Shown piece after piece: positions 1-64,000 of a DNA stretch of 64,000 bases. The DNA comes from Magnetococcales bacterium (GTDB lineage Bacteria; Pseudomonadota; Magnetococcia; Magnetococcales; UBA8363), in assembly GCA_015228815.1 (NCBI GenBank), contig JADGCV010000015.1, positions 1 to 64,000 of the forward strand, in the 5' to 3' direction. How positions within the stretch are numbered: the stretch's first letter is position 1; every line of letters begins with the position of its first letter. The position numbers and the translations under genes were made by a program. The notes under the pieces are model-generated. The model worked only from the letters and a program-made list of their open reading frames with translations, was not told the origin of the DNA and searched no databases.

Positions 1-369
1 GAGGTGAATTGGATGAGGCCTTTCGCGTCCGAACCGAGGAGGAACTCCCGGTTTATGAACGTCTCGGAGATGTTCGCGAAATCGCGGTGACGAAGGGTCA
101 GTTGGCGGACATACTCTATAGCCGAGGTGAATTGGATGAGGCCTTTCGCGTCCGAACCGAGGAGCAATTGCCGATCTTTGAACGTCTCGGAGATGTTCGC
201 GAAATCGCGGTGACGAAGGGTAAGTTGGCGGACATACTCTATAGCCGAGGTGAATTGGATGAGGCCTTTCGCGTCCGAACCGAGGAGGAACTCCCGGTTT
301 ATGAACGTCTCGGAGATGTTCGCTCCATCGCGGTGACGAAGGGTAAGTTGGCGGCAATACTGGCAGCTA
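1..369 (+). repeat. Tandem 123-bp coding repeat (three copies visible)
   Basis: Units begin at about 1, 124 and 247, each 123 bp (41 codons), and differ by only a few bases over most of their length. The third copy diverges at its end into a degenerate TPR unit. The array probably continues to the left of the window. Confidence 0.9.
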
Positions 370-746
370 AAGGCGATCTGGCGGGCGCACTCCGGCTTCA
401 CGAAGAACGGCGCCCATTGGTTGAGAAACTAAAGGACGAAGACGGTCTTATTCATGGTATCTTCAATTGTGCCCGGTTGCGCTTGAGGATGGGTCCTGCC
501 ACCAGGGAGGACTTCCTCAAGATTTTGAAAGACCTTGAGGAGGCATTCGAGCGGATTTGCCGTCTGGGTCGGCCTGATGGAATGGGCGCCATTGGCGTTT
601 TGTTGGGGCAGGTTCTCGCTGGCATCGGCGCCAAGGATCGCGCCCTTGAGGTATTGAACGTGGCGCATGCGGGATTTCGAAAGATGGGCTGGGAAAAACA
701 AGCGCAGCAAGTTGCTGACTTCATTAGGGAAATAACGAACACATAA
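3..746 (+). CDS. TPR-repeat protein, 3' part only
   Basis: The reading frame is open to the left edge, so the true start lies outside the window. The visible 247 residues begin with three near-identical 41-residue helical repeats, each starting GELDEAF and containing LGDVR and VTKG. A fourth, more divergent repeat starts near GDLAGALRLHEER. The last 100 or so residues form a non-repetitive helical tail. The repeat is a variant of the tetratricopeptide family, whose members are protein-protein interaction scaffolds. The partner is unknown and no enzymatic domain is visible in this part. The near-identity of the repeats at DNA level points to recent duplication or gene conversion. Confidence 0.85.
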   Translation, partial: GELDEAFRVRTEEELPVYERLGDVREIAVTKGQLADILYSRGELDEAFRVRTEEQLPIFERLGDVREIAVTKGKLADILYSRGELDEAFRVRTEEELPVYERLGDVRSIAVTKGKLAAILAAKGDLAGALRLHEERRPLVEKLKDEDGLIHGIFNCARLRLRMGPATREDFLKILKDLEEAFERICRLGRPDGMGAIGVLLGQVLAGIGAKDRALEVLNVAHAGFRKMGWEKQAQQVADFIREITNT

Positions 747-932
747 TACTGAATTATTGACTTTTCCCTGAGCGACGCATACCTTCGTATTCATGGTAAA
801 AATCGCACGGCATCTGTTGAAGCCTCCCAAAGGCAGGGGAAAGCAGACCGGGTGGGGGCTGGCGGCTGTGCTTGGTCGCTGTCTTGCTCCTCGTGGAAAA
901 GCAAAGAATTTCACAACGTTCTCCCCGTTGGT

Positions 933-1229
933 GTGCGGAAAAATGCCGTGCCTGTCGTCGTGCAATCCGTGGAATATCTGGATGACGATCGATTGCGTTT
1001 GACCTTCAACTCGGGTGAAAGCGGGGTGGCGGATCGGGCAGAACTGGTGCGTTCCACCCCTGGCGCTGCGCCCTTGCGCAACCAGGAAGAGTTTCGCCGT
1101 GTCTTTCTTGATGAATGGCCCACCCTGGCTTGGCCCTGCGGATTCGATCTGGCACCAGAGTATGTCGATTGGTTGGTGACAGGAAAAACCCCGGTCTGGC
1201 AATCACCTCCCATCGCGAAATCAGCCTGA
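933..1229 (+). CDS. DUF2442 domain protein
   Basis: The product is a small protein of about 98 residues. It has the DUF2442 pattern: an N-terminal beta hairpin (VQSVEYLDDDRLRLTF), a central loop and a C-terminal W-x-x-G-x-D-L-x-P-E-Y motif. DUF2442 genes are common near small toxin-antitoxin-like or mobile genes and often sit beside DUF4160 genes, but no DUF4160 gene is visible upstream. The function is not established. The start is uncertain: GTG at 933 is the first sensible codon in frame before the conserved region, and the longer frame upstream looks non-coding. It lies 51 bp before a MNT nucleotidyltransferase gene, which fits a small accessory island. Confidence 0.65.
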   Translation: MRKNAVPVVVQSVEYLDDDRLRLTFNSGESGVADRAELVRSTPGAAPLRNQEEFRRVFLDEWPTLAWPCGFDLAPEYVDWLVTGKTPVWQSPPIAKSA

Positions 1230-1280
1230 GGGGTTGTGAATCGTTACATGACGAAAGGTCCGAATGATGGAGCATCGACC

Positions 1281-1610
1281 ATGACCATTTCCGACACCGA
1301 ATTGATCTTCATGGGGGCTTGCATCGCCGAGGCCATCCATCCGGATCGGATTATTCTGTTTGGTTCCCAGGCACGGGGAGATGCCGGACCCGATTCCGAT
1401 GTGGATTTGCTGGTTATCGTTTCACGACATTTCAGCAATGCGCAACGCTGGCAGATGATGCAGACCATCCGCAAGGCCATCACCGGTGTTCGCTGCTCCA
1501 AGGATATTCTTTTGTATCATCGGGACGAAGTTGAACGATGGCGTTCCTCCATCAATCATGTTGTGGCTACTGCTCTGCGCGAGGGCAAGGTGATTTATGA
1601 AGGAACTTGA
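1281..1610 (+). CDS. MNT-type nucleotidyltransferase (antitoxin of a HEPN/MNT pair)
   Basis: The 109-residue protein has the minimal nucleotidyltransferase signature: GSQARG followed by the metal-binding D-S-D-V-D-L motif. In HEPN/MNT toxin-antitoxin pairs this protein neutralises the HEPN RNase, in studied cases by adding AMP to it. The start ATG at 1281 follows a TGGAG site with good spacing; upstream GTG 1236 and ATG 1248 are less likely. The stop overlaps the start of the next frame at 1597, the usual arrangement for this pair. That HEPN frame is broken, so this looks like an orphan antitoxin. Confidence 0.85.
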   Translation: MTISDTELIFMGACIAEAIHPDRIILFGSQARGDAGPDSDVDLLVIVSRHFSNAQRWQMMQTIRKAITGVRCSKDILLYHRDEVERWRSSINHVVATALREGKVIYEGT

Positions 1611-1651
1611 ACAGGGACGTATTCTTCTCACCATGGCGGAAAAAGATTGCC
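1597..1651 (+). pseudogene. Truncated HEPN-domain gene remnant
   Basis: Overlapping the MNT stop codon, ATG 1597 begins a frame whose first 18 or so residues (MKELEQGRILLTMAEKD) look like the first helix of a HEPN toxin. After that the frame becomes Arg/Gly/Pro-rich and does not resemble any HEPN protein. The region beyond about 1651 belongs to the opposite-strand prepilin-like gene. A deletion or recombination junction therefore probably lies near 1650, leaving no HEPN catalytic R-x4-6-H motif. The exact breakpoint is inferred by eye. Confidence 0.6.
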
Positions 1652-1678
1652 GCCAGGTTTTCTCCCCTGCTCCACGGG

Positions 1679-2279
1679 TTACAATCCAACGCACATGCGG
1701 ACCCTTCCCCCTTCGGCGGGTGGCCAGGGGCGGGGCGGGGAATCGTTGTCGTCCTGGATCGGGCCGGGGTTGCGTATGTTGCCTTCGCGGCCATCGCCGT
1801 CGTCATGACGGCTGTCATAGGAAGCGGCCTGCTCGGGGAGGAGTTGATCCATGCACAACGCGAGATCGGGGAGACGGGCGGGTTGGTGGATCAGATGGTA
1901 GTCCCCCCCGAGAATGTGTTGCGCGATTCCCTGGTTGACGACTTTGGGAATGAACAGGTGGGCCAGGCGCAGGTGCCGCCAGACCTGAGTTTCCTCGGAG
2001 GATCGGTCCGAAATCCGGCCATCGCCGTTGCCGTTTTCCGCCTCGGGCCAACGTTCGTGGGCTTTGGGATCGTCGCCAGGGATGAAGTGATACAACCGCG
2101 CGTAGGACCGAACCGCCGTGGCGATGGCCGCCTGATCCAGAGCCAGGCGATGCAGACGGCTCTCCTCCACCAGGCTTTCGCCACGCAACACCGTCCCCAG
2201 CAGCAGGGTGATGATGATCAGAACCAGGCTCAGCTCCAACAGGGAGAATCCTGCGTTCGGATCGGGGGGGGGGGGCCAT
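1679..2279 (-). CDS. Type IV prepilin-like protein with a C12 tract behind the start
   Basis: The frame encodes a class III signal-like segment G-F-S-L-L-E-L-S-L-V-L-I-I-I-T with the prepilin-peptidase cleavage context (Gly before Phe, Glu at +5). A pseudopilin-like middle (FIPGDDPKAHERWPEAENGNGDG) and a C-terminal HDDGDGREGNIR segment follow. Such proteins are inner-membrane subunits of type II secretion or type IV pilus-like machines. The only good start, ATG at 2279-2277, is followed by G and twelve C and is one base out of frame with the rest; eleven or fourteen C would join them. The gene directly follows the deoxyhypusine-synthase homologue on the same strand. The C-terminal end looks atypical and may be shortened. 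Confidence 0.7.
2264..2275. repeat. Mononucleotide tract G12 (C12 on the gene strand)
   Basis: Twelve consecutive G on the + strand lie immediately inside the prepilin-like gene start on the minus strand. A one-base loss would restore the frame between ATG 2279 and the prepilin body. It is the longest homopolymer I noticed in the window. Confidence 0.9.
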
Positions 2280-2299
2280 TGCGGCGGACCCGGTTCGGA

Positions 2300-3337
2300 T
2301 CACGATGGGCTGGCTGCCGCGATCAAAGCGTTGGCCCCTTTGGGATCCCCATGGCATTCAAGCAGGGCCTGGAGCATCAGGGGGACGACGATCGTGGCAT
2401 CCGATTCGATGATGAACATGGGGGTATGGGCGGTCAGTTTGTCCCAGGTGATCTTTTCGTTGGGGGTCGCCCCCGAATAGGATCCATAGGAGGTGGTGGA
2501 ATCGGAAATCTGACAAAAATAGGACCACGGCTTGACCGGTTGTTGCAGATCATACTTGATCGACGGCACGACGCAGATGGGAAAATCACCGGCGATGCCG
2601 CCGCCAATCTGGAAAAAACCGATTCCCGGTCCCGACGACAGACGCCGGTATTCGTCATAGAACCAGGACATTGCCTCGATCCCCGATTTGGCGATGCCGG
2701 CGGAACATTCTCCGGTGCGGACGTGGGAGGCGAAAATATTGCCGAAGGTCGAATCTTCATAGCCGGGGACCACCATCGGCAGATGCGCCCTGGCCGCCGC
2801 CAGGAGCCAGCATTCCTCGGGCCGCCCTGAACAAAGTTCGGGTCCGATCGCCTGGATCAACTGATAAAAATATTCGTGCCAGAACTGCCGGTGTCCCGAA
2901 CGGTCGGCATCGAGCCACATCGGCACGAGAATTTTTTCGACGGCGCGAAAGGCCTCATCCTCGGGAATGCTGGTGTCGGTGACGCGGCGCATCGACGCTT
3001 CAAGAATCCGGGTGTCGTCCTCCTTGGTGAAATAGCGGTAGTCGGGAAAGTCGCGGTAATGATCATGGGCGACGAGACGGAACAACGATTCCTCCAGGTT
3101 GGCCCCGGTCACCGAAAGCCCGTGAACCAGGCCCGCCCGGATCGCCGGAGCCAGGGAAATCCCCAACTGCGCCGAAGACATCGCCCCCGCCATCGCCCAG
3201 AACATGCGCCCCCCCGACTCGATGTGCCGCCAGTAGGCCAGGGTGGCGTCGCGGGTGACGCGGGCGTTGAAGTTTTTATAGTTGCGTAGTAAAAATTCAA
3301 GGATGGGCATCCGTCCCGAAGATTCTGCCCTGGTCAT
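2300..3337 (-). CDS. Deoxyhypusine synthase family protein
   Basis: The 345-residue protein is homologous to deoxyhypusine synthase over its full length, including NAD-site segments (SVTGANLEE, MSWFYDEYRR, GGGIAGDFPI) and the SGATPNEKITWDKL region. There the active-site lysine that carries the aminobutyl group aligns with K300. Eukaryotic and archaeal enzymes modify eIF5A/aIF5A; bacterial relatives lack that substrate and some act in polyamine chemistry such as homospermidine synthesis. No eIF5A-like gene is visible, so a polyamine role is only inferred. ATG 3337 has an AGGGA site about nine bases upstream. Its stop is 20 bp ahead of the prepilin start, suggesting one transcript. Confidence 0.88.
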   Translation of the reverse strand: MTRAESSGRMPILEFLLRNYKNFNARVTRDATLAYWRHIESGGRMFWAMAGAMSSAQLGISLAPAIRAGLVHGLSVTGANLEESLFRLVAHDHYRDFPDYRYFTKEDDTRILEASMRRVTDTSIPEDEAFRAVEKILVPMWLDADRSGHRQFWHEYFYQLIQAIGPELCSGRPEECWLLAAARAHLPMVVPGYEDSTFGNIFASHVRTGECSAGIAKSGIEAMSWFYDEYRRLSSGPGIGFFQIGGGIAGDFPICVVPSIKYDLQQPVKPWSYFCQISDSTTSYGSYSGATPNEKITWDKLTAHTPMFIIESDATIVVPLMLQALLECHGDPKGANALIAAASPS

Positions 3338-3370
3338 GGCGCTTGATCCCTATTGAATGTATCGGAAAAC

Positions 3371-3410
3371 TATTGAAAAGAAAAAAGAGGTCTGGGGGAT
3401 TGCCCCAGGG
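3371..3410 (-). repeat. Dispersed hairpin plus T-tract element, copy 1
   Basis: On the minus strand this reads as a CCTGGGG/CCCCAGG-type hairpin followed by CTC, a T-run and TCTTTTCAATA. It is nearly identical to the element at 56791-56833 and matches the half-copy at 34402-34429. It lies between divergent genes, upstream of the deoxyhypusine-synthase homologue, so it does not terminate a neighbouring gene. Confidence 0.75.
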
Positions 3411-3492
3411 TAAGGTTTACCATGCTTGGATGCCAATATAACACCTTTCCAAAGCCATTCCAAGAGACGCTCCCGAAGTGTGGAACACATCG

Positions 3493-5034
3493 ATGACCCT
3501 TCCCGTGCCCCGATTGCGAACCATCCGGCGCATGTACGCCGCCTTTTTTCTCAGCCTGTTTGTTTTTTTTCTGCTTCTGGGCGATTTTCGGCGGATGAAA
3601 GGGTACGACATTTCCTTTTTTCTGGAACTCGATCCCCTGGTTGCCCTGGGGGGATTGCTGACCAGTTGGACGCTGTACAAGGGGTTGATTCTTTCGCTGG
3701 TGATCCTGGTGCCGACCCTGTTTCTGGGACGTTTTTTCTGCTCCTGGATCTGCCCGCTCGGGATCATGAATCAACTGTTCGGCTTGCGTTTTTTTGGGGT
3801 GCGTCCTTCGGAAAGCCATCGGCTCAATGGCTATCGGCCCCTGTTTCGCGTCAAATATTATCTTCTGGTTTTTTTGTTGCTCGTCGCCATGGCGGGGGGA
3901 CTGCAAACCGGATTGTTCGATCCCATCGCCCTGATCTATCGTTCGATGACGGTGGCGGGGTTGCCGTTGCTCGATGGGGCGGGACTTGGCATTTATGCCC
4001 AGGGGCCGATTTTTCATGGTGGTCTGGTGATTTCGGTGATCTTTCTCGCCATTCTTCTGGCCAACCGGTTCATGCCGCGATTCTGGTGCCGCGTTCTCTG
4101 TCCGTTGGGGGCGCTTTTGGCGGTTCTGTCGCGATGGGCCCCCTTTGGCATCCAACGCGATGTCGAACGATGCAACGGCTGCAACAAATGTCTGCAATTC
4201 TGCCAGGGCGGGTGCGACCCCCATGCGGCATGGCGCCGGTCCGAATGCCATCTGTGCATGAACTGCATCGAGCAGTGTCCCTCCGGAGCGCTGCATTATG
4301 GACTGCCGGAACAATCGAGCAGCATCCATCAACCCCTGGACGTGAGCCGTCGCCGTCTGCTGGAAACCGCCGTCGGTTCGGTGGTGGCGCTGCCGTTGAT
4401 GCGTCGGTCGGTATCCGCGGTGACCCTCGATCAGTCGGCGGTGATCCGCCCCCCCGGATCGCTCGAAGAAGAGGATTTTTCCCGCCGGTGCATCAAATGC
4501 GCCGCCTGCATGCGGGTCTGTCCCACCAATGTCCTGCAACCAGCCCTTCTCGAAGGGGGATTCGAGGGATTGTGGACGCCGATCCTCATCAACCGCATCG
4601 GCTATTGCGAACACCATTGCGTCCTCTGTGGTCTGGTCTGTCCCACGGGGGCCATCCGTCCGCTGTCGATCAACGAAAAACTCGGTCGTCCCCCCTTCGA
4701 CGCTCCCATCCGTCTCGGCACTGCCTTCTTCGACCAGGGTCGTTGCCTCCCCTGGTCCATGGAGGTCCCCTGCATCGTCTGCGAGGAGGTCTGCCCGACC
4801 TCCCCAAAGGCCATCGGCACCCGCCAAGTCACCATGACCCATCGCGATGGGACGTCGATCACCCTCAAACAACCTTTCCTGACCCCCGACCTGTGTATCG
4901 GTTGCGGCATCTGCGAAAACAAATGTCCCGTCTCGGGATTGGCCGCGGTTCGCGTCTCCTCGGTGGGTGAAAGCCGCTCCAAAACCAACCGCATGCTTTT
5001 GAAATCCACCCGGCCAACCGCCGCCCCTTCGTGA
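3493..5034 (+). CDS. NapH/NapG-like polyferredoxin fusion, membrane-bound
   Basis: The product is about 513 residues. The N-terminal half has several membrane helices, the NapH-type motif GRFFCSWICPLG, a second C-x3-CP loop (WCRVLCPLG) and two ferredoxin motifs (CNGCNKC and CHLCMNCIEQCP). A twin-arginine-like stretch SRRRLLETAVGS follows. The C-terminal half is NapG-like, with CIKCAACMRVCP, CVLCGLVCP, CIVCEEVCP and CIGCGICENKCP. In nitrate-reductase systems NapH and NapG are separate proteins passing quinol electrons to the periplasm; here they are one chain. No nap genes are adjacent, so the acceptor is unknown. ATG 3493 is preferred over GTG 3478, but the ribosome site is weak. Confidence 0.85.
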   Translation: MTLPVPRLRTIRRMYAAFFLSLFVFFLLLGDFRRMKGYDISFFLELDPLVALGGLLTSWTLYKGLILSLVILVPTLFLGRFFCSWICPLGIMNQLFGLRFFGVRPSESHRLNGYRPLFRVKYYLLVFLLLVAMAGGLQTGLFDPIALIYRSMTVAGLPLLDGAGLGIYAQGPIFHGGLVISVIFLAILLANRFMPRFWCRVLCPLGALLAVLSRWAPFGIQRDVERCNGCNKCLQFCQGGCDPHAAWRRSECHLCMNCIEQCPSGALHYGLPEQSSSIHQPLDVSRRRLLETAVGSVVALPLMRRSVSAVTLDQSAVIRPPGSLEEEDFSRRCIKCAACMRVCPTNVLQPALLEGGFEGLWTPILINRIGYCEHHCVLCGLVCPTGAIRPLSINEKLGRPPFDAPIRLGTAFFDQGRCLPWSMEVPCIVCEEVCPTSPKAIGTRQVTMTHRDGTSITLKQPFLTPDLCIGCGICENKCPVSGLAAVRVSSVGESRSKTNRMLLKSTRPTAAPS

Positions 5035-5161
5035 TTTTCCCCCCGCGACCAAATTATTGCTCCAAGACCCCTTGCCAAACCATCCGCCAATGGCCATATC
5101 CAAGGGGTAACGTAAGTTCTTTCCAGATGTTGGACCACTTGACAAGGGATTGACGGCCATC

Positions 5162-7090
5162 ATGAGCGATGTCGAACATAAAGAAACCCATGCGTTTCAA
5201 ACCGAGGTGACGCAACTGCTCCACCTGATGATTCATTCGTTGTACAGCAACAAGGAGATTTTTCTCAGGGAGTTGATTTCCAACGCCTCGGACGCACTCG
5301 ACAAACTGCGGTTTCAGGCGTTGTCCAACGCCCCCCTGTATGAAAACGATGCCAATCTGGACATCCGCATCACCTTCGACAAGGATGCCAAAACCGTCAC
5401 CATCACCGACAACGGCATCGGTATGGACAAGGACGAGGTGATCGCCAACATTGGCACCATCGCCCGTTCCGGAACCCGTGAATTCTTGAAATCATTGACC
5501 GGCGACCAGGCCAAGGATGCCCATCTGATCGGGCAGTTCGGGGTTGGTTTTTATTCATCCTTCATCGTCGCCCGCTCCGTCACCCTGACGACCCGCAAGG
5601 CGGGTCTGGCGCGGGATCAGGGCGTCCGTTGGGAATCGGCTGGGGATGGCCAATATACCGTCGAATCGGTGGACAAGGAACAACGGGGAACCGAAATCGT
5701 CCTCCACCTGGCCGACGACCATGGGGACTTTCTCGATGATTGGCGGCTGCGCTCGATCATTCGCAAGTTTTCCGATCATGTCTCCTGGCCCATCCTCATG
5801 ATCAAACCCGATTATTCCAAGAGCGACGAGGACAAGGAGAAGGAGAAGGAAAAGGAGGAAAAAGCCCCCGAATGGGAGACGGTCAACAAGGCTTCCGCCC
5901 TGTGGACCCGGAGCAAGAGCGACATCAAGGACGAGGAATATACCGAGTTCTACAAACACATCTCCCATGACTTCGAGGAACCCCTGACTCACCTTCATGT
6001 CCGTCTGGAGGGCAAACAGGAATATACCCTTCTCCTGTTCGTGCCCAAGCGGGCCCCGTTCGATCTGTGGGATCGGGACGGCAAGCATGGGGTCAAACTG
6101 TACGTTCGCCGCGTCTTCATCATGGAAGGGGCCAAGGAATTGATGCCCCGTTATCTCCGGTTCATCCGCGGCATCATCGATTCTTCCGACCTGCCCCTCA
6201 ATATTTCCCGCGAAATCCTGCAACACAATCCCCTCGTCGAGGCCATCCGCAAGGGGACCGTCGGCAAGGTGTTCGGCCTTTTCGAGGAACTGGCCGAAAA
6301 GGAACCCGACAAGTTCAAGCAACTCTGGAAAACTTTCGGCCTTGTTCTCAAGGAGGGAGTCATCGAGGACTACGCCAACAAGGACAAGCTCGCCAAACTG
6401 CTTCGGTTTGCCTCGACCCATGGCGATACCGACGAACAATCGGTATCCCTCGCCGATTATCTTGGGCGGATGAAGCCCGATCAGGAAAAGATCTACTACG
6501 TCACCGCGGAAAGTTTCGCCGCCGCCAAGAACAGTCCCCACCTGGAAATTTTCCGCAAGAAGGGGATCGAGGTGTTGTTGTTGAGCGATCGGGTCGATGA
6601 ATGGCTGGTGAACCATCTGACCGAATTCGAGGGAAAAAGCCTGCAATCGGTCGCCAAGGGGGGATTGGACCTGGGCAAGCTGGAAAACGAGGACGAGAAA
6701 AAAGAACTGGAGAAAAAGGAGGGAGACTACAAGGATCTTCTGGAACGGGTGAAAAAATGCCTCGGAGAGACCGTCAAGGAGGTCCGCCTGACCCATCGCC
6801 TGACCGATTCACCCGCCTGCCTCGTGAGCGAGGAACACGACATGAGCGCCACCATGGCGCGAATTCTCAAGGAGGCGGGGCAGACGGTTCCGACCGCGAG
6901 TCGCATTCTGGAACTCAATCCCGGTCATCCCCTGGTGAACCGTCTGAAAAACGAGGCCAACGAAGAGCGCTTCAACGATCTGGGCCGCATTCTCCACGAT
7001 CAGGCCATCCTGAGCGAAGGGGGCCAGCTCGATGATCCACCCGGCTTTATCCGCAAGCTCAACAAGCTCCTTCTGGAAATGGTTTCGTAG
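5162..7090 (+). CDS. htpG: Molecular chaperone HtpG (Hsp90 family)
   Basis: HtpG is the cytosolic ATP-dependent bacterial Hsp90. The N-terminal GHKL ATPase is clear: [20 protein letters not shown] and [11 protein letters not shown], with the catalytic Glu in the first. The middle domain contains the conserved NISREILQ arginine loop, and the C-terminal dimerisation domain is complete. At 642 residues it is slightly longer than the E. coli protein (about 624), helped by a Lys/Glu-rich linker after the N domain. ATG 5162 is chosen over TTG 5150 because homologues start at this point and a purine-rich site lies upstream. It stands alone, with a hairpin downstream at 7113-7143. Confidence 0.97.
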
Positions 7091-7112
7091 TCCATTCGCA
7101 TCGGCACGACCG

Positions 7113-7143
7113 GCCTGGGGGGGGATGGGTTCCCTTCCCAGGC
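7113..7143. terminator. Hairpin between htpG and the SLOG gene
   Basis: A 7-bp stem, GCCTGGG pairing with CCCAGGC, encloses a G-rich loop and is followed by TATATTTTA on the + strand. It sits between convergent htpG and the TIR/SLOG operon, so it may terminate either. The T-run is imperfect. Confidence 0.55.
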
Positions 7144-7179
7144 TGTATATTTTACTTGAAGTGGATTGCCCTCCGGGTT

Positions 7180-7809
7180 TCATCCGTTCGGGAAATTCCA
7201 TAAATGGTCCAAAACATCGGCGAACCGACCTGCCGGGGAGACGTTCTGGCGAAACGCTTCCTGGACCAGGGGGGCAATCTCGTTCATGGGAAAAATGGTT
7301 CGAGTTTGCCCACCCAGATAGGGCAAGGGCATCATGACAGCGTCGGGATGGAACTCGGCGAGCAGTTCCTTCTCATCTTCAAGGCCGTTCATTCCGCCCA
7401 TGAAGACAGCCAGGCCGATCTTGTTTTCACGGATCATGGTTTGGCGAAAGTGGGTCAAACTGGCTTCGAGATTGATTTGGGCAAAGGGGTTGTTCTCATC
7501 CCGCACAACCCGGTCAACCAAATGGAGGGACGCGAAGTGTTTTTTGATTTCGGGGGAGAATTTTGCCTCGAAATGGCGGGAAAGGTAAAGTTTAATGTGG
7601 GACATTCGATCCATTTTATCGCCCCACTGGGCGATAAAATGGGTGATGGAAGGATGTCCGCCGTAGATCAGGGGAATTTCTCGGATGGAGGTTTCCTGGG
7701 CCAAGGCCAACACGGCGTCACGCATTGCCTGGGGGTCGGTGTCGGAGTAATACGGGGGGCGTTCGGGGTCGGGAAGACTGGCCGAGAGAAAAACAGCTTT
7801 GGAGTTCAT
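7180..7809 (-). CDS. Stand-alone SLOG-domain protein (putative nucleotide-ligand sensor)
   Basis: The product is about 209 residues. It begins with an FLSASLPDPERPPYY strand-loop and contains an I-Y-G-G-H-P-S-I-T ligand-loop motif and a V-F-M-G-G-M-N-G-L-E-D-E motif, all hallmarks of the SLOG (SMF/DprA-LOG) Rossmann-like family. SLOG domains bind or process nucleotide-derived ligands and occur in bacterial conflict systems; in Thoeris ThsA a SLOG domain senses a TIR-made NAD derivative. Here the SLOG is alone, with no SIR2, membrane or nuclease domain. Its ATG overlaps the stop of the TIR gene by 4 bp, and GAGG lies just upstream. The family call is good; the ligand and role are inferred. Confidence 0.75.
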   Translation of the reverse strand: MNSKAVFLSASLPDPERPPYYSDTDPQAMRDAVLALAQETSIREIPLIYGGHPSITHFIAQWGDKMDRMSHIKLYLSRHFEAKFSPEIKKHFASLHLVDRVVRDENNPFAQINLEASLTHFRQTMIRENKIGLAVFMGGMNGLEDEKELLAEFHPDAVMMPLPYLGGQTRTIFPMNEIAPLVQEAFRQNVSPAGRFADVLDHLWNFPNG

Positions 7810-9020
7810 GAAGTACCTCGCAACCATCGATCCAGGGAGTTTTGTTCCACGGCCCGGACCGGCAATTCATGGTTGAGCCAGTCCAAATGGCTGCGCCATC
7901 GGGGATCCATTCCCGATCCATTGTAGAAAAGGGCTGTGTTTTCGGGAGAGAGACTGCATTTTGCCATTATCAGGAAGAGATCATGATAATTTTGGCTCTC
8001 TGGACGTCCTGTTACGACACGCAGTCGTCGGGGAGACCCTGTTTTGGCGTGGAGTCTGATTTCGTTGGGCAGCGTTTCGGGGGTGAGGTTCCATTTTCGT
8101 GCCCGGTCCCGGCAATAGCCATACAGCTTGAGAAAGCGCAGACCAACTCCCTGGGCCCGCATCTCTTCCACCGCATCGGCCAAGGTTGCTACCAGGAGTG
8201 GGTCGAGGCGATGCTCCCTGGGAGTATGGCCGGGAGTGGCGATTCGTTGGGAAGGCGTCAGGTCAATGCTTTTCATGAAACTATTGTCTTGATTGGGCGA
8301 CTCGTCCACTTCGGGCCAACGCAAACGCAAGATGCCGATGCCGTGCTCCTTGGCCTGCTGCAACTCTTTTTGTACCCATTCGCTTTGCCCGAGGTTGGGG
8401 GAATCCAGCAGAAGCAGCAGATCCGAATCCATGAGTTGGTGCATCAGTTGGATTTGAAACGGGGTGCTGGGAACCACTTCGGCGGTGTCGAGAAAAACAT
8501 CATACCCCCGCCGGTTGAGGGCGTCGAAAAGTTGTTCGGCGATGGCGGCGGAATCGTCCCGCTTGTAGCTGAGGAAAACCTTCCGCTTGTCTCGCAGCAG
8601 GGAGAAGGTTTCCAACAGTCCGTTGACCAGCCTTTGCCGCCAATTGGATTCATCCTGGAAGACGCATTGATAATCCTGGCATTCCTTGGGCAGTTCGGCC
8701 TGGATGATCTGGAGGTCATTGCGGCTGACCACGGGAAAGAGCGGCAATCCCAGTCGCATGACCGTTTGCAGAAGATCCTGGTCGGGGCGGGAGGAGTGGC
8801 CACCGTAGACCACCGCCAGCAACAGAATGGGGGCGGCGGTTTGCCGGCATTGTTCCAAGTGGTTAGCAAACTCTTGTGGAAGCCAGAGACGCATCCAGGT
8901 TTCAGGATTGTTTATCCCCAGGGATCTGCCTTTCCGAAGAAAGGACTTCCAGATTTCCGTTCTCCAGGAGTCCGCGGCGCCAAGGAAGAGCACATTGTAT
9001 GCGTGACGCGAGGGACTCAT
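7806..9020 (-). CDS. TIR-domain protein, probable NAD-processing partner of the SLOG protein
   Basis: The 404-residue product has three parts. Residues 8-140 form an unassigned alpha/beta domain starting YNVLFLGAADSW. Residues 146-280 are a TIR domain: RKVFLSYKRDD, GYDVFLD, and a helix with S213, W215 and E219, where E219 fits the catalytic Glu of NAD-cleaving TIRs. Residues 315-404 form an unassigned alpha/beta tail. TIR enzymes in defence systems make NAD-derived signals or deplete NAD. ATG 9020 is chosen because AAGGAAA lies about nine bases upstream; the frame opens further back at 9089. It is the first gene of a two-gene operon with the SLOG gene. Confidence 0.82.
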   Translation of the reverse strand: MSPSRHAYNVLFLGAADSWRTEIWKSFLRKGRSLGINNPETWMRLWLPQEFANHLEQCRQTAAPILLLAVVYGGHSSRPDQDLLQTVMRLGLPLFPVVSRNDLQIIQAELPKECQDYQCVFQDESNWRQRLVNGLLETFSLLRDKRKVFLSYKRDDSAAIAEQLFDALNRRGYDVFLDTAEVVPSTPFQIQLMHQLMDSDLLLLLDSPNLGQSEWVQKELQQAKEHGIGILRLRWPEVDESPNQDNSFMKSIDLTPSQRIATPGHTPREHRLDPLLVATLADAVEEMRAQGVGLRFLKLYGYCRDRARKWNLTPETLPNEIRLHAKTGSPRRLRVVTGRPESQNYHDLFLIMAKCSLSPENTALFYNGSGMDPRWRSHLDWLNHELPVRAVEQNSLDRWLRGTS

Positions 9021-9091
9021 CTTGAGATTTCCTTGAAGACGGGAATGTGGGGCCATGAACGATGGGTTTGCCGTCCATTCATCCTTCACAC

Positions 9092-10825
9092 CTAAAACAA
9101 TTCGATGCTATCCTCGGATTGGGTCGGTTCGCCGAACATGTCCACGTTTTCCCCCAGGACCTCGCCATGGATGCGACGTTCGCTGTCCATGGTGTACATG
9201 TCGGCCAGATCCTTGAATTCCTTGGCGAGTTCCTGAAGGTTTCCTTCGAGTCCCGCCATGATTTCGGGACCTGCGACTTTGGTGTTGATGGTTTCCAGTT
9301 GATCGAGGATCTTCGTGAATTTTTTCTCGATGGAATTGTGAAATGTCATCTCCGCCGACAACAGCATGATCTGAATGACGATGGTGCGGAATTCGGCCAG
9401 ATTTTCGGTCATCATCGAGCGGATGTCGGTGTTGGTGGACTCGATTTGTTGCAGGATCAGGGGGAGGCGGCGCAGCAGGCTGTTGGTCCGCATGATCCTG
9501 GGCGCGGTCTTCTCCGAGAAGAACATGGTGATTTCTTGGAGTTTGTCAACGGATTTCAGGAGTTGGGCGATCCGTTCCTTTCCTTCGACCTTGATCATTC
9601 GCGAAATGTCGGCGACCGATTTTGCCAGGTTTTCCAGTCGGCCATTGCGGCTCGTATCGAGTCCCATGACCAGGTGTTCCAGCCGTTCGCTGGTCATGGT
9701 CAGCATGTCCAGGGCGCGTTTGGCCTGGAAAATGGCATTTTCCGCCCGGGAAAGAGTTTTGAGGACATCGTTGGAAAGATTTTCGTCGAACACCCCGAGA
9801 CGCAGCAGCATATGCAGGTGATAACCGATTTCGGCACAATCGCGGCGCACCTCCATGCTGAGCCCCTGGGCCCCGGTGATGCAATGTTTCTGTCCTTCGG
9901 CGATGTCGGAAATCCGTGTCAGTTGGTCGTGCATGGACCCCACGGCGTGGATCAGGTCGGCGATGATCGAGCGCAATTGTTCGCTGCCGATCCGGGTGGC
10001 CAGGACGAACCAGCGCAGTCGGGTCGTGGGATCGGGATCGGTAGCCAGTCCCTTCAGTTTTTCCTCGGCCCCTTTCAGGGCGACGACGACATGGCTGATC
10101 CGTTGCGACGAAATATCGTCATATTGCATCGCCTGGACCATCTCGAAAATAATTTCGTTGACCCCTTCGGTCTGACTGTCGATCGAAGAACAGTCGCCAT
10201 CAAGCCTTTTGACCGCGGTGCTCATCCGTTTGAGGCTGGAAGAGGTGTTTTTCTTGAGGACTTCAAGGCTGTACCGCGAGGAGTCGAGGTCGGCGACGAT
10301 GCGACGTGTCAGATGGTTCATGATGTCGCTGGCCTCCTGGGAGGAAGAGGCAACCTCGCCGATCAGGGGACGCATCTGCCGCATCAGGCTGTCGATGATG
10401 GCTCCGAGGGTTTGCCGTTCCAGTTCGTCCCGTCCTTGTCCGCGCACCTGGTCCACCATCAACGGCAGATGGGCATCCTGCTCCAGGCGCAGACCCCAGT
10501 CGGTGATCTGTTCCATGTCCCGGGTGAAGACCTCCTTGTCCTTGACCAACACCTCGATGGAGTCGAAAACACCGGTGATTTCACGATAGATTTGCCGCAA
10601 ACTGAGCCTGAGATCGGTCAGGCCCATTTCGCTCTCGCGAACACCGATTCGTTCCCGTATGGTAATGGCGCGGCTGGCGCTCGATGCAAAACTGGCGGAA
10701 AAATCGCCCATGTGCTCGGCAATGTTCATGAAGCCGGCCTTGGTGTTGTTGGGAACATCCTCCAAAACGCGGATATGTTGTTGCAGAAGAGGCAGGATTT
10801 CCTCGATCGGTTGCGAAAGAGACAT
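9092..10825 (-). CDS. Long coiled-coil protein with a CheZ-like DxxxQ motif
   Basis: The protein is 577 residues, almost all helical, without membrane segments. The stretch M-Q-Y-D-D-I-S-S-Q-R-I around residue 237 gives D237-x3-Q241, the spacing used by the CheY-P phosphatase CheZ. The following I-S-H-V resembles the helix after the CheZ catalytic site. Flanking helices look like methyl-accepting-protein or CheZ four-helix bundles. A role in dephosphorylating a response regulator, or as a cytosolic receptor-like scaffold, is inference. ATG 10825 follows GGAG at proper spacing; TTG 10837 is an alternative. No che genes are adjacent. Confidence 0.6.
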   Translation of the reverse strand: MSLSQPIEEILPLLQQHIRVLEDVPNNTKAGFMNIAEHMGDFSASFASSASRAITIRERIGVRESEMGLTDLRLSLRQIYREITGVFDSIEVLVKDKEVFTRDMEQITDWGLRLEQDAHLPLMVDQVRGQGRDELERQTLGAIIDSLMRQMRPLIGEVASSSQEASDIMNHLTRRIVADLDSSRYSLEVLKKNTSSSLKRMSTAVKRLDGDCSSIDSQTEGVNEIIFEMVQAMQYDDISSQRISHVVVALKGAEEKLKGLATDPDPTTRLRWFVLATRIGSEQLRSIIADLIHAVGSMHDQLTRISDIAEGQKHCITGAQGLSMEVRRDCAEIGYHLHMLLRLGVFDENLSNDVLKTLSRAENAIFQAKRALDMLTMTSERLEHLVMGLDTSRNGRLENLAKSVADISRMIKVEGKERIAQLLKSVDKLQEITMFFSEKTAPRIMRTNSLLRRLPLILQQIESTNTDIRSMMTENLAEFRTIVIQIMLLSAEMTFHNSIEKKFTKILDQLETINTKVAGPEIMAGLEGNLQELAKEFKDLADMYTMDSERRIHGEVLGENVDMFGEPTQSEDSIELF

Positions 10826-11002
10826 CAAATTCTCCAAGAAAAGGACGTGTCATGGTATCACGAACGTAAATGCCATCCGCTGATGTGATGCATTTGTCCA
10901 TCCTACCCTGTCACAAGACCGGGGTAAAGACTGGCAAACCATTTCCGAGGCCGTTATCCTGACGGTCTTCGGTCCGCCAATACCCTATCGAAAGATTGAA
11001 AC

Positions 11003-11302
11003 ATGAATTTGAAAGTGATTGACAGTACCAGCCACGGGGCGCCAAAGGATTCCCTGGAGATTGGCACCGAGGAGATCGCCGCCGATCAACTGCTGCGGTT
11101 TATCGATCGCATCGAACGCCTGGAAGAGGAAAAGGCGGAAGTGGCCACCCAGGTCCGCGATGTCTACGCCGAGGCCAAATCCCAGGGGTTCGATCCCAAG
11201 ATCATGCGTCTCATCGTCCGCCTGCGCAAACGTGATCCCAACGACATCGAAGAAGAGGAAACCATCCTGCATCTCTACAAACAGGCCCTGGGCATGGCGT
11301 GA
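11003..11302 (+). CDS. GapR-family (DUF2312) nucleoid-associated protein
   Basis: This 99-residue protein ends with the DUF2312 domain: AADQLLRFIDRIERLEEEK, then EAKSQGFDPKIMRLIVRLRKRD and a C-terminal helix LHLYKQALGM. In Caulobacter GapR is a dimeric to tetrameric DNA clamp that binds overtwisted AT-rich DNA ahead of replication forks and aids topoisomerases. Length and domain fit the family, with a short extra N-terminal tail of about 23 residues. It is divergent from the coiled-coil gene and stands as a single unit. The family call is firm; the exact cellular role is extrapolated. Confidence 0.9.
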   Translation: MNLKVIDSTSHGAPKDSLEIGTEEIAADQLLRFIDRIERLEEEKAEVATQVRDVYAEAKSQGFDPKIMRLIVRLRKRDPNDIEEEETILHLYKQALGMA

Positions 11303-11416
11303 CCCCCCAACCCGTTTGAAGGGGCGGGGGGCGAAACGCGATCGGTTCCTTAAGCTGGCGCGATTGATGCAAGAATCCTGTTCGTCAATCAATCATTCTT
11401 GACGGGAGGACGTCCC

Positions 11417-11608
11417 ATGGGATCATTGTCGATCGTCGCCAATCAACGGGAATACAAAATCCGTGACCTGGACGAAGGGCAAACCCTCGTCACCGGAATC
11501 GCCAGCTTCAGAAACGCCCTGACCCTGTATGAGCGTTTGACCGCCCTTCAGGACAGTGCCGCGCGTACACAAGGCCATTCCCGGGATCGGGTGCGCCGGG
11601 ACCGGTGA
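11417..11608 (+). CDS. Small hypothetical protein
   Basis: This is a 63-residue frame with a good ribosome site (GGGAGG) eight to ten bases before ATG 11417. The start MGSLSIVANQREYKIRDL suggests a small beta/alpha fold, and the tail is Arg-rich. I recognise no family. It lies about 115 bp downstream of the GapR-family gene and well before the aminomutase. Codon use looks like that of its neighbours, so it is probably real. Confidence 0.5.
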   Translation: MGSLSIVANQREYKIRDLDEGQTLVTGIASFRNALTLYERLTALQDSAARTQGHSRDRVRRDR

Positions 11609-11844
11609 ACTGCCAATGGCCGTGGCAATCAGGAAGAAAGTATTGAAATGAATGGAGTTCGACAGCTTCCCGGCCCCAAGGAAACCCGTGAAAAAAAATT
11701 CATGTTCCAGTCGAAGGAAATCCTTGTCAACCTTTCCATGATTGACTTATACGTAAGCCAGATAATGATGGGTCGTTCGGTCTGGCCGTGGGCGCCGGAC
11801 TGAGCGTGTCTTTGGCTTTCGCAATGTACCAAAGGAAAACAACC

Positions 11845-13197
11845 ATGAACTACGCGAGCGCTTTCAGCACGGCCCGTTCGTTGTCCCGCCGTGGCATGAT
11901 CGATGCCAATGAGGGTCACGGTGATGACGACGAGCCTTCGGGTGATCAGGAAGACAAACCTCCCGCAGGGGGCTTGGCCGCTCTTGCCCCAAATCCACAA
12001 CCGCTCTCGGGCTTTTGCCACTCCCTTCCGGGGCTTTCGCCCACCTTCCCCGAAAACGAACGCAGCCAACAATTTCGCAGTCGCCACTATCCCCATGTTT
12101 CTCCGGAACAATGGAGCGATTGGCGCTGGCAGCTCAAAAACCGGATCCGCCGTGTCAAGGATCTGCAACATCTGTTTCACCTGACCGCCGATGAAATGCA
12201 GGCCTTTCGCCGCGGGGAACCCAAACTTCCCATGGCGTTGACGCCGTATTATGCCTCGTTGATGGACCCGGAAAACGGCAACGATCCCCTGCGACGGACG
12301 CACATCCCCGTCGGTGACGAGCGCAACATATCCGAACAGGAACTGATCGATCCTCTGGGAGAGGAGGAACGGATGGTCGTTCCCGGCCTTGTCCATCGCT
12401 ATCCCGATCGGGTTCTCCTCATGGCGACCCGGCAGTGCGCCACCTATTGCCGCTATTGCACCCGCTCGCGCATGGTCGGGACGCATGCCCATGAAAAAAC
12501 CCAGGGTTTCAGGCAACATTGGCGGCAGGCGGTCGATCATATCGCCGGCGACGACCGGATTCGCGACGTGGTCATTTCGGGCGGTGATCCCCTGACCCTC
12601 GCCGACGAGGAACTCGGGGTGCTGTTGCAACGCCTGGCCGATATTCCCCATGTCGAAATCCTGCGGATCGGCACCAAGGTGCCGATGGTCCTGCCCATGA
12701 GAATCACCCCGGCCCTGACGGCGCTTCTGGGGCGTTTCAAATCGTTGTGGATCAACATTCATTGCACCCATCCCGATGAATTGACCCCGGAAGCATCGGT
12801 CGCCCTGGGTCGTCTGGCGGACGCTGGCCTTCCCCTGGGGGCGCAGACGGTCCTCCTCGCGGGGATCAATGACGATGCTCCAACACTCAAACGGCTGTAC
12901 CACGGCCTGCTGCGTCACCGTGTCCGGCCCTACTACCTCTATCAATGCGACCCGATCCCCGGTTCGTCCCATTTCCGGACCCCGGTGGCCAAGGGATTGG
13001 AGATCATCCGTCAATTGCGCGGTTTCACTTCGGGGTTGGCGGTGCCCCATTATGTCATCGATGCCCCGGACAATGGCGGCAAGATTCCCGTTCTTCCGGG
13101 AATGCCGTTGCAACACGAGAATGGCGATCTGCTGTTGACCAACTATCAGGGCCGGACCTGCCGCTATCCCGATGGGGTGGCGGGTGATCCCTCCTGA
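11845..13197 (+). CDS. kamA: L-lysine 2,3-aminomutase (radical SAM, PLP)
   Basis: The 450-residue radical SAM protein has the C-x3-C-x-Y-C cluster motif (CATYCRYC) and the GGD motif of the SAM site. Residues that bind lysine and PLP in clostridial lysine 2,3-aminomutase are conserved: Asp in YQCDP, Asp in VIDAP and the PLP lysine in NGGKIP. It should interconvert L-lysine and L-beta-lysine. The window's second family member, EpmB at 56852-57844, lacks the YQCD and IDAP motifs, so the two probably differ in substrate. A disordered N-terminal extension of about 60 residues is present. ATG 11845 has AAAGGA upstream. It starts a three-gene set with two ATP-grasp ligases and ends 19 bp before the first. 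Confidence 0.88.
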   Translation: MNYASAFSTARSLSRRGMIDANEGHGDDDEPSGDQEDKPPAGGLAALAPNPQPLSGFCHSLPGLSPTFPENERSQQFRSRHYPHVSPEQWSDWRWQLKNRIRRVKDLQHLFHLTADEMQAFRRGEPKLPMALTPYYASLMDPENGNDPLRRTHIPVGDERNISEQELIDPLGEEERMVVPGLVHRYPDRVLLMATRQCATYCRYCTRSRMVGTHAHEKTQGFRQHWRQAVDHIAGDDRIRDVVISGGDPLTLADEELGVLLQRLADIPHVEILRIGTKVPMVLPMRITPALTALLGRFKSLWINIHCTHPDELTPEASVALGRLADAGLPLGAQTVLLAGINDDAPTLKRLYHGLLRHRVRPYYLYQCDPIPGSSHFRTPVAKGLEIIRQLRGFTSGLAVPHYVIDAPDNGGKIPVLPGMPLQHENGDLLLTNYQGRTCRYPDGVAGDPS

Positions 13198-13216
13198 CTC
13201 CCAAAGGATGGCCTTC

Positions 13217-14188
13217 ATGCGTGTCGGTTTTGTCTATGATTTGCGCGACGACTACCTCCGGGAAGGGTTCAGCCCGGAGGAGGTCGTCGAGTTCGACACC
13301 CGGGAGACTCTGGATCATATCGAAGGGGCGTTGCTCCGGTTGGGGTACACGGTCGAAAGGGTTGGCAGAGGTCGCGAGCTGGCGCGACGTCTGGCCGATG
13401 GGGCGCGATGGGATCTGGTTTTTTCCATCGCCGAGGGGGTGCGCGGGCGCAGTCGCGAGGCCCAGGTACCGGCGGTTCTGGAAATGTTCGATCAGCCGTA
13501 TCTGTTTTCCGATCCCCTGACCATGGCCCTGACCCTGGACAAGGCCATGGCCAAACGGGTCATCCACTCCTCGGGCATTCCCACCCCTCCGTGGCGCGTG
13601 GTCTCCTCGCTCGATGACCTCCCTGCCATCGATTTGCCCTTTCCCTTGTTCGTCAAACCCCTCTCCGAGGGGACGGGCAAGGGGTGCGACCTGGAATCCC
13701 TGGTTCGCGACCGGGAATCCCTGCCACGCATCGTTGCCGCAAAGCTGGAACGCTTTCGTCAGCCGGTGTTGGTGGAAACGTTTCTTTCCGGTCGCGAATT
13801 CACCGTGGGGTTGATCGGCAACGGTCCCAGGCCCGAACCCTTGGGGGTGATGGAAATCCTCCTGAACGATCAGGCCGATGCCGAGGTCTACACCATGACC
13901 AACAAGGAATTGAGCGAGGATCGGGTTTCCTACCGCCTGGTGACGGGTTTCCTGGGTGACCGGATCGTGCATTTGGGACAGGCGGCGTTTCTGGCCTTGG
14001 GGTGTCGCGATGTCGCCCGCATCGATTTTCGTTGCGATGCTGCCGGCAATCCCTGTTTCCTCGAAGCCAATCCCTTGCCCGGACTCCACCGGACCCATTC
14101 CGATCTGCCGATCATCGCCGGTCTGGCCGGGGTGACCTACGATGACCTCATGGGCAGGATCCTTGCGGCGGGACGGCAACGTCTATGA
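13217..14188 (+). CDS. ATP-grasp ligase 1 (D-Ala-D-Ala ligase-like)
   Basis: This 323-residue protein has the D-Ala-D-Ala ligase fold: an N-terminal Rossmann-like part with VFSIAEGVRGRSREAQ, an ATP-grasp lid with FVKPLSEGTGKG, and the Mg-binding end RIDFRCD...CFLEANPLPGL. The metal ligands and the E-x-N motif are intact. It would form an amide bond between a carboxylate and an amine using ATP. It is not a normal ddl, because it lies between kamA and a second ATP-grasp gene with a 4-bp overlap, away from any cell-wall gene. AAAGGA precedes ATG 13217. Beta-lysine as a substrate is inferred from context. Confidence 0.8.
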   Translation: MRVGFVYDLRDDYLREGFSPEEVVEFDTRETLDHIEGALLRLGYTVERVGRGRELARRLADGARWDLVFSIAEGVRGRSREAQVPAVLEMFDQPYLFSDPLTMALTLDKAMAKRVIHSSGIPTPPWRVVSSLDDLPAIDLPFPLFVKPLSEGTGKGCDLESLVRDRESLPRIVAAKLERFRQPVLVETFLSGREFTVGLIGNGPRPEPLGVMEILLNDQADAEVYTMTNKELSEDRVSYRLVTGFLGDRIVHLGQAAFLALGCRDVARIDFRCDAAGNPCFLEANPLPGLHRTHSDLPIIAGLAGVTYDDLMGRILAAGRQRL

Positions 14189-15198
14189 CCGGGAGTGGTG
14201 GTTTTTCTTCTTGTCCAAGGAACCGTGTCGTCGCCGTTGTTCATGGTGCCTGGGGCGACAGTCCGGACGAGGAGGATACCCGATTGCAGGCGCGTCAGGT
14301 GGCGGACAGTGTGACCCGCCTTGGTTTCGATGCCCCGATTCTTGCCTTGGGTCCCGAGTTGCGCGAAATCGATCTTCTGCGTCGCTGGCACCCCGGGGTC
14401 ATCTTCAATCTGGTCGAGGGATTGGGTGGCGTGGGGCGTCGCGCCCATGAGGCCGCCTTCGTCCTGGAGCGACTTGGCGTTCCTGTCACCGGGGTTTCCG
14501 GAGCGGTTCAGGAGGTGGTCAATTCCAAGTGCGCCTGCAAGCAGGCCCTGGAAGCGGCGGGGTTGCCGACGCCCTCATGGACCCTGACCGGAGAGGGGTT
14601 GGCGGGCGATGACCTTTGGATCGTGAAACCGATCTGGGAACATGGTTCCCTGGGCATGAGCGAAAATTCGGTCATGCCGGCATCGCAGGTCGCCCAGGCC
14701 CTCGCATGGCAGTCGGCCCATGCCGCGCATGCGTGTTTTGCCGAACGTTATGTGGCGGGCCGTGAGTTCAATCTTTCGATTGTTCAAGGGCCTTCCGGGG
14801 GAGAGGTGTTTCCGGCGGTCGAAATGTTGTTCGAGGGCTATCCCGACGACGGAATCCGGATCGTCGATTATGCCGCCAAGTGGGATGCGTCCAGCTTTGG
14901 ATTCAACCATACCCCACGCCGTTTCGAGTTCCCCGAGGAGGATCGGCCACTCCTGGATGAACTGCGACGCATATCGCTTGAGGTTTGGCGTTTTTTTGAC
15001 ATGACGGGTTATGTCCGGGTCGATTTCCGGGTCGATGCGCACCGAAAACCCTGGATTCTGGAGGTCAACGCCAATCCGTGCATCGCTTCGGACGCCGGTT
15101 TTGTGATTACGGTCCTTCGTTCAGGACTGGGTTATGATCAATTGATCGAGCGTTTGCTTCATGCGGCCCAGGCCGCTTCCCGGATTCAGAAGTGTTGA
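14185..15198 (+). CDS. ATP-grasp ligase 2 (D-Ala-D-Ala ligase-like)
   Basis: This second ATP-grasp protein, 337 residues, is divergent from its neighbour. Visible motifs are VIFNLVEGLGGVGRRAHE, the SKCACKQALEAAGLPTP hinge, IVKPIWEHGSLGM in the lid, and YVRVDFRVD...WILEVNANPCI for metal binding. ATG 14185 overlaps the upstream stop in an ATGA arrangement, so translation is likely coupled. Two consecutive ligases suggest two successive amide bonds, or a heteromeric ligase, in a small peptide-like product. The product is unknown. No N-acetyltransferase of the AblB type is adjacent, although a GNAT gene lies at 33865-34371. Confidence 0.8.
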   Translation: MTGSGGFSSCPRNRVVAVVHGAWGDSPDEEDTRLQARQVADSVTRLGFDAPILALGPELREIDLLRRWHPGVIFNLVEGLGGVGRRAHEAAFVLERLGVPVTGVSGAVQEVVNSKCACKQALEAAGLPTPSWTLTGEGLAGDDLWIVKPIWEHGSLGMSENSVMPASQVAQALAWQSAHAAHACFAERYVAGREFNLSIVQGPSGGEVFPAVEMLFEGYPDDGIRIVDYAAKWDASSFGFNHTPRRFEFPEEDRPLLDELRRISLEVWRFFDMTGYVRVDFRVDAHRKPWILEVNANPCIASDAGFVITVLRSGLGYDQLIERLLHAAQAASRIQKC

Positions 15199-15209
15199 AG
15201 AGGTGCTTC

Positions 15210-15413
15210 ATGGCTGCCAACATTCAACTCACCCCGGAACTTGAATTTTTCGCACGCGACTGCGTGGAACGTGGACGGTTCAACAACCTCGGCGATGTGG
15301 TTCGCAGTGCCCTGCGTTTGCTTCAGGAAGGGGAGGAACGGCGCACCCGGTTCAATGCCATGCTGGACGTGGTTCGGGAAGAAACGGAAAGAAATGGCGG
15401 TCACTTCCCTTGA
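15210..15413 (+). CDS. ParD/CopG-like antitoxin, probably frameshifted
   Basis: The 67-residue frame (AANIQLTPELEFFARDCVERGRF start, GDVVRSALRLLQEGEE) matches the ribbon-helix-helix N-terminal half of ParD antitoxins. The usual C-terminal toxin-binding tail is cut short by a stop at 15413. The +1 frame across the same point continues with SLDDVMAEAEQDHRR, which looks like a ParD tail, and stays open to 15504. A one-base insertion near 15400 would explain this. No ParE toxin follows. It starts 12 bp after the ATP-grasp gene with GAGG upstream, but is probably an unrelated relic. Confidence 0.7.
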   Translation: MAANIQLTPELEFFARDCVERGRFNNLGDVVRSALRLLQEGEERRTRFNAMLDVVREETERNGGHFP

Positions 15414-15504
15414 TGACGTCATGGCCGAAGCGGAACAGGATCATCGAAGAAGCGCCTCTTCCCCGATGAAACCTGCCATCCTTTCTTCCGCGGCACACAA
15501 CTGA

Positions 15505-17706
15505 CTACCGCTCGCGAAACGCCTTGTTGATCGAGGCATAAATCGGTTTGAGCATGTATTCCATCAATGTTTTCGATCCGGTATCGATGTCCGCCTGCAC
15601 TGTCATTCCCGGAAGGACAGGATTTTTCCTGTCGTTGAACCCCACATAGGGTTTTTCCAGGCGCACGATCCCCTTATAAAAAGGTTCTTTTTCTTCCGGT
15701 TCCTTGAACGTCGTTGGCGAGATGGATTCCAGAATGCCATTGATCCCGCCATAACGGGCGAAATCATAGGTCGTGACCTTGACGGTCACCGATTGTCCCA
15801 CGGCGACATGGCCAATATCTCGGGTACTGATCTTGGTTTCCACGCGCCGCGTCGTATCCATGGGAATGATTTCCGCGATCAACGCGCCCGGAGCGATCAC
15901 CCCGCCGACCGTTTTGACCTGAAGATTGTTCACCACCCCCCAGACCGGCGAGCGAATCTCAAGACGGTTGGCGCGATCGACGAGTCTGCGGCTTTGTTCC
16001 TCGACCTGGGCCAGTTCCGTGGATACTGTCCCCAGTTCCCGCAGATTGGTCTCCCGTGATTTTTTGAGCACCTCATCCAGGTCGCCGACCGCCTCCTCCA
16101 ACTCTTTTTTGGCGGTGGTCAGGTCTCCCCGAACCCGGACCCATTCCGCCTCGGTGCGTCCCAAATCTTTCTGGATGGTCAGGTAGTTCAGTTTTGAGAC
16201 GACGCCTTTCTCGAATCCTTGTCGTTTCATCTCCAGTTCCTGGGAGAAATAGGTTTTCTGGACGTCGATGTTTTTTTGCTGCTCCAGAAGATTTTCGATG
16301 CGCGACCGCGACCGGGAAATACGGGTTTCGAGGACGCCCCGTTCACTCGCCAGGGCGGAACGCTGGGCCAGAAGAAGATGATTCTGGCCCAGGACAAGGG
16401 ATTGGTGGTGTGGCGCGATGGGGCTGAAATCGGCCGCGGTATCGGAAAGAAAGGCGCGAATGCGAATCTCCTGGGCCTTCAACGAGGCTTTCTTGGCATT
16501 GAGTTGGTTCAGATCGGCCAGGACCGCCTCGGTATCCAGTCGAACGATGATGGCCCCTTCCTTGATGACCTGACCTTCCTGGACCAGAATCTCGCGAATG
16601 ATTCCCCCCTCCAGGTGCTGTATCTGTTGCGCCGGGCTTGAAGGCATCACCTGTCCCATGGTGGAGGCGATTTCATCCATGGTGGAAAAGGAGGCCCAGA
16701 CAAAAAAGGCCACGATCACCAGAGAAACGGCAAGCATCGCCGATCGAACCTGAAGGGAAAGGCCCGATTCTTCGAGAATGACCGATTGCGCCATGAATCG
16801 ATGTTGTTTGTAGCCCTGTTTCAGGCGGGTAATCTCTTCCGGTTCCGGCTCCAGAAGTGATTGCAAGGATTCGGGTTCCTGCCGGGTCATCGTCAACCAA
16901 TCGGGTTTTTCCTCTGTTTTTTGAACACTGCTCCCCGAATTTCCCCCGTTTGCCGGAGCGGCGACGACCGCCGGGGCCGGTGGTGGGGCCATGGGCGGGG
17001 ACGATGGCGGGGGTGCGGAGGCGGACGGAACGACCGCATGGGGCGCCACGGTCACCGGAGATGGTGTCGGCGGGTTTGCCAACGCGAGGAGGACCGCAGG
17101 GTCCGCCGGGGCGATCAATGCCGGTTTGGCCGAGGGAGGGTCCGACCTTGGCGGTGAAGGTCGGGCCGGAACCAACGCGGGTTCCGGAGATCGGGATGGA
17201 CTGGCCTTCGCGGAAATCGTTTTTCCCGGAGGACTGGAAGGGGATGGCGGAAGCGTCGGTCCTTCGGGGACCGGGGCCGGTTTCGCGGTCGTTTCCCTGC
17301 TGGTCACGGGCTGCATGCGGCGCGTCGTTCGCTGGCGTGTCCTGACGGCGGGGGCGGGTGGGTTGTCGCGTGGACGGGAAATCGTGACCGGCCTCCGCGC
17401 CTCCGAAGAATCCCGTGATCCGGAATCGGGCCGGTCTTCCTTTTTCGGAATGACGATCGATTTCCGCTCCGGTTCCCTGGTCAGGGGTTGTCGGTTTTCC
17501 GGGGGGGCGGAACGACCCACCTTCATGGAAAGGGTACGCGGGCGGACCGGTACCGGTTGCCGCGGCTGTTTTTCCTCGGTGGGGGCCGATTTTTTTTGTC
17601 CAAGCCGGATTGCCATCCCATGTTTGGCGTCGTTTTCCCGGTGCTCTGAATCCTGCCGGAGTCCCGATTCGACGGAGGGTGCATTTTTTTCGGATTCGGT
17701 TTTCAT
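15505..17706 (-). CDS. HlyD-family type I secretion adaptor with long Pro-rich N-terminus
   Basis: This is the membrane-fusion adaptor of a type I secretion system, 733 residues against about 430-480 for typical HlyD. The first 310 or so residues are Pro/Ala/Ser/Arg-rich and probably disordered in the cytosol. A single membrane helix follows (MLAVSLVIVAFFVWASF), then the HlyD core: HLEGGIIREILVQEGQVIKEG lipoyl half-motif, long coiled coils, the second beta-barrel part and the conserved C-terminal VLPGMTVQADIDTG. It bridges the inner-membrane ABC proteins and a TolC channel. Its ATG overlaps the stop of the upstream ABC gene by 4 bp. Confidence 0.92.
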   Translation of the reverse strand: MKTESEKNAPSVESGLRQDSEHRENDAKHGMAIRLGQKKSAPTEEKQPRQPVPVRPRTLSMKVGRSAPPENRQPLTREPERKSIVIPKKEDRPDSGSRDSSEARRPVTISRPRDNPPAPAVRTRQRTTRRMQPVTSRETTAKPAPVPEGPTLPPSPSSPPGKTISAKASPSRSPEPALVPARPSPPRSDPPSAKPALIAPADPAVLLALANPPTPSPVTVAPHAVVPSASAPPPSSPPMAPPPAPAVVAAPANGGNSGSSVQKTEEKPDWLTMTRQEPESLQSLLEPEPEEITRLKQGYKQHRFMAQSVILEESGLSLQVRSAMLAVSLVIVAFFVWASFSTMDEIASTMGQVMPSSPAQQIQHLEGGIIREILVQEGQVIKEGAIIVRLDTEAVLADLNQLNAKKASLKAQEIRIRAFLSDTAADFSPIAPHHQSLVLGQNHLLLAQRSALASERGVLETRISRSRSRIENLLEQQKNIDVQKTYFSQELEMKRQGFEKGVVSKLNYLTIQKDLGRTEAEWVRVRGDLTTAKKELEEAVGDLDEVLKKSRETNLRELGTVSTELAQVEEQSRRLVDRANRLEIRSPVWGVVNNLQVKTVGGVIAPGALIAEIIPMDTTRRVETKISTRDIGHVAVGQSVTVKVTTYDFARYGGINGILESISPTTFKEPEEKEPFYKGIVRLEKPYVGFNDRKNPVLPGMTVQADIDTGSKTLMEYMLKPIYASINKAFRER

Positions 17707-19877
17707 ACCAGGTCGGAAGGAATTTTCGAGAGTACCTGTTCCGGGGTTCCGGCCAGGCGAAGATAGCCATGATCAAAGAAAAGAATTTGATCGGCCATGC
17801 GAATATGGCTGGGACGATGGGTGACGATGAACATGGTCCGTTCACCACGCAGGGAACGGGCAACCTTCATGAACGCCTGGTCCCCTTCCCAGTCGAGTGT
17901 ATTGGCCGGCTCGTCGAAAAGCATGATTTTCGCCGGCTTGAGATAGGCCCGGGCCAGGGAGAGTTTTTGAATCATGCTCGATGGCAGATTGGTGGCCTTC
18001 TGGTCGCCAACCCGGGTCCAGAATTTTTGTGGCAGGGCCATGATTTCATCGTAGACCCCCGCCATCCGGCACGCCCGTTCCACATCCTCGTCCGAGGCCG
18101 TGGCATGGGAGAGCAGCAGGTTTTGTTTGATGGTTCCGTAGAAGAGGGAACAGCGTTGGGGGACATAGGCGATGGCATGGCGCAGTTCGATCAGATTCAT
18201 CTGGCGAATGTCCTGACCATCGATCCGGATGCTGCCCGCCTGCGGTTGATAAAGGCCGGCGATCAGTTTGACGACGGTCGATTTTCCCGAGCCGTTGCGC
18301 CCGATGACGGCGACGATGGTCCCCGGTTTGATGTCGAACGAAACCCCCATGAGCGAAGGTTCCGATTCGGGGGTGTAGCGGATGCTGACCCGAACGAAGG
18401 AGACATACCCTTCGAACTGCTTGATCGGTTCGATGGGGGCATGTTCCTTTCGTTCCGGGACGACACTCATGAGGCTGTTGATCTGTTTGATCGACGTGCG
18501 GACCTGTTCGAGGCGGGTCATGGCGATGAAGGCGCTCTGCATCGGTCCCAACACCCGCCAGACCAGGATCATGGCAGCGACCAGCCCACCCGTGGTCATG
18601 GTCCCCTCCAGCACCTTGAACACTCCGGTGCCGATGGTGGCGACGCCGGAGCCGACGATCAACACATGGGCGAAGGTGTTGACGGTGGCGTTGATCATGG
18701 CGGTCTGAAAGTTGGTCATGGCCGATTCGGCGGCCAGGTCCCGGTATCGTTCGAGCCAGATTTTTTCGATCCCCGCATATTTGATGCCCCGGATCTTTCC
18801 CAGGGCTTCGACGGCAAACTCTTGTTTTTTCGAGGCCATCCGACGGCTTCTCGCCTCATGGTTGGTCACCAGCGGCATCATGATGGCCCACAGGGCGACA
18901 AAAAGGACCATCGTTATCATCGGAATCAGGGCCAGATTGCCGCCGAGGATGGCAATGACAATGAAGAAAACAATGGTGAATGGCATTTCAAAAAATACCA
19001 TCATCAAGGGTCCGGTAAAAAATTCGCGAACGGTATCGAAATCCTTGATTCGGGACACCTGGGCGCCGATGGGCGCCCGTTCGGTAAAACTGGGGGTCAG
19101 GGAAAGAATACGCATGAAAATGGCATTGCTGACGATGGAATCAAGACGCGATCCGACATACATCAGCATCTTTGTCCGCACCTTGCGCAACACCCAGTCG
19201 AAGAAGATGACACAGGCGATCCCCAGCAACAGATTGATCAAGGTGTTGATGGAACGGCTGCCGACGACCCGGTCATAAACCGACATGACGAACAAGGGGG
19301 TCGCCACCTGAAGAATGGTGATGGCAAACGTGACCAGAAGAATCAGGGTGATGATGTCGCGAAAGCGTTCGGCAATCATCCGGAACCATCCGAGACGGAC
19401 TTGTGTCGCTTCCCAGTGTTCCAGGTCCATCAATTTGAAAAAAAAGGCCCGTCCGGAAATCGAGTGGGTCGGGACCCGTTCGACGCGACGCAATTCTCCG
19501 TTGAAACAAATGATGGAATCGGCGCTTCGTTTCAAAAGCACCAGGACGCCGCCATGGTCGGGGACGAACAGGCAGGGAAGGAGACGGGGATCGAGTCTGG
19601 CCATGTTCAGCCGCCCCTCGCGGCTGATATAGGACATGTTGGCCATCATGTTGCGAAAGCCGGTCAGGTCGAGGGTTTCGGCAAAGTGCGGCAGGGATTC
19701 GGCGACATGGCGAAAGTCGCCACGATAGCCGATGGCCATGAGCAGGGGGACGATGCAGGCGCCAAAATCGGACATCTGCCCGAATTCGGCCAACAATCCA
19801 CCCACTCCATCCTTGGGTTTAAGATTTCGGGCAATGGCTTCGAGTTCCGTGTCCCGGTTTTGTGGCATCCCTGTCAT
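17703..19877 (-). CDS. Type I secretion ABC transporter (permease-ATPase) with C39-like N-domain
   Basis: The 724-residue protein has three parts: an N-terminal C39-peptidase-like domain without a clear catalytic Cys-His pair, a six-helix ABC exporter domain beginning near ITLILLVTFAITILQ, and a C-terminal ATPase. Walker A is GRNGSGKS and Walker B is KIMLFDEPANTLD. The signature region reads LPSSMIQKLSLARA, so the LSGGQ sequence is not conserved. The layout is that of LapB/RTX-type exporters, where the inactive C39-like domain holds the substrate. It is the second gene of the operon, overlapping both neighbours by 4 bp, and probably pairs with the 583-residue ABC protein. Confidence 0.9.
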   Translation of the reverse strand: MTGMPQNRDTELEAIARNLKPKDGVGGLLAEFGQMSDFGACIVPLLMAIGYRGDFRHVAESLPHFAETLDLTGFRNMMANMSYISREGRLNMARLDPRLLPCLFVPDHGGVLVLLKRSADSIICFNGELRRVERVPTHSISGRAFFFKLMDLEHWEATQVRLGWFRMIAERFRDIITLILLVTFAITILQVATPLFVMSVYDRVVGSRSINTLINLLLGIACVIFFDWVLRKVRTKMLMYVGSRLDSIVSNAIFMRILSLTPSFTERAPIGAQVSRIKDFDTVREFFTGPLMMVFFEMPFTIVFFIVIAILGGNLALIPMITMVLFVALWAIMMPLVTNHEARSRRMASKKQEFAVEALGKIRGIKYAGIEKIWLERYRDLAAESAMTNFQTAMINATVNTFAHVLIVGSGVATIGTGVFKVLEGTMTTGGLVAAMILVWRVLGPMQSAFIAMTRLEQVRTSIKQINSLMSVVPERKEHAPIEPIKQFEGYVSFVRVSIRYTPESEPSLMGVSFDIKPGTIVAVIGRNGSGKSTVVKLIAGLYQPQAGSIRIDGQDIRQMNLIELRHAIAYVPQRCSLFYGTIKQNLLLSHATASDEDVERACRMAGVYDEIMALPQKFWTRVGDQKATNLPSSMIQKLSLARAYLKPAKIMLFDEPANTLDWEGDQAFMKVARSLRGERTMFIVTHRPSHIRMADQILFFDHGYLRLAGTPEQVLSKIPSDLV

Positions 19878-21625
19878 GAAGAAACTCCCGTCACCGGTGA
19901 TTTTTCACCGATTGCAACCGTGGCCACGGCGGCGGGTTTGGGCGGCGGTGGAGGTTTCGGGATCAGCGTTCCATTTTTCAAAAGAAAGGATCGGTGCGCC
20001 AGATTCAACAACGACGGCCTGGCGCTGATCAAAATGATGGTTGCCTTGTTTTTCATTCCCAGGAGGACATTTTTCAGGTTTTCATCGCCGCGGCCATCGA
20101 TGCCGGTATTGGCCTCGTCGAACAGGACCACCTTGGGATGGGTCACCAGGGATCGGGCAAGGGTGATCCGTTGTTTGATCCCCCGGGGAATCGATTCGTC
20201 GGCGCCATCGTCGATGACGGTTTCGAAGCCCTTGGGCAGCTTGGCGACGAATTCTTCCAGTTCCAGCAGTTTGGCGGTCCGGATCGCCTCATCGAGAAAT
20301 TGATTGCGGAACATGTGGATGTTTTCGAGGATGGTTCCCCGGAACAGCATTCCCACCTGCGGCAGATAGGACACCTTGTCCATCAGGCTTCGGGTGTTGT
20401 GGGTTTCCAGGTCATGGCCGTCGATCAGGACCCGCCCGGAGGTGGGTTTCAGGGCGCCCATCATCAGCCACAAAAGGATTGTTTTGCCACTGCCGTTGTC
20501 TCCCGAAATGCCGATGATTTCTCCCGGAGCGACATCAAGGTTCAAGTTGTGCAGCAGCGGTGGTTTGTCCGGGGAAAAGCCGAAGGAGACCCCTTCCAGG
20601 GTCAGGCGACCTTCGATGTTGGGGATGGATGGTTTGTCGGCGCTGTGGTCGGCGGGGAGTTCGAAAATTTTTGCGACCCGTCCCTTGGCCAGGCGGATGG
20701 TCTGAAAACGGGTCCAGATTCCGACCGCTTTCTGCAACGGTTGCAGCGCCCGTCCCGAGAGCATGGTGCAGGCGGCCAGACCGCCAATCGTCAGTTCCTG
20801 AGAGACCACCATGATCGCGCCGAAGGCGACGACTCCGACCATGGAGACCTGGGCGAAGAACGATCCGATATTCTGCGAGTCTGCCCCCTGGATGCCGACA
20901 TCTTCCGCCCCCTTGGCGCAGGCCTCGCTCAGGCGTTCGTAACGCCTGAGCATCATCGCTTCCATGGCCATGGATTTGATGGCATGGATCCCCCCCAGGG
21001 TTTCGATGATGAAGTTGATCCGCCGGTCATCCGATTCGATGCGGGCCCCGACCAGTTTGTGCAATTGTTCGCCGATCAACCAGACAAAGAGGACAAACAG
21101 GAGAAAGACGACCACCGGCACCAGGACCAATCCTCCGGCCAGGTGGTAGATGAGGGCAAGATAGATGGCGACGAAGGGAAGGTCAAGAATGACCGTGACC
21201 GCCTGACCCGCATAGAAATCCTTGAGAATATTCAGAGCGTTGAGCCGTTCCAGATGAACACCGGCGCCATCCCGTTCGAACGCCGCCAGATTGGTCGTCA
21301 GGAAGCGTTCCATGGCGCTGCATGCCGCCAGATGTTCGAAGCGCGCCCCGAGCCACGCGCCGATATAGGACCGCCCCATGCGCAGAATGCCCTCGAAGAT
21401 CAGGGCGATGCTGACCCCGAGAATCAAAAGGCCCAGGGTGCTCAGCGCCTGAAATTGCAGGATCCGGTCGTAGATCTGCAACAGGGTGAGCGGCAGGGCG
21501 AGACCCAACAGATTGATCATGAAGGAGACCAGAAACAGGTCTCCCAGGACGGTGGACACCATCGAAAACGGCGTCAACCGTGCCGGCCATCCTTCGTTGG
21601 AGAAAAATCGGTCCTTGCCACTCAT
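19874..21625 (-). CDS. Second type I secretion ABC half-transporter
   Basis: This 583-residue exporter-type ABC protein has no C39-like domain. The membrane part starts at VSTVLGDLFLVSFMINLLGL. The ATPase has Walker A GDNGSGKT, a Q-loop in SYLPQVG, Walker B KVVLFDEANTGID and a divergent signature, SIPRGIKQRITLARS. The tail is Pro/Ala-rich. It is the first gene of the exporter operon; its stop overlaps the start of the larger ABC gene. Two different half-transporters in one operon suggest a heterodimer. Both lack a standard LSGGQ, so the ATP-site arrangement is unusual. No RTX-type or other substrate gene is seen in the window. Confidence 0.88.
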   Translation of the reverse strand: MSGKDRFFSNEGWPARLTPFSMVSTVLGDLFLVSFMINLLGLALPLTLLQIYDRILQFQALSTLGLLILGVSIALIFEGILRMGRSYIGAWLGARFEHLAACSAMERFLTTNLAAFERDGAGVHLERLNALNILKDFYAGQAVTVILDLPFVAIYLALIYHLAGGLVLVPVVVFLLFVLFVWLIGEQLHKLVGARIESDDRRINFIIETLGGIHAIKSMAMEAMMLRRYERLSEACAKGAEDVGIQGADSQNIGSFFAQVSMVGVVAFGAIMVVSQELTIGGLAACTMLSGRALQPLQKAVGIWTRFQTIRLAKGRVAKIFELPADHSADKPSIPNIEGRLTLEGVSFGFSPDKPPLLHNLNLDVAPGEIIGISGDNGSGKTILLWLMMGALKPTSGRVLIDGHDLETHNTRSLMDKVSYLPQVGMLFRGTILENIHMFRNQFLDEAIRTAKLLELEEFVAKLPKGFETVIDDGADESIPRGIKQRITLARSLVTHPKVVLFDEANTGIDGRGDENLKNVLLGMKNKATIILISARPSLLNLAHRSFLLKNGTLIPKPPPPPKPAAVATVAIGEKSPVTGVSS

Positions 21626-21972
21626 GACGGTTGATCAAGATCCCTGTGTGCGTCCCCGGACGTTCCAGGCGTCATGAAACGATCGATTTTCACCCGCCGC
21701 GCCCTTTCTTCCCTCTGTTTCATCGTCATGCAAAGGTTCCTCTCCCACGGTTTACATGTGAATACAGATTAACATGAATGCAGCGCCGACGCATGGAAGT
21801 TCAAGACGTTGGCAAACCGATTTCCAAGGGCCGTCCCGCGTCCGGTCCGACGGCGAGACCGTTAATTCAATTAATTCGACTTACACGGCATGGTTGTTGC
21901 TTGTATTAATTGTAACCATGGAGGTCCGGAAACGGCACTCCAGCGCTTCGACCTGGGACTTGTGATCAAAAC
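21626..21972. other. Divergent intergenic region between exporter operon and tolC-like gene
   Basis: This 347-bp region without a convincing gene must hold both promoters. It contains an AT-rich stretch with repeated TTAATT units at about 21862-21876, and a run reading TGTGAATACAGATTAACATG near 21756-21775. I cannot assign confident -35/-10 boxes or operators. Confidence 0.5.
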
Positions 21973-23898
21973 GTGAAAAAGGGTATTGAACTGTTTCGGA
22001 TTTCCATCCCCATCGCTTTAGGATTGGTATGGATTCCCCTGTCCGAACTCCAGGCGCAGACGCTGGAGGATGCGGTCGGATCGGCCATGGCGGGCAATCC
22101 GAGGATTCTGGCTGCGGTGAACGATCATTTGGCATGGGGCCAACGGATCGACCAGGCGTTTTCGGGATTTTTGCCGCGGGTGGATGTCAATGCTGGCACA
22201 GGCCGGGAATGGACCTCCAGTCCCACGACCCGGGCCATCGAGGGGGGGTATGCCCTGGATCGGGGGGAACTGGGGGTATCGGTCCGCCAAAGCCTGTTCG
22301 AAGGATTCAATACCGTCCATTCCCTGAAACAGGCCAAGGCCAAAACCCGGTCGGCGGAGGCGGGTTTGCAGGAAACCACCCTTGCGGTTGTTCTGGAAGC
22401 GATCGAGGTGTATCTGGAAACCCTCAAGCAGGGCGAACTGCTCAAGGTGAATGAAGAGGCAGTGGCCACGCATGAGCAGATTGTCGCCAAAATGGAGGAA
22501 CTCAAGGACATTGGCGTCGGCACCGACATCGAGACCAATCAATCCCGCAGTCGTCTGGTCATGGCCCGTTCCGAACAAGAAGGGACGGTGCGGAAACTGA
22601 AAGAAGCCGAAGCCCGTTTCCAGGAGGTGATCGGGCGTCCCCCGGAAAACCTGACCCTTCCCATGGTTGGCTTGTCGCTTCTGCCCAAGAGCCTTGATGA
22701 AGCCAACCGGTTGGCACTGGCCCACGCACCGGCCCTTCAGGGGTCGGAGGCGAATCTGGATGCGGCGGTGGCGGAAAAAAAGATGGCGGTTTCCAACCTT
22801 TTGCCCAGGCTCAATCTGGAAATGGACCTGGGCAACAATGCCAATGTTTCCGGGACCCGCAGTTACACCAAGAGCGCCTCGGCCATGCTGCAATTGCAGT
22901 ACAATCTGTTTCAAGGGGGCAACGATTGGGCGCGCCACCGGGAAACGACCCGGCGGGTCGATCAATCCCAGGAGGAATTGGAACAGGAACGGCGACGGAT
23001 CATCAAGGATGTGGCTGCCTCCTGGCACGAAGTGATGAATGCGGTCCGGCAGGTGCCGTTGATGGAAAAGAATCTTCTGGTTCAGGAGCGGGTCGCCCTG
23101 GGGTATCAGGAAGAGGAGGCCCTGGGAACGCGGTCGCATCTGGATGCCCTCAACGCCTTGAACGATGTCTTCATTGCCCGGCGCTCCCTGATCGAGGAAC
23201 GATACAAACAGGTTTTGTCGGCATGCAAACTGTTTTCCAACATGGGGCTTCTGACCGAGGTCATCCACCGGTTTTCCCAGGAGTTGCCTGCCGTTGCCAC
23301 AAGCCGGTCGATGAACATGGCTACCATGGTCGCCCAGGTCCGGGAAAAACAGGGACAACCGCTGCCCTGGACAACCCCATGGACCAGCGATGAAGATTCA
23401 ACGATCCCTTCCTGGAACGGACAGGCCGAGAATGCCCTCATCGACTACGTTGGTCAGATCGAAAAGAATGAAAACCCGATAGTGCTTCCGTTTTCGATTC
23501 AGGTGGGTGGCGTCATGGAGGAGTCTTCCAGCGACCCCCTGGTGGAGCGGTTGACTGGACTTGGATATGAGGTATTCGTTCAGGAATCGCGGGATTCCCA
23601 GGGACGGATCTGGCATCTGGTCTGGGCGGGAAGTTATTCCAGCCGCCAGGAAGCGGCAGCGGCCTTGAAGAAACTCCAGGAAAAAGAATCGATCCCCGCC
23701 TTCGTGACCGCGACCGCCATTCCCCCTTCGGGGACCCATCTGTCCCTGACGCGCATCACGCCGGAACGGGAATCGCGGGCAACCGATACGATGGAAGAGG
23801 CCGTCTTTCTTGGGATGATCCAGGATTCCGCCCTTGGGACATCTGGCGCTTCGGACCGGCATTCCAGGAACGGTCTTCCCCGTGAACCGGGCAGGTGA
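21973..23898 (+). CDS. TolC-family outer-membrane channel fused to a SPOR domain
   Basis: The 641-residue protein has a signal peptide ending near LQAQ, followed by the TolC/outer-membrane-factor repeat pair (TLEDAVGSAMAGNP start; SLFEGFNTVHSL; YNLFQGGNDW) over about residues 30-440. After a linker, residues 500-585 (LPFSIQVGGVMEESSSDPL through VWAGSYSSRQEAAAALKKL) match a SPOR domain, which binds denuded septal peptidoglycan. The fusion could tether the channel to the cell wall or division site. Translation apparently starts at GTG 21973, with only a weak ribosome site. It is divergent from the exporter operon and completes that type I system. Confidence 0.88.
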   Translation: MKKGIELFRISIPIALGLVWIPLSELQAQTLEDAVGSAMAGNPRILAAVNDHLAWGQRIDQAFSGFLPRVDVNAGTGREWTSSPTTRAIEGGYALDRGELGVSVRQSLFEGFNTVHSLKQAKAKTRSAEAGLQETTLAVVLEAIEVYLETLKQGELLKVNEEAVATHEQIVAKMEELKDIGVGTDIETNQSRSRLVMARSEQEGTVRKLKEAEARFQEVIGRPPENLTLPMVGLSLLPKSLDEANRLALAHAPALQGSEANLDAAVAEKKMAVSNLLPRLNLEMDLGNNANVSGTRSYTKSASAMLQLQYNLFQGGNDWARHRETTRRVDQSQEELEQERRRIIKDVAASWHEVMNAVRQVPLMEKNLLVQERVALGYQEEEALGTRSHLDALNALNDVFIARRSLIEERYKQVLSACKLFSNMGLLTEVIHRFSQELPAVATSRSMNMATMVAQVREKQGQPLPWTTPWTSDEDSTIPSWNGQAENALIDYVGQIEKNENPIVLPFSIQVGGVMEESSSDPLVERLTGLGYEVFVQESRDSQGRIWHLVWAGSYSSRQEAAAALKKLQEKESIPAFVTATAIPPSGTHLSLTRITPERESRATDTMEEAVFLGMIQDSALGTSGASDRHSRNGLPREPGR

Positions 23899-23909
23899 TC
23901 GAAACCCCA

Positions 23910-24869
23910 TCACCCTCGGTCGGGCAGTTCCTGGCGGCAGACGCGATTTCTCCCTTCCTGTTTGGCCCGGTACAATTGTTCGTCCGCCTCCTTGAGGATC
24001 GATTGAACGGTGGTGGCTGGGGGGGACGAACCAATTCCCATGGAAACGGTCAATCCGGGCAAAACAGTCCCATCGGGCATGCGAATGGTGCGGTTCATGA
24101 TGGAACGACGCATCCGTTCGGCGACCTTGGCGGCGTCGGCAGGGCTGGTTTCGGGAAGGATCACGGCGAATTCCTCTCCGCCATAGCGGGCAGCAAAATC
24201 GCCGGGGCGGATGGTTTCGGTCATGACCGCGGCCAAGGCGATCAAGGCGCGGTCGCCAGCCAGATGTCCCTGGGTATCGTTGTATCTCTTGAAATGATCC
24301 GCGTCGATGATTACCATCGAAATCGGTGTGCCATCGACCTGGCAGCGGGAAAGAAGGCGTTGAAAGGCCTCATCGAAGGAGCGGCGGTTGTAGACCCCGG
24401 TCAAACCATCGACGCGGGCGATTCCTTCCAACTCTTCGATCTGCCTGTTCTGGAGAATGGTTTTCCGATTGCCCGAGACGATCCAGCCCGAAATGATCCG
24501 CAGCAGGTTTCTGGCGATCCGGGTGGCCTGATTGATCAAATGCCACAGCGTTTCCTGACTGATGGCGATCACCTGACATGGAGCGCCACCCAGAACCCAG
24601 GCCGAGGTCAGGGTCGAACCGATCAGGGAGAGTTCCCCGACCGTTTCACCGGGACCGACGACACGGATCGCGGGACTTTCCGGTGTTTCCAGATGAATGG
24701 TCAGTGTTCCCATGACCAGGAAGTAGACCGTTTCATTTTTCGTCCCTGCCTGGAGCAATACCTCTCCCGTATCGACGGCCCTCATGGGACAGTCGGAAAG
24801 TGTCTGCAACAACAGGTCGGGATGCACATCCCTGAAAAGGACGGATTGTTCGATGGCCTTTCGCAGCAT
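23910..24869 (-). CDS. Diguanylate cyclase with N-terminal cyclic-nucleotide-binding domain
   Basis: The product is about 319 residues from ATG 24869, which has GGAG at good spacing; a longer frame from 24944 also exists. The N-terminal half is a cNMP-binding fold (FRDVHPDLLLQTLSDC, GEVLLQAGTKNETVYFLVMG, GPGETVGELSL). The C-terminal half is a GGDEF domain with DGLTGVYNRRSF, DADHFKRYND and the active-site R-Y-G-G-E-E-F. No RxxD inhibitory site is obvious. It should make cyclic-di-GMP in response to a nucleotide or redox-type signal. It is convergent with the TolC-SPOR gene and divergent from pglX. Confidence 0.9.
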   Translation of the reverse strand: MLRKAIEQSVLFRDVHPDLLLQTLSDCPMRAVDTGEVLLQAGTKNETVYFLVMGTLTIHLETPESPAIRVVGPGETVGELSLIGSTLTSAWVLGGAPCQVIAISQETLWHLINQATRIARNLLRIISGWIVSGNRKTILQNRQIEELEGIARVDGLTGVYNRRSFDEAFQRLLSRCQVDGTPISMVIIDADHFKRYNDTQGHLAGDRALIALAAVMTETIRPGDFAARYGGEEFAVILPETSPADAAKVAERMRRSIMNRTIRMPDGTVLPGLTVSMGIGSSPPATTVQSILKEADEQLYRAKQEGRNRVCRQELPDRG

Positions 24870-25018
24870 GGTCTTCTCCGACAATCGGCAAGGATCCCAA
24901 TCGTCCGATGGTATCCGCAACCCCATTGAAAAACCATGTTTCATCTTTTCTTTCGAAGATACTGGATCGGAACGATGACCGGGTCATCGATCCACTGTAG
25001 GACTGAGAGCGATAGGAT

Positions 25019-28000
25019 ATGATCAACGCCGTGACAGTATTGAAGGATTTAAAGGCGCTTCTGCCCGGGCTGGAGGATGACATCCGTATCCGGCTGGAAG
25101 AGACGCCCGGGGAGCAGGCGCGGCTTGAGGGGGAATACCGGGAGGCCCTGGAGGGAGGGCGCACCGGGGCGGCGTGGGAGGCGTGGCGGGACGAGCGGGT
25201 GACGCAGGCTGCCGTGGCCTGGGTTCTGGCAGGAGTGTTCGTGCGCTTTCTGGAGGACAACAGGCTCATCGAGCAGCCTTGGCTCTCTGGACCGGGCAAG
25301 CGGCGGCTGTTTGCCCAGGACCGGCATACCCTCTACTTCCGCAGCCATCCCAGCCACGGCGACCGGGATTATCTGCTCCACGTTTTTGGCGAGGTGGCAA
25401 ACGATCCGGCGATGGCGGCGCTGTTCGACCGGCGGTTCAACCCGTTGTGGCGGTTGATGCCCAGCGGCGACGGGGCGGCGGGACTGCTTCGATTCTGGCA
25501 GGGGAGCGACCCGGCCACAGGGGCGTTGAACCATGATTTTACCGACCCGGAGTGGAACACCCGTTTTCTTGGCGACCTGTACCAGGACCTTTCCGAGGAG
25601 GTACGCAAACGATACGCACTGTTGCAAACGCCTGAATTTGTTGAGTCCTTCATTCTCGACCGGACCTTGACGCCAGCGATTCGGGAGTTTGGTTTCGCGA
25701 CGGTGCGACTGATCGATCCCACCTGTGGCTCGGGGCACTTTCTGCTGGGGGCGTTTCACCGGCTGTTTGCCCTGTGGCAGAAGAAGGAACCGGAGACCAA
25801 CGCCTGTGTTCTGGCCCAGAAGGCGCTGGATGGTGTGTGGGGGGTGGATCTCAATCCCCATGCGGTAGCCATCGCCCGCTTCCGTCTGCTGGTGGCCGCC
25901 CTCAAGGGGTGCGGCATCACCCGCATGGCCGATGCGCCGGGGTTTGTCCTCCATCTGGCGGTGGGAGATTCGCTGCTTTTGGGAAGGCGCTTTCGTCAGA
26001 GCGACAATATCCAGCCCACGTTGGATCCTGATGGCGATGCGCTTACCAAGGCGTTGAATACCGAGGACAAAGAAGCGCTATGGGAAATCCTGGGCCAACA
26101 ATATCATGCGGTGGTGGGCAATCCGCCCTACATCACCCCCAAGGACAAGGCCCTCAATCAGGCCTATCGGGACCGCTACGTCAGTTGCCATAAGAAGTAT
26201 TCCCTCGGGGTGCCGTTCACCGAGCGGTTTTTCGATCTGGCGATCCAGGGTCGGGAGGGCCAGCCCGCCGGGTTCGTGGGGCTGATCACCGCCAACTCAT
26301 TCATGAAAAGAGAGTTTGGCAAAAAGCTGATCGAGTCCATGTGGGTGGGCAGGGACTTCCATAAATCTCTTTTCGGAAGTGTGGATTTCGATACCATCAT
26401 TGATACCAGTGGGGCCTATATTCCTGGCCATGGCACGCCCACGGTGATCCTGTTCGGGCGGCATCGGGATCCGGCCCTTCCGGTGGTGCGCACGGTGCAG
26501 GGCATCCGGGGGGAGCCGTCGATCCCGGTGAATGCCGCCCAGGGCCAGGTCTGGTCCGCCATCGTGGCCATGATCGACCAGCCCGGCTCCGGGAATGAGT
26601 TGATCAGTGTGGTGGATACGCCTCGGACAACGTTTGAAACCCACCCGTGGAGTCTGGGGGGCGGCGGGGCTTCGGAGTTGAAAGAGCACATTGAAGAGGC
26701 AAAAAAAACGGACCTTGGCGCCATTTCGGAGAGCATAGGAATAACATCCTTCACCTTGGAAGATGACATTTTCATTTTACCGGCCAAAGCAGCCCGTCGG
26801 CATGGCATCCCGGAAAATCTTCAGCGTCCGATGATGTTGGGAGACTTGATGCGCGATTGGACGGTCAGTGACCTGGATGTGGCCGTTTTCCCGTATCAAG
26901 AGGATTTTTCACCGATCCAGGATGACCCTTCAAACCCCGCGCTCAGGTATCTTTGGCTGGCCCGTACTTCCCTGGCAAGCAATAAGATGTTTGGAGGAAA
27001 GGCCAAGGTTGAATGCGGTTTGCATTGGTATGAGTTTGGTCGGTTAACTCACGCCAAACTCCGCACTCCCCTTTCCATCGCCTTTGCCGAGGTGGCCACC
27101 CACAATCATTTCGTGCTGGACCGGGGTGGCAAGGTGTTCAAGCAGACGGCCCCGGTGATCAAGCTGAAGCCCACGGCCACGGAAGCGGACCATCTGGCCC
27201 TGCTGGGGTTGCTCAATAGTTCCACAGGACTGTTTTGGCTGCGGCAAGTTTGCTTCCCGAAAGGTGGATTTGCAGCAGGAAAGTGGGAAGAAAGATACGC
27301 ATTCAATGCGTCAAATGTGGCAGGATTCCCAATTCCAGACGAAACACCTCAGTCTCTCGCCACCCGTATAGACCAACTGGCTCAGGAGCGGCAAGCCCAC
27401 CTGCCCGCGCAACTGGCCGGGCAATTTCCCATGACCCGGAAGGCGTTGGATGGCTATCGGGCCGAGGCCGAAACCCTGCTGGGCCGCATGATCGCCTTGC
27501 AGGAGGAATTGGATTGGCAGTGCTATCGCCTTTACGGCATTCTCGACGACGACCTGACCCATCCGGGCGAACCGCCGGAAGTATCCCTGGGGGAACGTCC
27601 TTTCGAAATGATTATGGCGCGCAAGATGGCCGCCGGAGAGATGGAATCCACCTGGTTTACCCGCCACGGTTCCACCCCCATCACCGAGATTCCCGGCCAC
27701 TGGCCCGCCGACTACCGCGCCACGGTGGAAAAACGGCTGGCGGCCATCGAGAAGAAGCACAATATCCGCCTGATCGAGCAGCCGGAGTACAAGCGGCGCT
27801 GGAATCTGGAGTCCTGGGAGGAGCAGGAACAGCGCGCCCTCAAGGGGTGGCTCCTGGACCGCATCGAGGCCATGCCCCAGTGGCGGAGCGAAACTTGTGA
27901 ACTTACCACCTGTGCCCGTATTGCCGACAAACTCTATCACGATGGCGCGTTTTTCCATGTCGCCACCTTCTACCGGGGCCGCGGCGATTTCGATTTGACC

Positions 28001-28594
28001 CGAATGGTCATCGAACTGGTGCTGGACGAGGCGGTGCCGTTTCTGCCCATCCTGCGTTACAAGGATTCCGGCCTGCGCAAACGCACTGCCTGGGAACGCA
28101 CCTGGGATTTGCAGCGAAAAGAAGACGCCGGGGAACCGGTCGGCGATATTCCGGTACCTCCCAAATATACGTTCGCCGACTTCGCCAACGTCACCTGGTG
28201 GCGGCTGCGGGGCAAACTGGACGTTCCCAAAGAGCGTTTTATTTTGTATCCCCATTGTGAAAAGGCCAAGGACCCCACTCCGGTCATCGCCTGGGCCGGC
28301 TGGAACCACCTGCAACAGGCCCAGGCCCTGGCGGGTTATTTCATCCACATGCGCGATAACGAACGCTGGTCCGCGGATCGGCTCATGCCTTTGCTGGCCG
28401 GATTGCTGGAGTTGTTGCCTTGGCTCAAACAGTGGCACAATGCGCAGGACCCCACCTTCGATACCGGTATGGGGGACCATTTTGCCGGATTCATTGATGA
28501 GGCGATGCATGGATTGGGGCTGACCGAAGCGAAGGTCCGCTCCTGGCGTCCACCCCAGGCTGTACGCCGTCGGAAAGGGGAGAGGAACATGTGA
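25019..28594 (+). CDS. pglX: BREX-2-type adenine-specific DNA methyltransferase PglX (orphan)
   Basis: The 1191-residue protein matches BREX-2 PglX in length and layout: an N-terminal segment ending VRFLEDN, SGDGA and FW motifs, SAM-binding motif I at D233-P-T-C-G-S-G, and catalytic N368-P-P-Y of N6-adenine methyltransferases. A large C-terminal specificity region follows. In BREX-2 systems PglX methylates host DNA and works with PglW, PglY, PglZ and others to block phage. None of those is visible on either side in this window. Its stop codon shares a base with the start of an NtrC-type regulator, so the two are translated together. DISARM DrmMI is a more distant alternative. Confidence 0.85.
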   Translation: MINAVTVLKDLKALLPGLEDDIRIRLEETPGEQARLEGEYREALEGGRTGAAWEAWRDERVTQAAVAWVLAGVFVRFLEDNRLIEQPWLSGPGKRRLFAQDRHTLYFRSHPSHGDRDYLLHVFGEVANDPAMAALFDRRFNPLWRLMPSGDGAAGLLRFWQGSDPATGALNHDFTDPEWNTRFLGDLYQDLSEEVRKRYALLQTPEFVESFILDRTLTPAIREFGFATVRLIDPTCGSGHFLLGAFHRLFALWQKKEPETNACVLAQKALDGVWGVDLNPHAVAIARFRLLVAALKGCGITRMADAPGFVLHLAVGDSLLLGRRFRQSDNIQPTLDPDGDALTKALNTEDKEALWEILGQQYHAVVGNPPYITPKDKALNQAYRDRYVSCHKKYSLGVPFTERFFDLAIQGREGQPAGFVGLITANSFMKREFGKKLIESMWVGRDFHKSLFGSVDFDTIIDTSGAYIPGHGTPTVILFGRHRDPALPVVRTVQGIRGEPSIPVNAAQGQVWSAIVAMIDQPGSGNELISVVDTPRTTFETHPWSLGGGGASELKEHIEEAKKTDLGAISESIGITSFTLEDDIFILPAKAARRHGIPENLQRPMMLGDLMRDWTVSDLDVAVFPYQEDFSPIQDDPSNPALRYLWLARTSLASNKMFGGKAKVECGLHWYEFGRLTHAKLRTPLSIAFAEVATHNHFVLDRGGKVFKQTAPVIKLKPTATEADHLALLGLLNSSTGLFWLRQVCFPKGGFAAGKWEERYAFNASNVAGFPIPDETPQSLATRIDQLAQERQAHLPAQLAGQFPMTRKALDGYRAEAETLLGRMIALQEELDWQCYRLYGILDDDLTHPGEPPEVSLGERPFEMIMARKMAAGEMESTWFTRHGSTPITEIPGHWPADYRATVEKRLAAIEKKHNIRLIEQPEYKRRWNLESWEEQEQRALKGWLLDRIEAMPQWRSETCELTTCARIADKLYHDGAFFHVATFYRGRGDFDLTRMVIELVLDEAVPFLPILRYKDSGLRKRTAWERTWDLQRKEDAGEPVGDIPVPPKYTFADFANVTWWRLRGKLDVPKERFILYPHCEKAKDPTPVIAWAGWNHLQQAQALAGYFIHMRDNERWSADRLMPLLAGLLELLPWLKQWHNAQDPTFDTGMGDHFAGFIDEAMHGLGLTEAKVRSWRPPQAVRRRKGERNM

Positions 28595-30021
28595 TGACGC
28601 GCCAGACACGGTTTACCGCCCCGGTCGTTCTCGTGGATGACGAGGAGGAACTGCTGTTCACCTCCATGGTATTGCTGCGCAATCATGACATCGCCCCGGT
28701 CGTCACCTATCCCGACAGCCGGCAATTGATGGACCAGTTGGCAATTCACGGCGCCTCGGTCATCCTCCTCGACCTGATCATGCCCAATCTGACGGGGCGG
28801 GAACTTCTGCCACGGATTCAGCGTTTTTTTCCCGATATTCCCGTCATCATCATGACCGCGGTCCACGAAGTGGAAACCGCCGTCGCCTGTATGAAGGAGG
28901 GGGCGTTCGACTATCTGGTGAAGCCGGTGGATGAAAACCGGTTTGTGTCGAGCGTGCAACGGGCGATGGAACGACATCAACTTCAACTGGAAATCGGTCG
29001 TCTCAAACATCACCTTTTATCGGACCGGGTCGAACAGGACCCGGCGTTTCGCGAAATCATCACGCAAAGCCGCAAGATGTTTGCCATTTTCAAATACCTC
29101 GAAGCGGTTGCCGACTCCCCGGAACCGGTATTGGTGGTCGGTGAAACCGGTGTCGGCAAGGAACTCATGGTCGAGGCGATCCATCGCCTGAGCGGTCGCG
29201 AGGGAGAACTGATCGCGGTCAATGTGGCGGGGATCGATGACAACATGTTTTCCGATACCCTGTTCGGTCACCGTCGCGGCGCCTTTTCGGGGGCCGACCA
29301 GCCCCGGGAAGGAATGGTGGCCCGGGCAAAAAATGGAACCTTGTTTCTGGATGAAATCGGTGACCTGGGACAAACCTCCCAGGTCAAACTGTTGCGCCTG
29401 TTGCAGGAAAAAAAATATTACCCCCTGGGCAGCGATCTGCCCATCAAAACCGATGCCCGCGTCATTTGCGCCACCAATCGCAACCTTTCCCAGGCCATGG
29501 AACAGGGAACCTTCCGTGCCGATCTTTATTTTCGCCTGGCGGCGCACCATGTGATGATTCCCCCTTTGCGCGAACGAAAAGAGGATATCGAACTGCTGCT
29601 CAATCATTTCATGGCGGAAAATGCGGAAAGTCGCGGCACGAGCGTGCCGACTCCGCCGATCGAACTTAATAAACTGTTGGAATCATACCACTTTCCTGGA
29701 AACATACGCGAATTGAAGGCCATGACCATGGATGCCATGGCCCACCATGATTCGGGCATGCTGTCCATGGACATGTTCAAAAGGCACATCTTCGCCAAAT
29801 CGGGGATGACCGCGAACGTGACGCAACGATCCGAAGACGAAAGCCGCCTGTTCCGCGATCACCCCGATCCCCTGCCCACCATTCAGGCCGCCACCGACCT
29901 GTTGATCGAGGAGGCGTTGCGTCGTGCCGGCAATAACCAGGGAATCGCCGCGGCACTCCTGGGAATTACCCGTCAAACCCTGAACCGACGCATGCAATCA
30001 CGCAAGAAAGATGGATTTTAG
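28594..30021 (+). CDS. NtrC-family sigma-54-dependent response regulator
   Basis: This 475-residue protein has a receiver domain with phosphoacceptor D60 in ILLDLIMP, a AAA+ domain with Walker A GETGVGKE, the sigma-54 contact loop as G-A-F-S-G-A (usual GAFTGA with Thr to Ser), Walker B GTLFLDEIGD and arginine-finger LRERKEDI. A Fis-type helix-turn-helix at the C-terminus ends ALLGITRQTLNRRM. It should activate sigma-54 promoters when phosphorylated. ATG 28594 overlaps the pglX stop, with GGGGAGAGGA upstream. The hybrid kinase 86 bp downstream is the likely partner, by position only. Confidence 0.93.
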   Translation: MTRQTRFTAPVVLVDDEEELLFTSMVLLRNHDIAPVVTYPDSRQLMDQLAIHGASVILLDLIMPNLTGRELLPRIQRFFPDIPVIIMTAVHEVETAVACMKEGAFDYLVKPVDENRFVSSVQRAMERHQLQLEIGRLKHHLLSDRVEQDPAFREIITQSRKMFAIFKYLEAVADSPEPVLVVGETGVGKELMVEAIHRLSGREGELIAVNVAGIDDNMFSDTLFGHRRGAFSGADQPREGMVARAKNGTLFLDEIGDLGQTSQVKLLRLLQEKKYYPLGSDLPIKTDARVICATNRNLSQAMEQGTFRADLYFRLAAHHVMIPPLRERKEDIELLLNHFMAENAESRGTSVPTPPIELNKLLESYHFPGNIRELKAMTMDAMAHHDSGMLSMDMFKRHIFAKSGMTANVTQRSEDESRLFRDHPDPLPTIQAATDLLIEEALRRAGNNQGIAAALLGITRQTLNRRMQSRKKDGF

Positions 30022-30107
30022 AAATGAAAACATGTTTCTTATGACAGCAGACATTCGATCCGGAAAAGTGTCTTTCAATCGCCCTGCGGGACTGATAAGC
30101 TGATGCA

Positions 30108-33864
<3,757 letters not shown>

Positions 33865-33872
<8 letters not shown>

Positions 33873-34371
33873 CAATCACTTTCATAAAAATGTGTTTGTC
33901 ATCATCGTCTCGATAAAAATCCTTCAAGACACACAGTTCTTCATAGCCAGTCTTGCGATAGAAACCACGTGCGCGTTGATAGGCCGGGGTGGAGGAGGTT
34001 TCCAGATAGATTCTTTTCGCCCCGGCCAGGCGCATCAGACGTTCCGCTTCGGTCTGAAGGCGAACGCCCAGACCGCTCCCAAACCATTGCGGGCGCACGA
34101 CCAGCCAATAAAAATCATAACGACTGTCGGTGGCAGCGATGGGGCCATAACAGGCGTATCCGGACAGCCTTCCGGAGGGTTCACGGGCAAAGAGAAAGAA
34201 ATAGCCGCTTTTGTCGCCGATGGAAAGGCGCGTCTCGACCAATTCGACCGCCATGTCCACTTCGGAATCGTTGAAGTTTCCAGTACTGGCCACCAGATCG
34301 CGGACCCGATCCATATCCTCGCGAACGACCGTGATATCCAATGAATCGACTGTGTTGCCTGTATGATTCAT
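33865..34371 (-). CDS. GNAT-family N-acetyltransferase
   Basis: This 168-residue protein has the GNAT fold: the acetyl-CoA loop R-P-Q-W-F-G-S-G-L-G, an upstream strand YFFLFAREP and a terminal YQRARGFYRKTGYEE motif. The subtype (AVELVETRLSIG, CYGPIAATDSRYDFYWL, IYLETSST, DDDKHIF) resembles acetyltransferases that I recall occurring beside ATP-grasp and aminomutase genes in other bacteria. A link with the cassette at 11.8-15.2 kb is therefore possible but unproven. It overlaps the 3' end of the kinase gene by 8 bp tail to tail. The acceptor substrate is unknown. Confidence 0.82.
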
Positions 34372-34401
34372 GACCGGGTTCCCGAAAAAAAAAGATAACT
34401 G

Positions 34402-34429
34402 CCCAGACCCCTTTTTTCTTTCAATAATT
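34402..34429 (+). repeat. Dispersed hairpin/T-tract element, copy 2 (right half only)
   Basis: These 28 bases are identical to 56806-56833: CCCAG, ACCCC, six T, then CTTTCAATAATT. The left arm of the hairpin is missing here. The copy lies between the GNAT gene and rnfE with its T-tract on the strand opposite to both, so it is not their terminator. Confidence 0.75.
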
Positions 34430-34436
34430 CATTGAC

Positions 34437-35039
34437 CTATTTCTTGGCCCGTTTCTGGTCAAGCCAGCGAACGGACATCAAAATGAACCCAAGGACGATG
34501 AAAGCGCCCGGAGGAAGAATGAAACCGATGGCTGGATGATAGGAAGCCCCCAAAACGTCCATGCCGAAAAATTTTCCCGACCCCAGAAGTTCACGGGAGG
34601 CCCCGAGAAGAACAAGCGCCAGAGTGAACCCCAAACCCGTTGCGATCCCGTCGATGGCGGAATCGAGGGCATTGTTTTTCGATGCAAAGGCTTCGGCCCG
34701 TCCCAGAATGGCGCAATTGACGACGATCAATGGGATAAAAATTCCCAATACCTTATGAAGATCAAGAAAAAAAGCGTTCATCGACAGGTCGATGATGGTG
34801 ACGAAACTGGCGATGACGATGACATAGGCAGGTATCCGGACGTCATTCGGAATATAATTGCGTATCATGGAAACAACGACGTTCGAACCAACCAGGACAA
34901 GCATCGTGGCAACGCCCATCCCGATTCCATTGATTGCGCTGGTGGTAACCCCGAGCAGGGGACACATTCCCAGAAGTTGCGCGAAGACGACGTTATTGTT
35001 CCAAAAACCATTTTTGATGATCGTTGAGGTTTCGCTCAT
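34437..35039 (-). CDS. rnfE: Rnf complex subunit RnfE
   Basis: The 200-residue integral membrane protein has about six helices. It starts with the family-typical KNGFWNNNVVFAQLLGMCPLL and contains the IPLIVVNCAILGRAEAFA loop that carries a conserved Cys of the buried iron site shared with RnfA. RnfE is part of the ferredoxin:NAD oxidoreductase that couples electron flow to ion transport across the inner membrane. It is the last gene of the operon; ATG 35039 overlaps the rnfG stop by 4 bp. Confidence 0.96.
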   Translation of the reverse strand: MSETSTIIKNGFWNNNVVFAQLLGMCPLLGVTTSAINGIGMGVATMLVLVGSNVVVSMIRNYIPNDVRIPAYVIVIASFVTIIDLSMNAFFLDLHKVLGIFIPLIVVNCAILGRAEAFASKNNALDSAIDGIATGLGFTLALVLLGASRELLGSGKFFGMDVLGASYHPAIGFILPPGAFIVLGFILMSVRWLDQKRAKK

Positions 35040-35665
35040 GGTTTGTTCTCCGTCGCCGCCTTTTCCCCGGAAGCCGCCCTGGCGAACAGTCTGGCTTCGT
35101 TTTCCTTGAAATATTCCAGTCCCCGCTTGACAGCGCCAACCACGGCCCTGGGGGTGATGGTCGCGCCGGCAAACTGATCGAAATCACCACCATCCTTCTT
35201 GACCCCCCACTTGGTATTGGTCAACGTCTTGCCCTTGAAGGCATCGGGCCAGTCGGTCAGGGTGATCTTGTCGCCCAAACCCGGAGTTTCCTTGTGCGAC
35301 AGCACCTGGATCCGGGTGACGGTTCCACCGGAGGCAATGCCCATCAGAATTTCGATGTCGCCCGAATAGCCGTCGGGAGCGATCACGGTGAAGGCGACGC
35401 CAAGGTCGGCATCCCCCTTGCGTCCCCGATAAATGGTCACCGGTCGGCCCTTTTTCTCCAGACGGGTATCGGTGACGGTCATGGAATCCTTGTCCGGTTC
35501 ATTGTCGAAGCCTTCCGGCAATACCAGACGCAAACCATTGAGCAGTTCCTGCCGCTTGGCCTCGGCGATGGGTTCTCGGGTGATGGCATCCGTTCCAGCC
35601 AGCAGGGCAGTGGCGACCAGACCGACCACCATGAGGACCAGACCCATTCTGAAAAAATCAGGCAT
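35036..35665 (-). CDS. rnfG: Rnf complex subunit RnfG (covalent FMN)
   Basis: The product is about 209 residues: one N-terminal membrane helix (MGLVLMVVGLVATALLAG) and a periplasmic domain. The segment FAGATITPRAVVGAVK contains the GAT-x-T motif whose Thr carries covalently bound FMN in RnfG/NqrC proteins. The SHKETPGLGDKI stretch is also diagnostic. ATG 35665 is chosen for its GGAG site; TTG 35671 is the frame limit. It lies 27 bp after rnfD and overlaps rnfE. Confidence 0.95.
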   Translation of the reverse strand: MPDFFRMGLVLMVVGLVATALLAGTDAITREPIAEAKRQELLNGLRLVLPEGFDNEPDKDSMTVTDTRLEKKGRPVTIYRGRKGDADLGVAFTVIAPDGYSGDIEILMGIASGGTVTRIQVLSHKETPGLGDKITLTDWPDAFKGKTLTNTKWGVKKDGGDFDQFAGATITPRAVVGAVKRGLEYFKENEARLFARAASGEKAATENKP

Positions 35666-35692
35666 TGCCAACTCCTAGACGTTCTTCTTGTC

Positions 35693-36763
35693 CTAGACGT
35701 TTTTCTTGGCTTTTCCGTACACGACCGGGCGGGTGTATTGATCCAGCAGCGGCACCGTGGCGTTCATGATGACGATGGCAAAGGAAACCCCTTCCGGATA
35801 CCCCCCCCAGGTACGAATGATATAGGTCAACAGTCCACACCCCGCCCCAAAGACGATCTGTCCCAAAGGCGTGACGGGCGAGGTGACCATGTCGGTGGCC
35901 ATGAAAAAAACTCCGAGAACCAGACCACCCGTGACCAGATGAAAGAGGGGATCGGGATATTTTCCGGAATCGATCATCCAGAAGAGGGCCGCAGGGATCA
36001 GGCAACCCGCGAGCATCGACACGGGAATATGCCAGGTGATGATCCGTTTTTTCAGAAGATAAAGTCCACCCAGGGCCAGAAGAAAGGCGGAGGTTTCACC
36101 GAGGGACCCGGAAATCAATCCCCCTGTGGCGTTGAAATAACTGAATCCATAGTTTCCGCCCAGGGCTTCCTGGACTGTTTTTCCAAGACTGACCTCGATG
36201 CGATACTGACCCAACGGGGTTGCGGAACTGACTGCGTCCAGGACTTCCCCCGGGGCCAGATGACCCGAAAAGATCAGGGCAAGGGCATTGCCAAAGGAAA
36301 GGGCCGCATCACCGAACAGGCCAGCCGGCTGGGGCCAAGTGGTCATTTCCACGGGAAAGGAGATCAACAGAAATACCCGGGCGATCAGGGCAGGATTGAA
36401 CATGTTCTGCCCCAATCCCCCATACACCTGCTTGCCCAGAAGGATGGCGAACACTGCCCCAACGACACAGATCCACCAGGGAGCATGTGGCGGAAGGGTC
36501 AGGGCCAGCAACAGACCCGTCAAGGCCGCCGAACGATCGCCGATGGTGGATGGCCGCACCCGCATCTTGATGAGCAGATGCTCGGTGGCCATCGCCGACA
36601 AGGTGGTGATCAGAATCACCAGAAGCGCGGGCCAGCCAAAGACCAGGACCGACAGGGCGGTTGCGGGCATCAGGGCCCAGATCACCGATTCCATGATCCG
36701 GGGTATCGAATCTCCTCCATGCACATGGGGCGAGGAGGTAAACATCAGGTTTGATGAACTCAT
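35693..36763 (-). CDS. rnfD: Rnf complex subunit RnfD (covalent FMN)
   Basis: This multi-helix membrane subunit of about 356 residues has the SSATPLGQ motif, in which the Thr is the covalent FMN site of RnfD/NqrB. Other family marks are FNPALIARVFLLISFP and FFMATDMVTSPVTPLGQ. The start at 36763 is preferred by homology, with a weak GGAACGG upstream; the frame is open to 36808. Just after the stop, the last codons are almost duplicated (AAGAAxAACGTCTAG occurs twice in 20 bp), a tiny tandem duplication without effect on the protein. Confidence 0.95.
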   Translation of the reverse strand: MSSSNLMFTSSPHVHGGDSIPRIMESVIWALMPATALSVLVFGWPALLVILITTLSAMATEHLLIKMRVRPSTIGDRSAALTGLLLALTLPPHAPWWICVVGAVFAILLGKQVYGGLGQNMFNPALIARVFLLISFPVEMTTWPQPAGLFGDAALSFGNALALIFSGHLAPGEVLDAVSSATPLGQYRIEVSLGKTVQEALGGNYGFSYFNATGGLISGSLGETSAFLLALGGLYLLKKRIITWHIPVSMLAGCLIPAALFWMIDSGKYPDPLFHLVTGGLVLGVFFMATDMVTSPVTPLGQIVFGAGCGLLTYIIRTWGGYPEGVSFAIVIMNATVPLLDQYTRPVVYGKAKKNV

Positions 36764-36848
36764 GGACCGTTCCGTTTCCAGTTCCTTGAACGAGGGATGG
36801 TGGTGCAAAGCGCATCCCGGATCGGATTCACGTTGCTGCCTTGGCGGA

Positions 36849-38405
36849 CTAGGCTTCCTCCCGTGCCACCTTCGCGGTTCCTCCAGTCGCTTTTTTCGCG
36901 GCCATTTTGGCCTTCATCTCTTCCTTCTTGCGTTCCTTTTCTTCCTTCTCCCGCTGAAGGCGTTCCTCGCGCGACCGGGTCCGTTGTTTGGTCAGTTCGC
37001 GTTTTTTGTTCTCCCGCTCTTTGGCCTGCCAGGAAATCTTGCCAAAGCGAAAATAATGGACCAGCGGAATATTCGCGGGACAGACGTAGGCACAGGAACC
37101 ACATTCGATGCAATCGAACAGATCGACGTCGGGCAGCAGCTCGATCTGATCGGTCTTGGCAAACCATGCCATGGTACAGGGGACCAGGTTCATGGGACAC
37201 GCCGCCACGCAGTTGCCGCAGCGAATGCAGGCATGTTCCTTCTTTCCCGAGGATTCATGACGCAAGAGCGCCAGGATTCCCGAAGTCCCCTTGACGACCG
37301 GAACATTGGTCTGGTGCAGGGCCAGACCCATCATCGGTCCCCCCATGACAACCTTGACCGTATCCGGCTTCAGCCCGCCGCAATGCGCCAGGACATCATC
37401 GACACTCGTCCCGATCAACAGCTCCAGGTTGGCGGGCCGTGCGATTCCGTGTCCCGTCACCGTGACGATCCGTTGCACCAGGGGCCGGCCCAGCCTGAGG
37501 GCGTTGCGAATCGCGACCGCCGTGGCCACATTGTGGACGATCACCCCGACATCGACCGGCAATCCCTTGGAGGGAACCTGACGTCCCGTGACCACTTCGA
37601 TCAACTGTTTTTCGGCCCCCTGGGGATACATGACCGGCAGGGTGACAACCCGAATGTCGGAGTTTCCCGCAACCGCCTTGTTCATGATTTCGATGGCCTC
37701 CGGTTTGTTGGCCTCGATACCGATGACGCACGCCCTGGTTTGCAGGGCATGAAGCATGATGCGAATCCCCTCGACCACCTCCTGGGACCGTTCTTCCATG
37801 AGACGGGCGTCGCAGGTAAGATAGGGTTCGCATTCGACCGCGTTGATCAGCAACAGGTCCACCACCTTGTCCCGTGGCGGAGACATCTTGATGAAACTGG
37901 GAAAGGTGGCGCCTCCCAACCCCACGATGCCCGCGTTCTTGATCCGGTCGCGAATGACGGCGGGATCAAGCGCAAGGGGCGCGAGAGGATCGTCAATCCC
38001 CTTGAGTTCGGGATTCCAGGCATCGGCGCCATCGGATTCGATCACCACGCATGGCATGGTCAGTCCGGACGGGTGGGCAACGGGTCGTTCCTCGATGCCA
38101 ATGACGGTGCCCGAGGTCGGGGCGTGAACCGCCGCCGAAACGAATCCACTGGCCTTGCCGATCAGATCTCCCTTGAAAACCTTGTCCCCTTCCTTGACTA
38201 CCGGTTCGGCGGGCGCCCCAAGGTGCTGATGCAGGGGGACGACAAGCCGTTTGGGCAACGGCATTGGTTCGATGGCGCAACGCTCGGAAAGTTCCTTGTG
38301 CCCGTCGGGGTGGATGCCCCCATGAAATCTTTTCAAGACAGAAGCTGCAATTCCCATTACCGTGGCCCCAGTTGTCCGTAAAGCGGTCAATCCTGTTTCA
38401 TCCAT
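36849..38405 (-). CDS. rnfC: Rnf complex subunit RnfC
   Basis: The peripheral 518-residue subunit has the N-terminal RFHGGIHPDGHKELSE barrel motif, a NADH/FMN-binding region with GLGGATFPSFIK and an NAVECEPYLTCD motif, and two [4Fe-4S] motifs, CIRCGNCVAACP and CIECGSCAYVCP. A Lys/Glu/Arg-rich tail of about 70 residues follows and ends in TAKVAREEA. It passes electrons between NAD(H) and RnfB. ATG 38405 is the listed start, but ATG 38357 (MGIAASVLKRFHGG) matches typical RnfC N-termini better, so the first 16 residues are uncertain. Confidence 0.95.
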   Translation of the reverse strand: MDETGLTALRTTGATVMGIAASVLKRFHGGIHPDGHKELSERCAIEPMPLPKRLVVPLHQHLGAPAEPVVKEGDKVFKGDLIGKASGFVSAAVHAPTSGTVIGIEERPVAHPSGLTMPCVVIESDGADAWNPELKGIDDPLAPLALDPAVIRDRIKNAGIVGLGGATFPSFIKMSPPRDKVVDLLLINAVECEPYLTCDARLMEERSQEVVEGIRIMLHALQTRACVIGIEANKPEAIEIMNKAVAGNSDIRVVTLPVMYPQGAEKQLIEVVTGRQVPSKGLPVDVGVIVHNVATAVAIRNALRLGRPLVQRIVTVTGHGIARPANLELLIGTSVDDVLAHCGGLKPDTVKVVMGGPMMGLALHQTNVPVVKGTSGILALLRHESSGKKEHACIRCGNCVAACPMNLVPCTMAWFAKTDQIELLPDVDLFDCIECGSCAYVCPANIPLVHYFRFGKISWQAKERENKKRELTKQRTRSREERLQREKEEKERKKEEMKAKMAAKKATGGTAKVAREEA

Positions 38406-38423
38406 CCACCGGTCGTCATCGGG

Positions 38424-38963
38424 TCAATGAAGGACGGCCCGATCGACCGGCTTTTCCCACATCCACGAGGAGGGGGTCACCGGAACGGGAATCATTTCGA
38501 TGCAATCCACCGGACACGGTTCGACACACGCCTTGCAGGCGGTACACATGTCGGCAACCACCGTATGCGACTGCTTGTTGGCGCCGATGATGGCATCCAC
38601 GGGACAGACCTTGATGCAGGCGGTACAACCGATGCACGCCTCTTCATGGATGAAGGCCACCCTGGGTCCGGTATCGACTTCCATTTCGACGGTCGCCACC
38701 CCAAGCATGGCGGCGATTTTTTCCATGGTTTCGATGCCACCCGGGCTGCACAGACCGACGTTGGTCACATCACCGCTTGCCAGGGCCTCGGCATAGGGCC
38801 GGCAGCCGGGAAAGCCACAGTTGCCGCAGTTGGTGGCGGGAAGGAGCGCCGTCAAGCCATCGACCTTGGGATCCCCTTCAACGTGAAATTTCTTGGCGGC
38901 GAACCCCAGTCCCAATCCCGCGGCCAGAGCCAGCCCTCCCATGCTCAATACGGCTTCGATCAT
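38424..38963 (-). CDS. rnfB: Rnf complex subunit RnfB (ferredoxin-type)
   Basis: The 179-residue protein starts with a membrane anchor (MIEAVLSMGGLALAAGLGLGF). Next comes the CGNCGFPGC...LCSPGG four-cysteine cluster that binds a [4Fe-4S] centre, then two ferredoxin motifs, CIGCTACIKVCP and CTACKACVEPCP. RnfB is the entry point for electrons from soluble ferredoxin. It is shorter than some RnfB proteins that carry extra clusters, but complete for the proteobacterial form. It lies 18 bp before rnfC. Confidence 0.96.
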   Translation of the reverse strand: MIEAVLSMGGLALAAGLGLGFAAKKFHVEGDPKVDGLTALLPATNCGNCGFPGCRPYAEALASGDVTNVGLCSPGGIETMEKIAAMLGVATVEMEVDTGPRVAFIHEEACIGCTACIKVCPVDAIIGANKQSHTVVADMCTACKACVEPCPVDCIEMIPVPVTPSSWMWEKPVDRAVLH

Positions 38964-39006
38964 GACAAAAAAACTCCGAAATTACAATAATTTCAAGACA
39001 TCAGGT

Positions 39007-39585
39007 TCATTTGACGATACCGGAGAATCCCATGAACGCCAATGACATCAGGCCGGCGCTGATCAGGGAAATGGGTGATCCCTTGAGCAAAGCGGGAACA
39101 TCGGACAGATCGATCCGTTCACGCATGCCGGCAAATAGAATCAGCACCAGTCCGAATCCCATGCCGGCGCCGGCGCCATAGATCGAGGCTTCAAGGAAAG
39201 AGTGTTCCTTCTGGATGTTGAGAATGGCCACCCCGAGGACACAGCAGTTGGTCGTGATCAGGGGAAGATAGATCCCCAGCGCCGCGTAGAGGACGGGACT
39301 CGTCTTGTGGATGACCATTTCGGTGAACTGAACCAGGGCGGCGATGATCAGAATGAAACAGATGGTCCGCAGATATTCGAGTCCCAGGGGCGCCAGGATC
39401 ATCTTTTCGGCAGCCCAGGAGATGGCCGAGGCCAGGGTCATCACGAAGATTACCGAGTAGGTCATGCCGATGGCGGTTTCGACCTTCTTCGAAACGCCGA
39501 GAAAGGGACAGATTCCCAGAAACTTCGTCAAAACGAAATTGTTGACGAACACGGTACTGATGAGAATGAGAAGAAAATCGGTCAT
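39007..39585 (-). CDS. rnfA: Rnf complex subunit RnfA
   Basis: The 192-residue membrane protein has six helices and the conserved [20 protein letters not shown] start and [14 protein letters not shown] loop. The cysteines in these loops pair with those of RnfE at the central iron site. It is the first recognised gene of the rnfABCDGE operon, which is complete here and in the usual order. mrp lies divergently 372 bp away. Confidence 0.97.
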
Positions 39586-39957
39586 GGCATTGGACTTTAG
39601 TTTTCGCCGCCAAGGCTTGGATGTTGATCATGCCCCACGACCACCTGCTCACGGGGGTTCCGTTCGACGGGTGCCCCGTTCGACGGGGAGAGGATGGGGC
39701 CGGGAACCGACGAAACCCGGAGGATTGACGCAACCGGTTTTTCCAGTCGCTCCGATGCAATCTTGTACCTCATCTTCCACGCGATCGGCAACGCAAAATC
39801 TTTTCTTTCCTCCATTTTTTTCTCTTGTTATAAAGATGTTATAAAACCGCTTCCGCCACTGGTTTCCCGATGGCGCCCTTGACTCTCCGGACGGGGACGA
39901 TATGCTTCTCGTCGCGGATTCGATCAATCAACTTGAGGCCCTTTCCAGGAGATCCCG
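39586..39957. other. Divergent intergenic region between rnfA and mrp
   Basis: This 372-bp region must contain the rnf promoter on the minus strand and the mrp promoter on the plus strand. It includes the doubtful small ORF at 39597-39815 and an AT-rich section at 39806-39850 (TTGTTATAAAGATGTTATAAAA), which is the best place for a promoter. TTATAA occurs twice there, but no clear -35 partner can be fixed by eye. Confidence 0.45.
39597..39815 (-). CDS. Small unassigned ORF upstream of rnfA
   Basis: This is a 72-residue frame from ATG 39815 (start [20 protein letters not shown]) with a stop 11 bp before the rnfA start. It is placed like a leader gene of the rnf operon, and its first half looks like a plausible soluble helix. 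The second half is Pro/Ser-rich and unremarkable, and the upstream A-rich stretch is not a clear ribosome site. I recognise no family; it may be chance. Confidence 0.25.
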
Positions 39958-41040
39958 ATGCCTGTTGTCACGGAAGCGCAAATTCTTGATGCATTGAAAA
40001 AAGTAGTCGATCCCGATCTGCGGCGCGATATTGTCGGCCTGGGGTTCGTCAAGGATCTGAAAATCGACTCGGGACGGGTTTCCTTCAAGATCGAATTGAC
40101 GACGCCGGCCTGTCCCGCCAAGGAACGGATGCGCCGGCAGGCCCTCGACGCGGTGATGGAGGTGGCCAATGTTTCGCGGGTGGACATCGAAATGACGGCA
40201 AGGGTTCGCGCCGCGCCCAGAAACTCGACCCCCAACCTGATTCCAAACGTCAGGAATGTCATTGCCATCGCTTCGGGAAAGGGGGGGGTCGGAAAATCGA
40301 CCACCGCGGTCAATCTGGCCCTGGCTCTGGCCCAGACCGGAGCCACGACTGGCATCCTTGATGCCGATATTTATGGTCCAAGCCTGCCCAAGATGCTCAA
40401 GGTCGAGGGACGTCCCGACCCGGAAGAGGGCAAAAAAATCACCCCGGCGGAGGCCTACGGACTCAAAGTGATGTCCATGGGGTTCTTCATGGATGAGGAT
40501 ACCCCGGTGGTCTGGCGCGGCCCGATGGTCGGCATGGCGGTGGAACAACTCCTGCGCGATGTCGATTGGGGTGAACTGGATTATCTGGTGATCGATCTGC
40601 CCCCGGGAACCGGCGACGCCCAGTTGACCCTGACCCAGAAGGTCCCCATCACCGGGGTCGTCATCGTCTCGACCCCCCAGGATGTCGCCCTGGCGGATGT
40701 CAAACGGGGAATCAACATGTTCCGCAAGGTCGATACGCCCGTTCTGGGGATTGTCGAAAACATGTCCTATTTCCTGTGTCCCCATTGTGGCCATCGCTCG
40801 GAAATCTTTTCCCACGGTGGTGCGCGACGGCAGGCGGAGGCCTTCGGCATGGAGTTCCTCGGAGATATTCCCCTGGACGGGGCCATCCGTGAAGACGCCG
40901 ACTCGGGAATCCCCATCGTGATCGCCCACCCCGACAGTCCGCAGACGCAAAAATATCGGGAAATCGCTGCACGAATCGCCGCCATCATCGCCACCCTGGG
41001 CTTTGACGGTCCGGCTTTTCCGGAAATCATCGTCGAATGA
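39958..41040 (+). CDS. mrp: Mrp/ApbC iron-sulfur cluster carrier ATPase
   Basis: The 360-residue protein has an N-terminal MIP18/DUF59 domain (residues 1-85, with DPDLRRDIVGLGFV) and a P-loop ATPase with the deviant Walker A GKGGVGKST. It ends with the C-P-H-C-G motif, whose cysteines bridge a [4Fe-4S] cluster between two monomers. It delivers Fe-S clusters to apo-proteins in the cytosol. Its position divergent to rnf, an operon rich in Fe-S subunits, is suggestive. The start MPVVTEAQILDAL is standard and GGAG lies upstream. Confidence 0.96.
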   Translation: MPVVTEAQILDALKKVVDPDLRRDIVGLGFVKDLKIDSGRVSFKIELTTPACPAKERMRRQALDAVMEVANVSRVDIEMTARVRAAPRNSTPNLIPNVRNVIAIASGKGGVGKSTTAVNLALALAQTGATTGILDADIYGPSLPKMLKVEGRPDPEEGKKITPAEAYGLKVMSMGFFMDEDTPVVWRGPMVGMAVEQLLRDVDWGELDYLVIDLPPGTGDAQLTLTQKVPITGVVIVSTPQDVALADVKRGINMFRKVDTPVLGIVENMSYFLCPHCGHRSEIFSHGGARRQAEAFGMEFLGDIPLDGAIREDADSGIPIVIAHPDSPQTQKYREIAARIAAIIATLGFDGPAFPEIIVE

Positions 41041-41104
41041 TCTCCGTCGTCCCATGGATCAAAATCCCCCTCCCTTCATCTCTTCCTGATGGGGGGGGGG
41101 ACCT

Positions 41105-41476
41105 TCAATCCTTGGATCGTCCCATCCCCATGGAGCGCAAGAGCGGAGAATATTCTTCGATGTGGTGTCCAACAAGATCATTAAGGTGAATCTGGGTTTC
41201 GATCACTTCCTCGATGGACAACTGGACATGATCCAGGTACGTTTTCCCCAATGAAGTCATCGCCGATGATTGAATGTCGAAGACCTCGGGAATGGTCATC
41301 ACCCGGCGCATCAGATCCAACTGTCCCAGTCGCATCGACATGAGATCGGAGGATGTTTCCAACGTCAAATTGGCAATCTTCTCTACCGCATGATTGGCGA
41401 TACGTTGTGCGTCCGACATGGAATTTCGCAAAGAAAAATAGGCGTTCGACAAACTTTTCGCGGCCTGTACCACCAT
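41105..41476 (-). CDS. Phasin-like protein
   Basis: The product is a 123-residue all-helical protein. The arrangement (AQRIANHAVEKIANLTLETSSDLMSMRLGQLD followed by PEVFDIQSS) resembles short phasins, which coat polyhydroxyalkanoate granules. ATG 41476 has a GGGAG site; the open frame reaches 41494. It is convergent with mrp and next to glgC, in a region rich in storage genes, which supports a granule role. No pha gene is in the window, so the assignment is moderate. Confidence 0.5.
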   Translation of the reverse strand: MVVQAAKSLSNAYFSLRNSMSDAQRIANHAVEKIANLTLETSSDLMSMRLGQLDLMRRVMTIPEVFDIQSSAMTSLGKTYLDHVQLSIEEVIETQIHLNDLVGHHIEEYSPLLRSMGMGRSKD

Positions 41477-41782
41477 GACGAATCTCCCGTTCAATCCAAC
41501 CTACCGACACACCCCAAAGGGGCGACCCATGTGACGTGTTTACCCTGCGATGTCATGAAAAAAAAGATTTCCGCCATCGATCATGATTTCATGTTGCAAA
41601 GCAGCATAGCCGATCGATTAATGTGAATCAATCCTCCTCATGAAAGGATAGGAATTTTTTTTACCATCGTATTTTGTGTTCGTTCTTATTGAAAAAAAAT
41701 CGCGAAGAGGGGCCTTCAAGGCCAACCTGAAAGGGGTGCCGCTGGTCCTTTCAGGTTGCCTGGAAGAATCATGAGAGAATGC
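41477..41782. other. Intergenic region between the phasin-like gene and glgC
   Basis: This 306-bp stretch has no credible gene. It contains the glgC terminator structures at 41690-41758 and an AT-rich segment (41610-41695) that probably carries the promoter for the phasin-like gene. No exact boxes can be set. Confidence 0.5.
41690..41758 (-). terminator. Double-hairpin terminator after glgC
   Basis: Reading on the minus strand, glgC is followed by a perfect 12-bp inverted repeat (CAACCTGAAAGG with CCTTTCAGGTTG, 12-nt loop, 41723-41758), then a second palindrome GGCCTTGAAGGCC (41711-41723), and a run of eight T at about 41692-41699. The combination is a strong intrinsic terminator. Confidence 0.85.
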
Positions 41783-43069
41783 TCAACGGCCTTTTTTCTG
41801 TTCCAGCCATTTGTCGAGGGTTGGCTGGGTGATCAGACAAATGCCTCCCTGGGTGCGATGGAACCATTGGGCATCTTCCTCGGGGTCAAGGCCGACCACC
41901 AGGCCATCGGGGATTTTGCAATCTTTGGCCACGACGACCTTTTTCAAGGTACAACGACGACCGATGTCGGCGCGTGGGAGAATGACCGAATCCTCCACCA
42001 GACCGTAGGAGTTGACGCGCACGTCGCTGAACAGCAGGGACCGGCGTACCGTCGAACCCGAGACGATGCAACCGCTGGAAACGACCGCATCCAGGCCCAT
42101 GCCGCGACGATCGTTGTCGTCGAAGACAAATTTGGCGGCGGGCCGTTGTACCTGGTAGGTCCAGATGCTCCAGCGCGGATCGTAGAGGTTGAGGGCCGGG
42201 GTGACGTGGGTCAGATCGATGTTGGCCTCCCAATAGGCATCCACCGTTCCGACATCGCGCCAGTAATTTTCGACGTCGGTGGACTCGCGGACACAACTTC
42301 TGGAGAAGCGGCTGGCATGTACGTTATATCCGTTGGCGACCATGAAGGGGATGATATCCTTGCCAAAATCATGGCTTGAATCCTTCAGTTCCGCGTCGCG
42401 CAGCAGTTGCTCCCGGAGCACCTTGGCGTTGAAAATATAGATGCCCATGCTTGCCAGGGCCTGATCGGGCTTGTCGGGGATGGGGGCGGGGTTGGTGGGC
42501 TTTTCGGTGAAGGTGATGACACGATCGGAGGCATCGACACCCATGACGCCGAATTCCCTGGCGGCGTCGAGGCTGGTTTCGACACAGGCGACCGATATGT
42601 CGGCATCGTTCTGGATGTGCTCTTCCAGCATCAGGGAATAGTCCTGCTTGTAGATGTGGTCGCCTCCCAGGATGAGGATATAATCGGCCTTTTGACTGTC
42701 GATCAGGTCAAGGTTTTGGAAGACGGCATCGGCGGTTCCCTCATACCAGGACTGGGTGTCCGACTGTTGCGCTGGCCATACCTGGATGAATTCATTGAGT
42801 TCGGAACGGAAAAACCCCCACCCGCGTTGGACGTGCTGAATCAGGTTGTGGGAACGGTACTGGGTGGCGACGCCGACGCGGCGGATTCCGGAGTTGACGC
42901 AGTTGGACAGGGGAAAATCGATCAGGCGGTATTTGCCCCCGAAGTAGACGGCGGGTTTGGCCTCGTTGTCGGTCAGGTCCTTGAGCCGTGTTCCCCGTCC
43001 TCCCGCCAGTACCAGGGCAAGTGTTTTTCTCAAGGCATCGTTGATATGGGGTTTGGCATGTTGCGGCAT
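41783..43069 (-). CDS. glgC: Glucose-1-phosphate adenylyltransferase
   Basis: GlgC makes ADP-glucose from glucose-1-phosphate and ATP, the committed step of bacterial glycogen synthesis. The 428-residue sequence has the nucleotidyltransferase motif LVLAGGRGTRLKDLT, the activator/substrate region KPAVYFGGKYRLIDFPLSNC, GGDHIYKQDY and FTEKP, and a C-terminal left-handed beta-helix with VVAKDCKIPDGLVVG. The length is typical. A strong terminator follows. The phosphoglucomutase gene at 44491 supplies its substrate. Confidence 0.96.
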   Translation of the reverse strand: MPQHAKPHINDALRKTLALVLAGGRGTRLKDLTDNEAKPAVYFGGKYRLIDFPLSNCVNSGIRRVGVATQYRSHNLIQHVQRGWGFFRSELNEFIQVWPAQQSDTQSWYEGTADAVFQNLDLIDSQKADYILILGGDHIYKQDYSLMLEEHIQNDADISVACVETSLDAAREFGVMGVDASDRVITFTEKPTNPAPIPDKPDQALASMGIYIFNAKVLREQLLRDAELKDSSHDFGKDIIPFMVANGYNVHASRFSRSCVRESTDVENYWRDVGTVDAYWEANIDLTHVTPALNLYDPRWSIWTYQVQRPAAKFVFDDNDRRGMGLDAVVSSGCIVSGSTVRRSLLFSDVRVNSYGLVEDSVILPRADIGRRCTLKKVVVAKDCKIPDGLVVGLDPEEDAQWFHRTQGGICLITQPTLDKWLEQKKGR

Positions 43070-43308
43070 GTTCGTGTACTTTCTGAATTTTCAGGTCTTT
43101 AAGATCGACCGTTGACAGTCTTTGATGACTCCCGGGTTCCCGGACGCATGAGTGGCTTGTTGGATGATTCGCCACGAAACGTTGCGCGGCTTCCGGGTGA
43201 CTCCGGGTCACGCCACCCGCGTGGTGTTGCTCATGATCATCCGGTCGGTGTCCATTGTTTCACACTTTGTATAACACACCCGGTCGATGCACGCCACCGC
43301 GACAAACG

Positions 43309-44100
43309 TCAGGAGGTATAAATCGTGGCGATAAAACGGCCAATCGATTCAAAATAGGTTTGCAGTCCGTGAAGCATCAGATCGTTGTGTCCGGCATGGG
43401 GGATGGGCACCATGTTCTTGTTCGTGGCGCCACAGGCATCGAACAGGGCCTGGCCATCGGAAATCGGGATCAGGTCATCGTTGCGACCATGCAACAGAAG
43501 GGTCGGCGTGGTGATGGAGCGCATTTTTTCCAGGCTGGAGAATCCCTGGGATTCGTTGGCTCCCTGAAGGGACAGTCCGCTCAATCGTTCGATGAGGTCG
43601 ATGGTGTATGCAAAGGCGCTTTCGAGGATCAATCCGCGAATCCCTTCGGGACGACGGAAGGCGATTTCGATGGCGGCGGCGCTGCCCATGGAACGGCCCA
43701 TGGTGAACACGGCGGGCAACCCGCCGACAAGTGGTCCGACGATCTCCCGCAAATGGTCGAAAACCGCCACGGCATCCCGCAGAAGGGCCGTGCCGCCGGG
43801 AATGCCCGTCGATTGGCCATAACCACGGAAATCGACGACGAGAAAATGAATACCCATTCCGGTATAGAATGTTGAAAGCTCCTCGTAGTCGGCGGCAATT
43901 TCACCATTGCCGTGCCAGTAGAGCAGCAACGGACCCGGACCATCTCCGGCACGGTAGAGCCTCCCTCCCAGGGAGACCTCCTTCTCCACGGGAAACAGCA
44001 GTTCATGGGCGTTTGTCGTGGAAGGATAGCCCTGTTCATCACGGGGATGGAACAGAACGCGGGCAATCCGGGGATGATCGATCAGGGGTGGCTGGCTCAT
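43309..44100 (-). CDS. Alpha/beta-hydrolase (serine hydrolase)
   Basis: The 263-residue protein has the alpha/beta-hydrolase core: an oxyanion region YWHGNG, VVDFRGYG, nucleophile elbow G-R-S-M-G-S, acid in LLHGRNDDLIP and catalytic His in PHAGHNDL. The closest general type is the BEM46/YsgA-like single-domain hydrolase, often of unknown substrate. ATG 44100 is chosen because GGAG lies six bases upstream; the open frame extends to 44145. It lies between glgC and pgm, but transcription is toward glgC, 239 bp away. Confidence 0.85.
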   Translation of the reverse strand: MSQPPLIDHPRIARVLFHPRDEQGYPSTTNAHELLFPVEKEVSLGGRLYRAGDGPGPLLLYWHGNGEIAADYEELSTFYTGMGIHFLVVDFRGYGQSTGIPGGTALLRDAVAVFDHLREIVGPLVGGLPAVFTMGRSMGSAAAIEIAFRRPEGIRGLILESAFAYTIDLIERLSGLSLQGANESQGFSSLEKMRSITTPTLLLHGRNDDLIPISDGQALFDACGATNKNMVPIPHAGHNDLMLHGLQTYFESIGRFIATIYTS

Positions 44101-46122
<2,022 letters not shown>

Positions 46123-46256
46123 ACCCGGCGCTCCACCCTTCAAGTGTGGGGACCGTATGGATGGGTCGGTCCCCACACGCTTTCAATTCAATGGCGTATC
46201 GGCGCTGTCTTGCGTGGTGGTTCCTCGATTCTGGTTCTTCAACGAAAGGTGTTGTG

Positions 46257-47177
46257 ATGGGCAATCCGGAATTGATTGAAGTTGATGGAAAAATGATTCC
46301 ACTCAAGGAACTGCTCGACGAAAAGCGGCGGATCGAGGCCGAAAACGTCAGGCTCGGAAAAAAATATGAAAAACTGGAAAAGGAAAGTTTCAAGGCCATC
46401 GAACGACGCCGGCAGGAACAGGAACTCAAACCCTTCCAGGCGGAACTGGTGCGAATGCAGCAATTCCTCGAAGATGAAGTCAAGCGGATGATCATCCTGC
46501 TGGAAGGACGCGACGCCGCGGGAAAGGGGGGAACCATCCGCCGCATGACCCGGTACATGAATTCAAAACACTATCGTGTCGTCGCCCTGGGCAAACCGAC
46601 CGACGTGCAGCGGACACAATGGTTTTTCCAGCGCTATGTCGAACAGTTTCCCACCGGTGGCGAGGTGGTTCTTTTCGATCGCAGTTGGTACAACCGGGCC
46701 ATGGTCGAACCGGTCTTCAATTTTTGCACTCCGGAACAGTACGAAAACTTCATGGCCGGGGTCACGGGGTTCGAGAAGGACATTGTTCGCGAGGGGACGA
46801 TTCTCTTAAAATTATATTTCAGCGTTTCCAAGAAAGAGCAGAAGTATCGCTTCGACCGGCGGCGTCATGATCCTCTGCGGCACTGGAAATTGAGCGAAGT
46901 GGACATGCAGGCCCAGGACAAATGGGATGAGTTCACCAGGATGAAGTATGCCATGCTGCGGCGGACGCATACCCTCGATGCACCATGGATCATCATCCGC
47001 TCGGACAATAAACACCTGGCGCGCCTCAACGCCATCAAAACAGTCTTGAATGCGGTTCCGTTCAAGAAGACGCAAGGATTGGATCTGACTACCGATCCGA
47101 ATGTGGTCATCTCCGGCTTCAGGGAACTGGAATACATGGAATCGGAGCGGATTGCCGAGGGAAAATACATCACCTGA
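46257..47177 (+). CDS. ppk2: Polyphosphate kinase 2 (PPK2)
   Basis: The 306-residue protein has the PPK2 P-loop-like fold: Walker [10 protein letters not shown], the [17 protein letters not shown] segment, Walker [12 protein letters not shown] and lid residues [19 protein letters not shown]2 enzymes transfer phosphate between polyphosphate and nucleoside diphosphates, mainly making NTPs from polyphosphate. The N-terminal Lys/Glu-rich helix of about 55 residues is common in class I members. ATG 46257 follows GAAAGG. It ends 23 bp before msrA, which may be co-transcribed. Confidence 0.94.
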
Positions 47178-47200
47178 CCCGGGCGAAGGAGGGGATTTCC

Positions 47201-47962
47201 ATGATCCTTGACAACAAGATGCGCCTTCCCACGCAAGAGGAGGCCCTTCCCGGACGATCGACTCCGATGTCTGTCCCTGCAAGGCATTTTGTCCTGGGTC
47301 GTCCCCTCAAGTCCCCCTTTCCCAAACACATGGAGTCGGCCCTTTTTGGCATGGGTTGTTTCTGGGGGGCGGAACGGCTGTTCTGGGGATTGAATGGGGT
47401 CCATACGACTGCCGTCGGCTATGCCGGGGGGGGCACCCTCAATCCGACCTACGAGGAGGTCTGTTCCGGATTGACGGGACATCTTGAGGTGGTGCGCGTC
47501 GTTTTCGACCCGGAGGTGCTTGCCTACGCCATGCTTTTGCGCCTGTTCTGGGAATCCCATGATCCGACACAGGGGATGCGTCAGGGCAATGATCGCGGGA
47601 CACAATACCGGTCGGCGATTTTCTGCGCCAATGAAACACAGAAAGAACTGGCCTTGTCCAGCCGTACCCGTTTCCAGGAACATCTGTGGCGTGCCGGCTT
47701 TGGATCGATCACCACCGAAATCCTTGGGTGGTCCCCCTTTTTTTTCGCGGAGGGGATGCATCAACAGTATCTCGCCAAAAACCCATCCGGCTATTGTGGT
47801 CTCAAGGGAACCGGCGTCCGCCTCGAATCCGACCTCGACGAGGAGGCCAGGCGAACCAAGGGACCATCGATCGAAGGAATGAAACGTCTTTTGTCCGGAA
47901 AATCGTTGGATGAGGAAATCATCGATCCCGCCAATCCCAATCTTATCCGACATCGCAACTGA
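47201..47962 (+). CDS. msrA: Peptide methionine-S-sulfoxide reductase MsrA
   Basis: The 253-residue protein has the catalytic G-C-F-W-G-A-E-R motif, [31 protein letters not shown] and [14 protein letters not shown]. It repairs oxidised methionine. The resolving Cys of the GYCG motif is present, but the last Cys found in E. coli MsrA (GVC near the C-terminus) is replaced by Arg (GVRLES), so recycling may use only two cysteines. N- and C-terminal extensions of 40-50 residues make it longer than average. A strong AAGGAGGGG site precedes ATG 47201. Confidence 0.95.
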
Positions 47963-48022
47963 GGTCGCACCGCTGTCCCACGGTTTTGTGGAACAATATT
48001 CTCTTCGACCAATGGGGCGGAC

Positions 48023-48610
48023 ATGAAGACGTATTCCTTGACCCTGATCATGACACAACCGCTGACTTCCTTTTCCGAAGAGATGATTTCCTGGAAAGAT
48101 CCCCCCGATGCGTGTCATCTGTTTTTTGTGCATCGCGGTGTTTCCCTGGTGGATCGGGAGTGGCCGTGGCTGCCACCGGGGCATCGTGGTTATTGTGCGG
48201 TCGATCATGAAAAGTATTTTGGCCCTCGCCCCGGGCCGTCCCTGGTCGCGGGAGGGTTGGCAACGCTTGGAATGTTGTTGCGTCGGAGTGATGCCATGCT
48301 GTGTCTGCCCCATGGTCCGTGTTTGCTGAAGCGGCAACCTGTCACTTCGGGAGTGGTTGTCGCACTCGATGCCGAACCTGGAAAGGCCCGGGAAGGATTA
48401 AGAGTGGCGGTGGGATTGGCGGGCTGCGATGTCCCGATTGAAATACGCCTCCCGGTTGGGCGTTCCTGGCCGACCATCGAGGACCTGGGACGGATCCGAC
48501 ACGACGCAAGGGAGTTCGTCGAAGTCATGACGGCCCTGAAAATATGCTGCAAGGACCAGGAATTCAATCCATCGAAGGAGGCAGGTTCCATGGGACTGAT
48601 CTGCTTATGA
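48023..48610 (+). CDS. Hypothetical protein, weakly DsrE-like
   Basis: The 195-residue frame is well preserved and ends in an ATGA overlap with galE, which supports its being a gene. The middle and end (VVVALDAEPGKAREGLRVAVGLAGCDVPIEIRL) recall the DsrE/TusC-like fold, where G-L-x-V-A-x-G-L starts a helix. The first 100 residues do not clearly match anything I know. Five or more cysteines are scattered rather than in a motif. A sulfur-relay or small-molecule role would be a guess. Confidence 0.55.
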   Translation: MKTYSLTLIMTQPLTSFSEEMISWKDPPDACHLFFVHRGVSLVDREWPWLPPGHRGYCAVDHEKYFGPRPGPSLVAGGLATLGMLLRRSDAMLCLPHGPCLLKRQPVTSGVVVALDAEPGKAREGLRVAVGLAGCDVPIEIRLPVGRSWPTIEDLGRIRHDAREFVEVMTALKICCKDQEFNPSKEAGSMGLICL

Positions 48611-49662
48611 AACCACATTCCCCCCCTGATTTGGCAACCTCCGACCGCCTGGACCGATCGCGACCGGTCGTATTGGTGACCGGTGGCGCGGGATATATCG
48701 GCGCTCATACCTGTCGGCAGTTGCACGCCACCGGATATACCCCGGTGGTGATCGACAATTTGACGACAGGATGGGCTTCTTCCGTGCGTTGGGGGCCTTT
48801 GGAGCGTGGGGATGTCCGCGACAAACTCTTTGTCGATGCGATGATGCGCAAATACCAGCCCCATGCAGTATTTCATTTCGCGGCATTGTCGGTCGTGGCG
48901 GAATCGATGCGAAAACCGGCGGGGTACTATCATGTCAACGCCCTGGGAGGGCTCAATCTATTGCAATCGATGAGTGAATATGGGGTTGGTCATTTCATTC
49001 TGTCAAGTTCCGCGGCGGTCTACGGCGAACCGGAAACCTTTCCCATTCCGGAAACCCATCCCACGCGCCCGCTCAATCCCTATGGCCAGAGCAAACTTTT
49101 CACCGAACAGATGACGCATCATATTGGTCGTGTCGGCAACATCCGGCATGTGATTCTCCGTTATTTCAATGCGGCCGGGGCCGATATTCTCGGATCGCTT
49201 GGGGAGGATCATCGACCGGAAACCCATCTGATTCCCCTGGTTCTCCAGGCGGCGCTTGAAAGTCAGGAACCGCTTCACATTTTCGGTGCCGATTACGATA
49301 CCCCGGATGGAACCTGCATCCGCGACTATATTCATGTCAACGACCTGGCCGAAATCCATTGTCGCGCTCTGAAACATCTCGAAGAAGGTGGCGATTCCGA
49401 AATTTTCAATGTCGGAACGGGTTCGGGGCACTCGATCATGGAGATCATCGAACTGGCCCGGAAGATCACTCAAAGAAAGGTGACCACGATCATCGGACCG
49501 CGTCGTTCTGGCGATCCTTCGCGATTGGTGGCGGACTCGGGGAAGGCGCGACAGGCATTGAATTGGCATCCCCGGTATTCCGATCTGGAAACCATTCTGG
49601 CAACGACCTGGTCGTGGATTCTGAAGCAACACCACCAGAAACGAAACCAGGATCAGCATTGA
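48607..49662 (+). CDS. galE: UDP-glucose 4-epimerase
   Basis: The 351-residue short-chain dehydrogenase family enzyme has NAD motif GGAGYIGAH, the catalytic Ser/Tyr/Lys set (SSSAAVYG and Y-G-Q-S-K), RYFNAAGAD and the C-terminal DYIHVNDLAEIH and FNVGTGSGHSIMEI. It interconverts UDP-glucose and UDP-galactose for surface polysaccharides. ATG 48607 overlaps the upstream stop by 4 bp; its own ribosome site is poor, so coupling is likely. Its last 173 bp overlap the opposite-strand nrfD-like gene. Confidence 0.93.
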   Translation: MKPHSPPDLATSDRLDRSRPVVLVTGGAGYIGAHTCRQLHATGYTPVVIDNLTTGWASSVRWGPLERGDVRDKLFVDAMMRKYQPHAVFHFAALSVVAESMRKPAGYYHVNALGGLNLLQSMSEYGVGHFILSSSAAVYGEPETFPIPETHPTRPLNPYGQSKLFTEQMTHHIGRVGNIRHVILRYFNAAGADILGSLGEDHRPETHLIPLVLQAALESQEPLHIFGADYDTPDGTCIRDYIHVNDLAEIHCRALKHLEEGGDSEIFNVGTGSGHSIMEIIELARKITQRKVTTIIGPRRSGDPSRLVADSGKARQALNWHPRYSDLETILATTWSWILKQHHQKRNQDQH

Positions 49663-50839
49663 CGCACGTTGACCCAGTGCATCGAGCGCGTGACCGGATG
49701 ATCCAGAGCATCAGTCCGGTCAGCATCATGACGCCGAACGCCCACACTGCCAGGGTGATCCTGATTTCGACAAGCGTCGGAACGTAGGAGACCTGTTCTC
49801 CGAGCGGCGTCGGTACCAGGCCGGGAATGACGAGTCCCAATCCTTTTTCCATCCATACCCCAGCGAGCGTCAACCCGCAGGCCGCCACAAGCGATCCGGA
49901 ATGGTCTGGCCGTCGGGGCAGAACCGTGAGTGCGGTTGCGGTCACGATCGACGACAGGCTGGCCAGCATCCAGAGCGTCCAGGGATTGCCTTCGTTCAGG
50001 CCCAGAAAAAGACGGCGGGTCGCGTCGCCATGATGGGCCGTGGAATAAAGGTGGGTGAACCATTCCGAACCCAGAAGAAACAGATGAATCAGCAACGATA
50101 TGGCAAGCACCCGGGACAAATAGTGAAACACCGAGGCCGGAAACGTCCCTGGCGCGGCACGGTTCATCAGGCGAAACAGCAGGATCATCAGGGCGCTGCC
50201 GGCGGCGAAGGCGGAAACGATGAACCGGGGGGCGAGGAGGGGGCTGTACCAGAGCGGGCGCGATGGGTTGCCTGCCAGCATGAAGGCGGTTACGGTATGA
50301 ATGGAGAGTCCGAGAAGCATGGCGATGACGGCGCCATGGTCCGAGAGTGTTCCCGTTTTTTTTCCCTGGAGGACCAACTGTCCCAGGTTCAAAAGGAGGT
50401 AGGCCGTGAGGACGACGATGTCCCAGGCAAGGATGGAGGTGGGAAAATTGAGGGTTCCAAGGAGGGGTAGGGCATGCCAGATCCGTTCCGGGTGGCCCAG
50501 ATCGACCAGGACGAACATCAGGCTCATCGATACCGCGGTGATGGCCAATGCCTTGGCGGGAAGGAGGGTTGGGGAAAGATCGGAATGATGAAACAGGCGC
50601 ACCCCCGCCACAAGAATGATTGCCGAGGCGGCGATTCCGACCAGAAAGAGAAAATTGGCGATGTACAACCCCCAGGGCACCTGATCGCTGAGCGCGGTGA
50701 CCGCCAGACCATGGATCAGTTGTTGTCGATAGCCCTCCATCCCCCAGGCGATGACGAGGACCAACAGCAGAAACCACAATCCAAGTTGCCGACGTCGGCC
50801 TTGAACCGGGGTGGACGGGGGCGGGGAGCGGTCATTCAT
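49490..50839 (-). CDS. NrfD/DsrP-like membrane protein (orphan)
   Basis: The 449-residue protein has about ten membrane helices and NrfD-family marks: QVPWGLYIANFLFLVGIAASA, LVDLGHPER, and PLLAPRFIVSAFAAGSAL. NrfD-type subunits oxidise or reduce quinones for a partner iron-sulfur protein in complexes such as Psr, Dsr or Act. No such partner is adjacent here. The last 60 or so residues (Ser/Pro-rich, soluble) lie beyond the family core and are encoded antisense to the end of galE. ATG 50839 has only a weak upstream site. Confidence 0.8.
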   Translation of the reverse strand: MNDRSPPPSTPVQGRRRQLGLWFLLLVLVIAWGMEGYRQQLIHGLAVTALSDQVPWGLYIANFLFLVGIAASAIILVAGVRLFHHSDLSPTLLPAKALAITAVSMSLMFVLVDLGHPERIWHALPLLGTLNFPTSILAWDIVVLTAYLLLNLGQLVLQGKKTGTLSDHGAVIAMLLGLSIHTVTAFMLAGNPSRPLWYSPLLAPRFIVSAFAAGSALMILLFRLMNRAAPGTFPASVFHYLSRVLAISLLIHLFLLGSEWFTHLYSTAHHGDATRRLFLGLNEGNPWTLWMLASLSSIVTATALTVLPRRPDHSGSLVAACGLTLAGVWMEKGLGLVIPGLVPTPLGEQVSYVPTLVEIRITLAVWAFGVMMLTGLMLWIIRSRARCTGSTCVNADPGFVSGGVASESTTRSLPEWFPDRNTGDANSMPVAPSPSPPPIAKDRQNDAVR

Positions 50840-51015
50840 GAAGGGTTTCCGATGTTTTGGGCACGGGTAACGACCGATGATTCTTTTTCATGGGAATCCC
50901 AGGAAGGTCGGTCATTCGAGTGAAACAATTGTAACAAGGAACGGCGATTTTCGAAGCGAAAAAAGGACCGATTCCTGGTGGAACAACGTCGAAGCGCATG
51001 AATTCAGGAGCATAC

Positions 51016-52752
51016 ATGAAAGAATCATTGAAGCGCCGGGTGGAGGGGATGGTTCAGCGGATGCGGGAAGAAGGAATCCTCCCGAACGAACCACTGCCGC
51101 ACTACCGGATCGACCGACCGAAGGATCGGTCGCATGGCGATTTTTCCACCAATGCCGCCATGGTTCTGGCACGGGTGGCGCGATCGAAGCCCCGGGAGCT
51201 GGCGCAACGGATGCTCGATTTTCTCCCGGACGATCAGGAGGATATCGAACGTTGGGAAATTGCCGGTCCAGGGTTCGTCAATTTTTTTGTTTCCCCACGG
51301 CGGCTGTGTCAGAGGGTTGACGAAATCCTGGCGGCCGGTCCCGGTTACGGACATTCCACCATGGGAAAAGGCACCCGGATCATGGTGGAATTCGTCTCCG
51401 CCAACCCCACGGGACCAATGCATGTCGGCCATGGACGGGGGGCGATCACCGGTGACGTCCTGTGTCGCCTGCTGACGGCAACCGGTCATGAGGTGCATCG
51501 GGAATACTACATCAACGATGCCGGGCGCCAGATCGAGGTGTTGGGTCGATCGGTGCGGCATCGTTGCCGCGAACGGATGGAAGGGACCGAATGTTCCGCC
51601 CCGGATGAATTCTATCCCGGCGAATATGTCCTGGACATTCTTTCTTCTCTGCCCGACCCTCTGAAAATCGCCCTGGAACAATCGATCACCCGTCAAACCG
51701 AGGCGGAATCGGAAGAGGCAATCATCAGGGAAACAACCCGCTTCGCGGTTGGCTGGGTACTTGAGGATATTCGCAAGGATCTGGAGCGCTTGGGCATTCG
51801 CTTCGATCATTGGTTTTCCGAACGTGGGTTGCATGAACAAGGTGGCATCGATCATGCTATATCCGTACTGAAAGCCAGGGATCTGATTCACGAAGGTCAG
51901 CTCGAAAGGCCGAAAGGGGGTGGCGAACGCCATCAGGACCCCTGGGAAACCCGGTCGCAGCCGTTGTTCCGGGCAACCGCTTTCGGCGACGACGTGGACC
52001 GTCCGCTGCAAAAACCGGATGGATCCTACACCTATTTCGCCGCGGACATCGCCTATCACCTGAACAAGTTTGAACGAGGATTCGACAGGCTGGTCAATGT
52101 CTGGGGGGCCGATCATGGTGGATATGTCAAGAGGGTTCAGGCGGCCCTGGAAGGATTGACGGGAAAAAAAGAAATGCTGCATGTGGTTCTGGTGCAGATG
52201 GTCAACCTGACCCGGAATGGTCAGCCGGTGCGCATGTCGAAGAGAGCCGGCAATTTTGTGACACTCCGGGATGTCGTTGATCAGGTGGGCGCGGATGCGG
52301 TACGGTTTTGGTTTTTGACACGGGCTTCGGACAGTCAGCTTGATTTCGATCTTGAACGCGCCGTGGCCCGCAGTAACGATAATCCGGTATATTATGTGCA
52401 ATACGCTCATGCAAGAATCTGCTCGGTCGAACGCCAATTGCAGGAAAAAGGGATGGATCGGGGGCTGTTGGATGCCGGATCACTGAATCAGGAAAGCGAG
52501 CTGGATCTGATCCGGTTTCTGGATCGTTATCCCGAAACGGTGGAAGCGGCGGCGACACATCTGGAACCTCATCGAATTGCTTTTTATTTACAGGAACTTG
52601 CGGCAATGTTTCACACCTATTACAATTCAACGCGCATTCTGGATGATGATCCAGGGGTTCGGGGCGGACGGTTGGCCCTGTGTCAGGCAGTGCGTCAAGT
52701 TCTTGCCAATGGCCTTCAATTGATGGGCGTCAATGCGCCCGAACGGATGTGA
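51016..52752 (+). CDS. argS: Arginyl-tRNA synthetase
   Basis: The 578-residue class I synthetase has the N-terminal tRNA-recognition domain and the HIGH-type signature PTGPMHVGHGRG. The KMSKS equivalent is VRMSKRAGN, and the C-terminal alpha-helical anticodon-binding domain ends LQLMGVNAPERM. Its length matches E. coli ArgS. ATG 51016 follows CAGGAG; GTG-type or ATG starts further upstream (50998) are less well placed. Its stop overlaps the start of the SPOR gene, a pairing common in proteobacteria. Confidence 0.97.
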   Translation: MKESLKRRVEGMVQRMREEGILPNEPLPHYRIDRPKDRSHGDFSTNAAMVLARVARSKPRELAQRMLDFLPDDQEDIERWEIAGPGFVNFFVSPRRLCQRVDEILAAGPGYGHSTMGKGTRIMVEFVSANPTGPMHVGHGRGAITGDVLCRLLTATGHEVHREYYINDAGRQIEVLGRSVRHRCRERMEGTECSAPDEFYPGEYVLDILSSLPDPLKIALEQSITRQTEAESEEAIIRETTRFAVGWVLEDIRKDLERLGIRFDHWFSERGLHEQGGIDHAISVLKARDLIHEGQLERPKGGGERHQDPWETRSQPLFRATAFGDDVDRPLQKPDGSYTYFAADIAYHLNKFERGFDRLVNVWGADHGGYVKRVQAALEGLTGKKEMLHVVLVQMVNLTRNGQPVRMSKRAGNFVTLRDVVDQVGADAVRFWFLTRASDSQLDFDLERAVARSNDNPVYYVQYAHARICSVERQLQEKGMDRGLLDAGSLNQESELDLIRFLDRYPETVEAAATHLEPHRIAFYLQELAAMFHTYYNSTRILDDDPGVRGGRLALCQAVRQVLANGLQLMGVNAPERM

Positions 52753-53933
52753 CCCCGCGTTATCCCACAAATAATCGGTACCGGCGGCGCACCAGGCGCT
52801 CCCCGGTAACCGTCATCCTTCTCGGTCTGGCTGCCGGTGGTGGAGGCTATGTCCTTTTCGGTGGCAAGGATTCGCAGTCGCCGATAACCGCTCTTGCCAT
52901 TCCGGTGGCTCAGGCCCCTGTTGGGGTATCGGGCGCGGAGGCGCCTCCGCCGCAACAATCGCCTGCGGCCAGGCAACGTCCGTCTTCCGAGTCCGAGAAT
53001 GGCAAAGGCGCCGACAAGAATCGGGACACAACCGTTGTCGCGGAACGAAAAGCGACCACGGAAGAACAGGAGGTCCGGGAAACGGAGAGAAAAGGAAAAA
53101 CTCTTGCCTTGAAGGTATCCGATTTCATCGTCCTTCCGACCCGGGCGATCACCACGGACAGCTACACCGCCCCCCCAAAGAGTTCCGCCCCTGCGCCGGG
53201 ATCATCCGCGTCCGCCACTGCCACTCGTGATGGCGCGACCTCGAAGACCGCATCCGACAGGAGCGCGGCGAAACAACCGACCGCCGACACGGGGGAGTCC
53301 GACAAGGCCGGTCCCGATAATCGCTCGTCCGAAGAGGTTTCTTCCGGACCATCGGAATCGCAGCCCGTCGCCGATCTGCCCCCCTTGCCCCATGGTTTGA
53401 CCCCCAAGGTCCGGCCACCCGATGTCCAACTGACGTTTTACGATGCGTTGGCGAGTCGGCGGGTGGTTTTGCCGCAGGAGGTGCATGATCCTCTGGCCGC
53501 GGTCGCCAAATCGGGCGTTCCGGTCAAACCACCGTTTCCAGGGACCGCGACCCGAACCGTGGTAGGGAGCGCCCCGGCGGTTGGCGCCACTGCCCAGACC
53601 GGCAAGGGAATCAACGAAGTGCCGCGGCAGGTCGATGACAGCCAGGCAAAAAAAGGAACCGGGCAACCGGGGAACGGGACCTCTACGGGGGACAGCGGTT
53701 CCTATATGGTGCAGTTGGCTGTCTTTTCGACCCCCGAACGGGCCAACCAGATGGTGTCGCAATTGCAACGCAAGGGGCGCGTGGTACACATGGTTCAAAG
53801 TGAAGGCGCCGCCGGGCCGATCTATCGGGTGCGCAGCGGTCCCTATCCCTCCCTGGCCGATGCCAAACAGGCCATGGATGGTCTGCCAACGGAAGGTCAG
53901 GCGCCAGTCATCATCAAACCCACAACCCGATGA
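52749..53933 (+). CDS. SPOR-domain cell-division/peptidoglycan-binding protein
   Basis: The 394-residue protein has a short basic cytosolic start, one membrane helix (VTVILLGLAAGGGGYVLF), a long Ala/Ser/Pro/Lys-rich periplasmic linker and a C-terminal SPOR domain (SYMVQLAVFSTPERANQMVSQL through IYRVRSGPYPS). The layout equals FtsN/DedD-like proteins that bind denuded peptidoglycan at the septum. A GTG at 52749 overlapping the argS stop is the start; the frame is open upstream inside argS. FtsN-like function is inferred from architecture. Confidence 0.88.
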   Translation: MTPRYPTNNRYRRRTRRSPVTVILLGLAAGGGGYVLFGGKDSQSPITALAIPVAQAPVGVSGAEAPPPQQSPAARQRPSSESENGKGADKNRDTTVVAERKATTEEQEVRETERKGKTLALKVSDFIVLPTRAITTDSYTAPPKSSAPAPGSSASATATRDGATSKTASDRSAAKQPTADTGESDKAGPDNRSSEEVSSGPSESQPVADLPPLPHGLTPKVRPPDVQLTFYDALASRRVVLPQEVHDPLAAVAKSGVPVKPPFPGTATRTVVGSAPAVGATAQTGKGINEVPRQVDDSQAKKGTGQPGNGTSTGDSGSYMVQLAVFSTPERANQMVSQLQRKGRVVHMVQSEGAAGPIYRVRSGPYPSLADAKQAMDGLPTEGQAPVIIKPTTR

Positions 53934-53946
53934 CACCATCTCGTGG

Positions 53947-54375
53947 TCATTGCCCTCCGTGACAGGGGCACCCATTTCCCCTGGCCGCCTGATCGAGGGA
54001 ACGCAAAATGCCACAGGCGCGGTTGGTCTGGCGTTGTTCGCATTCGCCGCGCAGAAGGATCAATTGTTTCTTGAGTGTATTCATGGCTTCGATCTGTTGT
54101 TCCACCCGGGTGATCTGGAGGTCGAGCAATGAATTCACCCCGGTGCAGTCTCCCTCCGGGTGACGGCGGAAATCGAGCAACTGCCGGATCTCGGCCAGTT
54201 TCATCCCCAGGGAGCGGCAGTGTCTCAGGAATTGCAGATTTTCCAGATGGACCGCGCCATAACAACGATATCCGGAACTTTCCCGTTCCGGTTTCGCCAA
54301 CAGCCCTTCCCGTTCGTAATAACGCACGGTTTCCACATCGCATCCCACCCGTTTGGCCAATTCTCCGATGCGCAT
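53947..54375 (-). CDS. MerR-family Cd/Pb/Zn-responsive regulator (CadR/PbrR type)
   Basis: The 142-residue regulator has the MerR winged helix (MRIGELAKRVGCDVETVRYYE) and a dimerisation coiled coil. The cysteines C12, C77 and C121 sit where PbrR/CadR place their metal ligands, with an extra CPC near the C-terminus (C136, C138). It should twist the promoter at 54397-54427 to turn on the divergent P-type ATPase when Pb, Cd or Zn binds. ATG 54375 follows GGAG. The order regulator, operator, ATPase is standard for this resistance unit. Confidence 0.93.
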   Translation of the reverse strand: MRIGELAKRVGCDVETVRYYEREGLLAKPERESSGYRCYGAVHLENLQFLRHCRSLGMKLAEIRQLLDFRRHPEGDCTGVNSLLDLQITRVEQQIEAMNTLKKQLILLRGECEQRQTNRACGILRSLDQAARGNGCPCHGGQ

Positions 54376-54396
54376 GATGTTCTCCAAAAAAAGTTC

Positions 54397-54427
54397 TTGA
54401 CCCTGTAGTCGCTACAGGGTGTGACAT
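54397..54427 (+). promoter_or_regulatory. MerR-type operator/promoter for the metal ATPase
   Basis: The -35 box TTGACC at 54397-54402 and a -10-like TGACAT at 54422-54427 are separated by 19 bp, the long spacer typical of MerR-regulated promoters. The spacer carries the inverted repeat ACCCTGTAG-TCG-CTACAGGGT. It sits between the divergent regulator and ATPase genes. Confidence 0.92.
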
Positions 54428-54466
54428 GATGGCATGGTTTTCGGTCACAAGCCACTGGAGAGGATC

Positions 54467-56698
54467 ATGGAGTGCCACGCCACCACGAACTGTTGTTCCG
54501 GCGACGGTGCCTGTCAGGCCCCCGTCGCGCGGTCCGTCCCAGCGTCATTCGCGGAAGGCGAGCGGATGACGCTGCGGGTCTCGAAACTTTGTTGTCCGAC
54601 CGAGGCGGACCTGATCCGCAAGGCCCTGGCGGGATTGAAGGATGTTCTCCACCTGGATTTTGATTTCATCCGCCGGGAAGTGGTGGTTTTCCATCGCGGG
54701 GTGTGCCGAAAGGATCTGTGCGCCGCTCTGCGCACCGTGAACATGGAACCGGATGCCATGGATGGTGAGGACAGCCCGGAGCGGGTTCGTTCCCTGCCGG
54801 TTGTGCCCGCCGTTTCCCGCCGTGAATGGATGGTGACCGCCATTGCCGGTTTGGCCGCTACCGGAGCGGAAATTCTGGCGTGGACCGGAATCGACGAAAC
54901 GTCTCCATGGATCATCGGTTTGTCCCTGGTATCGATCCTGGTGGGAGGGGCGGACACCTTGAAACGGGGATGGATCGCTCTGCGCCATTTTTCCCTCAAT
55001 ATGTATTTTCTGATGAGTCTGGCGGCGCTGGGGGCAGTGGCGATTGGCCAGTGGCCGGAAGCGGCCATGGTGATTTTTCTTTTCGGTCTGGCCGAGCGGG
55101 TCGAGACGTTGTCCATGGATCGGGCGCGCAACGCCGTCCGGGCGTTGATGTCCTTGGCGCCGGAAACCGCCTGCGTTCAAAGCGAAACCGGGGCGTGGGA
55201 AAACGTCATGGCGGCAACGGTGGCGGTGGGGTGCCTGGCACGGGTCAAACCCGGCGAGCGCATTGCCCTGGACGGGGTAGTGGTATCGGGTCGTTCCGAG
55301 GTCAACCAGGCGCCCATAACCGGGGAAAGCGTTCCCGTGACCAAAGAAACGGGACATTCTGTTTTTGCCGGATCCATCAATGGTTCCGGGGTTCTGGAAT
55401 ACCGGGTTACCGCCGACTTCAAGCACTCGACCCTGGCGCGGATCATCGATACCGTCCAGGAGGCCCAGGCCCGTCGGGCGCCGATGCAGCGTTTCGTCGA
55501 TCGGTTTGCCACCTATTATACTCCGGCGGTCGTGGGAATGGCGACACTCATTGCCGTCGTGCCCCCGGCAATGTTCGGCGCTCCTGTCGCCGATTGGTTT
55601 TACAAGGCCCTGGTGATGTTGGTGGTGGCCTGTCCTTGTGCCCTGGTGATTTCAACACCGGTGACGATCGTAAGCGCCCTGGCCGCAGCGGCGCGACGCG
55701 GAATGCTGATCAAGGGAGGACTCTACCTGGAGCAGGCCCATGCCCTGAAGGCCGTGGCCCTGGACAAGACCGGAACCCTGACCCTGGGTCGGCTGGAGAT
55801 GACCGATTTGATCATTCTTGGGGAGGGAAACCGGGACCGGATTCTTCGACTGGCGGCGAGCCTTGAGTCCCAATCGGAACATCCGGTGGCTGCGGCCATC
55901 ACTGCTGCCTGGGACAAGAGTCGTCCACTGCTTCATGTCCGCGAGTTCAAGGCCCTGCCTGGACGCGGGGCGAAAGGGATGATTTCAGGGGAACTCCATC
56001 ATATCGGCAACCACCGCCTGCTGGAAGAACTTGGTCTGTGCCGCCCGGAGGTGGAGGAGATCCTGCTGCCGCTGGAACGGGATGAAAAAACGGTGGTGGT
56101 CCTGTCTTCGTCCAGCGAACCCTTGGCGGTGATCGCCGTGGCCGATCGCATGCGCGATACCTCCGCGGCAGCGATTCGTGCCCTGCGCGAACAGAACATT
56201 TCCGTGACCATGCTCACCGGTGACAACACCGCCACCGCCCAGGCCATCGCCCGCCATGCCGGAATGGAAGAGGTACAGGCCGGGTTGTTGCCCGAGGAAA
56301 AACTGCACGCCATCGAGGAATTGATCCAACGGTTTGGCGTGGTCGCCATGGTGGGTGACGGCATCAACGATGCCCCGGCCCTGGCCCGGGCCTCCATCGG
56401 CATCGCCATGGGGACCTCGGGTACCGATACCGCCCTGGAAACCGCCGACGTGGCGATCATGAATGATGATCTGCTCAAGGTGGCGGAGTTTGTCCGTTTG
56501 GGACGGGCAACCCATCGGGTGCTGTGGCAAAACATTGCCCTGTCCCTGGGGATCAAAGGCTTTTTTCTGTTGCTGGCGGGGCTGGGACTGGCCACCCTGT
56601 GGATGGCGGTCCTGGCGGACATGGGTACCAGTCTTCTGGTAATCTTTAATGGTCGGCGGTTGTCGCGGTTTGGGAGGAATAAGGCTGTAGATCATTAA
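54467..56698 (+). CDS. cadA: Heavy-metal P1B-type ATPase (CadA/ZntA/PbrA type)
   Basis: The 743-residue exporter pumps divalent soft metals (Zn, Cd, Pb) from the cytosol. The N-terminus has a Cys-rich start (ECHATTNCCSG) and a metal-binding-like domain with C-C-P-T-E in place of GMDC. Transmembrane metal site is C389-P-C391, phosphorylation site D433 in DKTGT, TGES actuator loop present as ITGESVP, and MLTGDN plus GDGINDAP in the ATP domain. Length is normal. ATG 54467 follows GAGAGG. It is driven by the MerR-type promoter immediately upstream. Confidence 0.95.
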   Translation: MECHATTNCCSGDGACQAPVARSVPASFAEGERMTLRVSKLCCPTEADLIRKALAGLKDVLHLDFDFIRREVVVFHRGVCRKDLCAALRTVNMEPDAMDGEDSPERVRSLPVVPAVSRREWMVTAIAGLAATGAEILAWTGIDETSPWIIGLSLVSILVGGADTLKRGWIALRHFSLNMYFLMSLAALGAVAIGQWPEAAMVIFLFGLAERVETLSMDRARNAVRALMSLAPETACVQSETGAWENVMAATVAVGCLARVKPGERIALDGVVVSGRSEVNQAPITGESVPVTKETGHSVFAGSINGSGVLEYRVTADFKHSTLARIIDTVQEAQARRAPMQRFVDRFATYYTPAVVGMATLIAVVPPAMFGAPVADWFYKALVMLVVACPCALVISTPVTIVSALAAAARRGMLIKGGLYLEQAHALKAVALDKTGTLTLGRLEMTDLIILGEGNRDRILRLAASLESQSEHPVAAAITAAWDKSRPLLHVREFKALPGRGAKGMISGELHHIGNHRLLEELGLCRPEVEEILLPLERDEKTVVVLSSSSEPLAVIAVADRMRDTSAAAIRALREQNISVTMLTGDNTATAQAIARHAGMEEVQAGLLPEEKLHAIEELIQRFGVVAMVGDGINDAPALARASIGIAMGTSGTDTALETADVAIMNDDLLKVAEFVRLGRATHRVLWQNIALSLGIKGFFLLLAGLGLATLWMAVLADMGTSLLVIFNGRRLSRFGRNKAVDH

Positions 56699-56790
56699 TA
56701 AAATGCTTTCCCGTGTCATGCACCGTGGACTGGCTGGAAACGAGTCGTCAATGAGCATCTTATTGTTTCAATTAAAAAACAAAATCAAAA

Positions 56791-56833
56791 CCCTGGGGGC
56801 AATCTCCCAGACCCCTTTTTTCTTTCAATAATT
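56791..56833 (+). terminator. Hairpin plus T-tract downstream of the ATPase (dispersed element, copy 3)
   Basis: A CCTGGGGG...CTCCCAG hairpin is followed by ACCCC, six T and CTTTCAATAATTTTTTT. It lies about 93 bp after the ATPase stop in the correct direction and could terminate it. The same sequence occurs at 3371-3410 (opposite strand) and, as a half-copy, at 34402-34429, so it is also a repeated element. Confidence 0.75.
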
Positions 56834-56851
56834 TTTTTGATAGATGAACGG

Positions 56852-57844
56852 TTACTTTTCTTCCAGAACCGCCCCCCCGTCAAGCACCTGTTTGGCAGCC
56901 TTTCCCGGAACTTCCCGTGCCAGTCGGGGAACGGCATAACCGCCCAGGCGATGGCGCATTTCTTCCACCAATTGCCGGGCCAAGGCGGCATCGACCTGAA
57001 AATGGGCCGATCCGAGTACCGGATCCAACAGATGAAGATAGTAGGGGAGGACCCGATTCTGGACCAGCGTGTCGGAAAGCTCCGTCAGAACCTCGATGGT
57101 ATCGTTGACCCCCTTGAGAAGTACCGACTGGTTGAGCAGGGGAATCCCGGCAGTGGCCAGGCGTGCCAACGCCCGACAGGCCTCGGGGCCAAGTTCGGCG
57201 GGATGGTTGACGTGAATCACCATCAAAATGGGGAGGGGAGATCCGGAAAGCCAGTGGAGCAATCCATCATTGATCCGTCCAGGACTGCACACCGGCATGC
57301 GCGAATGGATACGAAGACGCCGCAAATGGCCGATGGTCGCCAGTCGTGTCGTCAGTTCGGCAAGACGGGCCGTGGCGACCATGAGCGGATCCCCTCCCGA
57401 AAAAATGACCTCGCGAATTTCCTCATGCGATCGGATCCATTCCAGTGCCGGCTGCCACTGGACCATGGTCTCCGGTACATCCGCGAATGAATCATGCCGC
57501 CGAAAACAATAACGACAATGGATGGGGCAGTCTCCCGTCAACCGAAGCAGAACCCGGCCATGATATTTCGCAATCAATCCAGGGGCCTTCAGAAACCGTC
57601 GCTCTTCCAGCGGATCGACTGAAAACCGTGGAAGCGCCTGCCGCAATTCTTCCCCCGAGGGAATGACCTGACGCCGCAGCGGATCGGAAGGATTGTGCCA
57701 ATCGACCAGGGACCCAAAGACGGGTGGCACCCGAAACGCAAATTCCTCTGCCGCCCGGCGGTCGTCATCGTTCAGGGAACAAAAATCGAGTTCCTTTGAC
57801 GGACAATTGGGAGTAGAATCCGGCCCAGAAGAAGTTTCGCTCAT
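56852..57844 (-). CDS. epmB: EF-P lysine 2,3-aminomutase EpmB
   Basis: The product is about 330 residues, a short KamA-family radical SAM enzyme with cluster motif C-x3-C-x2-C (CPIHCRYC), the GGDPL motif and a C-terminal PLP lysine context in VPGKAAK. It has YYLHLLDPV where true lysine 2,3-aminomutases have YQCD, as in E. coli EpmB. It converts lysine to (R)-beta-lysine for attachment to elongation factor P. It is divergent from efp by about 56 bp and followed beyond it by epmA, so the whole modification set is present. The ATG 57844 start has no clear ribosome site. Confidence 0.93.
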   Translation of the reverse strand: MSETSSGPDSTPNCPSKELDFCSLNDDDRRAAEEFAFRVPPVFGSLVDWHNPSDPLRRQVIPSGEELRQALPRFSVDPLEERRFLKAPGLIAKYHGRVLLRLTGDCPIHCRYCFRRHDSFADVPETMVQWQPALEWIRSHEEIREVIFSGGDPLMVATARLAELTTRLATIGHLRRLRIHSRMPVCSPGRINDGLLHWLSGSPLPILMVIHVNHPAELGPEACRALARLATAGIPLLNQSVLLKGVNDTIEVLTELSDTLVQNRVLPYYLHLLDPVLGSAHFQVDAALARQLVEEMRHRLGGYAVPRLAREVPGKAAKQVLDGGAVLEEK

Positions 57845-57900
57845 CAAGGACACATCCACAAGAACACCCATCCGACACAGTAACAGGAAAACACACACAC

Positions 57901-58464
57901 ATGCTGACTCATAACCAGCTCCGTCAAGGGACCCGTGTTGAAATCGACGACCTGCCCTGGATCATCGTCGATGCCCAGTTCGTCAAGCCCGGAAAGGGAC
58001 AGGCCTTCACGAAAATCAAGATAAAAAACCTGATTGATGGCCGTGTCATCGAACGCACCTATAAATCGAGTGAAACGGTCGTCAAGGCAAGCATCGTCGA
58101 TAAGGACATGCAGTTTCTCTACGGGGACGGCGAATTCTGGCATTTCATGGATCCGGCAAGCTACGAACAGGTTGCCATGAACAGCGCCCAGGTGGGTGAT
58201 GTCGTCTACTGGCTCAAAGAGCAGGAAAGCTATCAGGTCACCTTCTGGAAGGAAAAGCCCATCTCCCTGACACCACCGCCATTTGTGATCCTGACCATAA
58301 CCCAATGTGAACCAGGCATCAAAGGGGACACCGTGTCCGGGGCGACCAAGCCGGCCATTCTGCAAACGGGGGCGACCGTCAAGGTTCCCCTGTTCGTCAA
58401 TGAAGGCGATCGGATCCGGGTCAATACCCGAACCGGCGAATATGTCGAACGCGCCAAGGGGTGA
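57901..58464 (+). CDS. efp: Elongation factor P
   Basis: The 187-residue three-domain factor relieves ribosome stalling at polyproline. The modification loop reads KPGKGQAF, with K32 at the position of E. coli K34, the residue that receives beta-lysine. All three OB/KOW-like domains are present, ending RTGEYVERAKG. epmA overlaps its last 23 bp and epmB lies divergently upstream. Several Pro-rich proteins in this window, such as the HlyD adaptor, would be clients of such a factor. Confidence 0.97.
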   Translation: MLTHNQLRQGTRVEIDDLPWIIVDAQFVKPGKGQAFTKIKIKNLIDGRVIERTYKSSETVVKASIVDKDMQFLYGDGEFWHFMDPASYEQVAMNSAQVGDVVYWLKEQESYQVTFWKEKPISLTPPPFVILTITQCEPGIKGDTVSGATKPAILQTGATVKVPLFVNEGDRIRVNTRTGEYVERAKG

Positions 58465-59461
58465 CCAACCTTCCTGGCGCCCGTCCGCCACCCCGGACAC
58501 CTTGCGGCATCGCGCCCGGGCCCTTCGCCGGGTACGGGCTTTCTTTGCCCGGCGCCGGGTCATGGAGGTCACGACCCCCGTCTGGCTTCCGGCGGCGGCG
58601 CCCGAAAGGCATCAGACCCCCCCCTCTTGTTCGGGGGGGTTTCTGCAAACCTCTCCGGAAACATGCATGAAACGGCTGGTCGCAGCCGGTTCGGGGGCCA
58701 TTTATCAGATCGGTCCCGCCTTTCGCGCCGGAGAATCGGGCCGGCTGCATCATCCCGAATTCACCATGCTCGAATGGTATCGCCCCCAGTGGCGGCTGGA
58801 ACAATTGATGGAGGAGGTCATCGATCTTCTCCGGCTGTTTTTTCCGGCTGCCAGCCTCGCGACCATGACCTTTCAGGAAGCCTTTCTTCGCCATGCGGGC
58901 GTCGATCCCTTCTTTACCTCCGTGACGGACATGGCACAACGAACATCGGTGCCCCATTCCCTGGAATGGACCGAGGCCCATCGTCCTATTCTGGTGGATC
59001 AACTCTTTGTCGATCGGTTGGAACCCGCCTTCTCCAATATTGATAACATAATAATCCTCAAGGATTTTCCATCATGGGAGCCGGGAATGGCCGAACTTGA
59101 TCCAGGACCACCCATGGTTGCCCGAAGATTTGAAATCATTTATAAAGGCGTGGAAATCGCCAATGGGTACCAGGAGTTGCGTGATCCTGTCGCGCAAAGG
59201 GAGCGTTTTGTCGCGGCCAATCGGTATCGCGTTGAAAATGGCATGCCACCATTGCCGCTCGATGAACGCTTTCTGGAGGCCTTGCGCGATGGATTTCCGC
59301 CGTGTGCCGGGGTGGCTTTGGGGCTGGACCGTCTGTTGATGCTCGCATTCGGTCTGGATTCGATCGGCGATGTCCTTTCTTTTCGGGAGTTTGCTGACGA
59401 AACCATTGGCCGGGAAGAGGTCGTCCCCTTCCCGGCGAAGCATTGTGTCATGGTGTCATGA
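58442..59461 (+). CDS. epmA: EF-P lysine ligase EpmA (GenX/PoxA)
   Basis: The product is about 339 residues, a truncated lysyl-tRNA-synthetase-like class II enzyme that attaches beta-lysine to EF-P. It has motif 2-like PEFTMLEWYRPQW and motif 3 GVALGLDRLLML. Substrate-pocket segments FEIIYKGVEIANGYQEL and the TSPETCMKRL strand are also present. The early region between TPVWLP and TSPE is shorter than in E. coli and contains a C8/G7 hairpin at DNA level. ATG 58442, inside the end of efp, is chosen because the homologous N-terminus begins there. Confidence 0.93.
   Translation: MSNAPRGDQPSWRPSATPDTLRHRARALRRVRAFFARRRVMEVTTPVWLPAAAPERHQTPPSCSGGFLQTSPETCMKRLVAAGSGAIYQIGPAFRAGESGRLHHPEFTMLEWYRPQWRLEQLMEEVIDLLRLFFPAASLATMTFQEAFLRHAGVDPFFTSVTDMAQRTSVPHSLEWTEAHRPILVDQLFVDRLEPAFSNIDNIIILKDFPSWEPGMAELDPGPPMVARRFEIIYKGVEIANGYQELRDPVAQRERFVAANRYRVENGMPPLPLDERFLEALRDGFPPCAGVALGLDRLLMLAFGLDSIGDVLSFREFADETIGREEVVPFPAKHCVMVS
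58617..58639 (+). repeat. Hairpin inside epmA (C8 / G7)
   Basis: Eight C at 58617-58624 and seven G at 58633-58639 form a 7-bp G-C stem with an 8-nt loop, followed by TTT. It lies in the short, non-conserved part of epmA, about 175 bp from its start. It could slow transcription or translation, or mark slippage. Confidence 0.7.
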
Positions 59462-59525
59462 CAAGATCCTGATTCGTGATGACCGCGGCTGACCTTCGAA
59501 TCGAGGAGGCCCAGGGCGTCGAATG

Positions 59526-59921
59526 CTATTGGTTCCTGGCACCGTCCGAGGTCTCCTGGCTGTCGGCGCCGGATGTACTTTCGGTCGGGGCCGTACCTCC
59601 CCGCCAGGTTCCGGGACCACCCCAATAACCCGGGCCGCCACCCCAATAGCCGGGATACCCGCCACCCCAATAGCCGGGATAGCCACCGTAGTATCCGGGG
59701 TATCCGCCATAATATCCTGGATAGCCTCCATAATAGCCGGGATACCCTCCCCACGGACCGCCACCCCATGGACCACCGCCCCACGGACCACCACCCCACG
59801 GACCGTCATCGTCCCACGGCATGTTCCAGGGTCCCCACCAGGCTTGGGCGCTGGTGCCCGCCAAAAGGAGCCCCGCTCCGATGGATGCGGCCAGTGCCAT
59901 GGCTTTGAATGTTTGTTTCAT
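59526..59921 (-). CDS. Gly/Pro/Tyr/Trp-rich exported protein, sulfur-globule-like
   Basis: The 131-residue precursor has a clean signal peptide (MKQTFKAMALAASIGAG, cleavage after AQA). The mature chain consists of WGPW then GPWGG repeats and YPGYYGG repeats, ending with GGTAPTEST and an acidic tail. This composition matches sulfur-globule structural proteins, which form the coat of intracellular sulfur deposits in sulfur oxidisers. Other Gly/Tyr-rich coat proteins are possible. ATG 59921 has GGGGAG upstream. It is a single gene convergent with epmA. Confidence 0.72.
   Translation of the reverse strand: MKQTFKAMALAASIGAGLLLAGTSAQAWWGPWNMPWDDDGPWGGGPWGGGPWGGGPWGGYPGYYGGYPGYYGGYPGYYGGYPGYWGGGYPGYWGGGPGYWGGPGTWRGGTAPTESTSGADSQETSDGARNQ
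59600..59805 (-). repeat. Short tandem coding repeats (GPWGG and YPGYYGG units)
   Basis: The gene body is made of 15-bp (GPWGG) and 21-bp (YPGYYGG, YPGYWGG) direct repeats with few base differences. The repeats are in-frame and coding, and are not a CRISPR. Confidence 0.8.
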
Positions 59922-60044
59922 TGTTCCATCTCCCCTTTGATCCTTCATTGGTTGACGCCTGCCGACATGGATGGCAATAAAATAACGTCAGCCACCCGAT
60001 GGTTTCAAGAACGATTCGCGTCCGGATCCCCGGCCCGAACAAGG

Positions 60045-60746
60045 TCACGACAAAACCAGCCGGTACCCCACACCCGATTCGGTCAGAAGGTGTCGTGGTC
60101 TGTTGGGGTCCTGTTCCAGTTTCTGGCGCAGATGGGACATGTAGACGCGAAGATAATGAATGTTCTCGGTGTGTCCCGGACCCCACACCTCCTTGAGCAG
60201 GATTCGATGGGTCAGGACCCGCCCGGGATTGGCCAGAAGGATCGACAACAAACGGTATTCGATGACCGTCAGGTGGATGGGTTCACCGTTTCGGGCTACC
60301 CGGCGTTCCGTCCGATCGATCGTCACTTCTCCCAATTGGACCAGCGGGGTTTCACTGTTCGCCGCCCGCAACGAACGACGCAACAGCGCCCGAACCCGTG
60401 CCAGCAATTCGGGCATGCCGAACGGTTTGGTCAGATAATCGTCCGCACCCGCGTCAAGCGCCTTGACCTTTTCGGTTTCCTGGGTGCGCGCCGATAGAAT
60501 CAGGATGGGAAGATGGCTCCAGGAACGGATGTCGCGGATCACTTCGATTCCGTCCAGATCCGGCAGTCCAAGATCGATGATGACCAGGTCGGGACGGCGG
60601 GTGGCGATCTCGATCAGACCGCGTTTTCCGGTTTCCGTTTCCATGACATCGAGGCCTTCCGATTCCAGGGCGGACCGGACGAAACGGCGGATCTGGGGTT
60701 CATCTTCGATGAAAACGATCTTTTGCGTGGGCGATTCATGATTCAT
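60045..60746 (-). CDS. kdpE: KdpE response regulator
   Basis: The 233-residue OmpR-family regulator has a receiver domain (IVFIEDEPQIRR; phosphoacceptor Asp in VIIDLGLPDLDG; KPFGMPELLARVR) and a winged-helix DNA-binding domain (IEYRLLSILLANPGRVLTH; ESGVGYRLV). It activates kdpFABC when potassium is limiting. ATG 60746 overlaps the kdpD stop by 11 bp. It lies last in the set kdpC-kdpD-kdpE read on the minus strand. Confidence 0.95.
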   Translation of the reverse strand: MNHESPTQKIVFIEDEPQIRRFVRSALESEGLDVMETETGKRGLIEIATRRPDLVIIDLGLPDLDGIEVIRDIRSWSHLPILILSARTQETEKVKALDAGADDYLTKPFGMPELLARVRALLRRSLRAANSETPLVQLGEVTIDRTERRVARNGEPIHLTVIEYRLLSILLANPGRVLTHRILLKEVWGPGHTENIHYLRVYMSHLRQKLEQDPNRPRHLLTESGVGYRLVLS

Positions 60747-63423
60747 CGGGTTCTTCCGGCAAGACGGGCGGGGTCCCCAACGGCAGGCGCAGGATGAAAC
60801 GGGCCCCCCCTTCGGGGCGGTTTTCGGCGGCGACCGACCCACCGTGCGCCTCGATGATCGAACGAACAATGGTCAGGCCGAGTCCAAAGCCGGTAACGGG
60901 CATTTCAATTCTACCCCGGGTAAATTTCTCGAACAACTTGTTTTCCATTCCGGGAGGAAAACCGGGGCCGTCATCCTCGATGGTGATTTCCATGAACGGT
61001 GCCACGACCTGGGCCCCGATCGTCACAAGACTGCCCGACGGGGTGTGGCGGGCGGCATTTTCCAGAAGATTGTTGAATACCCGTTCCATCAATCCCGTAT
61101 CCACCTCGATCAGTGGCAGGTCATCGGGAAGATCGAAATGCAATCTGTGTTTTTCGAGCAATCGAGAACACTGCTTCATCGAGATGCCAACGATTTCTTC
61201 CAAGGTCTGCCATTCCCACCGCAAGGTTACCTGTCCCATCCGCATGCGTGCCATATCCAGAAGATTGTTGACCATCATGGTGGTATGGGTCACTTCGTCA
61301 TGAATGGCCTGGGCCAGACCCAGGTGGGGTTCCCGAAGGTTCGGGGTTGACAGAATCATGGCCTCGGCCATGCCGGAAATGACGGTCAGGGGCGTTCTCA
61401 GATCATGGGATATGGCGGAGAGCAAGGCATTGCGCAACCGTTCCGATTCCATGTTCACTTCGGCATCGCGGGTCAGGGTGACGTAGTGGATCCGTTCCAG
61501 GGCGATGGCGATGAGGGTGGCACTGGTATCGAGCAATTGTTGCTGTTCCGGGGACAGTTCCCAGGAACTTCCTTCGGGGGTGATGGCAAGAACGCCACAC
61601 CGATGGGTTGGCGCCTTGAGTGGCAGGTAGAGGGATCGGGTGGCGGGCAGGGTATCGGTTCCCAATCCGGCGGGTTGCCCATGGTCGAAACTCCACTGGG
61701 CGATTCCCGCATCGATCGAGGTCTCCGCGACCGTTTCATCGGCTGGAACCAGTCGGTTCTGGTTTCCGGGAATGAATGCGGCAACCCCCGCATTGAATCC
61801 TTGGCGAAAAAAATTGCGTCCCTGTTCGAGGATCTGTTCCACGGTCAAGGCGCTCGAAAGGTCCCGTGACAGTTCATAAAGCGCCCGCATTCTCTGTTCC
61901 CGTTTACCCGCATGGGCCGCCTGGAATCGCAATCGGGCGGTCAGTTGTCCCACGACCAGGGCCACGATCAACATGACGGCAAAGGTGACCAGATACTGGA
62001 CATCGTGAACCACGAACGTGAATCGGGGAGGGACGTAGAAAAAATCGAAACAGGCCACCGAAAGAAGCGCACTGAGAATCGCGGCCCGTTTGCCCAGGTG
62101 AACGGCAGTGAAAACGACCGCCAGGAGAAAGACCATGACAATGTTGGCCCGATCGAGGATGTCGTGAAGCGGGGCGCTGACCGCCGTCACCAGGGCAACA
62201 ATCGCCACGGCCCCCCATAAAGGACGCCACCGGGTCGCGGCGGCGCGGAGCATGAACGGGGCGGCGGGCGGCGGTCGATCCATATCTTCCCGGGCGATCT
62301 GGAGTATCTCCAGATCGGGGGCCATGCGTCCCAGTTTTTCGGCGAATCCATGTTGCCAGGGGAGACGACGAAACCGGTCGCGTCCGACCAGGAGGGTTCC
62401 CAGATTGTTCTCGCGGGCATAGTCGATGGTCGCCTCCACCGCATCGGGAGCGGACAGACTGGCGATGCGCGCCCCAAGATCCTGGGCCAGTTTCAACATG
62501 CCCAGAACCCTGGAGCGGGCCTGTTCCGGCAAGGCGTGGATGGAAGGGGTTTCGATGGCGATGGCATGCCACGGAGCACCGGTCTGATTGGCGCGACGGG
62601 CGGCACGACGGACCAGACGTTCACTGTCGGGGCCGGGACCAACGCAGACCAGAACCGATTCCCGGGTCGGCCACACCACACGGACCGATTTTTCCCGGCG
62701 CCAGGCGCGCACATCGCCGTAGACCCGGTCGGCCGTGCGCCGCAAGGCCAGTTCACGCAGGGCCAGGAGATTTCCCTTGCGGAAGAAGTGCTCCACCGCC
62801 CGTTCCGCCTGTTCCGGAAAGTAAACCTTTCCTTCCCGCATCCGTTGCATGAGATCCTCGGGAGGCAGGTCCACCAGCACGATTTCGTCCGCCTGGTCGA
62901 TGACATGATCGGGAACCCGTTCGAGGACCCGGATTCCGGTGATCTGACCGACGACATCATTCAGGCTTTCCACATGCTGGACGTTGACCGTGGTCAACAC
63001 ATCGATCCCTGCCGCCAGCAGTTCCTCGATGTCCTGCCATCGTTTGGGATGCCGGGATCCCGGAGCGTTGGAGTGGGCCAGTTCATCCATCAGGATCAGC
63101 GCCGGTTTGCGGCCCAGGGCACCGTCCAGATCGAATTCCTCCAGGCGATGCCCTTTGTAGTCGATGACCCGACGGGGAAGAATCGCCAGATCCTGGATCA
63201 GTGCGGACGTTTCCTCCCGCCCGTGGGTTTCCACCACTCCGACCAGAATGTCGATTCCCTGATCACGAAAGGCGCGGGCCGCGGTCAGCATGGCGTAGGT
63301 TTTGCCAACGCCGGGACAGGCGCCAAAAAAAATCTTGAGTTTTCCCCGTTGTTCCCGGACCCGTTCATGTTCCAGGCGGGCGAGGAGAACGTCGGGGTCC
63401 GGTCGCGAGGTCATGGGGTTCAT
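60736..63423 (-). CDS. kdpD: KdpD potassium sensor histidine kinase
   Basis: The 895-residue sensor has the standard KdpD order: N-terminal P-loop domain (FFGACPGVGKTYAM), a universal-stress-like domain (VLVCVGPGP), four closely spaced membrane helices near ALVTAVSAPLHDILDRANIVM, a GAF-type domain, HisKA with H673 in SHDLRTPL, and an HATPase with DDGPGFP and GFGLGLTIV. It senses low potassium or turgor and phosphorylates KdpE. Its ATG overlaps the kdpC stop by 4 bp. The length matches E. coli KdpD. Confidence 0.96.
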   Translation of the reverse strand: MNPMTSRPDPDVLLARLEHERVREQRGKLKIFFGACPGVGKTYAMLTAARAFRDQGIDILVGVVETHGREETSALIQDLAILPRRVIDYKGHRLEEFDLDGALGRKPALILMDELAHSNAPGSRHPKRWQDIEELLAAGIDVLTTVNVQHVESLNDVVGQITGIRVLERVPDHVIDQADEIVLVDLPPEDLMQRMREGKVYFPEQAERAVEHFFRKGNLLALRELALRRTADRVYGDVRAWRREKSVRVVWPTRESVLVCVGPGPDSERLVRRAARRANQTGAPWHAIAIETPSIHALPEQARSRVLGMLKLAQDLGARIASLSAPDAVEATIDYARENNLGTLLVGRDRFRRLPWQHGFAEKLGRMAPDLEILQIAREDMDRPPPAAPFMLRAAATRWRPLWGAVAIVALVTAVSAPLHDILDRANIVMVFLLAVVFTAVHLGKRAAILSALLSVACFDFFYVPPRFTFVVHDVQYLVTFAVMLIVALVVGQLTARLRFQAAHAGKREQRMRALYELSRDLSSALTVEQILEQGRNFFRQGFNAGVAAFIPGNQNRLVPADETVAETSIDAGIAQWSFDHGQPAGLGTDTLPATRSLYLPLKAPTHRCGVLAITPEGSSWELSPEQQQLLDTSATLIAIALERIHYVTLTRDAEVNMESERLRNALLSAISHDLRTPLTVISGMAEAMILSTPNLREPHLGLAQAIHDEVTHTTMMVNNLLDMARMRMGQVTLRWEWQTLEEIVGISMKQCSRLLEKHRLHFDLPDDLPLIEVDTGLMERVFNNLLENAARHTPSGSLVTIGAQVVAPFMEITIEDDGPGFPPGMENKLFEKFTRGRIEMPVTGFGLGLTIVRSIIEAHGGSVAAENRPEGGARFILRLPLGTPPVLPEEPDES

Positions 63424-63998
63424 GGGGTGATTTCCTGGTCCAGAGCCAGGTTGAGGGTGAGCACATGGACCCGTGCTTCACCGAGAATGCCGAAGGTTCG
63501 CCCTTCGGTGTGCCGGTGAACGAGTTCCCGAACCCGTTCCTCCGGCAGATGGCGTTCCCGGGCCACCCGTGAAACCTGCCACATGGCCGCGGCGGCGCTG
63601 ATGTGGGGATCCAGACCGCTTGCGGAGGATGTGACCAGATCGACCGGAATCGGGGTCGATTGCTGGGGAGACCCTTCCAGGAGCCTGGCCATACGCCCCT
63701 GGATGGCCTCCTTCAGGGATGGATTGAGCGGACCCAGGTTGGAACCGCTCGACGCGGCGGCGTTGTAGGGAACGACCGAGGTGGCGGATGGACGGCTCCA
63801 AAAATAACGGGCCTGGGAGAACGATTGCCCCACCCATGTCGATCCGATTGGTTTTTCCTTGAGGTACAAGAGGCTGCCGTTGGCCTGGGCGGGAAAGATG
63901 GCCTGGGCCAGTCCGGTGATCAGTGCCGGGTAGACGCCACCGGTCAACACGGTCATCAGGAGCAGCATCGACAACGCAGGTTTGAGTTCCTTGAACAT
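63420..63998 (-). CDS. kdpC: KdpC, potassium-transporting ATPase subunit C
   Basis: This 192-residue single-span subunit (LSMLLLMTVLTGGVYPALITGLAQ) supports the KdpB ATPase and KdpA channel in high-affinity potassium uptake. Family motifs are VGQSFSQARYFWSRPSAT, SGSNLGPLNP, ASGLDPHISAAAA and a C-terminal GEARVHVLTLNLAL. It starts two bases inside the window edge and seems complete. kdpB and kdpA are expected just beyond the right end. Confidence 0.96.
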   Translation of the reverse strand: MFKELKPALSMLLLMTVLTGGVYPALITGLAQAIFPAQANGSLLYLKEKPIGSTWVGQSFSQARYFWSRPSATSVVPYNAAASSGSNLGPLNPSLKEAIQGRMARLLEGSPQQSTPIPVDLVTSSASGLDPHISAAAAMWQVSRVARERHLPEERVRELVHRHTEGRTFGILGEARVHVLTLNLALDQEITP

Positions 63999-64000
63999 GT

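Follow-up and report, generated by a model that had tools for sequence, protein, structure and literature searches.

A pair-only form of the Thoeris type III ThcB4–ThcA genes in Magnetococcales, a possible minimal defence module

The window analysed here is the whole 64,000-nucleotide stretch of a Magnetococcales genome (contig JADGCV010000015.1, positions 1 to 64,000), in which two adjoining genes on the (-) strand encode a ThcB4-type TIR protein of 404 aa (7806..9020; ATG at 9020, stop at 7808-7806, with an AAGGA Shine-Dalgarno-like sequence) and a ThcA-type SLOG cluster3 protein of 209 aa (7180..7809; ATG at 7809, stop at 7182-7180, with a GAGG Shine-Dalgarno-like sequence). The stop codon of the TIR gene and the start codon of the SLOG gene meet in an ATGA overlap, seen directly in the sequence (7806..7809, (-)), which we interpret as translational coupling; the range of 7180-9020 given for the pair is exact. 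An earlier note had described a TIR gene coupled to a stand-alone SLOG gene at this position, and a domain HMM search agrees with it: Pfam assigns TIR_2 (62 bits) to the first protein and SLOG cluster3 (PF18180, 99.7 bits) to the second, both far above cut-off, and finds no domain besides SLOG in the latter. These scores, together with conservation in homologues, exclude chance open reading frames. The absence of a visible separate effector domain had also been pointed out, and indeed none was found in the pair.

Under the curated cut-offs of NCBIfam release 20 (110 bits for ThcA, NF058525; 220 bits for ThcB4, NF058526), the SLOG protein of the window scores 132.1 bits against ThcA and the TIR protein 268.1 bits against ThcB4. 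As both exceed the cut-offs for Thoeris type III, the pair is already named at family level. Further to that, the PADLOC model for ThsB matches all 55 ThcB4 proteins, that of the window nearly end to end (residues 4-401), while no model for ThcA was found in PADLOC. The pair therefore cannot count as an unrecognised system. The name ThcB4 implies further TIR genes, ThcB1-3, although these are not known to be defining. A literature search turned up no accessible account that defines type III Thoeris or explains its mechanism; one paper mentions TadIII, a phage gene reported to give protection against this Thoeris type (PMC12390725).

In gene order, strand and coupling the window pair is like all the other type III loci, but it has neither the small ThsB-type TIR genes nor the SLOG-patatin gene that can adjoin them. 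Identity to members outside the Magnetococcales clade is 19–29% for ThcB4 and 24–38% for ThcA. The pair resembles type I Thoeris (a ThsB TIR protein with a SIR2-SLOG ThsA) in uniting a TIR enzyme with a SLOG protein of the sensor kind, the fold of ThcA being nearest to the ThsA SLOG. Unlike type I, however, it includes no SIR2 and its SLOG is a separate protein, so that the contrast previously drawn with a SLOG fused to SIR2 holds. A TIR signalling protein is likewise common to type II (TIR with a transmembrane-macro ThsA) and type IV (TIR with a caspase-like protease), whereas the pair is devoid of a transmembrane or macro domain and of a protease domain.

The TIR domain of ThcB4 (residues 142-272; 8205..8597, (-)) is assigned by Pfam and matches the SARM1 TIR in both sequence and fold. 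It is flanked by an N-terminal alpha/beta domain, Rossmann-like in predicted structure (residues 1-141; 8598..9020, (-)), and by a C-terminal region which is modelled as a long helix followed by an alpha/beta domain (residues 273-404; 7809..8204, (-)). Extra domains on both sides of the TIR had been noticed before, and in the AlphaFold2 model (pLDDT 92) both non-TIR parts are indeed folded. Neither gave a specific fold match in the PDB, and profile comparison of both with TIR and SLOG gave no detectable similarity. The idea that they are hidden TIR or SLOG copies is thus unsupported (1.6% probability for the N-terminal domain against TIR). A Foldseek likeness of the whole model to receptor or periplasmic-binding proteins was dismissed, its rmsd being near 20.

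E219 (GAG codon, 8364..8366, (-)) lies in the W-x-x-x-E motif of the TIR domain and is invariant in 55 of 55 ThcB4 homologues; D178, F149 and S151 are likewise invariant in these proteins, and W215 nearly so. The family profile of ThcB4 aligns the E219 stretch with KDWVHKE of SARM1. Because this alignment puts E219 on the Glu of SARM1 DWVHKE (which we take to be the catalytic residue E642), E219 can be regarded as the TIR catalytic Glu, a role that had been called probable. ThcB4 is, judging by these residues, a TIR protein with an intact NADase active site, and it probably breaks down NAD.

When the predicted model of ThcA (pLDDT 93) was compared with the PDB, all seven matches at E<=0.001 were ThsA chains, including the BcThsA SLOG-3'cADPR complex, while LOG proteins ranked later and were weaker. 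Query-normalised TM-scores are modest (0.48–0.57), which speaks for a fold and clade in common rather than for close kinship. By sequence the matches to ThsA/STALD are weak, with an E-value of 0.086 in one search and 11 of 52 members matched in another. The pocket motif GGMxGxxxE, whose Glu is E146 (7372..7374, (-)) and which aligns with GVxxE of Streptococcus ThsA, is present in 51 of 52 homologues; so is R122 of the pocket helix (7444..7446, (-)). In ThsA the pocket residues are Arg371 and Glu403 (PMC7272460), and both reportedly coordinate 3'cADPR (PMC10022894). Judged by secondary structure, R122 is probably equivalent to ThsA R371. We conclude that ThcA, a SLOG protein that stands alone, is of the sensor type known from Thoeris and probably senses a nucleotide signal.

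LOG phosphoribohydrolases share the SLOG fold with ThcA, but their motif PGGxGTxxE is found in none of the 52 ThcA homologues and the fold match to them is weaker. A LOG-type metabolic enzyme was accordingly rejected for ThcA, and the earlier concern that the SLOG might prove to be an ordinary LOG enzyme did not materialise, its closest likeness being the ThsA sensor. It is possible, if rather doubtful, that ThcA is an enzyme of another kind: ThcB4 would be the signal maker, like ThsB, and ThcA an effector which, when switched on, cleaves a nucleotide (for example at the ribosyl-base bond of NAD+ or ATP). Hydrolases of this kind are known among SLOG proteins (LOG), 1'-ribosyl linkages are predicted targets of SLOGs (PMC9503650), R122 and E146 are both kept, and the name ThcA parallels ThsA. 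However, the sensor ThsA keeps its Arg and Glu too, and a sensor role for ThcA is preferred because the LOG motif is absent, with GGMxGxxxE present instead in 51 homologues, and because ThsA, a sensor, matches its fold best.

Scanning one genome per species returned 78 named ThcA loci, which together with whole-genome loci make 83 distinct loci. A ThcB4 gene lies upstream of ThcA on the same strand in 81 of them, mostly at a spacing of -22 to +13 bases. Both loci without it (L082 and L094) are truncated at the end of a contig, and one locus (L036) has two opposite-strand ORFs between the two genes. The possibility, raised before, that homologues rarely co-occur is not what was found. Across 398 genomes of the phylum, full-length ThcB4 family proteins and ThcA occur in the same seven, as checked in both directions; these seven include one genome, G008, whose ThcA falls below the cut-off but sits next to ThcB4. 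Compared pair by pair over 52 loci, ThcB4 distances correlate with ThcA distances at r = 0.82, against a maximum of 0.25 in 500 permutations. ThcB4 and ThcA are inherited as a unit. In a Succinivibrio MAG (L086:4025-6675), a 677-aa protein fuses ThcB4 with a SLOG domain, and a second, stand-alone SLOG follows downstream.

Companion genes are frequent elsewhere. At least one small TIR gene is present in 69 of the 83 loci; many of these belong to PF08937 (the ThsB family), and the small TIRs retain the active-site Trp and Glu of TIR domains. The number of small PF08937 TIRs varies beside a single ThcB4–ThcA pair. Their distances were compared with those of the pair class by class, as pooling mixes paralogues: two of three classes gave r of 0.10–0.23 and the third 0.73–0.76. 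We read this as a fixed core, the pair, served by signal makers that are exchangeable like the ThsB genes of Thoeris. A SLOG(cluster2)-patatin gene occurs in 11 of the 83 loci, every time with small TIRs. Being found in only 11 loci, it is probably optional in type III, and where this SLOG-phospholipase is present ThcB4–ThcA need not be the killing unit. This suggests a modular type III layout, in which the ThcB4–ThcA core is fixed, the small TIRs can be exchanged and the SLOG-phospholipase is optional.

An Escherichia coli plasmid (NZ_CP034659.1, 204900-213400; L123) carries a full type III locus, made up of ThcB4, ThcA, a SLOG-patatin gene and four other TIR genes, with a TnsD gene adjoining; its annotation holds only TIR proteins, a 'CBASS cGAMP-activated phospholipase' and a hypothetical protein. 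A UDG-like/MazG_C/Nmad2 gene set adjoins the pair in 25 of the 83 loci, nearly all of them proteobacterial. In these roughly 25 loci (L045-L084) the pair stands beside a convergent set of UDG-like, MazG_C, Nmad2 and small TIR genes, as at L057:7245-10639, a neighbourhood suggestive of a linked nucleotide-modification defence. Type I restriction genes lie near or around the pair in 15 of the 83 loci, mostly in Bacteroidota.

In the window the pair directly adjoins two core genes, htpG and, on its 5' side, a gene for a 581-aa coiled-coil-like protein (9092-10837) present in 7 of 8 genomes of the genus. The latter was rejected as a third partner, being a genus core gene that stands beside htpG where the pair is absent. 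The pair itself is found in 2 of the 8 genomes. In three others (G004, G005 and G007) htpG and the 581-aa gene are only about 75–125 bases apart, leaving an empty site, and G007 carries the pair at another site. In the sister species G002 the same slot is filled by a different gene (L117:2440-3540), which, reading its sequence by eye, we take to be Rpn-like, of the PD-D/ExK transposase type. The slot between htpG and the 581-aa gene appears to be a small insertion hot spot. As the pair is patchy in the genus and relatives have empty sites, it is an accessory module that was acquired at more than one site, which is what defence genes would be expected to do. Base composition gave no sign of foreign origin (55.2% G+C in the pair versus 55.5% in its neighbours). 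Relatives of ThcA are found on 29 plasmids, of which 18 are classed as conjugative. A phage origin was rejected: a search of 50,697 phage records found nothing related to ThcA, and a BFVD fold search returned generic SLOG/Rossmann matches only. Elsewhere in the window, a small nucleotidyltransferase gene (NTP_transf_2, MNT-like; 1236-1607) is possibly half of a toxin-antitoxin pair.

The core-gene surroundings of the pair in the window, with no defence island, could be taken to mean that it has nothing to do with defence, with a SLOG that works in metabolism as a LOG-type enzyme and a TIR protein that serves some other role. We consider this highly improbable, as the LOG motif is absent and curated Thoeris families are matched. 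The patchy distribution in the genus, the empty sites and the carriage on conjugative plasmids speak against it as well, as does the placement of the pair in other genomes inside type I restriction-modification operons and beside a Tn7-like gene.

In four Magnetococcales genomes (that of the window, G007, G026 and G019) the pair stands alone, without companion genes, at different sites and with no third gene in common. The four ThcB4 proteins form a clade with support of 100/99, far from all others. Pair-only loci also occur outside Magnetococcales (L066, L061, L087 and L093), the last two on long branches. No further TIR gene lies beside the pair in the window flanks, and a PF08937 search of the window's genome for ThsB-type TIRs had no match; searches of that genome for LD_cluster2 and STALD, run without a positive control, had none either. 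Its only SLOG cluster3 protein is the pair's own, neither of its two patatins has a recognised SLOG, and its other two TIR_2 proteins are TIR-FGE proteins; the absences in this genome rest on family searches.

A SLOG-patatin effector beside the pair in 11 other loci, a KGGVGR-NACHT-FGE gene after the pair in G008, and the two other TIR-FGE proteins of the window's genome, one of which has a NACHT-FGE neighbour, would all suit a pair that is the signalling half only, its signal being answered by an effector from another place in the genome. This seems unlikely to us: the three other Magnetococcales relatives hold the pair at different sites with no common third gene, and LD_cluster2, STALD and a second SLOG cluster3 were not found in the window's genome, although the controls of these searches are weak. 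An unlinked effector whose domain is unfamiliar is nevertheless conceivable. A self-contained pair is preferred to one with an unlinked effector because it occurs alone at different sites in the four relatives.

We therefore favour, with moderate confidence as the sequence does not reveal which way the signal runs, a minimal defence module of the Thoeris type III family that was acquired horizontally and consists of two proteins, ThcA gating ThcB4 as NADase effector. ThcA would bind an ADP-ribose-derived nucleotide and, once bound, switch on ThcB4, whose TIR domain, also the effector, would destroy NAD+. The loss of NAD+ would stop the infected cell before phage release and so abort the infection. 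The pair would be the functional equivalent of the SIR2-SLOG ThsA, with the TIR replacing SIR2 and the two halves on separate chains. Elsewhere among bacteria the signal would come from small ThsB-type TIRs. In the window's genome, with no ThsB-type TIR found, ThcB4 itself would have to sense the infection, through its N- or C-terminal domain, and set off the signal. The reverse direction, with ThcB4 making a signal on which ThcA acts, also fits the data. Only tentatively do we go further and picture the Magnetococcales pair as an autonomous minimal system of a new design, free of ThsB-type TIRs and of a dedicated effector: its TIR protein would at once sense phage, make the signal and, as effector, destroy NAD, and its own product would switch it through the separate SLOG subunit in a feed-forward loop.

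New here are a reduced form that branches deeply and holds the pair alone, and evidence for ThcB4–ThcA as the fixed core of Thoeris type III. Type III loci usually hold several TIRs and sometimes a phospholipase, which makes the roles of sensing, signalling and killing hard to separate. A pair without attachments may show which two proteins are the working core. Because ThcB4 and ThcA always go together and co-vary, the clade with these two alone offers the smallest set for a direct test of type III roles.

Two further arrangements were seen in this order. In G008 (L015:6746-11834), ThcB4 and a divergent ThcA are followed by an overlapping gene for a 1082-aa KGGVGR ATPase-NACHT-FGE protein, which might serve type III Thoeris as an attached STAND sensor. 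In the window's genome, contigs C6 (L018:3491-8554) and C9 (L017:1406-8530) each encode a TIR-FGE-sulfatase protein near a protein of >1000 aa, which on C6 is NACHT-FGE and on C9 has a similar start; this recurrent TIR-FGE/NACHT-FGE pairing is possibly another conflict system.
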